This document shows positions 1-42,031 of a stretch of DNA of 42,031 nt, piece after piece. The stretch spans positions 1-42,031 of the forward strand of contig JAKASW010000004.1 of assembly GCA_021818875.1 (NCBI GenBank), given 5' to 3'. Position 1 is the stretch's first letter. Every line of letters begins with the position of its first letter. The DNA comes from Bacteroidota bacterium. Its GTDB lineage: Bacteria; Bacteroidota; Ignavibacteria; Kryptoniales; JAKASW01. Position numbers and translations under genes: made by a program. The notes beneath the pieces are model-generated. The model was given only the letters and a program-made list of their open reading frames with translations. It searched no databases and was not told where the DNA came from.

Positions 1-704
1 GGTACATATACCCATCCACGCTCGTAATCTTTTCGCAGCCCGCGGATGATGTTCACGGTCTGAAGCGCCAGACCGAAATGCCTTGCAAGGGGAAAGAGTG
101 TTTCTTTGCGTTCCATGACAGCAGGTTAGTACCAGGCAAAGATCTCGGTCAGAAGGTAACCAACCAGACCGGCGACATTATGCATGTAGTCATCCATGTC
201 CTCTTCGGTCATGACATCCAACTTTTCCTGCCAGCGCGCCATCCCGAGTGAGGTTTCCCTGACGTACTTGGTAATGATGTTCTGGATCGGCTGGGGAAAT
301 TTTCTGAGGCGATCGAGGATTTCTCCGGCGTGTTTCGCAACGTAAACCTCAGGGTCACTCTCGTCAAGATGAAGTATCTTGCCCGTCAGACTATCGACCG
401 GAGTGTTGTCTACGAGGACATGAGCCCAGACCCGAAGAAGTTCCGCTTTGTTGGGAGCATTGAGGATCGTGTTGTCCTCAAGACAGTCTGAAACCCGGAA
501 GAGAAGATAGGCGGTGGTGACGACATCACGCATCGGTTTCGGGAGTCGCTCTATCGAGACAGCGAAGGTACGGCTTACAGCTTGCAGCATCTCATTTGCC
601 TGCAGGCTGTTGGCCCGCATCTGCGCTTTTCTATGAACGGCCGATGCCTCTTCTGACCTTCTTCCTGGAAGTTCAAGTGTCGGCTTATCGAGTAGTCCCT
701 GCAT
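1..704 (-). pseudogene. Squalene/phytoene synthase family protein interrupted by an in-frame TAA at 126-128; runs off the left edge
   Basis: N-terminal part has squalene-synthase-like motifs (SRTFAVSIERLPKPMRDVVTTAYLLFRVSDCLEDN; DDYMHNVAGLVGYLLTEIFAWY). The same frame after the TAA reads PAVMERKETLFPLARHFGLALQTVNIIRGLRKDYERGWVYV, which continues the family. Confidence 0.85.
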
Positions 705-931
705 AGGAGTTCCGTTTTTGATTCTTGATTAATATAACACTCGGCGAGTTCCGATGCCTGTCGTGTTCTCTGATTGTGTGCCGGACCAATCTATCCGGAT
801 TGTTTTCCTTTCTTGAACCTCACGTACCAGTCTTGTAGCTTACTACACGTTTGCGCCGGTTCTGGTGTGGCACAGAAGTGTATCTACGGCACGGACTAAA
901 AAGCGTGGGAACTTATAACATGGGAGAAACA

Positions 932-3094
932 ATGATAAGGCGTTCTTCATCTCTGGCTGTAATTTTGGCCATATCAATTTCAGCTCTTTCTTCAAGCGCC
1001 AGGTCGACTCGGTCGCTCAGCGCCCAGGACACAATAGCTCAGGGCTTCACGAGCGCAAATCCGTTTGCTGAAGCGAGCCCTCTTCTTTACCAGGCTCCTC
1101 CGTTCGACAAGATACATGACTCAGATTACAAACCTGCGATGGAAGAAGGAATGTGTCTGCAACTAAGCGAGATCGAAAGCATCGCCTCCAATCGGGCACG
1201 TCCGACATTCGAGAATACAATCGTTGCCATGGAACGTTCCGGTGAGCTTCTCACTCGTGCCGCCAAAGTTTTCTTCGCGGTACAACAAGCCAATACCGAT
1301 GACACGCTTCAGGCCATCCTTTCTGAGGAGGCTCCGAGACTCGCAGCGCATAACGACGCGATTTATCTGAATGACAAATTGTTCCAGCGGGTGAAAGTCA
1401 TTTATGACAACCGTAATCTTCTTGATCTCGATCCCGTGCAGAAGTTCCTCATCAGACGATACTATCTGGATTTTGTCCGTGCCGGCACTTTGCTGTCTGA
1501 ACAAGACAAAACCCGACTCAAGGAGATCAATCAGGAAGAAGCTAAACTCGAGACTGATTTCCAGAACAGGCTCCTTGCGGCCACGAAGACGGGCGCGGTT
1601 GTCATGGATAATAGGAACGAGCTTGATGGATTAAACGAAGCAGAAATTACTGCCGTATCTCAGGCTGCGCACGACCGGGGTCTGGACGGCAAATATGTAT
1701 TACCTCTGCAGAACACCACTCAACAACCGGCACAGGCTGAGTTGACAAACCGCCTGGTGCGGGAACGACTCTTCGATGCGTCCACGATGCGCAACGAGAA
1801 AGGCGACAGCAACGATACTCGTGGAATCATTCTTCGGCTTGAATCATTGCGAGCCGAAAAAGCCAGGCTGCTGGGCTTCCCGAACTATGCGGCATACTCA
1901 CTTGACGATAAGATGGCAAGAACTCCAGCGGCTGTGATCAAGCTTCTGACCGACCTTGTACCCGCAACAATGAAGAAGGCACAGGGCGAAGCGCAAAGAA
2001 TGGAGCCATTGGCAAAAAAGCAGGATGCCGACTTTAAGCTCGAACCCTGGGACTGGCAGTATTATGCGGAGAAAGTGCGGAAGGCGCGATACGATCTCGA
2101 TGAGTCTCAGATCAAACCATACTTCGAACTGAACCGTGTTCTCGAAGACGGAGTCTTCTACGCTGCCAACCGGCTTTACGATCTGACTTTCAAGGAGCGA
2201 AAGGATATTCCAGTGTACCAGCCTGACGTGCGGGTGTTCGAAGTATTTGACTCGGCCGGAAAATCCATTGCTCTCTGGTATTGCGATTACTTCAAACGCG
2301 ACAACAAATCCGGCGGAGCGTGGGAAGACACGTTTGTCGATGGATCGGGCTTGCTCGGTACTCAACCTGTTGTGTATAACGTCGCCAACTTCCCGAAGCC
2401 GGCTTCCGGTCAGCCGGCATTGCTCACATACGATGACGTAACGACCATGTTCCACGAATTCGGACACGCCCTGCACGCCATGTTGACGACGGTCGAGTAT
2501 CCGCGACTCGCGGGCACAAATGTGCCGAGAGACTTCGTGGAGGTCCCTTCTCAGTTCAACGAGCATTGGGCTCTTTATCCGGAGGTCCTGGCACACTATG
2601 CGATGAACTACAAGACTGGCGAGCCGATGCCCCAGTCGCTGGTCGTCAAAATCAAAAAGTCACAAACGTTCAATCAAGGGTTCGAAACCCTGGAGTACCT
2701 TGAAGCCTCTCTGCTCGATATGGCATGGCACACGCTTCCCGCAGTAGTGAGAGTGGCGAGCGTCGACTCGTTCGAGACAGCGGCTCTCCACCACTACAAA
2801 GTCTACATGCGGCTTGTCCCGCCAAGGTACAGGTCCACTTACTTTGCACATATCTGGGAAGGCGGCTACTCGGCGGGATACTATTCATACATTTGGAGTG
2901 AAGTCATCGACGACGACGCGTTCGAGTGGTTCGAAGAGCATGGAGGTCTGACTCGCGCGAACGGCGAGCGGTTCCAAAGAATGATCCTTTCGCGCGGCGG
3001 GACTGAAGACGTGGGCGCAATGTACCGTGCCTTTCGCGGAAGGGATGCAGATGTGAAGGCGCTGCTTAAAGATCGCGGGCTGACTCAGAATTGA
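932..3094 (+). CDS. M3 family metallopeptidase (peptidyl-dipeptidase Dcp/oligopeptidase type) with N-terminal signal peptide
   Basis: HEFGHALH zinc motif and family-wide similarity. The ATG at 932 (MIRRSSSLAVILAISISALSSSA) gives a signal peptide and is preferred over 851. Confidence 0.93.
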   Translation: MIRRSSSLAVILAISISALSSSARSTRSLSAQDTIAQGFTSANPFAEASPLLYQAPPFDKIHDSDYKPAMEEGMCLQLSEIESIASNRARPTFENTIVAMERSGELLTRAAKVFFAVQQANTDDTLQAILSEEAPRLAAHNDAIYLNDKLFQRVKVIYDNRNLLDLDPVQKFLIRRYYLDFVRAGTLLSEQDKTRLKEINQEEAKLETDFQNRLLAATKTGAVVMDNRNELDGLNEAEITAVSQAAHDRGLDGKYVLPLQNTTQQPAQAELTNRLVRERLFDASTMRNEKGDSNDTRGIILRLESLRAEKARLLGFPNYAAYSLDDKMARTPAAVIKLLTDLVPATMKKAQGEAQRMEPLAKKQDADFKLEPWDWQYYAEKVRKARYDLDESQIKPYFELNRVLEDGVFYAANRLYDLTFKERKDIPVYQPDVRVFEVFDSAGKSIALWYCDYFKRDNKSGGAWEDTFVDGSGLLGTQPVVYNVANFPKPASGQPALLTYDDVTTMFHEFGHALHAMLTTVEYPRLAGTNVPRDFVEVPSQFNEHWALYPEVLAHYAMNYKTGEPMPQSLVVKIKKSQTFNQGFETLEYLEASLLDMAWHTLPAVVRVASVDSFETAALHHYKVYMRLVPPRYRSTYFAHIWEGGYSAGYYSYIWSEVIDDDAFEWFEEHGGLTRANGERFQRMILSRGGTEDVGAMYRAFRGRDADVKALLKDRGLTQN

Positions 3095-3161
3095 GATTAG
3101 GCTAGCGAGGAATTGATCGTGGTCGGGGATTGGGAAGAGAACTGACCTGAAAAGAATTCAA

Positions 3162-3223
3162 CCACAGAGGCCACTAAGGCACACCAAAAGCGATTTGACA
3201 AATGCCTTCCGCGATCTCTGTGG
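3162..3223. repeat. Long imperfect hairpin between convergent genes; possible bidirectional terminator or dispersed palindromic element
   Basis: CCACAGAG(3162-3169)-6nt-AAGGCA(3176-3181) pairs with TGCCTT(3203-3208)-7nt-CTCTGTGG(3216-3223). Confidence 0.65.
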
Positions 3224-3250
3224 CTATGCTTGTTGGTTAAGCCTCTAACT

Positions 3251-4267
3251 CTACATTCTCTTGAATTTCGACAGGGCGTCCTCCTGTACCATGATCACTC
3301 TGTCACTGAACCTTTCAAACTCTTCGTCAGGCACTTGCAATTCCGGATGAGATAAGATGTGGTGCAGGGAAAGTCGGACGCCTTCGTGGAATGGAACCGT
3401 CGCGACGAACCCGGGTACCAGCCGTTTGAGCTTTGAGTTATCGAACACGACGCTGTGCGCCTTATCGCCGAGCAGGTTCCCTTCGAACTCATTGTCACAT
3501 GCCGATAGAAAATCGGAGGAGACATGAACTTTCTTGACCTCCATGCCGAGTGTATCTCCGATGCAGTTGTAGATCGCATCCCAGGTGAGTGATTCATCCG
3601 ACGTGATCTGAATCGTTTCTCCGATTGCTGCTGGGTTCCCCATGATCCCGACAAATCCTTTTGCAAAATCGGAATTGTGAGTCATGGTCCATAACGAAGT
3701 GCCATCTCCGTGAACAAGGATGGACTTGCCCTTTCTAATCCGATCAATCACCTGCCAGCTACCTTTTCGTCCATGGACAGACACAGGAATGCTGCGCTCA
3801 TCATAGGTGTAGCTCGGTCTGACAATCGTTGTCGGGAACCCGTTCTTCCGGTATTCTTCCATCAACCGATTTTCACACGCAATTTTCTTGCGTGAGTATT
3901 CCCAGTATGGATTTGCAACCGGGGTCCCTTCCGTAATTACATAATGAGACAACGGTTTCTGGTATGCCGATGCGGAGCTGATGAAAATGAATTGACGGGT
4001 TTTGCCGGTGAATAGCCGGATGTCTCGTTCAACTTGAGCCACATCGAAAGCGATATAATCCACCACCACATCGAATCTCATATCATGGATCAGTCCCCCG
4101 ACTGCTTTCTCGTCATTGATGTCTGCTTTTACGACCTTTGATTTTTCCGGGACCACCTCGGATCTTCTGCCTCTATTGAGGAGGACAAGTTCCCAGCCGC
4201 TCCCGACACTAAGACGTGAAACCGCCGTGCTGATTGTTCCGGTTCCGCCAATAAACAACGCTTTCAT
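3251..4267 (-). CDS. NAD-dependent epimerase/dehydratase (extended SDR) family protein
   Basis: N-terminal MKALFIGGTGTISTAV (GxxGxxS/T Rossmann motif). AAAGGAG ribosome-binding site upstream of the ATG at 4267. Confidence 0.88.
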   Translation of the reverse strand: MKALFIGGTGTISTAVSRLSVGSGWELVLLNRGRRSEVVPEKSKVVKADINDEKAVGGLIHDMRFDVVVDYIAFDVAQVERDIRLFTGKTRQFIFISSASAYQKPLSHYVITEGTPVANPYWEYSRKKIACENRLMEEYRKNGFPTTIVRPSYTYDERSIPVSVHGRKGSWQVIDRIRKGKSILVHGDGTSLWTMTHNSDFAKGFVGIMGNPAAIGETIQITSDESLTWDAIYNCIGDTLGMEVKKVHVSSDFLSACDNEFEGNLLGDKAHSVVFDNSKLKRLVPGFVATVPFHEGVRLSLHHILSHPELQVPDEEFERFSDRVIMVQEDALSKFKRM

Positions 4268-4591
4268 GAATTCTCCTTTTGGAATGATTTGCACTTCGAC
4301 GGCGCAGCAAATATATTACGCGGAAAACAGGACGGAACAAAGTCATCAGTGATTCACTCTCGGAACATAGTTCGGCAGTGCCGCAATCAGACAGCCTCCC
4401 GCAGATGTTCCGGATTGTCGCAGGCAATAATAATCTGCGAAGGACAGCAAAATTCCCACTCGATAATGCGGAATATGCGATAAGCGAATGCCGCAAGGGG
4501 GCACTGCGGGAAACAAGACAGTTCGATTTCATTGCAGAAAGTTTACGATTAGGAAAACTATAATCCCCAAATAGAAGGAGCTGGCATTCAG

Positions 4592-5860
4592 ATGGAAAAT
4601 GGTGGCTACAAACTTTACGGTTACAGATGGCTCGTGCTTGTAGTGTTCATGCTGGTTGCAGCTTTCAACCAGCTTGTGTGGATTACGTTTGCGCCGGTGA
4701 CCGACGCGGCCGCCGCATACTACCACGTCTCACAGCTCGACGTCGGTTTGCTATCGATGAGCTTCATGATTGCCTACCTCATTGTATCTATTCCTGCATC
4801 ATGGGTAATTGACACATACGGATTTCGCATCTCCGTCGGCATCGGTGCGGCTCTGACAGGTGTGTTTGCATTGATCCGTGGATTGGTGGCGTCAGATTTC
4901 ACAATGGTCATGGTTGCGCAGATAGGATGTGCTGTCGGACAGCCGTTCATTTTGAATGCGCTCACAAAAGTGGCAGCAAGGTGGTTCCCGATCGAAGAGC
5001 GGGCCACGGCGTCTGGGCTGGGTTCACTCGCGATGTATCTCGGTATCCTGGCAGGCCTGGCTTTAACTCCTGCACTCGTCTCCGGGGCCGGATTCTCAGC
5101 CATGCTAATGTATTACGGAATCGGGTCACTCGTTGCGGCAGTGCTCTTCATTGTGTTTGCCCGCGAACGTCCGGCAACACCGCCGGGTGTCGCGGAGTCA
5201 AAAGAGCGGGCGTTGATGTTTGACGGAATGAAGAACGTTTTGCGGAATGGGAACTTCATACTCCTGATGCTGATATTTTTTATAGGACTTGGTGTATTCA
5301 ACAGCGTCACAACCTGGATCGAAGACATAATCAGCCCGCGCGGATTCACGGCGGCTCAAGCCGGGACTGCGGGCGGTTTGATGATCATCGGAGGAATAAT
5401 CGGAGCACTTATTCTTCCGACACTCTCCGATAAGTATCGACGGCGAGTACCGTTCATTCTAGTAGGACTTGCCGGCATGATTCCAGGATTATTGGGAATT
5501 ACTTATGCCGATGGAAGCGGGCTCCTTTATGTATCATCGTTCGCGCTCGGCTTTTTCCTGCTGAGCACGGGGCCGATCGGATTTCAGTACGGTGCTGAGA
5601 TTGCCCGGCCTACCCCGGAAGGGACTTCGAACGGTTTGCTTTTGCTGATGGGACAAATATCTGGGATCGCGTTCATATTTGGGATGGATGCATTTAGAAT
5701 TGGTCCTAAAGGTTCCATGACACCGTCGTTGCTATTTATGGTTGGTCTGGTTTTGGTTGGTCTACTGATGGCAACCAGGTTGAAGGAATCTGAATTGGTG
5801 AAGAGCGCTGGAGTGGATCTCTCACGATCAATGGAGAAAGATAATGAGACGGTGTCATGA
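4592..5860 (+). CDS. MFS transporter
   Basis: About 12 hydrophobic segments, MFS-like loop ATLSDKYRRRVPF, AAGGAG RBS. Confidence 0.88.
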   Translation: MENGGYKLYGYRWLVLVVFMLVAAFNQLVWITFAPVTDAAAAYYHVSQLDVGLLSMSFMIAYLIVSIPASWVIDTYGFRISVGIGAALTGVFALIRGLVASDFTMVMVAQIGCAVGQPFILNALTKVAARWFPIEERATASGLGSLAMYLGILAGLALTPALVSGAGFSAMLMYYGIGSLVAAVLFIVFARERPATPPGVAESKERALMFDGMKNVLRNGNFILLMLIFFIGLGVFNSVTTWIEDIISPRGFTAAQAGTAGGLMIIGGIIGALILPTLSDKYRRRVPFILVGLAGMIPGLLGITYADGSGLLYVSSFALGFFLLSTGPIGFQYGAEIARPTPEGTSNGLLLLMGQISGIAFIFGMDAFRIGPKGSMTPSLLFMVGLVLVGLLMATRLKESELVKSAGVDLSRSMEKDNETVS

Positions 5861-5951
5861 AAGTTGTCTTTTGTAATTTCAGTTGACTTGCGATAATATC
5901 TACTGGAGTGTTAGAGCAGAACAAACAGGAACCAATTTCTATGAGGTAAGT

Positions 5952-8081
5952 GTGAAAACGCATGTTGCTATCCTTTCAACTATTCTCCTTCTTTCCACGA
6001 TAATTCTGGTTGGATGCAGCTCGGCTCCGAAGCCGCCTGCGACTGCAACGGATTCTGTCACTACCAGCTATTTCGGCACCGTCGTTCCCGATCCGTATCG
6101 CTGGTTGGAGAACGGCTCATCGCCAAAAGTGAAACAGTGGATCAAAGCGGAAAATAAATATACCGACAAGATATTGTCGGGTTTTCCCGAGGCGAACTCC
6201 GTCGAGAAACGTCTCAGGTCACTATCGATCACCTCCGTTGAAAGATATTCACCGAAGCTTGTGGATGGTAAGTTGTTCTTCATGCAGTGGACTCCTCCAC
6301 AGCCACAACCGGTGGTAGCTTATGAGACATGGCCCGAAGGGCGGGTCAAAATGTTGATCGATGTTAACAGCGAGAAGAGCAACGCAATCACAGGATTTTG
6401 GCCGTCTCCGAAGGGTAATTATGTCGCATTCGGTACAGCTGTGGGGGGTAACGAAGCAACCACGATACACGTGCTCGATGTGAAGACGGGAAAAGTTTTG
6501 CCGGATTCTCTGCCTTACGCCGGGGGCGGAACAACCGGGCCAGGACTCGTCTGGGATCCGAATGAACATGGATTTACGTATGTACACCTGCCCGTGCCCG
6601 GAACGATTCCCGAAAGCGACCTTCAGTTCTACGCGGCTTTGTACCATCATGTGCTCGGCCAACCACAAAATGACGACAAGCTTGAGTTCGGAAAAGATTT
6701 ATCGAAAGTAGCGGAATACACTTTCATCCCTTCTGAAGGCGACGCTCACGCCGCGATGTTTGTCCATTTTGGAGATGGCAATCCCGATTACGTTTATACC
6801 AGAAATGGAATGAGTAGTTGGAAGGAAGTCCTCGGGCCGGAAGCAAACGTCCGGGTGGCATCGGAGGTTAATTACGGAGCAGCCTGGGATGGTGCCAATC
6901 TCCTCGTCATATCTTATGAAAATGCACCGATGGGCAAATTGCTATCGATTGCTCCCGATGGACGGTCCCGCGTACTACTTCAGCAAGGGACATGGGCGTT
7001 CAATTCCGTCTCTCCAGTGAAAGGTGGGTTCCTTATAAAAGAAGTCCTCGGACCGGACTGGAAAGTGGAGCAGCACTCTTCTGACGGGAAGCTTGTGAGG
7101 ACGGTCGACCTTCCGAAAACCGGTATCGGCATCGGGGGCCTTGTGTCCTCGCGCTATTCTGATAAGGCATTGATCACCTACTCCGGGTGGAAAATACCGG
7201 ACACGTGGGTTGAGTATAACTCGGTGAGTGGTGATCTCAAAACCATATTCCAGGTAAAACCGGCCGCCGACTATTCACAAGTAAGATTTCAAATTGTCGA
7301 TGCGACATCGAAAGATGGTACAAAGATTCCAGTGACAATACTTACCATGGAAGGAACCACTCCCGATGGTAAGCGACCAACTATCGTGACCGGCTACGGC
7401 GGATTTGGAATCCCGACGGCGCCGCACTTCATCGGCTCCTCTTTATTCTGGCTCGAAAACGGCGGGGTGCTGGCGTATGCGAATATCAGAGGTGGCGGCG
7501 AATTTGGAGAGGGCTGGCATGAAGCCGGAATGCTCGGACATAAACAGAATGTCTTCGATGACATGTACGCTGCGGCTGAGGAGATGGTTAAAGAGGGCTG
7601 GACAGACAGGGAGCATCTTGGTATCGTTGGAGGTTCTAATGGCGGACTCTTAATGGGTGCGGAACTGACACAACATCCGTTTGCATTCAAAGCCGTCGTC
7701 AGCTTCGTCGGTATCTACGACATGCTGAGAGCCGAGCTCTTTCCGAATGGACAATACAACATCAGCGAATACGGGACTTCGACGAAAGAGCCGGATTTCA
7801 AATGGCTTTACGCGTACTCGCCATACTATAATGTCAAGTCGCACACCGCTTACCCGGCAGTGCTTTTGGAGACTGCAGTAAACGATCCGCGTGTAGCACC
7901 CTGGCAGTCCAGAAAATTCGCGGCTGCTCTCCAGGCAGCCAATACCTCGGACAATCCAATCCTGCTCTTGACAAGAATGTCAGGAGGACACGGTGTAACC
8001 GCTTCATTTAGTCAGCGTCTCGGAAATGAAGCGGCTGGGTACACGTTCTTCGCCCACGAGCTGCGATTGAAGATTAAGTAA
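5952..8081 (+). CDS. S9 family (prolyl oligopeptidase-type) serine peptidase, putative lipoprotein
   Basis: DPYRWLEN N-terminal signature, GxSxGG nucleophile (GIVGGSNGGLL), C-terminal SGGHGVT. Lipobox LVGC after a GTG start at 5952. Confidence 0.93.
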   Translation: MKTHVAILSTILLLSTIILVGCSSAPKPPATATDSVTTSYFGTVVPDPYRWLENGSSPKVKQWIKAENKYTDKILSGFPEANSVEKRLRSLSITSVERYSPKLVDGKLFFMQWTPPQPQPVVAYETWPEGRVKMLIDVNSEKSNAITGFWPSPKGNYVAFGTAVGGNEATTIHVLDVKTGKVLPDSLPYAGGGTTGPGLVWDPNEHGFTYVHLPVPGTIPESDLQFYAALYHHVLGQPQNDDKLEFGKDLSKVAEYTFIPSEGDAHAAMFVHFGDGNPDYVYTRNGMSSWKEVLGPEANVRVASEVNYGAAWDGANLLVISYENAPMGKLLSIAPDGRSRVLLQQGTWAFNSVSPVKGGFLIKEVLGPDWKVEQHSSDGKLVRTVDLPKTGIGIGGLVSSRYSDKALITYSGWKIPDTWVEYNSVSGDLKTIFQVKPAADYSQVRFQIVDATSKDGTKIPVTILTMEGTTPDGKRPTIVTGYGGFGIPTAPHFIGSSLFWLENGGVLAYANIRGGGEFGEGWHEAGMLGHKQNVFDDMYAAAEEMVKEGWTDREHLGIVGGSNGGLLMGAELTQHPFAFKAVVSFVGIYDMLRAELFPNGQYNISEYGTSTKEPDFKWLYAYSPYYNVKSHTAYPAVLLETAVNDPRVAPWQSRKFAAALQAANTSDNPILLLTRMSGGHGVTASFSQRLGNEAAGYTFFAHELRLKIK

Positions 8082-8092
8082 ACCGGCTGGTT

Positions 8093-8145
8093 CTTAACCT
8101 TGCGAAGGTTGTTGTTCAAATGTCCCGCGACCATCGCAAGGTAAG
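8093..8145. terminator. Inverted repeat between convergent CDSs; putative bidirectional terminator
   Basis: CTTAACCTTGCGA (8093-8105) versus TCGCAAGGTAAG (8134-8145). AACCTTgcgAAGGTT (8096-8110) is also a hairpin on its own. Confidence 0.55.
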
Positions 8146-8152
8146 AAGTTTC

Positions 8153-10483
8153 CTACCTCGGCAAAATTCTGTAAGTCTTCTTGACCAGGGAGACGTCGGT
8201 CTCCACGAACGGTCGCGGCATAAGCGAACCGGGCCGTGGTGGAAGAGAGAGTCCACCCGGTGATGGAAGGCCGGGAGCGACGCTTATTTCCGTTAGCCGT
8301 AGCGTGTCAGGGTGTGGGATGTTAAGAGAGAGCTTCCAATCTGATCGCGGTCTGCCGAAACAGTACAATATCCACTTTGCATTTTCATGCGATTCCACGG
8401 CAACGCTTGGCACAGGTCTGCCGTTGACATCTGGAGATATTATCCGAGTCAGCATGTTAGCATATAGTTTGATCAAATAGCCATTTGAAGGGGAAGGTAT
8501 CAATAATCTCAAATGGGAGTAACCGCCGCCGCTTGAATCCGACTCCACAGCAATCGAGTCGGCGGACATATCGACGACAGAGGCGTTGGCGACAACTAAA
8601 GGCTGGCCGGTGCCCGGAAAAAAATCCGCTGCTTCTGTCCCGTGCATGTCCTCTATATCTGCGGTGTCTTTGATGAATAGCCGCGTCCACTCGTCGCTTC
8701 GATCGTCGAATGACATCCAGTACGCACTCGTATTGTCAAGATCAACGGCGTAGACCATGCTGTCAGGCTCAGGGTGCTTTACATTGAAATCGTGAGTGAA
8801 GAATCCATCGGAGAAAAGAGCAAGACCGATCAAGAATAACACAGCCGGCAAAATCCATTTATTCGGGGATGTGATGATAGCAAGGTGAGGGAGGAGAGTC
8901 CCAATAGTCAGGATCGAAAGACCAACAACAACTGCTGCCATTTCCGGAAGCAGACCGTTGAGATAAAGGAGGTGTGACAATTGCGTGGCGAGATAAACTC
9001 CCGGTATAGCACAAATCAGAAGCACACCGAATATTAAAGGTGATCTGAAGTCCGCCTTTTTGACGACGAAGAAGAGGAGTAGTGCGAGCGAGCTCAGGAG
9101 AAGCGGCCATTCGGCAACGTAGCTTGCCTCGGGAGCATACCGTGCAGAAAGAATCAGAAAAATGAGCCACCACACGAGTGCTCCGGTTGCCATCTCGGAG
9201 GAACGAAAGAATTTGCGAAGGTAAACGTACCATGTTGCTGTTGCCGCGGCCGCAAATACGATGATCCCCGACAGGACAAAACCGGTGTTGTAGAAATAAC
9301 CGTAGATGAACCGCGATGCTTCGGGGAAATATCCCTGGAGAAATTCCCACAGAAAGAAAGTGCCGGTGCAGAAAACAGCCAGGGGTATGCCGAGGAGAAA
9401 AATCCCAACGATTGATTTGCCAAGTTTGATCACTTCGTTCCGAATGCCGGCGTAAATCATCAGGAGGAAGATTATCAACGTGGCTGCCGTCAATGGTGTC
9501 ACAAGAGAGACGGGATAATAAACGAAATGCGGCCAGAGGAAATTGAAATAAACGTCGTTCACCTCAGCAGCGGGCGGAAGAATCCGATCGCCGTAGTAAC
9601 GGGTCAGAGCGAGCGCGTAAGCTCCGTCGTGTTGCAGGCTGCGCGGGTCGACGTTTGCGTAGTTGTCCAGCTCGCTGTGATACCGATCGGCATCTCCAAT
9701 GAATGCGAAATTGTAGCCCGCGATCCCTTTCGTTTTCAACCTCGTGAAATCCGTATTGTTCGGCGAGCGCTTGTACAAATCATATGCAACGGAAGTCGCC
9801 ACAGCGTCCGGAACGTTTTGTGCCAGATCCTGAATCAGAGTCCCGTTGTTCTCGCTCGTTTCGAACATGAGGACTGGTCCCGAATTGCCTCTTGCCTCGA
9901 AGTTCAGCACGATGCCGATCTTCTTGACAAGCGACTCATTTTCAGCGATTGCTTGTGAACCCAGCATTCCTTCTTCTTCTCCGTCCGTGAAGATGGCGAT
10001 AACATCGTTCCTAAGCGGCGGAGACGACTTCAAAGCGTGAAGCGTCTCAAGTATCGTGGCCACTCCCGATCCATCATCGCTTGCACCCGGGCCGGTCGGA
10101 ACAGAATCATAGTGTGCCATCAGCACCACGGCCTTGCTGTTCGCCGTGCCCGGAAGTCTGGCTACTATGTTAACGACAAAAGCCGCATAGTGAATGCCAT
10201 GAAACATGCCTGTCACAGTTGTGCTGTCGAGAGTCGGCCTGATTCCCATCGCCCGAAGTTGGCCAACTATGTATTCTCGAACCTTCGCTTCTGCAGGAGT
10301 GCCGATCGGGTGCGGCGCTGCCGCAATATGTCTGATGTAGCCCATAGCTCTGTCGGCGGAGAAAACAGAGTCGGGTGCAGTAGCGGGGACCACTCCGGGT
10401 GGTTGCAAGTTGTAAATTGCGCTCGCAGCAACAACGATTAGAAAGAGAAGGGCAATAACAGCGGCTGGAATCGGTTTCATCAC
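8153..10483 (-). CDS. M28 family metallopeptidase with C-terminal multi-pass membrane region
   Basis: VVLMAHYDSVPTGPGASDDGSGVATILE, TDGEEEGMLGS and NTDF motifs of M28; followed by several hydrophobic helices. Confidence 0.92.
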   Translation of the reverse strand: MMKPIPAAVIALLFLIVVAASAIYNLQPPGVVPATAPDSVFSADRAMGYIRHIAAAPHPIGTPAEAKVREYIVGQLRAMGIRPTLDSTTVTGMFHGIHYAAFVVNIVARLPGTANSKAVVLMAHYDSVPTGPGASDDGSGVATILETLHALKSSPPLRNDVIAIFTDGEEEGMLGSQAIAENESLVKKIGIVLNFEARGNSGPVLMFETSENNGTLIQDLAQNVPDAVATSVAYDLYKRSPNNTDFTRLKTKGIAGYNFAFIGDADRYHSELDNYANVDPRSLQHDGAYALALTRYYGDRILPPAAEVNDVYFNFLWPHFVYYPVSLVTPLTAATLIIFLLMIYAGIRNEVIKLGKSIVGIFLLGIPLAVFCTGTFFLWEFLQGYFPEASRFIYGYFYNTGFVLSGIIVFAAAATATWYVYLRKFFRSSEMATGALVWWLIFLILSARYAPEASYVAEWPLLLSSLALLLFFVVKKADFRSPLIFGVLLICAIPGVYLATQLSHLLYLNGLLPEMAAVVVGLSILTIGTLLPHLAIITSPNKWILPAVLFLIGLALFSDGFFTHDFNVKHPEPDSMVYAVDLDNTSAYWMSFDDRSDEWTRLFIKDTADIEDMHGTEAADFFPGTGQPLVVANASVVDMSADSIAVESDSSGGGYSHLRLLIPSPSNGYLIKLYANMLTRIISPDVNGRPVPSVAVESHENAKWILYCFGRPRSDWKLSLNIPHPDTLRLTEISVAPGLPSPGGLSLPPRPGSLMPRPFVETDVSLVKKTYRILPR

Positions 10484-11075
10484 TTAGTGGCTTTCGATTC
10501 TTATTTATCAATCACAAGTTCGTAAATCCATAACTGGAAAGCTAATACCGCGAGATAAACATGAGCGGGGGAACGTGAATTTACGAAGTAAGCCGATTTT
10601 TTGGGAGAGCCATTGCGCCGAATTTGATCGCTTCTGGAAAATTAACTGTTTCTAACCTTTATTCGGTATTTACAGTGGTCCTGCGGGTTTACTTCCACAA
10701 CTACGACCAGCAGTAGATTATTTACATGATGGTACAGGCGCTATTCGACTGCCGGTAAGAATAACTGTTCCCATTGGATACGCCCGGAGATTAAGAACCA
10801 TTAACGTAGATTCAACATTAGATCTGTGGACACTTACTTTCTTGTGTTTTACTTTACGCGGGGATTCCTACGAGCAGTTCTCTCAGGAACTACTGACGAG
10901 AGAAGACGTTCGTGCTTGATGAGGAATTCGGCCCTGCGTGGTGACAAGGCTTCTTTGTTAAAATATGGATAACCATAGAGAAGCCAGTCGAGTTGTTGGT
11001 GAAGGTGCGACATCGATGAACATGGATCCATGATAGAAACACAAAGTCATGGATTAAATGAGTTGGAGGCGTACC

Positions 11076-12416
11076 ATGATGGGATTGATACGAAAAGGAA
11101 GAAGGAGGGGCTGGGGCGGAAAAGGGAAATGGCTCGCACTCACCGCAAGCATATTTTTCGTATTCTGTGGACGTGCGTCAGCCGAGTGGAAACAGCTTGA
11201 CGTAGGTAAGCCCAGTGATGGAGTACCCACACAGTACCAGTACCTTGCTGGATACGGTAACACTATCTTCGTTGTATTGGCGCCGAATGTTACAGGCGGC
11301 TCTGACACCCTTTACTTTTCCACAGATGACGGAGAGAGCTGGAGAGCTGACTCTCACCTGCCAAACAGACTGATCTCGTCTATTTCCGTGATTGATTCCA
11401 GTGTCTACCTCATGACAAACGGCGGAATCTTTCAGTCTTCCGATGATGGGATTTCTTGGAATCCGATAAACGGAGGCGTAATGGATACCACTTACCCCAC
11501 TATACTCGTGAAGGCTGGAACGAACATTATCGCCGCGACGCAAGAGAATGGCGAGACATACCTGTCCACAGACCGCGGCACAACTTGGGCAAACGTCGGA
11601 CGGGATTTCCCTATGGTTAAAGCTCTTTCCTCATATGATTCAGACGTTTTCGCCGGCACATCAGGAGGCGTTTATCTGTCCACAGACGATGGGTTGCATT
11701 GGTCCAATTTGAATGATACCCTTGTAAATATTGGCGCATTCGCCATTAGCGGAGCGTCAGTATTTGCGGGGAGAGTGCAGGGTGGATTTCCCGTTTCGGC
11801 TCCACCCCTGCCGCCGGGAGGCGCATTCCGTTCTACTGATGGTGGCGCTACATGGTCCTCCTACGACAGCGGACTTTCATCATATTTGTTAGCCTATCTC
11901 CCTGGCCCCCAAGTATATTCCATGGTGTCTCGCGGATCTTACGTGTATGCTGGAGCAGACAGCGGCGTATATGCATCCAGCATAAACGGAAGTGGTTGGA
12001 CCCAAATAGATGACGGCTTACCTGAGGTAACAGCGTGGAACATCTATAGTAACGATTCGAGCATTTTTGTTGGTACGGAGTTCGACGGCATATGGGAACG
12101 TCCACTGTCTCAGGTGACTTCGATCATCGATAAGCCAAGTCTTACGGTACCCTCATCGTTCAGGTTGTTCCAGAATTACCCTAATCCCTTTAATCCGACA
12201 ACCACCATAAAATTCGATGTTGCGAGACAGACCCGTGTGATCTTGGATGTATACGACGTGCTTGGCCGCGTTGTGGCGACACTTGTGGAGGGAGAAGAGT
12301 CGGCAGGATACCACGAAGTGAGCTTCAATGGTTCAAGCTTTGCCAGCGGTGTATATTTCTACAGGATGAGCGCGAGGAATTTCATCTCAGTCAGGAAATT
12401 CTTGCTCTTGAAGTAA
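11076..12416 (+). CDS. Secreted BNR/sialidase-like repeat (beta-propeller type) protein with T9SS type-A C-terminal sorting domain
   Basis: Repeated STDDGxxW / SxDGGxTW motifs. C-terminal FRLFQNYPNPFNPTTTIKFDV...VYDVLGRVVATLVEG...GVYFYRMSARNFISVRKFLLLK. GGAGG RBS before ATG 11076; signal peptide. Confidence 0.88.
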   Translation: MMGLIRKGRRRGWGGKGKWLALTASIFFVFCGRASAEWKQLDVGKPSDGVPTQYQYLAGYGNTIFVVLAPNVTGGSDTLYFSTDDGESWRADSHLPNRLISSISVIDSSVYLMTNGGIFQSSDDGISWNPINGGVMDTTYPTILVKAGTNIIAATQENGETYLSTDRGTTWANVGRDFPMVKALSSYDSDVFAGTSGGVYLSTDDGLHWSNLNDTLVNIGAFAISGASVFAGRVQGGFPVSAPPLPPGGAFRSTDGGATWSSYDSGLSSYLLAYLPGPQVYSMVSRGSYVYAGADSGVYASSINGSGWTQIDDGLPEVTAWNIYSNDSSIFVGTEFDGIWERPLSQVTSIIDKPSLTVPSSFRLFQNYPNPFNPTTTIKFDVARQTRVILDVYDVLGRVVATLVEGEESAGYHEVSFNGSSFASGVYFYRMSARNFISVRKFLLLK

Positions 12417-12439
12417 AATCGCAAAGCTCTTCAAAAGAA

Positions 12440-12474
12440 GAGGGCTCCGTTCTTCAAGCGGAGCCCTCAGTTTT
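12440..12474 (+). terminator. Rho-independent terminator
   Basis: GAGGGCTCCG-ttcttcaag-CGGAGCCCTC followed by agTTTT, just after the T9SS-sorted CDS. Confidence 0.85.
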
Positions 12475-12537
12475 GCAGCTCACACAATTACTACTTTCAG
12501 CTCTCCATTAAGCGACTGCAAAACGCTCGTGTCTATC

Positions 12538-13287
12538 TCACACCTGAATCCTCTCGAACAGCATGCTCCCGAGTCCGAGAAGAGCGGCTGCCAATAAAAA
12601 CAACACCACCATGTCGGTTGTCATTCCAAATGCTGCCTCGCTGCCGATGAATGAGAACCTGAGCCCGTCGACTCCATAGCTCAGCGGATCGAGCATTGCG
12701 ATAATGTCCATGACTTTCGGCAGCCCTTCGAGAGGGAAGAGGGCGCCGGAAAGGAAAAAGATCGGCATCACGAGGAAATTCATAATCAGCTGGAAGCCCT
12801 GCATATCTTCCATCGTCGAGGCGAGCGCGATCCCGAGTGAAGTGAAAAGGATGGCAACAAGAAAAACAACGATCGCGCCGAGCGGCAGGAGGATTAGATC
12901 GTGTGGCCTGAAGCCGACGATCAAAGTAAGGACAAAAACTATCACTCCCTGTATCGAGGCGACTGTTGCACCGCCGAGCGTTTTTCCTAACATGATCTGG
13001 AATCTTGATACAGGCGCGACCATGGTCTCCTTGAGGAAGCCGAATTGCCTGTCCCAGATTACGTCGATGCCCGAAAAGATTGCCGTAAAGAGTACGCTCA
13101 TGATAATTATGCCGGGGGCAAGGAATTGCATGTAATTGCCGGCACCGGCTTTCTTGAATACCGCCCCGAATCCGAATCCGAATGCCAGCAAGAAAAGCAA
13201 AGGCTGTCCGAGAGAACCGACGATTCTCGATTTAGATCTGAAATATTTCTTGAGCTGTCTGAGCCACATTATATAGATTACGTCCAT
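12538..13287 (-). CDS. ABC-2 type transporter permease
   Basis: Six hydrophobic segments; ABC-2 signature pattern (FLAPGIIIMSVLFTAIFSGIDVIWDRQFGFLKETMVAPVSR). Confidence 0.9.
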   Translation of the reverse strand: MDVIYIMWLRQLKKYFRSKSRIVGSLGQPLLFLLAFGFGFGAVFKKAGAGNYMQFLAPGIIIMSVLFTAIFSGIDVIWDRQFGFLKETMVAPVSRFQIMLGKTLGGATVASIQGVIVFVLTLIVGFRPHDLILLPLGAIVVFLVAILFTSLGIALASTMEDMQGFQLIMNFLVMPIFFLSGALFPLEGLPKVMDIIAMLDPLSYGVDGLRFSFIGSEAAFGMTTDMVVLFLLAAALLGLGSMLFERIQV

Positions 13288-13490
13288 CGATCTATCACTC
13301 CGTCGTATTTTGTTTCATACAAAAGCATGGCGCAAAGGGCAAGGGGCACAGCGTTCAAAAGGAGACAGGACCACAAAGCAATCTTTGGCTCAACCTCTTA
13401 CTTCTCATATCTGACCTCTGGCTTCTTGCTTATTTTTCCTTGATTCCAACATTGTACTATTCCATCGCTCCACTATTCCGTGCTTTCGGC

Positions 13491-14312
13491 TCACCTCCGC
13501 CTTCCTCCCCAGACCCGTCCCATCATCCTCATTCTATCGACACCGCTTGCTTCTTCCTCTCTGATCTTGTGTCCTGTCAGAGTCAGGAATGCGTCCTCAA
13601 GTGACTCCGCACCTGTTTTTGCTTTCAATTCGGACGGTGTCCCGGTCGCAATGGTTCTCCCGTGATCCATGACGGCAATCCTGTCTGCCACGCGGTCTGC
13701 CTCCTCCATGTAGTGAGTCGTAAAGAAAACCGTCATGCCTTCCTTCTCATTTATGTCCTTCACGTAGCTCCACATATGGTTTCTAGTTTGCGGATCGAGT
13801 CCCAGCGTTGGTTCATCGAGAAAAAGAATTGCCGGATGATGAAGCAACCCTCTGGCAATTTCGAGCCTGCGTTTCATCCCTCCGGAAAAAGTCTTCACCA
13901 ACTCGTCCCTCTTGTCCCACAGCTCGACGAACCTCAGCATCTCTTCGATGCGACTCTTTCTGGTATTATGAGGTATCTTGTAACAGGTGGCATGAAATTC
14001 CATGTTCTCCATCGCCGTCAGGTCGTCGTCGAGGCTCGGATCCTGAAAAACAATTCCGATAGATTTTCTCACACCATTCCTGTCGCTGGTTGTATCGTGT
14101 CCATTTAAGGTCACCGTGCCTTGAGTGGGATGAAGCAGAGTCGTGAGCATTTTGATCGTTGTAGATTTCCCGGCCCCGTTGGGCCCGAGGAAAGCAAATA
14201 TCTCGGCCTTTTTCACTTCGAAAGAGATATTGTCAACTGCTGTAAAGTCCCCGAACTTCTTTACGAGGCCGGAGACGGTTATCACATTGCCGTGGTCTGT
14301 ATTATAACTCAA
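13491..14312 (-). CDS. ABC transporter ATP-binding protein (drug/ABC-2 type, DrrA-like)
   Basis: Walker A GPNGAGKST, signature FSGGMKRRLEIARGL, Walker B ILFLDEPTLGLD. RBS AGAGGAA supports the TTG start at 14312; upstream residues translate a dispersed repeat. Confidence 0.92.
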   Translation of the reverse strand: MSYNTDHGNVITVSGLVKKFGDFTAVDNISFEVKKAEIFAFLGPNGAGKSTTIKMLTTLLHPTQGTVTLNGHDTTSDRNGVRKSIGIVFQDPSLDDDLTAMENMEFHATCYKIPHNTRKSRIEEMLRFVELWDKRDELVKTFSGGMKRRLEIARGLLHHPAILFLDEPTLGLDPQTRNHMWSYVKDINEKEGMTVFFTTHYMEEADRVADRIAVMDHGRTIATGTPSELKAKTGAESLEDAFLTLTGHKIREEEASGVDRMRMMGRVWGGRRR

Positions 14313-14440
14313 CTTGAATTCCTCTTTGTAATTTGATATTTGAAAAGCGCATAGCGCAAAGGGCAAAGCGTGCAAAGTGGATGGGAGGCAGAGAACAGGC
14401 TCAAATCATCCATCAATCCACTACTCAATTATTTCCACAG

Positions 14441-15613
14441 TTACTCTCCTCTCAACGCGCTAACGATATTGAGTCGTGCAGCTCTTGCTGAAGGAAGGAA
14501 TCCTCCGACGAATCCCATAATGATTGCGAATATTATAGACGCCTGGATAGTCGATGGGTTCATGGCAAATGAAAATGTCAGATCGGAAAAACTCGTGTAG
14601 TTCAATGTTGTGATCGAAATGAACTGCAGGAATGAAGCGAGTACGATGCCGATGACTCCTCCAATGAGCGCTACCAGGATAGCTTCGAGCAGGAAAACCG
14701 TGAGGACACTTCTTCTAGCGAAACCGAGCGCGCGCATCGTACCTATTTCAACAGTGCGGTTGGCAACTTCCGCGTACATCGTAATCATGGCACCAATCGC
14801 CGCTCCGATGCTGAAAATTACTGTCACGAAGATTCCGAGCACCTTGATAAAGGTCGTAAGCGATTGCGACTGTTCCGCGAAGTATTCAGGCTCTTTCGTC
14901 GGTACGTATTCGCTCAATCGTTTATCCATCGAAAATGCCTCTTTGAATTTCCGGAAGTCGGATGGATTGTCTAATTCCAGGGTAATCGAAGAAACATAAT
15001 TGCCGCGGTGAAAAGCCTGCTGCACTTGCCGGTAATCAGCCCATATTTCGGAGTCGAAACCATTGCCGTGCGCGTCAAAGATGCCTACCACTGTCCAGTA
15101 ATTGCCTGCCAATTTGATCGATCCCCCGATCCGCGTCTGAGGATAAATCTTCGCCACCGCTTCTCCCACGATCACCTGGCGGAGCGAAGGATTGAACATG
15201 TGTCCACGAACGATCTTCACTTTTGGATGCAGCTCAAATATCGTTTGCGCATTAACCCCGCGCACCGTGACGTTGTTGAGTGCACCATTAGGCGACGAGA
15301 GATTGATGACTACAACAGGCTGATCTGAGATGATCGACAGCCCGTAAGAATCTTTTGCGATGTAGGGAAGTGCGGCAACTACATTCTGGACATCTCCGCT
15401 GATGATGCTTGATATTTCTCCGTTCGCACCTTTCCTGGTCACCACAACGTTATCGGGCGATCCGGTCGACACGAGAGTCTTTTTGACTCCATTTGCAAGC
15501 ATGAGCACGGCGGAGAATACAAAGATCACAAGTGTAATTCCTGCTACGGTAATAATGGTAGAAGTTTTTCTGTTCCTGAAATTCTTCATCATGTACTTCA
15601 GCGGAACTTTCAC
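14441..15613 (-). CDS. ABC transporter permease, FtsX/MacB/LolC type
   Basis: N-terminal MKVPLKYMMKNFRNRKTSTIITVAGI, MacB-PCD-like periplasmic region, C-terminal FtsX three-helix block EIGTMRALGF. Confidence 0.9.
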   Translation of the reverse strand: MKVPLKYMMKNFRNRKTSTIITVAGITLVIFVFSAVLMLANGVKKTLVSTGSPDNVVVTRKGANGEISSIISGDVQNVVAALPYIAKDSYGLSIISDQPVVVINLSSPNGALNNVTVRGVNAQTIFELHPKVKIVRGHMFNPSLRQVIVGEAVAKIYPQTRIGGSIKLAGNYWTVVGIFDAHGNGFDSEIWADYRQVQQAFHRGNYVSSITLELDNPSDFRKFKEAFSMDKRLSEYVPTKEPEYFAEQSQSLTTFIKVLGIFVTVIFSIGAAIGAMITMYAEVANRTVEIGTMRALGFARRSVLTVFLLEAILVALIGGVIGIVLASFLQFISITTLNYTSFSDLTFSFAMNPSTIQASIIFAIIMGFVGGFLPSARAARLNIVSALRGE

Positions 15614-15652
15614 GGGATTAACTCCTCACATAATTTCAAATCCAATGTACAG

Positions 15653-15776
15653 CATAGCGCAAAGTACATAGCGCATAGCGTTGCGAGAGCCTGCTGCAAT
15701 GAGAACGCAAAGTTGGTTGTCCTCTATCAGGATTCCCTTTTTCGCGCTATGCCCTATGCGCTTTGTGCTTTATGTC
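15653..15776. repeat. Inverted copies of a low-complexity GCGCAWAG/AGCGCATAGCG motif between two permease genes
   Basis: agcatagcgcaaagtacatagcgcatagcg near 15652-15681, and ttcgcgctatgccctatgcgctttgtgctttatg (same word family, opposite orientation) near 15741-15774. Confidence 0.65.
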
Positions 15777-16934
15777 TCATCCGACAAACCTTATTCCATC
15801 CGCAATTCTTGTATTCATGGCACGCTGGATTGGGAAGATAGCCGCGGCGATCCCGACAAAGACAACTGCAGTGAAAGCAGTTATGAGTGTGATCGATTGT
15901 ACGGATAATTCCGCGCCTAGAAAGTTTGAGAAACTTGCGAAGGAATTTACGAGCGGATATGTCAGAAATATTCCAAGGATTCCACCGAGGAGGGAAACAA
16001 GCAGCGATTCACCGAGTATCATCCCGACAAGATGTCGACCCGAGAATCCGATCGCCTTGAGGACTGCGTATTCTCTTGTCCTTTCTCGCGCCGACATTAT
16101 CATGGTATTTGCCAGGACAAGCATGATTATTCCGACGATTACGAATGACACATAATTCATTGCGGAAATAATTGCACCGACTGAGGCGAGGAATCCCTGC
16201 TGGAACTGCCGCTCCGATTCGGTTTTTGTCTCGGCGGGAGAGTTTGCAAAGAGGGCATCGATCTCCTTGCTTACTTCTCCGGGGTTTGCTCCGTTCGCGA
16301 TTTGCTCGACGTACCATCCTACCTCGTCAGCCCGGCCGGGGAAGGTCTGCTTGACTTCCTCGTTCAGATAATTCCAGTTCAGGAACATCGACATAGCGTC
16401 CGTGCTCTTGAACTCCGGTTTGTAAATCCCTGCCACCTGGAATTCCCATGTGCCGGGATATATGTCGCCATTTATCGTGATGACATCCCCGGCTTTGAAA
16501 TTGTATCGCTGCGCCAGTGCGCTGCCGACGATGCACGAATTCGGTTGGGACTGAAATTCTGCGAATGCTTTTTTACCGATCTCATATTCCGGATAGACTG
16601 AGAAAAAAGTATTCGGATCGACGGCGTATCTTGCGAAGAAATGCTGCTGGTCGATATATGTACCACCAAACCAGTTCATGTAAGTTACCTGTTTAACTCC
16701 GGGCACTTGCTTTATCTGGTTGAAATAGGAAAGCGGGAGCGGGTTTATAAATGTAACGGCATCGCGTGTAACCAGTCTGTCCGCAGATGATGCCCGCACA
16801 CCTGAACCAAAAGCATTCACAACTGTGCGCAGCAGCCCAAATGCCATTACTGCTACCCCGATTCCGAGTATCGTCAGGAATGTTCTGAGCTTATGCCTGA
16901 AGGAATTCTTGAAGATCAATTTCAATACTTTCAT
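15777..16934 (-). CDS. ABC transporter permease, FtsX/MacB/LolC type (second)
   Basis: MKVLKLIFKNSFRHKLRTFLTILGIGVAVMAFGLL N-terminus and FtsX C-terminal block EYAVLKAIGFS. Confidence 0.9.
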   Translation of the reverse strand: MKVLKLIFKNSFRHKLRTFLTILGIGVAVMAFGLLRTVVNAFGSGVRASSADRLVTRDAVTFINPLPLSYFNQIKQVPGVKQVTYMNWFGGTYIDQQHFFARYAVDPNTFFSVYPEYEIGKKAFAEFQSQPNSCIVGSALAQRYNFKAGDVITINGDIYPGTWEFQVAGIYKPEFKSTDAMSMFLNWNYLNEEVKQTFPGRADEVGWYVEQIANGANPGEVSKEIDALFANSPAETKTESERQFQQGFLASVGAIISAMNYVSFVIVGIIMLVLANTMIMSARERTREYAVLKAIGFSGRHLVGMILGESLLVSLLGGILGIFLTYPLVNSFASFSNFLGAELSVQSITLITAFTAVVFVGIAAAIFPIQRAMNTRIADGIRFVG

Positions 16935-16949
16935 TTTTGCACTCTCCGG

Positions 16950-17642
16950 TTAAGCTGCCTGCCCATCGGCTGGAAGAAGATCGCCTTTCTCAAGATGGCG
17001 CAAAGTCTTTGCTCTCGAAGCGGTGTGAGCATCATGTGTTACCAAAACGATGGTCTTCTTGAATTCCGAATTGAGCCTTTGCATTAAAGTCATAATTTCT
17101 TCAGCGGAATTTTTATCGAGGTCGCCGGTCGGCTCGTCAGCGATGAGGATGAGGGGATCAGTTACGATCGCCCGGGCGATTGCGACTCTCTGCTCCTGCC
17201 CGCCGGACAGTTGTTTAGGATAGTAGTTCATTCTCTCGGCGAGTCCCACGATGTTCAGCGCCGCTTCGACATGCTGCTTTCTTTCCTGCTTCGACAACTT
17301 CGTCAGGAGCAAAGGGAGCTCGACGTTCTCAAAAGCCGTGAGAACGGGAATCAGATTATAAAACTGGAAGATGAAACCGATATTCGATGATCGCCATTTT
17401 GCGAGGGCAGATTCGCTGAGTCTCGCAATGTCGGTGCCGCCAACGATAATTTCACCGTCGGTCGGTTTGTCGATGCCGGCTATCAAGTTGAGCAAAGTTG
17501 TCTTGCCGGAACCCGACGGTCCCATCAGCGCAAGGAACTCGCCGTTTCCAACGGAAAGATTTATTCCAGTCAGAACCGGGGTCTCAATACTGTCCCTGCG
17601 ATAAATTTTTGATACCTCTTTGATCTCGATAAGATTTGCCAT
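16950..17642 (-). CDS. ABC transporter ATP-binding protein, LolD/MacB type
   Basis: Walker [10 protein letters not shown], signature [15 protein letters not shown], Walker [14 protein letters not shown]. Confidence 0.94.
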
Positions 17643-17683
17643 CTATACTCCTCGATAGTTGTTTGTTGAGCATTGAGTATTGC

Positions 17684-18877
17684 TCATTCTTTCACGCTCA
17701 CCTTTGTGCCATCTTTGATCTGCCTGGATGGTGAATCGACGACCTGTTCGCCATCCGAAAGTCCGGATTTCACCTGAACGTAGCTGCTGAACGACTGACC
17801 CACGGACACTCTTGTCTCCAGGGCGCGGCCATTTACAATTCGGAAGGCAACCTGATTGCCATCCCTGGTAACCACGGCAGATGAAGGAACTACCAATACT
17901 CTCGCGGCGGGTTTGTCTCCAAGGGACTTGTTGGCTGCAAGGAACAACACCTTCGCACTCATCTCCGGCAGCACACGGCTGTCATACTTTGTAAACTTCA
18001 CTTTCACTGTCACGGTGCCTTTGGCACGGTCCGCAGTCGGAATTATTTTCGAAACGTATCCCCGGTACTGGGCATCAGGGTACGCATCGAGAGTTATGAT
18101 GCAAGGTTGTCCGGGACTTACTTGTCCGATATTCGATTCCGAGACATCCGGTTCGACCTCCAGTGAACTCAGGTCTGCAATTGTCGCCACCGTTCCTCGT
18201 GCCATGATGCTGCCCGCCATCGGCGCTACGATTTCGCCGACGTTGGCATTTTTGGTGAGTACCGTGCCGTTGAATGGTGCCCGGATTATTGTGTTCTCGA
18301 CCGCTACTTGTGCTGCCTGTACGTTGGCTTTTGCGACATCCACCGACGCCTTCGCCTTCATGTACTGAGCCTCAGCAGTCTCGTATGCCGACTCCGTGAT
18401 TGATTCCGTCTTGAGAAGCTTCTTGTCTCTTTCATAATTCCATTTTGCATCCGCAAAGGCGGCATTGTTCAATTCCAGATTGGCTTTCGCCTCAGCAAGC
18501 TGCGCCTTCACGTCGTTGTCTTCGAGCCTGGCGATGATCTCTCCTTTTGTAACCTTGTCTCCCGCGCCGACACCGAGGTAAACGAGTATTCCCGTCGCTT
18601 TGGACGTGACGGCGGCTTCCGTTTCCGCAATCACATAACCGCTTGCGGTCAGGACGGCGTCAGACGCCGCGGGCGATTGGAGGGCAACGGTGGCTGCTTT
18701 CACTTTCACTGCTGAGTTACCGGCGGCGATGATGGCAGCTGCCACTCCGGCAATGATCAGCAAAGCCGGTATTCCGATGGAAAAAAGTCTCCTGGAATTT
18801 CTGCGTCGATGAGCTGCAGGAGAGCGTTTCGAATTATCTATTCGCAGGGATGACAAATCAGGGTTTTGTGTACTCAC
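17684..18877 (-). CDS. Efflux periplasmic adaptor subunit (HlyD/MacA/RND-MFP type)
   Basis: N-terminal TM; barrel-sandwich, hairpin and beta-barrel pattern (SKATGILVYLGVGAGDKVTKGEIIARLEDND; IIRAPFNGTVLTKNANVGEIV). Confidence 0.92.
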   Translation of the reverse strand: MSTQNPDLSSLRIDNSKRSPAAHRRRNSRRLFSIGIPALLIIAGVAAAIIAAGNSAVKVKAATVALQSPAASDAVLTASGYVIAETEAAVTSKATGILVYLGVGAGDKVTKGEIIARLEDNDVKAQLAEAKANLELNNAAFADAKWNYERDKKLLKTESITESAYETAEAQYMKAKASVDVAKANVQAAQVAVENTIIRAPFNGTVLTKNANVGEIVAPMAGSIMARGTVATIADLSSLEVEPDVSESNIGQVSPGQPCIITLDAYPDAQYRGYVSKIIPTADRAKGTVTVKVKFTKYDSRVLPEMSAKVLFLAANKSLGDKPAARVLVVPSSAVVTRDGNQVAFRIVNGRALETRVSVGQSFSSYVQVKSGLSDGEQVVDSPSRQIKDGTKVSVKE

Positions 18878-18929
18878 AGAATCCTCTCATTGTATTTCAT
18901 ATTTGGTTCAAGGGCTCTTATCCGCCTTC

Positions 18930-19181
18930 CTAGTCCGCCAACTCTTCGCAAACGAAGCCATGTCTCGCCACCTCTTCAACAATTCTGTCGAGCGGAACGT
19001 TCTCGCACTCCACGCGCAAGACTCGGTCACAGTCGTCCAGGTCGATTGTGCATAATCGCACGCCGGCGATTTTCTGGAGATCGTATTTGATGCTCAGAAA
19101 TTCAGACCTCTTGTCTATGTTCGTGCGGAAGATCAGCAGGTCATTGACCTGTGTTTCGATTAAGTGATTTCGTATGTCCAT
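18930..19181 (-). CDS. Small protein resembling an HMA-like (heavy-metal-associated, ferredoxin-like) fold but without a CxxC motif
   Basis: 83 aa; pattern LLIFRTNIDKRSEFLSIKYDLQKIAGVRLCTIDLDDCDRVLRVECENVPLDRIVEEVARHGFVCEELAD. Confidence 0.6.
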   Translation of the reverse strand: MDIRNHLIETQVNDLLIFRTNIDKRSEFLSIKYDLQKIAGVRLCTIDLDDCDRVLRVECENVPLDRIVEEVARHGFVCEELAD

Positions 19182-19353
19182 GGCATCCTCTCAAAAGTTT
19201 GTAAGCTCTCCGTTACATTAGTCGTTTGATCAGATAGGAATTCGACGCTTGCAACGGGTTGAAAATAGTTCAATTCTATAAACGAGCAGAGAAAAGACGA
19301 ACTCTTCTAATCACTATTAAGGCGAATGAGCTTGTACAATATTGCCTTGTATA

Positions 19354-19674
19354 CTACTTCCTCTTTTCAGTTTGCGAAGCCAGCCTGAGGAATTCATCAA
19401 TCTTACGGACATACAATTCGAATGCCTTTCGGCCCTTGGGAGTCAGCTTTGAGCTCGTCACCGGTTTTCTGCCGACGAAGCGTTTCATTGTTTGTACGTA
19501 TCCTGCCTCCTCGAGTTTCCTGAGCTGGATGCTGAGATTCCCGTCCGTCGTCTTAATTGAGTCTCGCAGGAAGGTAAACTCGGCATCTTCGACCGACAAA
19601 AGGGCAGCCATTATTGCCAATCGTATCCTCGAATGAATGACTTCATCGAGCTGCTGATAGTCGAGGTCAGACAT
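19354..19674 (-). CDS. Winged-helix transcriptional regulator (ArsR/MarR-like superfamily)
   Basis: IHSRIRLAIMAALLSVEDAEFTFLRDSIKTTDGNLSIQLRKLEEAGYVQTMKRFVGRKPVTSSKLTPKGRKAFELY. Confidence 0.9.
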   Translation of the reverse strand: MSDLDYQQLDEVIHSRIRLAIMAALLSVEDAEFTFLRDSIKTTDGNLSIQLRKLEEAGYVQTMKRFVGRKPVTSSKLTPKGRKAFELYVRKIDEFLRLASQTEKRK

Positions 19675-20291
19675 CAGGATTCGGTTTCTGCCTCCAAAGG
19701 ACTTCTTTCAACGATTTTCCATTTTCTATAAAGATAGAGTCCGGGGATAATCTGGAACGCAATCATCATCCCGGCAAAGAGCAGGATGGTGTAGTCGCCC
19801 GGCCAGAACATCGAGATGAGACCTCCGATCCACCAGCCTATTGCGGCGTAACGCAGAAGATGTTCTTGCTGAATAACAGAAGTAACCAGGAATCCTGTTG
19901 CCAGGAGGAAGGAGAGTAGAGGTATCACAGAAAGCGACGGGATGACTCGCGTTGCGGGGCCGAGAAACCCGAAGATCGTCATAGTTATCCCCAGTCCTAT
20001 CCACAGAGATCGCATCACTATTTCGAGAAACGTGCCTGCGCCTGTCTTCTTGGCTTTGACCCATCCGATCCAGACTGAGAGCAGCCAGCCAGCCCCGATC
20101 AGTAGGATCCACATCCAGGCTTCAGGGAAGTTCAGCCCGAAGTGGACATAGGCATAAGTCAAAATCATCCCGACCACGACAAGAATTCCCCACAGGAGGA
20201 GATGCATTCCGTTGTCTATCACCACTCGGCGGCTGTCCTCGATCACTCTCCTGAGATAGGCGAGATCTTCTTTTACCTGTGAATCGTCCAT
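19674..20291 (-). CDS. Membrane protein of unknown function, translationally coupled to the downstream regulator
   Basis: About 5-6 hydrophobic segments. Its stop overlaps the start of the 19354-19674 gene. Confidence 0.8.
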   Translation of the reverse strand: MDDSQVKEDLAYLRRVIEDSRRVVIDNGMHLLLWGILVVVGMILTYAYVHFGLNFPEAWMWILLIGAGWLLSVWIGWVKAKKTGAGTFLEIVMRSLWIGLGITMTIFGFLGPATRVIPSLSVIPLLSFLLATGFLVTSVIQQEHLLRYAAIGWWIGGLISMFWPGDYTILLFAGMMIAFQIIPGLYLYRKWKIVERSPLEAETES

Positions 20292-20318
20292 GGTCGAGCT
20301 CCTGTAAAGTACTTTATG

Positions 20319-21047
20319 TTATAAAGCAAGTTGCTGAATCTGGATGGCGATGTCAAGACTTTCGCGCATCTCTTTCATGGATTTCTTGTGTAGACAAGTC
20401 GAGAGAGTTACTTCGGCTTCTTCTATCCTGAAGTCTCTGAACGCTGTTTTCGTGATGATGCCTGCCATCTCGGATTTTGAATAAGCGCCCTTGCGCAAGA
20501 AGTATTTGAATGTCAATTTCACGAACAGAGCCTCTATCCCCTTGACGCCCATCTGTTTCGTGAGATTGTCAAGGTCGTGGCTCGAGACGTTTCCTTTCAT
20601 ATCTACTATCAACGCTGTTCGGTCCGGTTTCAATACTCAGCACATCTCATCAAGCGCCTTTCGTGGTTCTCTGAAATTTTTGAAAGCGGCGGTGCAAATG
20701 ATGAAGTCAAAGGAATTATCAGGGAAGGGGATGTCGGACACATTCCCCTGGCGGAAATCGACGTCGGCTTCTGCTTCTCTGGCATTCCGCCGGGCGATCT
20801 CGACAAAATCCTGACTGATATCCAAACCGAAAATCTTATATCTACCGAGTTTCGAAAGCTCAACGGACAAGTAACCCGGACCCGGCGCAAGCTCGAGCAC
20901 TGCATCCCCATCATGAAGATGGCTGGCAGCTTCTTTCGCATATAACTTCATCTCTTCTAATCTATGATTGCGAGAATTTTTGTCGTACCATCTTGCCGCA
21001 GCACCGTTGATGCCGAGGTCTTTCCTGTGCCTTAAGAACTTCATCAT
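20319..21047 (-). pseudogene. Class I SAM-dependent methyltransferase interrupted by in-frame TGA at 20637-20639
   Basis: ORFs 20637-21047 and 20319-20633 share a frame. Joined, they read ...FKNFREPRKALDEMC*VLKPDRTALIVDMKG..., colinear with intact paralogue 21085-21738 (...FKNFKQPVKALEEMHRVLKIGGTALIMDLNR...). Confidence 0.85.
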
Positions 21048-21084
21048 GGCTGGTCCTCCTCTATTTGTTTCTTATTAGCTCCCG

Positions 21085-21738
21085 TTATTTCAATAAGAAT
21101 ATCGAGAAGCCTACATCGCTATCTCTTATTTCATAATTTTTGAATTCCGTCTCAGAGATGAAGTTTTCAAATTCACTTCTGGTGTACGAGCCACTTCGTT
21201 GGATTGCTCTGGCGATGAATGCGCCTATTCCTTTTAGTCCCATATTTTCTGCAACTTTTTCCGTTGCTTCCATCGATGCTTTTCTGTTCAAGTCCATAAT
21301 CAAAGCTGTTCCGCCGATTTTCAACACCCTGTGCATCTCTTCAAGCGCTTTAACCGGTTGTTTGAAATTTTTGAATGCAAGAACGCAGACAATAAAATTG
21401 AACTTGTTAGTCTGGAAAGCCATTCGAGAAACATTTCCTTGTTGGAAGTCAATCTCAACACCCGCTTCCTTTGTGTTTCTCTCACATATCTCTATGAGGT
21501 CCTTGCTTATGTCCATCCCTGTTATTTCATATTTCCCCAGCTTCGCCAGTTCGATAGAGAGATAGCCGGCTCCTGGTGCCACCTCAAGTATGGAATCTCC
21601 ATCTTTTACATGCTTGGCTAATTCCTTTGCCTGTGCCATCATCTCGCGGATGCGATGTTCCCGGGTCAGTTGGTTATAATATTCTGCTTTCTTGCCTTCA
21701 ATTCCCAGGTCTTGAAATCGCTTAGACAACTTCATCAT
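21085..21738 (-). CDS. Class I SAM-dependent methyltransferase (paralogue of the adjacent interrupted copy)
   Basis: DGDSILEVAPGAGYLSIELAKLGKYEITGMDIS motif I/II and EMHRVLKIGGTALI post-motif. Confidence 0.9.
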   Translation of the reverse strand: MMKLSKRFQDLGIEGKKAEYYNQLTREHRIREMMAQAKELAKHVKDGDSILEVAPGAGYLSIELAKLGKYEITGMDISKDLIEICERNTKEAGVEIDFQQGNVSRMAFQTNKFNFIVCVLAFKNFKQPVKALEEMHRVLKIGGTALIMDLNRKASMEATEKVAENMGLKGIGAFIARAIQRSGSYTRSEFENFISETEFKNYEIRDSDVGFSIFLLK

Positions 21739-21768
21739 GGCTACACCTTATTCATCTTTTCTATGCAG

Positions 21769-22611
21769 TTACCGCTTTGCCGCCACTGCAACACGCTCGT
21801 TCCATTGTATGCCGACGTCTCGACGGGTCAATCGCAGGTTCGGAGTAAGACTATGCTCCCAGTTTTCGATGCCGGTATCTTCAACTAAAGTCCAACCCGT
21901 TTCATGGACCAGCTCTGAAATCTCCGAATGATCAAACCCGGAGCGAACCGGTTCACCGAGCAAGCTAAGGAATATGCTCCGGGGTACTTTCCCATTTCTC
22001 TTTCCCATGTATGTAAATGCGATGACGCTTTCCGGAGTCGAAAGCCCGGCAATCGAAGCGAGCGTAGCCGCGATTTCGCCGGGAGTAAGGTACATGGCCA
22101 CGGCTTCCCACAGCCAAAAAGTCTTCTCATTGCGTTTGAACCCCGTCTCGTCAAGCCTGGTGGGCAAATGATCTGTCGTAAAATCCATTGCAGTGAAACG
22201 GATTTGACCCGCATTTGTTTTTCGGTTTTGTGCTTCCCTTTTCTTAAGAGCCTGGGTTGCAGGATGATCCATTTCAAATACGGTGGTATGTTCAAGGCCC
22301 GGTAACCGCCATGCGCGACTGTCGAATCCAGCTCCGAGGATCACCAACTGGCTGAAGGGCAGTGCCGATTCAATCGCATTGTCCAACACCGCCGTGCGGA
22401 ACTGATGGCAGACTCCCATTCCACGGGACCAGAATGGATATGGCGAAGCGGGAAGTCGTTTCCGCGCCTTCTCGATTCTTTTCTTCCATTGTTTGGGCAG
22501 AAATTGTTCTGCGATTGGGTCGGAGAAACCCGGGACAACAGGTGACAAATTTCCCAATGCTCTATTGTAAGCGGCGAATTGTGCCGTGTGACTTGCCTGT
22601 TGGTTTTTCAT
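21769..22611 (-). CDS. SAM-dependent methyltransferase, leucine carboxyl methyltransferase-like (TIGR00027 type)
   Basis: RTAVLDNAIESALPFSQLVILGAGFDSRAWRLPGLEHTTVFEMDHPATQALKK; FWLWEAVAMYLTP. Confidence 0.85.
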   Translation of the reverse strand: MKNQQASHTAQFAAYNRALGNLSPVVPGFSDPIAEQFLPKQWKKRIEKARKRLPASPYPFWSRGMGVCHQFRTAVLDNAIESALPFSQLVILGAGFDSRAWRLPGLEHTTVFEMDHPATQALKKREAQNRKTNAGQIRFTAMDFTTDHLPTRLDETGFKRNEKTFWLWEAVAMYLTPGEIAATLASIAGLSTPESVIAFTYMGKRNGKVPRSIFLSLLGEPVRSGFDHSEISELVHETGWTLVEDTGIENWEHSLTPNLRLTRRDVGIQWNERVAVAAKR

Positions 22612-22627
22612 TATTATAGGTCCTGAT

Positions 22628-23368
22628 TTATATCTTCATTTTTTGTTTCACTGTTGCGCCATGATGGACACGAAGGGAATCCTTGTACTCCACGATTTCG
22701 ATATTGCAGCCTCCATCGATGACGATGTCCTTGCCGCGTACCACCTTTGCTTTTGTGTACTCGAGTCGAATCTCGTCGCCTTCAATGGAATTCACTTCGA
22801 GCATCTCGCTTCGGAAGCCGGCCGCTGCCAGCGCTGATTTGATTACCCTTCCGATTCCAGGTCCCTTCCTGACGATTATCCTGTCGCCGCCAATTTCGTT
22901 TATCCTGGATCGCCTGTAGGCTTTTATGTCGATGTCGTCCGCGCTGAGAAGGCCGCCGATCGTTAACTGCCCGTTCAACCTGAACAATTCTCCTTCGCAA
23001 TTGTTCTTTACTTCCACGCGTCCCGTCAGCCGGACGTCATCGCCCTTGATGCTGCCCTTTGTAGTTATCCCGCCCTTTACTCTCAAGTCTCCCATGCGGA
23101 TGTCACCGGTAGATCTCAGGTCCCCGGTTATCGCAATGCTGTCTGATTCTACGGAACCCTCGACTGAAATAGAGCCGACTGTCTTGAGATGGTCGGCTTT
23201 GACACTACCGTTGATCTTCGAGTCTCCGACCGACTTGAAATTGATGCACTCCACGTCGCCTTCGACAACGCCGTCGCCGATGATGCGAACGTCGCTGTAC
23301 TGCCCACCCGATGCGCTGTTGTTCCCGATGATTTTTAGGTTAGGTCGTGTTCTGTCTTTCATGTTCAC
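22628..23368 (-). CDS. Bactofilin-like polymer-forming protein (YhbF/YhbE-like)
   Basis: Repetitive short beta-strand pattern (GDVECINFKSVGDSKINGSVKADHLKTVGSISVEGSVESDSIAITGDLRSTGDI...). Paralogous to the next gene. Confidence 0.78.
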   Translation of the reverse strand: MNMKDRTRPNLKIIGNNSASGGQYSDVRIIGDGVVEGDVECINFKSVGDSKINGSVKADHLKTVGSISVEGSVESDSIAITGDLRSTGDIRMGDLRVKGGITTKGSIKGDDVRLTGRVEVKNNCEGELFRLNGQLTIGGLLSADDIDIKAYRRSRINEIGGDRIIVRKGPGIGRVIKSALAAAGFRSEMLEVNSIEGDEIRLEYTKAKVVRGKDIVIDGGCNIEIVEYKDSLRVHHGATVKQKMKI

Positions 23369-24057
23369 AACTTCCTTGTCTCATTGATTCTGATATCCGA
23401 AAACCCGTCTTTCTGAAATGTGTTCTTGTACTCGACGAGATCGATCTGACATCCTTTTCCTATTTTTACATTTCCTCCTCGGACGATCTTTGCGGTTGTA
23501 CACTCCAAATAAATGTCGTCCCCTTCGATCGTGTCAGCAGTTAGAGTAGTCTTCAGGGGCCAGCCTTGAAAAAGGGAACCAATAAACTTTCCAATTCCGA
23601 ATGTACCACCATCTCTGACTTGAATTTTCTCCCCGCCGACCTCCTTGGCCTTGCATGGGCCATAGATATTTATTTCTATGCTGCCTGCATTGAGAAGTCC
23701 GCCGATCGTAAAACCGCCATGAGAAGTGAATTTTTCCGAGCCGCAGTCTTTCGAGACCTTAAGCATGCCGCGGTTCTCAATGTTGTCGCCGGAGAGACCG
23801 CCGGTTATTTCGGACATGCCATCTATAATCACTTCTTTGCCGGCTAAATTGCCCGCGATGGTGGACTTACCCGATATCCTGGTACGGTTTGACTTTACAT
23901 TCCCACGCACAAAACCGAGTCCGTTGATCTCCAGGTCGGTGCATTCCAGGTCGCCGTTTATGTCGCCTTTACCATTTATCTGAACGGAATGAAAATGTCC
24001 ACCGGCTGAACTTCCGATGCCGTTGATGCGCAGGTCGCTTCTACTTTTCCGGTCCAT
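23365..24057 (-). CDS. Bactofilin-like polymer-forming protein (YhbE/YhbF-like)
   Basis: Same repeat architecture: GDINGDLECTDLEINGLGFVRGNVKSNRTRISGKSTIAGNLAGKEVIIDGMSEITGGL. Start overlaps the end-to-start junction with 22628-23368. Confidence 0.78.
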   Translation of the reverse strand: MDRKSRSDLRINGIGSSAGGHFHSVQINGKGDINGDLECTDLEINGLGFVRGNVKSNRTRISGKSTIAGNLAGKEVIIDGMSEITGGLSGDNIENRGMLKVSKDCGSEKFTSHGGFTIGGLLNAGSIEINIYGPCKAKEVGGEKIQVRDGGTFGIGKFIGSLFQGWPLKTTLTADTIEGDDIYLECTTAKIVRGGNVKIGKGCQIDLVEYKNTFQKDGFSDIRINETRKL

Positions 24058-24059
24058 GA

Positions 24060-24698
24060 TTACCCGATTCCTCCGTTTGACAATTTCGTCTTCAATTCTT
24101 CGATAATACTTGAGATGTTGACTCGACTGACGAGCTTCGTTCCTACATCAAATGAAAACTGAGTTGAGCCTGATACGAGCAGGCAAAATGAAACGCCTAA
24201 CTTCCTCGCAAATAGAATCTCAGAAGACTTGCCGGCGAATTCGGAGTAGTGCTCGTCGAGTGTCTTCAAAAGAACTTTGCCTTCGTCAGTGCTGATCTCA
24301 CCTGAGGCAAGCAGCTTGTCGAGAATGTAAGCGTAAAGGGTTTGCCTAAAGTCAAAGACCTCCGGAATGCCGAGTACCTGCGCGAAAAGATCCATCGTCA
24401 CCTCAGAGACAATCTTTTCCTGTACCAGCTTGTTCTTTTCGACTTCGACGCCCGAAGGGGCAGGTGATAGGATATCCGACAACTCATCGAGAGAGGCGTC
24501 CTCTTTCAGATTTTTTATCTTCTCGATTCTCGCGAGGATTTTGTCCCGTGGGAAGAAGGTCTCCTGGCCGGTAAAAGTCGATTTGCGGATGAACCATTCC
24601 TCCGGGATAAGCGACTTTCGTTTCCATCTGTAGAGTTGACCGTACGAGATGCCAGTTTCTTCGAGCAAGTCTTTCTTTGATATCAAATCATTTTCCAT
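24060..24698 (-). CDS. YhbD (DUF4004)-like protein with MerR-like HTH N-terminus
   Basis: MENDLISKKDLLEETGISYGQLYRWKRKSLIPEEWFIRKSTFTGQETFFPRDKILARIEKIKNL, recognised as YhbD-like. Confidence 0.8.
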   Translation of the reverse strand: MENDLISKKDLLEETGISYGQLYRWKRKSLIPEEWFIRKSTFTGQETFFPRDKILARIEKIKNLKEDASLDELSDILSPAPSGVEVEKNKLVQEKIVSEVTMDLFAQVLGIPEVFDFRQTLYAYILDKLLASGEISTDEGKVLLKTLDEHYSEFAGKSSEILFARKLGVSFCLLVSGSTQFSFDVGTKLVSRVNISSIIEELKTKLSNGGIG

Positions 24699-24718
24699 TA
24701 TTATGAACCTCTGATCCT

Positions 24719-24747
24719 AATATAACATAACACTGTTACGTTGTCAA
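24719..24747 (-). promoter_or_regulatory. Sigma70-like promoter for the yhbD-like operon with a palindrome in the spacer
   Basis: On the minus strand: TTGACA - 17 nt - TATATT. The spacer contains TAACAgTGTTA (plus-strand 24728-24738). Confidence 0.65.
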
Positions 24748-24947
24748 GAGGCTAAATTTATTGAAGAATGAGCGTTTGAGTTCAAGGGCGCAACAGATGA
24801 AATACACTCTCTCTAATCTCGTGTCCCTACGAAACCCTGTGTACTCATGCAAGAATAGACCGATACGATTTTGCTTATCTGAGTGAACCTAATCCGAAGA
24901 AGGATCTCCACGGTGCAAATTCAAGGTCGTTGAAGAGGATCAAGGGA

Positions 24948-25420
24948 ATGCAGATGGCGGTAAACTCGCAAAAGGCGACAGATACGTAAGAGATGCTTCT
25001 TCGTTGTGCCGCACTCGTAGGCTCTATGGATGACGCAGCTATTGGCAAAACACTTGAAGGGACCATAGCTGACTGGAACCCGGCGAGGAGAAAATACATG
25101 AATACAAGGGTGACGAAGTTCTCGGCAAATCAATTCTTATTCTATTTCCGTCTCACAAATACAATGAGGATCTTGAAGTCATATCGCGCATCGCGAAGGG
25201 TGAGCGATTTGAACACTATGAGACGGTAAGGCTCAGGAAAGACCGCAAGCTATCGGTATTGCGGTGTTGGCTTGAGAAGCGTGAAGCCTGGCGAAGGGGG
25301 AAGACAGTCAGTTATGAAGATGGATTGTCCGTGATCCTTGACGTCAGGATAGAGCCGGTCCCGCTCGATGCGTTGATACTCTCCGTAGAGATCAGCGGGG
25401 TCAGGGCAGCCGAACAATAG
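24948..25420 (+). pseudogene. Degraded PAS-domain sensor kinase fragment, paralogous to the kinase at 29196
   Basis: MQMAVNSQKATDT*EMLLRCAALVGSMDDAAIGKTLEGTIADWNP / frameshift / GEEKIHEYKGDEVLGKSILILFPSHKYNEDLEVISRIAKGERFEHYETVRLRKDRK then LSVLRCWLEKREAWRRGKTVSYEDGLSVILDVRIEPVPLDALILSVEISG. All segments match the 29196 kinase, with an internal deletion. Confidence 0.82.
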
Positions 25421-25530
25421 GCCTACTGGCATTCAGAATTCTATGCATATTGTCCCATGGTAGAGATCGTCCCCTCTAACACTGCATCCCGTGGACAGGC
25501 TTGATATGGACTAATTCCTTTTGTAGATTG

Positions 25531-25546
25531 TTGCATAGTAATGCAA
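25531..25546. promoter_or_regulatory. Putative ArsR-type operator palindrome
   Basis: Perfect inverted repeat TTGCAT-AGTA-ATGCAA, ~22 nt upstream of the ArsR-like start codon. Confidence 0.55.
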
Positions 25547-25568
25547 TTGGACAATAACAGGAGACTTG

Positions 25569-25928
25569 ATGCCAAAAGGAATGAGAGGGAGGCACGGTCA
25601 CGGGATGGGCGGCAGGATGATGGGATCGATGATGGATCCGCGGAGCCGGTTCTTCCTGGCCCTTTCGAATGATCAAAGGTTGAAAATCATAAGGATGCTG
25701 AAAGACGGTGAGAAAAGTCTTTCCGATATCGTGAAAGGACTTGAAATTGATGTCTCCGTGGTATCCAGACACTTAATGATGCTTCGTGGACTCGGTATTG
25801 TGTCCGCCCGTCGGGAAGGACTCTACGTTTACTTCAAAATAGCGGACAAAAGGATTTTCGATATAATTGCATTGTCCAACCAGATCATCACGGACTGGTT
25901 CAAACAAAATCAGCAGATGTTCGAGTAA
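25569..25928 (+). CDS. ArsR-family HTH regulator with Met/His/Gly-rich N-terminal extension
   Basis: DPRSRFFLALSNDQRLKIIRMLKDGEKSLSDIVKGLEIDVSVVSRHLMMLRGLGIVSARREGLYVYFKI; N-terminus MPKGMRGRHGHGMGGRMMGSMM. Confidence 0.9.
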   Translation: MPKGMRGRHGHGMGGRMMGSMMDPRSRFFLALSNDQRLKIIRMLKDGEKSLSDIVKGLEIDVSVVSRHLMMLRGLGIVSARREGLYVYFKIADKRIFDIIALSNQIITDWFKQNQQMFE

Positions 25929-25940
25929 AGGAAAACGAAA

Positions 25941-26348
25941 ATGAAAATTGCAGTGGTAACACTCGATGGCAAAACAGTCAGCCAGCACTTCGGCAGATCA
26001 CCATACTATTCTATCATGACGGTTGAAAACGGCGAAGTGAAAACTCGGGAATTGAGAGAACGTAGGACAGGTCACTTTGCCCCTCAGGGTCATCAGCACG
26101 GCAGCGACGTTGATGAAAGGGGACGCCATGGATACGGAGCCGAGGCGAGGATGTCGCACGCGACTATGGCACAGGAGATCAGCGACTGCCAGGTTCTGAT
26201 TGCAGGAGGTATGGGAAGCGGTGCTTATGAGAATTTCAGAGAGTCAGGGTTGAATGTAGTCCTGACAGATATTCAACTGATTGAAGAAGCGGTGAAGGCA
26301 TACATTGCGGGGAATTTAAGGAACCTGGCGAATGATAGAACAGATTGA
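25941..26348 (+). CDS. NifX/NifB-type (dinitrogenase iron-molybdenum cofactor biosynthesis) family protein
   Basis: MKIAVVTLDGKTVSQHFGRSPYYSIMTVENGEV...ISDCQVLIAGGMGSGAYENFRESGLNVVLTDIQLIEEAVKAYIAGNL. Confidence 0.88.
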   Translation: MKIAVVTLDGKTVSQHFGRSPYYSIMTVENGEVKTRELRERRTGHFAPQGHQHGSDVDERGRHGYGAEARMSHATMAQEISDCQVLIAGGMGSGAYENFRESGLNVVLTDIQLIEEAVKAYIAGNLRNLANDRTD

Positions 26349-26431
26349 GAGTCTATCGCTCTGTGCCATGCACTGCGTTCAGAAAGTACTCATGTGCTAA
26401 TCTTCAATTGACAAATGAAAGGGGAACTGAA

Positions 26432-26653
26432 ATGTCTGGCGGTTCTTATGGCTTCAGTTACGGAAGAAGATGGGGCGAAAGAGGGTTTGGCGGATACTTC
26501 GGAACCTGCTCTGCTGAAAGTGAGGTTGACGCCCTGACGCGGTACCGGGATCGGCTTGGGCTGCAGAAGAAATATCTGATAGCTAACGCGGGGCGAATGG
26601 AAAAAAGTATCAACTCCCTGCAAAATGAAGTCACGATATCTTCTCCGGTCTGA
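26432..26653 (+). CDS. Small Gly/Arg/aromatic-rich protein, DUF5320-like
   Basis: MSGGSYGFSYGRRWGERGFGGYFGTCSAESEVDALTRYRDRLGLQKKYLIANAGRMEKSINSLQNEV. GGGG-type RBS before ATG 26432; position next to NifX-like gene. Confidence 0.6.
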   Translation: MSGGSYGFSYGRRWGERGFGGYFGTCSAESEVDALTRYRDRLGLQKKYLIANAGRMEKSINSLQNEVTISSPV

Positions 26654-26728
26654 ACGGCGGGTCTATTCAAACAAGGCTATGAGCCGCACACTGCGAAACC
26701 ACGTTCCTCAATCAACTATGAGATAACA

Positions 26729-27263
26729 ATGGTTCTCCCAGCACGTATCTCTTTCACCAGAAGTCTCGGGAGACACAAAGACTATCAAAGCTCCTTCGAT
26801 TTGGCGATGAGAGGCAGGAGTCGAGATTTGCAACCTCGTTTCGGTCAGCAGTATTTTCCCGCCAGGCTGTAAAAGGAAAAGCAGGGAAGAAGGGCTTTAA
26901 GAAATAAAGGGCGGCCAGATCATGTTCGCAATCATGGCACGAAACTCGACAAATGAACCGAACCGACTTGCTGCGGCTTCAATCGGAGCGGCAATTCCAG
27001 TCGACACTACCGAGCACGGCGGTCTTTCCGAACATCACGCGTTCGGCGTTAACGAAAGGTCCGCCGGTGATTATGCGGAAGATCTCGCTGCTAAGATGCT
27101 GGCGACAACTCGGGCGTTGAGTTCGATACAAGCACCGCTTGGAACGAGCGCGAGCAGGTTTTCAAGATGTCGGGAAAATTCGTCAGGACCTTTAACATCA
27201 CTCAAGCTGCCCAAGGACACAAAAATGGGTTATGGACGACTGCGCTGGCCGCGGCGGTCCTCC
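26729..27263 (+). pseudogene. Pyruvoyl-dependent arginine decarboxylase (PvlArgDC) relic with two frameshifts and one nonsense codon
   Basis: Reconstructed: MVLPARISFTRSLGRHKDYQSSFDLAMR/fs/[98 protein letters not shown]/fs/[51 protein letters not shown]. Confidence 0.88.
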
Positions 27264-27297
27264 TGTCGAAAAATTTGGGGCACAGATGCGCTTGTGT

Positions 27298-27762
27298 TCA
27301 CCTTCCGGCCATATTGTCAGGAATCTGTACTGCCACGACTTTTCCGCGCGCTGTCAGCGAACCGTTCGCAAAAACTTCTACTTGCGAGATCGCTTTTCTT
27401 CCTTTTAGCTCGAGTAGCTTTCCTCGAAGCTCAAGCTCGACTCCCAGAGGCGTCGGCTTCAGGTAGTCAACCTGAAGCGAGGCCGTCACATAGCGAGGTG
27501 CCGGACCTGAACCCGCTTCTCTTCCTTGATCCCTGACGGAGGCTATTGCCGCAGTTCCGATTCCGTGACAGTCTATCAGCGAGGCGATAAGACCACCGTA
27601 GACGAAGCCGGGCACAGCAATATGGTACGGCTCCGGTGTAAAATGCGCGACCGCTTCATCGCCATCCGGATAGGTCTTAATTTGATGGCCTTTCTCGTTC
27701 AATCTCCCGCAGCCGTAACAATGACTGTACTCATCAGGATAGTAGTCCTGTATTGGTTTCAT
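27298..27762 (-). CDS. Hotdog-fold thioesterase (PaaI-like) family protein
   Basis: [17 protein letters not shown]...[20 protein letters not shown]...[52 protein letters not shown]. Confidence 0.85.
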
Positions 27763-27769
27763 TTCCAAA

Positions 27770-28138
27770 CTAATTATTCCTTTCAATTCCTAATTCTGAG
27801 TCATTTATCGATCTTGCAACCAACCTCGCGGGCAGTAATTGGTAGCCCGGTCCGAAGGCCCTCCTGAGATTACAATTCATGATGTCAAGTACTTTTGAAA
27901 TTTCGTCTTGGTCTTTAGTGGTGCCGGTGTAAAGTCTCTCTTTTGCGCCCGATGTTCGCTCCACAAAATGAGCCCATTCGCATGTACCATCAACCTTCTT
28001 CTTCGCCAGGAGTTTGTATAGCCCGACTTCGGGGATACCAGGTCTGATCCATGCGCCGACAATTTCTTCACCCTTTTCGATATTCATGATCACCGCTTCC
28101 GGATCTACGTTGGTGGAGCGTTTCTCATTCTTATACAT
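27770..28138 (-). CDS. Hypothetical protein
   Basis: 122 aa ORF, AGAGG upstream of ATG, tandem with the thioesterase gene. Confidence 0.6.
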   Translation of the reverse strand: MYKNEKRSTNVDPEAVIMNIEKGEEIVGAWIRPGIPEVGLYKLLAKKKVDGTCEWAHFVERTSGAKERLYTGTTKDQDEISKVLDIMNCNLRRAFGPGYQLLPARLVARSINDSELGIERNN

Positions 28139-28279
28139 CTGGTAGTGTTCCTCTTACCTCTTCGATGCTCATAAGATTCCCTTTCATGTCAGCCCCTGTA
28201 TCATTCTCATTGATAATGTAAAAGAACGAGTATGAAGAATCCATCTTTACCGAACCTGCAAAATCCCATCATTCCATTA

Positions 28280-28660
28280 TTACATTTTTCTGTCTGAAAT
28301 CCGATTGGCTATGTCTCGAGCACTAACTGCATCAGTCTTTGTTCTCCTCAGCTCAGCTATGCTGTTTGCCTTCACCATGTTCGGATTTAGTCTGGCAACT
28401 CTTACAGGCACGCTGCAAGAAAGCTCTCGAAGCCTCTCATACCAGTCGTCTTCATATCCACCGGTGCTCTCTACCGCTGCATGGATTGTGCTCTCCGGAT
28501 GCGCCGACACGAAGCTCTCAAGATACTTTGTCAACTTCTGATGTCCGTCGAAGGTATCATCAAGCTGGAAATTCTTGTCCACAGCTTTCTTCTCTTGATC
28601 CAACATCACGAAATCGCTGTATCCCTTGCTTACGTCTGCGCCTAAGTAATAGATGTTCAT
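28280..28660 (-). pseudogene. Truncated IS110-type (DEDD) transposase, N-terminal part only
   Basis: MNIYYLGADVSKGYSDFVMLDQ...HAAVESTGGYEDDWYERLRELSCSVPVRVARLNPNMVKANSIAELRRTKTDAVSARDIANRI, then an early stop. No C-terminal Ser-containing domain. Confidence 0.85.
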
Positions 28661-29195
28661 TTACAATCTCCACAACTTGTACATTCATGTATCACATACT
28701 TCACTAAAAAACCAGGAACATCATCCTCGTCCCAATACGGTGTCTAATGCACCAAGTTATTCCTCGACTTTGCTCTGGCAGGGAGCATAAACTACCGGAC
28801 GGGCTCTGTGGCACAAGGCAGGTGCATGCTCTTCTACCAAGGTGAACATTCAACTGCATTTCCATCAACTTCTAACATACGAGGCAGGGTCACTAAGTGT
28901 TGTACAACGACACCAATACCAAACATTTTTCTTTGAGCCTTTGAGTCTTTGTGGTTTCCAGAGGGGTTCTCGGCCTGGCCTTCTAGTCTTCCCGTTAGAT
29001 CCGAATCACAATCCCTGACCAGTTGTCGCAGATATATCCTGGCGCAATCAGTTATTCGCGCCAACTTATTGTTCCTTAGTAACTTACTGGCCGCAGGTGT
29101 TGCCCGGTCGCGCCGCAAAGCTGCGTGTAAGAAATCTCGACAAGTGAGAAACTATATGCCTTAAACGACGGTTAAACTGAGATAAGGAGTGGAAA

Positions 29196-30725
29196 ATGGC
29201 GACAGATGCTAAGATAGCGGGACGTTCTGGACCAAACGAAGAGCTTCTCCTCCGTTATGCGGCTATAGTCGAGTCCACAGATGACGCGATTATCGGGAAA
29301 ACACTCAGCGGAATCATTACTGATTGGAACCATGGTGCGGAAAGAATATTCGGCTACAAGGCGCGAGAAGTCATCGGGAAATCGATCTTGATTCTCTTCC
29401 CGCCGGACCGGATGGAAGAAGAGATGCACATACTTGGGCGAATCGGAAAGGGAGAACGGATCGAGAGCTACGAGACTGTCAGAATCAGGAAAGACGGCAG
29501 GAACATAGACGTGTCCGTTACAATTTCTCCGATAAGGGATTTCTCAGGAAGAATTATTGGGGCTTCGAAAATAGCTCGCGACATAACAGAGAAGAAGCTT
29601 CTTCAGGAATCGGTGCTTGAGGCCGAGCGGCATTTCAGGGAGACGCTGGATCGTATGCTGGAAGGTTGCCAGATCATCGGATACGATTGGCGATACTTAT
29701 ACATTAACGATGCTGCGGCGAGTCACGGCCGTCACTCAAGAAAAGCGCTTCTCGGACGCACCATGATGGAAGTATATCCTGGAATTGAAAAGACCGAAAT
29801 GTTCTCCGTGCTCCGACGATGTATGGAAGAGAGAGTAGCCCAGCGAATGGAGAACCGCTTTGATTATGGAGATGGTACGGTCGCATGGTTCACCCTAAGC
29901 ATGGAGCCTGTGCCCGAAGGTACATTCATTTTATCCATCGAAATAACGAACGAAAAGAAACTTCAGGAGGAATTGGAGAAGCACCGAGACAATTTGCAGG
30001 AGCTTGTGAAACAGCGCACGGCGCAGCTCGAGGAAGCAAACAGAGAACTGGAATCTTTCTCTTACTCGGTCTCACATGATCTGCGAGCGCCGCTCCGCCA
30101 TATCAATGGGTTTGTAGAATTACTCAATAAGAGATTGCCTTCTTCTACAGACACGGAATGTTTGAGGAACCTTCAGATAATCTCATCTGCTTCGGGCGAA
30201 ATGGCGCATCTTATCGACAAGCTTCTTGATTTTTCACGTGTGAGCCGTGTCGGACTAAACAAATCAAAGGTCAACACTGACGCGCTAGTCAGAGAGGTCA
30301 TCTCTGGAATGGCTGAAGAGATACGGGACAGATCGATTGAATGGCAAATCGACAAGCTTCCCGATGTTTTTGCTGACCAGGCGATGCTTCGTCAGGTCTT
30401 CATCAATCTATTGTCAAACGCGCTCAAATTTTCCGGCACTCGCGTGAAGGCAAAAGTAAGGGTCGGATGCTGCCGTGAGAAGAACGAAGATGTTTTTGTA
30501 GTTGAGGACAACGGCGTGGGTTTCGATATGAAATACGCTAACAAGCTCTTTGGTGTGTTCCAACGCCTTCACGGTAGTGACGATTTCGAGGGAACCGGCG
30601 TCGGTCTCGCAAATGTTCGAAGGATCGTCGAAAGGCATGGAGGAAGAACGTGGGCCGAGGGAAAAGTGAATGAAGGTGCAGGCTTCTACTTCGCCATTCC
30701 TCACTTACCGGAAGAAGGAGGTTGA
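29196..30725 (+). CDS. Two-PAS-domain sensor histidine kinase
   Basis: PAS S-box motifs; H-box SYSVSHDLRAPLRHINGFVELL; N/G boxes NLLSNALKFS, VEDNGVGFDM, GTGVGLANVRRIVERHGG. Confidence 0.94.
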   Translation: MATDAKIAGRSGPNEELLLRYAAIVESTDDAIIGKTLSGIITDWNHGAERIFGYKAREVIGKSILILFPPDRMEEEMHILGRIGKGERIESYETVRIRKDGRNIDVSVTISPIRDFSGRIIGASKIARDITEKKLLQESVLEAERHFRETLDRMLEGCQIIGYDWRYLYINDAAASHGRHSRKALLGRTMMEVYPGIEKTEMFSVLRRCMEERVAQRMENRFDYGDGTVAWFTLSMEPVPEGTFILSIEITNEKKLQEELEKHRDNLQELVKQRTAQLEEANRELESFSYSVSHDLRAPLRHINGFVELLNKRLPSSTDTECLRNLQIISSASGEMAHLIDKLLDFSRVSRVGLNKSKVNTDALVREVISGMAEEIRDRSIEWQIDKLPDVFADQAMLRQVFINLLSNALKFSGTRVKAKVRVGCCREKNEDVFVVEDNGVGFDMKYANKLFGVFQRLHGSDDFEGTGVGLANVRRIVERHGGRTWAEGKVNEGAGFYFAIPHLPEEGG

Positions 30726-31180
30726 CGATCAGGTTAGGACGAATACTGCTGGCTGATGATAGCAGGAACGATGTCGAGTTGACACTGCTCGCTCTGGGCG
30801 AATCCAATCTCGCAAACGAAGTCGATGTCGTGCGAGACGGTGCCGAAGCTCTCGACTATCTCTATCGCAGAGAAAAGTACATTCAGAGAGAGGACCAAAA
30901 CCCTGCATTGGTGCTCCTCGATTTGAAAATGCCGAAAGTGGACGGCCTGGAGGTTCTGAAAAAAGTGAAGACTGATCCTGCCCTCAAGACCATCCCGGTC
31001 GTTGTACTTACATCGTCCCGCGAAGAAACCGACCTCGTTTCAAGTTACAACCTCGGCGCTAACGCCTTTGTGATAAAGCCGGTGGATTTCCATGAATTTC
31101 TTGACTCGGTAAAGAAGCTTGGGATCTTCTGGGCGATTGTGAATGAGCCGCCACCCGTACCCGGAAAAGGAGGGAATTGA
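30722..31180 (+). CDS. Single-domain response regulator (Rcp1/CheY-like)
   Basis: ILLADDSRNDVELTLLAL, LVLLDLKMPKVDGLEVLKKVK, PVVVLTSS, NAFVIKPVD. TTG start overlaps the kinase stop. Confidence 0.93.
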   Translation: MTIRLGRILLADDSRNDVELTLLALGESNLANEVDVVRDGAEALDYLYRREKYIQREDQNPALVLLDLKMPKVDGLEVLKKVKTDPALKTIPVVVLTSSREETDLVSSYNLGANAFVIKPVDFHEFLDSVKKLGIFWAIVNEPPPVPGKGGN

Positions 31181-31181
31181 A

Positions 31182-34100
31182 TTGAAAGTTGATGACGCAT
31201 CCGCCGCCCCGAATGAATTGACCGTTCTGCACCTTGAAGACAACGCAAGGGATGCGGAACTAATACATTCGATGATGACGAGTGAAGGCATGAAGTGCAA
31301 TTTCGCTGTTGTAAGCTCTCAGCAGGATTTTGAGAAGGTCATAAAGATCGGGAATTTCGACCTCATCCTCTCGGACTTCACGCTTCCTTCGTTTGACGGT
31401 TATTCGGCATTGAAAATTGCCCGCGCACAATTTCCAGACGTACCATTCATATTTATTTCGGGCACAATCGGTGAGGAGGCGGCTGTCGAAGGTATGCGCA
31501 ATGGCGCCACTGACTATGTCCTGAAATCAAGGTTGAACAGGTTAGTACCGGTGATAAACCGCGCATTGGGCGAAGCGAAGGAAAGAATGAAGCTGAGACA
31601 GGCAGAGGAGGCACGAGAGAGAGCTATAGCGGAGCTACAGACCAGCGAGTCGAGATTCAGAGGACTCCTGGAATTTGCCCCGGACCCCACAGTTATTGTC
31701 GACGACAGGGGAATAATCATTTTCGCAAATGAAAGAACCAAGAAAGTTTTCGGGTATTCCCGTGATGAATTGATCGGCGGACGGTTGGAAATGCTGGTCC
31801 CGGACCGGTTTAGGAAAATGCACGAAGGTCAGGTTGCGAACTATCATGGCTCGCCACACGCCCGTGCAATGGGGGCCGGTCTAGAGTTATATGCAATGCG
31901 CAAAGATGGGACTGAGTTCTCCGCGGATATAATGCTTGCACCGTTGAAGGCCAACGGCGAATACTCAGTTCTGGCAATCATAAGAGATGTCACGTCATCC
32001 AAGCTGGCTGCACAGGCATTAAAGGAGAGCGAAGAGCGATACCGGCAGATGTTTGATTCGAGTCCACTTCCAATGTGGGTGTTCGATCCGGACACTTTAA
32101 AGTTTCTGTCGGTCAACGATGCAGCCATAAAGCACTATGGCTACAGCCGGAAAGAATTTCTCGAGATGACATTGAAGGATATCAGGCCCGCTGAGGACAT
32201 TCCGGGACTTCTCAAGGATGTCGAGGAGTCCAAAGAAGGTGACGCGGAAACGAAAACCTGGAGGCACAAAAAGAAGGATGGGAGCCTCATCACTGTCGAG
32301 ATAAAAGGGACCAGTATCATGATTGGGGGCAGAGCCGGAAGGCTTATTCTGGCCAATGACGTCACCGAGCGATTAGAGGCGGCCATGGCGCTTCAGGAAA
32401 GTGAAGAGCGCTTAAGAACAATCTATGAATTGTCGCCGCTTGGTATTGTCAGTGTCGATTCCGACGGGAAATTTCTGAAATGCAATCCCGCATCGGCAGC
32501 GATATTCGGGTATACGGAGCACGAATTGCTTTCTTTGAGTTACAATGACATTACGTATCAGGCCGACAAACCCATCAGCCAACGTCAACTTGAGGAGTTG
32601 ATGAAAGGATTGAGAAAGTTTGTGGAATTTGAAGAACGATGTTTCCGGAAAGACGGTGAAATAATATGGGTGCATGTTTCGTCGGCGGCCGTTCGGGATA
32701 CTCATGACAATTTTCTTTATACGGTCTCTGTCCTTGAAGATGTTACCGGCAGGAAAAATGCCCAGGATGCTCTTCGCAGGTCGGAAGAACAATACAGAAG
32801 TCTGGTGGAAAGTGCCCGCGACACAATCTTCAGCTTTTCGCCGGAGGGAACGATAACAAGCCTGAATAGCGCATTTGAACAAATTACCGGGTTGGAACGA
32901 GAGGAGTGGATAGGAAAACAGTTCCTGACGCTTCTACACCCGGCGGATCGCGAGAAAGCCAGGGTAAATTTTCAGCGGGTTATGAACGGAGAGACCCTCG
33001 GTGTGAGTCAGTACAGAGTGGTCACAAAATCGGGAAAGTATCTCACGGGGGAATTCAGCGCCACCGCTGAAACGATTGACGGTGGTACGATTGGTATTCA
33101 GGGAATCGCGCGCGATGTCACCGGACAAAAGAAAATGGAGGAGTACTTCAGGCAGGTGCAGAAGATGGAGAGCCTCGGGACGCTTGCCGGCGGAGTTGCT
33201 CACGACTTCAATAATATACTTGGAATAATTCTCGGATTCCTGGGATTGATTGAGAGAGCAGGCGAGAGGGATGAAAGGATGACGCGCTACATCGAATCGA
33301 TCAACGCTGCCACGAACCGCGGTATAGGCCTCGTGCGACAGCTCCTCACGTTTGCCCGTAAAGAAGAGAAATCGTTCGACCATATCAACATCAACGAAGT
33401 GGTACAGGAGACCTACAAGCTTGCAAAGGAGACTTTTTCTAAGAACATAGACATTCAGCTGACCCTAGGCGACGGCGTGCCTATCCTGGTTGCTGATCAA
33501 TCTCAGATTCATCAGGCAATTCTAAACCTATCCGTGAACGCGAGAGATGTCATGCTAGACAGAAACGACGGCAAACCCGCGGGGGGAATACTTCAACTAA
33601 TGACGAAAGTTGTTCCTGGCGATGCGGTCAAGACCAGGTTCCCCGGGGCAAAGTATGCTGAGTACGTGCAGATCTCGGTATCGGATACCGGGATTGGAAT
33701 GGATGAAGTAACAAGGAACAGAATATTCGAGCCGTTCTTTACTACCAAGGAACACGGTAAAGGGACCGGGTTGGGACTCGCAACGGTTTACGGGGTGGTA
33801 GAAAGCCACGAAGGATTTATCGATGTATCGACTCAACTGGGAATCGGAACCACGTTCTCGATTTATCTGCCGTCACGACCGGTTGTTACTTCGGAGATGA
33901 AGCCCGAAGCTGAAGCCAGCCAGAAAGGGCGTGGTGGTACAGAAACCATCCTTGTCGTTGAAGACGAAGAGATGTTGAGAGAGTTGCTGGAGAGCGTCCT
34001 TACCGATAATGGATATAAGGTTATTACAACCTACGACGGCGAGCAGGCGGTTTCAGTTTTTGAGAAGAACGCGGACAATGTTCAGCTTGTGCTCTCTGAT

Positions 34101-34304
34101 CTCGGTCTGCCGAAACTTGGAGGCATTGATATGTTGAATGCGCTGAGAAAGACGAAGCCGGGCATCAAGGTGCTTTTTGCAAGCGGCTTCGTCGTAAGCA
34201 GTGACAGTGAGTGGATGACAAAAAACGGTGTCAACGGGTTCATCGCAAAGCCATACCGAATCGGCGAGGTTCTGAGTAAAGTCCGCGAAGTGCTGGACGG
34301 TTAA
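31182..34304 (+). CDS. Hybrid histidine kinase: N-terminal receiver, four PAS domains, HisKA/HATPase, C-terminal receiver
   Basis: LEDNARDAELIH...LILSDFTLPSFDG; multiple PAS S-boxes; GGVAHDFNNILGIILGFLGLIE; GTGLGLATVYGVVESHEG; C-terminal VVEDEEMLRELL...LVLSDLGLPKLGGIDML. AGGAGG RBS supports the TTG at 31182. Confidence 0.92.
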   Translation: MKVDDASAAPNELTVLHLEDNARDAELIHSMMTSEGMKCNFAVVSSQQDFEKVIKIGNFDLILSDFTLPSFDGYSALKIARAQFPDVPFIFISGTIGEEAAVEGMRNGATDYVLKSRLNRLVPVINRALGEAKERMKLRQAEEARERAIAELQTSESRFRGLLEFAPDPTVIVDDRGIIIFANERTKKVFGYSRDELIGGRLEMLVPDRFRKMHEGQVANYHGSPHARAMGAGLELYAMRKDGTEFSADIMLAPLKANGEYSVLAIIRDVTSSKLAAQALKESEERYRQMFDSSPLPMWVFDPDTLKFLSVNDAAIKHYGYSRKEFLEMTLKDIRPAEDIPGLLKDVEESKEGDAETKTWRHKKKDGSLITVEIKGTSIMIGGRAGRLILANDVTERLEAAMALQESEERLRTIYELSPLGIVSVDSDGKFLKCNPASAAIFGYTEHELLSLSYNDITYQADKPISQRQLEELMKGLRKFVEFEERCFRKDGEIIWVHVSSAAVRDTHDNFLYTVSVLEDVTGRKNAQDALRRSEEQYRSLVESARDTIFSFSPEGTITSLNSAFEQITGLEREEWIGKQFLTLLHPADREKARVNFQRVMNGETLGVSQYRVVTKSGKYLTGEFSATAETIDGGTIGIQGIARDVTGQKKMEEYFRQVQKMESLGTLAGGVAHDFNNILGIILGFLGLIERAGERDERMTRYIESINAATNRGIGLVRQLLTFARKEEKSFDHININEVVQETYKLAKETFSKNIDIQLTLGDGVPILVADQSQIHQAILNLSVNARDVMLDRNDGKPAGGILQLMTKVVPGDAVKTRFPGAKYAEYVQISVSDTGIGMDEVTRNRIFEPFFTTKEHGKGTGLGLATVYGVVESHEGFIDVSTQLGIGTTFSIYLPSRPVVTSEMKPEAEASQKGRGGTETILVVEDEEMLRELLESVLTDNGYKVITTYDGEQAVSVFEKNADNVQLVLSDLGLPKLGGIDMLNALRKTKPGIKVLFASGFVVSSDSEWMTKNGVNGFIAKPYRIGEVLSKVREVLDG

Positions 34305-34352
34305 CTCATGCCAGCCAAAAAACTGGCAATGTCTGGGTCTGGAAATCCGGCC

Positions 34353-34556
34353 TCAGATTTCCGCCGCGTCAATCGCACACCGCTTGACGATAAAAGAACC
34401 GGGTGGAATCTCTTTCTTGGTCTCGTAGTACGCGTCAAGTTCAGACTCAAAAACGCCGACCACAGCTTCTCCTGAAATGACCACTACCTTATTTGAATAT
34501 TTCTCAGACAGCTCCGTCTTGTGCTGCTCGAAAAAATCCCATTCAGGTTTAAGCAA
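34353..34556 (-). CDS. Small DUF5678-like protein
   Basis: WDFFEQHKTELSEKYSNKVVVISGEAVVGVFESELDAYYETKKEIPPGSFIVKRCA. Confidence 0.65.
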   Translation of the reverse strand: MLKPEWDFFEQHKTELSEKYSNKVVVISGEAVVGVFESELDAYYETKKEIPPGSFIVKRCAIDAAEI

Positions 34557-34710
34557 ATTGCTTTCACTCCTTTCAATCCCTATATCGGATTGCCCAGTAG
34601 AAAAGTGGAGTGATGGAACTGCCTTTCGGTCGATGCTGTGAGGAGTTTCACGGAAGCCGACGACGCTCAGATAAGTTGAATTTCATCAAAGTTTGTCATA
34701 AAATCGAACG

Positions 34711-35244
34711 ATGGATGTCAGGCTGGTTCCATCGGGGAATCCCGGATTCTGTAAATGCGAGCGGCCTCGGAGAAAAGGTACGAGGTTGTTGGCGGTTACC
34801 TTCCTATTGGCTCTTGCCTTCGAGCCATCTGTGAGATCGTCGGGAGCATTCGCCGAAGAAACGAGGTGGAGTGTGGCCGGCCTTCACAATCGGGAAACAG
34901 AGGTTTTCCCATTACCTAACGTACTGGGCAGGGGAAAGCCGACTCCGTCAGGCGCGTTTCATTTCAGTGGAATGACAACGGCAGAGAGCGACATCTCATC
35001 CGTAACTTCATCGTCCACGATGCATGCCGATGGCGGACGTCGTACAACTGAATCGGACTATTTGAATGCAGAGGCACCTACTGAAGCTTTAGTCTCGTCG
35101 GACACGGGGAAATTCGTCGGAACCAGTCAATTCATTGGTGTCCTTCATGAGCTTAAAGCAAACAGAACGATCGAGTCTGAAGTTGTTGTCGCGGAAGACA
35201 ACTTCTTAGGGCATACCAGGAAATATCTTCAGACAAAGAAATAA
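34711..35244 (+). CDS. Possible secreted hypothetical protein
   Basis: Open frame with internal hydrophobic LLAVTFLLALAFEPSVRSSGAFA segment. No recognised family; start uncertain. Confidence 0.3.
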   Translation: MDVRLVPSGNPGFCKCERPRRKGTRLLAVTFLLALAFEPSVRSSGAFAEETRWSVAGLHNRETEVFPLPNVLGRGKPTPSGAFHFSGMTTAESDISSVTSSSTMHADGGRRTTESDYLNAEAPTEALVSSDTGKFVGTSQFIGVLHELKANRTIESEVVVAEDNFLGHTRKYLQTKK

Positions 35245-35374
35245 TCGGCAGACTAAAACCCAATCGTAACATTCCGGACAAGAATTAAATCTCATCCGAA
35301 TGTTTCCCATCTATTCACCTACTCTCAACTAAGGTGCATTTTGCCGATAGGCAAGTGCAGATTGGAGTGTTCAA

Positions 35375-38170
35375 ATGGATTGCCGAAACAAGGAATCACA
35401 TTTCATTTTCCTCAACAGAGTCTTCGCGTTAGGTATCTTCCTTTTATCATTGACCCTTTACTGTCTCACCGCACAACCGTCAGTTGCTTATTGGGACTGC
35501 GCGGAGTATGCAGCCACCTCGCCCAGGCTCGAAGTACCACATCCACCGGGCGCGCCACTTTTCACTTTGATGACAAGACTTGCATCGATGGTGCCAGATG
35601 CAAAAGACAAGGCGATGCGGATGAATCTTTTCTCTGCATTGACGAGTGCTCTTGCAGTCATGTTGCTGTATCTAATTGCCGTCCGCGCCATTTCAAGATG
35701 GAGAGATGTACGACGGAACACACTTGCGGCAATCCTGGCTCCGGCAGGCGTTGGTGCATTGACGCTGGTGGTCAGCGACACATTCTGGTTCAATGCCGTA
35801 GAATCGGGGTTGTTTGCCACAAGCATTTTCTTCATCTCGTTGATCATCTGGCTAGGTGTGGTGTGGTTCGAAAAGTCGGGGAAGTCTGCGAGTGATCGGG
35901 TTCTTCTTTTGGCGGCGTACATCCTCGGTTTGTCGAGCGGTGTCCATCAACTGTGTCTGCTCTCATTCTTCCCTGTTGCCCTGCTTGTTTACTTCAAGAA
36001 CAATGAATTCCAATTCAAATCGTTTTTGAAATTCTCGTTGCTGGCCATATTGGGGTTCTTCGTAATCTATCCGGGGATTGTAAAGTGGATGGTTGCCATG
36101 ATGAGCGGAGACTGGAATTTCGGCCCGTTCAGATTCACCGGCAGCCTGGCTATCAAACTTGTCCCGGCAGTTGCGCTCGCGGCATCGCTCTATGGAATCA
36201 TCTCGGCAGTCGCAAGGAAACGGGCTCGAACCGCCACAATCCTAACGGGATTTCTCCTTGTCCTGTTAGGATATTCAACTTACTCCCTTATCTATCTGCG
36301 GGCTAACTCCAATCCGGCAATCAACGAGGGCGATCCTGCTACGATGAAGAATCTGGAAAGCTATCTCGATCGTGCTCAGTATGGAGAGCAGCCGCTATTC
36401 TGGCCAAGAAGGTGGAACCCCGATCCTAAGTATCTGCAAAATTATGCCCGGTACTCGTCAGACCTCGACTATTTCTTGTCGTACCAAGTTGACCACATGT
36501 ACCTGAGATATCTCGGGTTCAATTTCATCGGAAGATCGGGCGACGTCCAGGATGCTCCCGTTGCATTCATCTCCGCACCCGGGAATCAGCACGATGCTGA
36601 GCAAGGTTACCCTGCCAGGTACTTTGCCATACCTTTCATTCTCGGACTCATCGGAATCTGGTATCATTACAAAAAAGATTGGAAGCTGGCACTTGTCTTT
36701 ACGACGATGTTCGTGGCGATGGGCTTTGCGCTGACGGTGTACTTCAACATGGCCGACCCCCAGCCGCGTGAACGAGACTATTTCTTTGTCGGCTCATTCT
36801 TTGTGTTTGCATTGTGGATAGCGATTGGAGCGTCGGGCATCATGGAACTGGTTTCTCAGAACGTCAAACGGCGGCCGTGGAAGTCGGTTTTAACTGGAAT
36901 CACTGTCGGGTCTCTGTTTCTCGCTTGCCCGGTCAACATGTTTAGAGAGAATCTATTCAGTCATGATCGCCATGATAACTATGCTCCACTCGATGTCTCC
37001 TACGACATTCTGCAATCATGTCCCAGGAATGCAATACTCTTTACCGGCGGGGACAACGACACTTTCCCTTTGTGGTATCTACAGGAAACGTGCGGAGTTA
37101 GAACTGATGTGAGGATTATTTGTCTGAGTCTGGCGAATACAAGCTGGTATCTTCTGCAGCTGAAGAACAACAGCCCGCATGGATCAGAAAGAGTCCCGTT
37201 CACGTATTCAAACCAGCAGATCAAAGAGATTTCCGATGCCGGCGGAGTTCAGTGGCACGCCAGAACGTTCAGGCTTCCGGTGTCGCCCGGAGTCTACAAA
37301 GAGTTTCGTTTGCGTGACACTTCAAAAGGCGGAACAGGGTACATCGAGTATACCATGAACCCGACAATAGGTGGTGGTGCTGTGAGAGGTGTGAGACCGC
37401 AGGATCTCATGGTGAACAACATCGTCATGGCAAACGATTGGCACCGGCCTATTTGTTTCGCTATCGGAGTGCCTCCACACGACTTGATCGGTCTGCAGAA
37501 GTATTTCATGAGACAAGGCCTTGTGAACCTCCTGACACCGGGGGCAAACATTTCACCATATTATGAACAACTGAATGAGCCTGTGATGCATGAGTGCCTT
37601 TTTCATGGTGTGAAACGCCCGCGAGCAGAACAGAAGTATGGTTTCATGTTCAAAGGGCTCGACAAACGTGGAGTTTATTATGACAGCAACACGAGGAACA
37701 TGATGTATGCGCTTCGTGACTCATTCATAAGGCTTGCCGCCTACTATCAATCGCAGCGTGAAAACGTTAGATGTGTGGCCACCCTCGACACTATGGAAGC
37801 GAGGATTCCGGTCGAGGCGGCGCCATTGGATTACGCGACGTTAGGTAGCATCGCTCAATTGTACTACCTTAGCGGAGATGAGAAGCAATTCAGGAAGTTC
37901 TCCTCGATTGCAGAGAGTGGAGCTCTTGCTGCGATCCAAGAAAATCCCGATGACTTGAGCGGCAGTTATAATCCATACTCGGTGCTTCTCGGGTTATACA
38001 ACATGGAACACGACTATCGAAAAGAACGGGCGTTGCTGGAGCGACTTCATTCGTTGGTGCCAAACGATTCGGGAATCGATAAAGCAATCGCGACGATCAA
38101 AGCATATATCAAATCGTCGGACAGGATTACGCTGCGTGACTCTGTAACTGACTGCTCGAAAGAAAAGTAA
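35375..38170 (+). CDS. DUF2723 domain membrane protein (glycosyltransferase-like)
   Basis: YWDCAEYAATSPRLEVPHPPGAPLFTLMTRLAS signature and many hydrophobic helices; DPQPRERDYFFVGSFFVFALWI. Confidence 0.93.
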   Translation: MDCRNKESHFIFLNRVFALGIFLLSLTLYCLTAQPSVAYWDCAEYAATSPRLEVPHPPGAPLFTLMTRLASMVPDAKDKAMRMNLFSALTSALAVMLLYLIAVRAISRWRDVRRNTLAAILAPAGVGALTLVVSDTFWFNAVESGLFATSIFFISLIIWLGVVWFEKSGKSASDRVLLLAAYILGLSSGVHQLCLLSFFPVALLVYFKNNEFQFKSFLKFSLLAILGFFVIYPGIVKWMVAMMSGDWNFGPFRFTGSLAIKLVPAVALAASLYGIISAVARKRARTATILTGFLLVLLGYSTYSLIYLRANSNPAINEGDPATMKNLESYLDRAQYGEQPLFWPRRWNPDPKYLQNYARYSSDLDYFLSYQVDHMYLRYLGFNFIGRSGDVQDAPVAFISAPGNQHDAEQGYPARYFAIPFILGLIGIWYHYKKDWKLALVFTTMFVAMGFALTVYFNMADPQPRERDYFFVGSFFVFALWIAIGASGIMELVSQNVKRRPWKSVLTGITVGSLFLACPVNMFRENLFSHDRHDNYAPLDVSYDILQSCPRNAILFTGGDNDTFPLWYLQETCGVRTDVRIICLSLANTSWYLLQLKNNSPHGSERVPFTYSNQQIKEISDAGGVQWHARTFRLPVSPGVYKEFRLRDTSKGGTGYIEYTMNPTIGGGAVRGVRPQDLMVNNIVMANDWHRPICFAIGVPPHDLIGLQKYFMRQGLVNLLTPGANISPYYEQLNEPVMHECLFHGVKRPRAEQKYGFMFKGLDKRGVYYDSNTRNMMYALRDSFIRLAAYYQSQRENVRCVATLDTMEARIPVEAAPLDYATLGSIAQLYYLSGDEKQFRKFSSIAESGALAAIQENPDDLSGSYNPYSVLLGLYNMEHDYRKERALLERLHSLVPNDSGIDKAIATIKAYIKSSDRITLRDSVTDCSKEK

Positions 38171-38364
38171 CGACCGAACAGTAAAGCGTATCTTAAGATA
38201 TGGAATCATCTGTATACCGAGTGACTCGTGCCGGATACAGACATCTGCTGGAACTCGTTACGATATGTCAATGCTAAAAAAACAGTCGAAGAGGATCGCC
38301 GTTTGATTTATTGACCCTTTGCGAAGCTCTTTCTAATGTCCGGCATTAGAAGGTGAGGGTAAGA

Positions 38365-38445
38365 ATGAAAACGAGACACAGTTTTGGAATCCTTCTGTTT
38401 CTTCTTCTGTCCTTTGGATCGGCTCTGGCGCACAGCCCTGCGTGA
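38365..38445 (+). other. Orphan signal-peptide mini-ORF (26 aa)
   Basis: MKTRHSFGILLFLLLSFGSALAHSPA*, preceded by an AGGTGAGGG RBS-like sequence. Confidence 0.45.
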
Positions 38446-38490
38446 GAGGTTAACGAATAAAAGCCTCGTGCAGAATTTACTCTGAAGTTG

Positions 38491-38577
38491 TGCCGAGAGC
38501 GGGAATCGAACCCGCACGAGGGGTTAAGCCTCGCTGGATTTTGAGTCCAGTGCGTCTACCAGTTCCGCCATCTCGGC
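38491..38577 (-). tRNA. tRNA-Leu (anticodon CAA)
   Basis: GCCGAGAtggcGGAACTGGTAGACGCactggactCAAaatccagcgaggcttaacccctcgtgcggGTTCGAATCccgcTCTCGGCA; acceptor stem, long variable arm and T-loop present. CCA not encoded. Confidence 0.95.
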
Positions 38578-39094
38578 AAGTGGCAAAATATAACAGATTG
38601 TGCGATTTTAATAAAGATCTATCACGAAGCGGCGTCGTTTCCAGCTCCCAGTGGCCAAGAAGTAACCGGTGCTTCTCCATCTTGTAAAAGGTTCATTGCA
38701 TTTTCCACTTATGAATGGACCGTCATGGCCTTGCTGTCATGGTGTTCCATGATCTTGCTCATGGTCAAATGTCAACACCAGTTTCGATCATCTTTTTACC
38801 GAATGTATGTCTCAGCCTGTGAAGTTTGGATTCTTCAAGTTCAGCCTTGTTGCAGACCATTTAGAAGTTGTGAGTGACCTGGCCCGTCCAAAACTTCGAG
38901 AAGATATCGTCATGGAGCACCCCAAGTATTGTTTTTGCTACTTTAGTCCGTGGAACTTCTCGTGCTTCTCTTTTTTTAATTTTCAGATAGGAATACAACT
39001 CGAATCGTGGATTGCTGCGAATCCATCATGTGATTGTTATTCGGGTCGGTTTAGAGTAGTGTCTATTATATACCATTTGAACGAGGAGAACCTT

Positions 39095-40636
39095 ATGTAC
39101 AAATCCCTATCTGTAATTATTTTGACAATGGCCGTCGCCTTCACAAATGTCGAAGCGCACTCAAAAACTCAAAGGAGTGATTCCAGCACCTCGGCGACCC
39201 CAAAGCCGATCCTGGTATCGACTCAACATACCGTCACGATAGAGGGGAATTTGATTCATTACACCGCCACAACTGGAACGATGATGTTGAGGAACCACAA
39301 GAACAAGCCGATTGCACTGTTCGGGTTTACAGCGTATACAGAGAACGGAGTAAAGGATCTATCGACTCGTCCGATTACCTTCGCGTACAACGGAGGGCCG
39401 GGATCTTCTTCGATATGGCTCATGATGGGCGTTCTGGGTCCGAAGCGCATCGTTCTAAATGATCCTCATGCGACACACCCCGCGCCATATAAGTTGACGG
39501 ACAACAAATACTCGATATTGGATGCGACCGATCTGGTCATACTCGATCCGGCCGGTACGGGATTCAGCCGGGCCGTAGGAAAAAAGAAGAACTCAGATTT
39601 CTGGGGTATGAAGCAGGATGCAAAATCGGTTAGCGAGTTCATAATGCAATACATCGGGAAGTACGACAGGTGGAACTCACCGAAGTTTCTTTTCGGCGAG
39701 AGCTACGGTACTACTCGTTCGGCCGCGGTAGCCGATTATCTTTATGAGAACGACGGCATCCAGTTGAACGGGATCATTTTCGAGTCGACTGTTTGGAATT
39801 TCGAAACTCTCGCCTTCACACAGGGGAATGACTTGCCGTATATCCTGTATCTGCCCTCTTACGCTGCCGTGGCGTGGTACCATAATACGTTGCCGTCAAA
39901 GCCCGCCCATCTTGTTCCCTTCCTTGAGAGGGTTCGCAAGTTCGCCAGAAATGAGTATGCAAATGCGATCTTCAAGGGTGAATCGATAGACAGCTCAGAG
40001 TTCCACGATGTCGTCGACTCTCTCTATGAATTTACAGGTATCTCGAAAGATTATTGGTCTGAAGCCGATCTCAAATTGAGCGAGCCGCAGTTTACCGCCG
40101 AACTTCTGCGAAAGAAAGGTGAAACCACCGGCCGGCTTGACGCGAGGTTCACCGGTCCGTTGACCGATATGATAGAGCAGTATTCCCAATACGATCCTCA
40201 GATTGCAAAGATAAGCCCGGTATTCATCACCGATTTCCTGTATTATCTTCACAACAACCTGAAGTTTCCTTCAGAGTATTATTACCATATCTTTGCCTAC
40301 AATGAAAAAGGATTCAGTTGGAAATGGAACCAGCACGGCCAAACGGGATTCGGGTTCCACGATCCCAACGTCACTCCGAGTCTGGAGGATGTCATGTCGA
40401 AGGATCCTTATCTGAACATTCTCATGCTAAACGGATACTTCGATCTCGCTACGCCGTTCTTCGCAACGGAGTATACGGTCGATCATCTCGGAGACAACGT
40501 ACCCAACTTGTTGAAGAGGGTACACTTCAAGTATTTCAAGTCCGGTCACATGATCTACGTGGACCCGAAGATGCTGCCTCAACTCCATAAGGACGTAGCC
40601 GACTTTATCAAGTCGATGATACATCCGAAAGATTAG
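39095..40636 (+). CDS. S10 family serine carboxypeptidase-like peptidase, secreted
   Basis: YNGGPGSSSIWLMMGVLGPKRI, FGESYGTTRSAAVADYL, C-terminal SGHMIYVDP. AGGAG RBS before ATG 39095; signal peptide. Confidence 0.93.
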   Translation: MYKSLSVIILTMAVAFTNVEAHSKTQRSDSSTSATPKPILVSTQHTVTIEGNLIHYTATTGTMMLRNHKNKPIALFGFTAYTENGVKDLSTRPITFAYNGGPGSSSIWLMMGVLGPKRIVLNDPHATHPAPYKLTDNKYSILDATDLVILDPAGTGFSRAVGKKKNSDFWGMKQDAKSVSEFIMQYIGKYDRWNSPKFLFGESYGTTRSAAVADYLYENDGIQLNGIIFESTVWNFETLAFTQGNDLPYILYLPSYAAVAWYHNTLPSKPAHLVPFLERVRKFARNEYANAIFKGESIDSSEFHDVVDSLYEFTGISKDYWSEADLKLSEPQFTAELLRKKGETTGRLDARFTGPLTDMIEQYSQYDPQIAKISPVFITDFLYYLHNNLKFPSEYYYHIFAYNEKGFSWKWNQHGQTGFGFHDPNVTPSLEDVMSKDPYLNILMLNGYFDLATPFFATEYTVDHLGDNVPNLLKRVHFKYFKSGHMIYVDPKMLPQLHKDVADFIKSMIHPKD

Positions 40637-40664
40637 TAGCGCACGCGGGACCCAGCTTTGAAGA

Positions 40665-40691
40665 AAGCGCCGTATTCATGCGGCGCCTCTT
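40665..40691 (+). terminator. Rho-independent terminator
   Basis: aaaGCGCCG-tattcatg-CGGCGCctcttttt downstream of the S10 peptidase. Confidence 0.8.
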
Positions 40692-40738
40692 TTTGGTGTG
40701 TGCGCCCGGCAGGGCGCATCTGTGATGCAGAAATAAAC

Positions 40739-41482
40739 TCAGCCTTTTTTGACCCCTCCGAATGTGGCAAAGAGAATATTCTTGTGTAGCACATCTACAT
40801 CTTTAAAACCGACTTTGGACAACAAGTCCAGTTGATAAGCAATTGTACGAGGCGTGTCTTCGCGCGCTATCCCCTCCTCTATGTCCGAAAAAGTTTCGGG
40901 ACCTCCGATCCTGCCTATGTATTCTTCGTATCTTTCCCACATGCATTCTTCGACTGCCTGGTTAGCATGAGTGATAAGATCCGAAATCAGGAAGCAACCG
41001 CCCGGTGCGATGGAGTCATACACTTTGCTGAAAACATCGTTCCACTCTTCTTCTCCTCTAAGGTGATGCAATACCGCACCTGCCATCGCGATGTCAAAAC
41101 GGTTCTTTGGCAGCTCAATTTCCCGTATATCTTTTTGGTACCACAGTACCTTGCCCGAAGTCACCGGAGTAATCCGTTCCAGCGCTTTCTTAATCATCTT
41201 GCCGCTCAAGTCAACAAGTGTGCAATTCAGGTTCGGAAGACTCGACAGCAGCTTTAGAGTATAGTTGCCAGCCCCACAACCTATGTCTAACACGTTCCTA
41301 GCTCGCGGAACAATCCGCTTAGCTGTCTCAGTCAGCACCTCAAGGTTGACCGCAGCATCGACGATTGCGATTTGCCCGGTTGCAAGATTAGTGTATCGTT
41401 CAACAACATCGTCCCGTTCAAACTTGTCTCGAATCTCACCGGTTGTCATTTTTCTTTTCGTTATCTGTTTCATGCTCAGCAA
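40739..41482 (-). CDS. Class I SAM-dependent methyltransferase
   Basis: ARNVLDIGCGAGNYTLKLLSSLPNLNCTLVDLSGKMIKKA and FDIAMAGAVLHHL. Confidence 0.92.
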   Translation of the reverse strand: MLSMKQITKRKMTTGEIRDKFERDDVVERYTNLATGQIAIVDAAVNLEVLTETAKRIVPRARNVLDIGCGAGNYTLKLLSSLPNLNCTLVDLSGKMIKKALERITPVTSGKVLWYQKDIREIELPKNRFDIAMAGAVLHHLRGEEEWNDVFSKVYDSIAPGGCFLISDLITHANQAVEECMWERYEEYIGRIGGPETFSDIEEGIAREDTPRTIAYQLDLLSKVGFKDVDVLHKNILFATFGGVKKG

Positions 41483-41678
41483 TTTATGCCCAATTTGGCA
41501 AAGTTGAAAATCGCCGACCGAAGAACCACGCTATTCATGGTCAAGACTAATCCGATTCCCATCTTGTTGGTACCTGATTGATCGGTCCTACACCGGGTGA
41601 CTTGTGTGTAAATGTGTTAAGCCGTTGGATACTACATATAACGTGGTACAGTCGGCATGTGGAATGTTTGATCCGAAC

Positions 41679-42031
41679 TCAGAAAGACAGATTTAAACTT
41701 ACCCCGACTCCATCATTTAGCATTACCGGTTGGAGTACAAGCTGGGTCGGTCTATGAGATAAGCCTGACTGCAGATTGTAAGTGAACGGATGGGAAGCAA
41801 TTTCCCCGAATGTGTAACCGAGAAAAACCCCGAGTGGAATATCGCTCCACCAGTGATAACCATAAGCGTCCAGGCTCATCGAAACTGCTCCTACCATTAC
41901 GTAGCTGAAGGGCCTAAACCAGGTCAGTTCCGGGTAGTTTTCTGCTATTACGGTCAGCACAGCTGTAACTGTGGTGATGTGTCCGGAAGGAAAGGCGTCG
42001 TACTGCGGCACGTGTATCGTGTATGCAATCG
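41679..42031 (-). CDS. PAP2-family phosphatase, partial (N-terminus beyond right edge)
   Basis: YDAFPSGHITTVTAVLTV...YGYHWWSDIPLGVFLGYTFG. Frame open to the window edge. Confidence 0.88.
   Translation of the reverse strand, partial: IAYTIHVPQYDAFPSGHITTVTAVLTVIAENYPELTWFRPFSYVMVGAVSMSLDAYGYHWWSDIPLGVFLGYTFGEIASHPFTYNLQSGLSHRPTQLVLQPVMLNDGVGVSLNLSF

Follow-up and report, generated by a model that had tools for sequence, protein, structure and literature searches.

What are three small genes doing together behind a palindrome in a Bacteroidota genome (contig JAKASW010000004.1)? In the window, the 42,031-nucleotide stretch of DNA that was analyzed, a gene for an ArsR-type regulator is followed by genes for a NifX-like protein and a small Gly-rich protein, all three located where the original prediction had put them (Table 1). 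Comparison of 12 loci indicates that the trio is a conserved cassette and that an operator-like palindrome is common to all members. The cassette is probably an operon under autorepression that encodes a carrier of metal sulfide (Fe-S type) together with a cationic, Gly- and aromatic-rich partner protein. The operator and the regulon are well supported by the alignments and genome scans, and we infer that the ligand is a metal sulfide of the Fe-S type. Full-text literature searches found no paper describing the trio.

Table 1. Features of the cassette and its promoter region, in window coordinates
Feature	Position	Strand	Remarks
Promoter-like element	25501..25529	+	TTGATA 25501-25506, 17-nt spacer, TAGATT 25524-25529
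Operator-like element GTTGCATAGTAATGCAAT	25530..25547	.	Consensus ATTGCA-N6-TGCAAT; contains palindrome 25531-25546
ArsR/SmtB-family winged-helix regulator	25569..25928	+	119 aa; Pfam HTH_5, NCBIfam HTH_metalloreg
ArsR N-terminal tail, residues 1-22	25569..25634	+	Arg/Gly/Met-rich, disordered; outside domain matches
NifX/MTH1175-like protein, Nitro_FeMo-Co family	25941..26348	+	135 aa; PF02579
NifX-like His-rich loop, residues 42-73	26064..26159	+	Candidate ligands H45, H63, H73
Small Gly-rich protein	26432..26653	+	73 aa; related to, but shorter than, the DUF5320-like third proteins of other cassettes

A second trio is found in the same genome on C190, a 3.4-kb contig for which a binning error is possible, with an ArsR and a NifX-like protein that are 83% and 82% identical to those of the window and a third protein that is fuller and reaches the DUF5320 cut-off. 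Another genome of the genus, G011, has the ArsR and NifX-like genes and no third gene. Whole trios in another family were found via a class-wide NifX search, and in the 79 genomes of that family an ArsR profile recovered nine members at E ≤ 1e-53, the next match being at 1e-16. These nine, with the window, C190, and G011, make up the 12 loci, which are related, so that counts over them are not independent, and whose source assemblies are for the most part drafts, including many metagenome bins. When the ArsR was searched for across the phylum at E ≤ 1e-16, no genome of the 396 sampled had a match other than that of the window.

Within this set, the co-occurrence of the three genes holds up well. 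The nifX-like gene is directly downstream of arsR in 11/12 loci, and the Gly-rich gene is present in 10, including C190 and the window; G011 is without it, and in G718 the contig ends. In the 79-genome family, the Gly-rich protein type (E ≤ 1e-15) occurs in eight genomes, all among the nine with the ArsR (hypergeometric P of 3e-10, relatedness of the genomes being ignored). In G574, nifX is missing from the cassette and a more distant NifX relative is encoded elsewhere in the genome; the ArsR, the operators, and the Gly-rich gene are kept, which suggests that an adjacent NifX-like protein is not needed for regulation.

The palindrome TTGCATAGTAATGCAA, predicted to be perfect, is exact with zero mismatches and ends 22 nt upstream of the ArsR ATG at 25569. 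Its significance taken by itself was rejected because the window contains 116 perfect inverted repeats with 6-bp arms and spacers of 0 to 10, and its weight comes instead from conservation in 12/12 loci. In a gap-free alignment, ATTGCA-N6-TGCAAT is found at ≤1 mismatch in every locus of the ArsR subfamily, 19 to 28 nt 5' of the start codon, with arm columns that average 1.84 bits versus 0.69 upstream and 0.76 downstream. All 12 promoters have TTGNNN-N17-TANNNT, or something close to it, with the operator at once behind, and seven have a perfect TTGACA, these hexamers having been picked by eye without a significance test. Furthermore, a second operator at 0 to 1 mismatch stands just 5' of the Gly-rich gene in seven loci, including G574, where it is present though nifX is absent from the cassette.

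The operator is also specific at the scale of genomes. Across five genomes there are three 0-mismatch sites, all of them cassette promoters, and the exact consensus has 17 matches in the 79 genomes of the related family, 12 in the cassette and 5 at unrelated genes that have no gene in common. A 1-mismatch copy at 8377-8392 of the window was considered as a second target and rejected because it is inside a peptidase-like gene. Overall, conservation of the operator and its genome-scale specificity support autorepression, with a regulon that does not extend beyond the cassette. By comparison of sequences, the ArsR belongs to a discrete subfamily whose members have, in their own promoters, ATTGCA-N6-TGCAAT directly behind a −10-like element; the palindrome is an operator-like element, to which the ArsR would bind, judging from its family.

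The regulator matches HTH_5 (48.3 bits versus a cut-off of 22) and HTH_metalloreg (66.9 bits versus 55), the latter matched by 12/12 orthologues. Its scores are below the curated cut-offs for TsoR (62 versus 115 bits), BigR (37.6 versus 155), CmtR (37 versus 150), and SdpR (46.7 versus 100). The domain starts at about residue 26, and the preceding extension has pLDDT of <50 at residues 1 to 3 and 7 to 18 in the AF2 model. This N terminus (MPKGMRGRHGHGMGGRMMGSMM) had been described as rich in Met and His, which is correct for the window, where seven Met and two His are found among the 22 residues and MMGSMM adjoins DPRS. The Met part of the description extends to the subfamily, with MMGxM invariant and an Arg/Gly/Met character in 12/12 orthologues, but the His part does not: His is found in only 5/12 (2, 0, 0, 0, 0, 0, 1, 0, 1, 2, 1, and 0 residues over the 12 loci), and a conserved His site in the tail was rejected for this reason.

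The core of the regulator is poor in ligands. No Cys is present in 11/12 orthologues and none is conserved, and H68, in the recognition helix, is the only conserved core His. The canonical sites (alpha3N Cys cluster, alpha5 Asp/His, and sensing dithiol) were not found in the 12 orthologues and are thus considered absent, which suggests that a signal would enter through the tail or through contact with the NifX-like protein. In the autorepressed metal operons of the ArsR/SmtB family, an autoregulatory palindrome is located at the promoter and a metal-handling gene downstream, as in the cassette. The likeness to SmtB, CzrA, and NmtR lies in the winged-helix family, and sequence relatives were found. 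Unlike these regulators, the cassette ArsR is without a conserved Cys or canonical core metal site, has an Arg/Gly/Met tail and the operator described above, and has the genes for NifX-like and DUF5320-like proteins as its probable targets.

The NifX-like protein matches PF02579 at 63.3 bits (gathering score, 26.3), and its AF2 model (pLDDT of 87) has fold matches in the PDB to PH0822, TM1816, the NafY core, NifX, and ORP. The fold is that of the nitrogenase cofactor carriers NifX and NafY (NafY core, 1p90; NifX in 9ian). An identity as the nitrogen fixation NifX was rejected because TIGR02663 gives 16.8 bits versus a cut-off of 112, and no nif genes were recognized beside the cassettes that were looked at. 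Orange protein/MrpORP (PF02579) of Desulfovibrio, a small cluster-binding protein, belongs to the same fold family (2wfb is among the PDB matches; PMC6345978). The NifX-like protein scores 41.5 bits versus 450 for MrpORP, has no Mrp ATPase domain in its 135 aa, and has SQHFGRS where MrpORP has CXHFGHCE; the orp operons are reported to be sigma54 controlled (PMC6345978), whereas the cassette is linked to an ArsR.

The predicted His-rich stretch is present at residues 42 to 73, and residues 41 to 66 form a loop that is of low confidence or disordered in the model. The view that this insert is unusual was not borne out, as it is general to a large PF02579 subfamily across phyla. Across 67 NifX relatives drawn from several phyla, no variation is seen at H16, H45, or C83, and H63 and H73 are kept in 93% and 96%, respectively; the search pattern itself in part imposes H16, which is not so for the other four residues. 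The first His of HQHG is not conserved among these relatives. Conservation of H45, H63, H73, and C83 makes the loop a plausible ligand site common to the subfamily. The protein has a single Cys and no C-terminal tail, the chain ending right after the domain. The original prediction had made persistence of the His and Met segments in orthologues with the same gene order a point on which it would stand or fall; in such orthologues the Met segment and the His segment of the NifX-like protein are retained, but the His residues of the ArsR are not.

The third frame had been read from a TTG (26345-26653), and a start at the ATG at 26432, giving 73 aa, is more likely. The window protein has no Pfam match, DUF5320 included, and its C-terminal helix shares 51% identity with the DUF5320-like protein encoded on C190. 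DUF5320 (PF17253) combines a Gly-rich N terminus with a charged C-terminal helix, as do the cassette third proteins, most of which just reach the cut-off of 27 (27.8 for the second copy and 26.9 to 30.7 for other members), whereas the window copy is shorter and unmatched. In cassettes other than that of the window, a tail of 34 to 71 aa (34 to 47% Gly, 18 to 31% aromatic, pI 8.4 to 11.8) is followed by the charged helix. The window protein is short, has a tail pI of 6.1, and has no second operator, and thus it may be decaying.

IssA of Pyrococcus furiosus is a NifX-fold protein that stores thioferrate, and its 70-residue tail contains 15 Gly, 14 aromatic, and 7 cationic residues and has a pI of 10.7 (PMC5524996). 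Thioferrate binding and the formation of nanoparticles are hallmarks of IssA. The resemblance of the third-protein tails to the IssA tail suggests, by analogy, a two-protein (split) IssA-like arrangement. In both cases a NifX-fold domain is coupled to a cationic Gly/aromatic segment, but the IssA tail is on the same chain, whereas the cassette segment is a separate protein and the NifX-like protein has no tail but a His loop.

Neighbors of NifX relatives were surveyed at 60 loci of other organisms, most of them Chloroflexi. An XRE-cupin regulator is part of the same protein as the NifX domain in 21/60 loci and is encoded near it in 14/60, and genes for MinD-type Fe-S (ferredoxin) ATPases are found nearby in 22/60, for Mrp in 10/60, and for radical-SAM proteins in 10/60. 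In the window's class, some NifX copies are in TetR-NifX-FmdE-TauE/SafE clusters, the genes being named by similarity among the loci. These neighborhoods point to metal-sulfur or cluster traffic with repeated coupling to regulators. L056, L060, and 19 other Chloroflexi-dominated loci have the XRE helix-turn-helix, cupin, and NifX-like domains fused in one protein. NifX-like, FmdE-like, and TauE/SafE-like genes recur in L113, L115, L116, L122, L124, and L172, often with a TetR regulator, the L172 cluster being without a NifX-like gene.

In the mechanism that we favor, an ArsR dimer would bind the operator and block RNA polymerase at the start point, as is known for the ArsR family, thereby limiting expression of the ArsR itself and its partners. 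The NifX-like protein would bind a metal or a metal-sulfide cluster (Fe-S, possibly Mo- or Cu-S) through H16, the loop residues H45, H63, and H73, and C83, and the cationic Gly/aromatic DUF5320-like protein may assist, for instance by retaining a metal-sulfide polymer of anionic character, the role proposed for the IssA tail. Excess ligand would lift repression, its signal entering via the Arg/Gly/Met tail (MMGxM) or via contact with the holo or apo form of the NifX-like protein. The 12/12 operators, fixed promoter geometry, sharp ArsR class, conserved ligands, and Fe-S-type neighbors make such an autorepressed operon the probable arrangement, and the G574 cassette without nifX, G011 without a third gene, the short third protein of the window, and a NifX-like protein that, unlike MrpORP, has one Cys and no C-terminal tail count against it.

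Other readings differ mainly in what the ArsR responds to. Its tail may be a mere DNA-contacting arm that reaches into the AT-rich operator flanks, the protein being a plain autorepressor, or one released by a protein partner, with no metal in it. This would account for the three to five Arg/Lys and zero to one acidic residues of the tail in every orthologue, the unconserved His, the core without Cys/His sites, and the below-cut-off matches, including the SdpR autorepressor subfamily, in all 12 orthologues. However, an invariant MMGxM beside DPRS exceeds what a DNA arm needs, and the neighboring proteins look metal or cluster related, so we consider this a real possibility with the balance leaning against it. 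The 7 Met and 2 His of the window tail and the His-rich NifX loop are also what would be expected if, along the lines of the original proposal, the ArsR sensed a simple metal ion via its tail and the NifX-like and Gly-rich proteins bound the same ion. That version appears quite improbable, given that tail His is missing in 7/12 orthologues sharing the operator, that canonical sites are absent, and that the NifX His loop also occurs without such an ArsR (in one family, NifX relatives are in 41/79 genomes versus 9/79 for the ArsR).

The NifX-like protein could instead be a sensor that acts on transcription regulators, with the ArsR as its DNA-binding partner in the way that XRE-cupin is in Chloroflexi. 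Both the frequent fusion to or proximity of XRE-cupin and the ArsR-nifX adjacency in 11/12 loci are in line with this, but in G574 the ArsR and operators are retained although no nifX is adjacent, and we regard the idea as somewhat unlikely. More generally, the repeated coupling of the same NifX domain to unrelated regulators (ArsR and XRE-cupin) suggests a regulatory or sensing role. An extension of the autorepressed metal-sulfide operon would make the ArsR a new sensing type, in which a core without metal or thiol ligands reads a metal-sulfide cluster via the tail or the loaded NifX-like protein. This is rather improbable; if true, an ArsR that reads such a cluster would control a metal-sulfide store like that of IssA but split between two proteins.

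NifX/MTH1175-like proteins occur widely, and for most of them no function is known. An autorepressed operon that encodes its repressor and has a defined operator would provide a direct handle on their cargo, and the signal that releases the repressor, once found, is likely to reveal the ligand of the NifX-like protein.

The trio of the window sits amid gene debris. Right 3' of it is a gene for a pyruvoyl-dependent arginine decarboxylase, reduced to a frameshifted remnant (26730-27250; PvlArgDC, 61 bits for one piece), and an intact homologue is found near the G011 cassette (L042:2976-3521). Upstream is a broken PAS-type fragment (24993-25420) that by eye is like the first part of the sensor kinase encoded at 29196-30725, and the minus strand has a transposase-like fragment, IS110-type by eye, at 28280-28660. 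Elsewhere, what we take to be a chromate-transporter-like gene adjoins the trio in L171 and L176. Beside the trio of L170 (1097-4311) are genes for a CVC-containing ArsR, a permease, and proteins of outer membrane-like and DGC type, a set that resembles the surroundings of nifX in the Bacteroidales loci L048 and L049.
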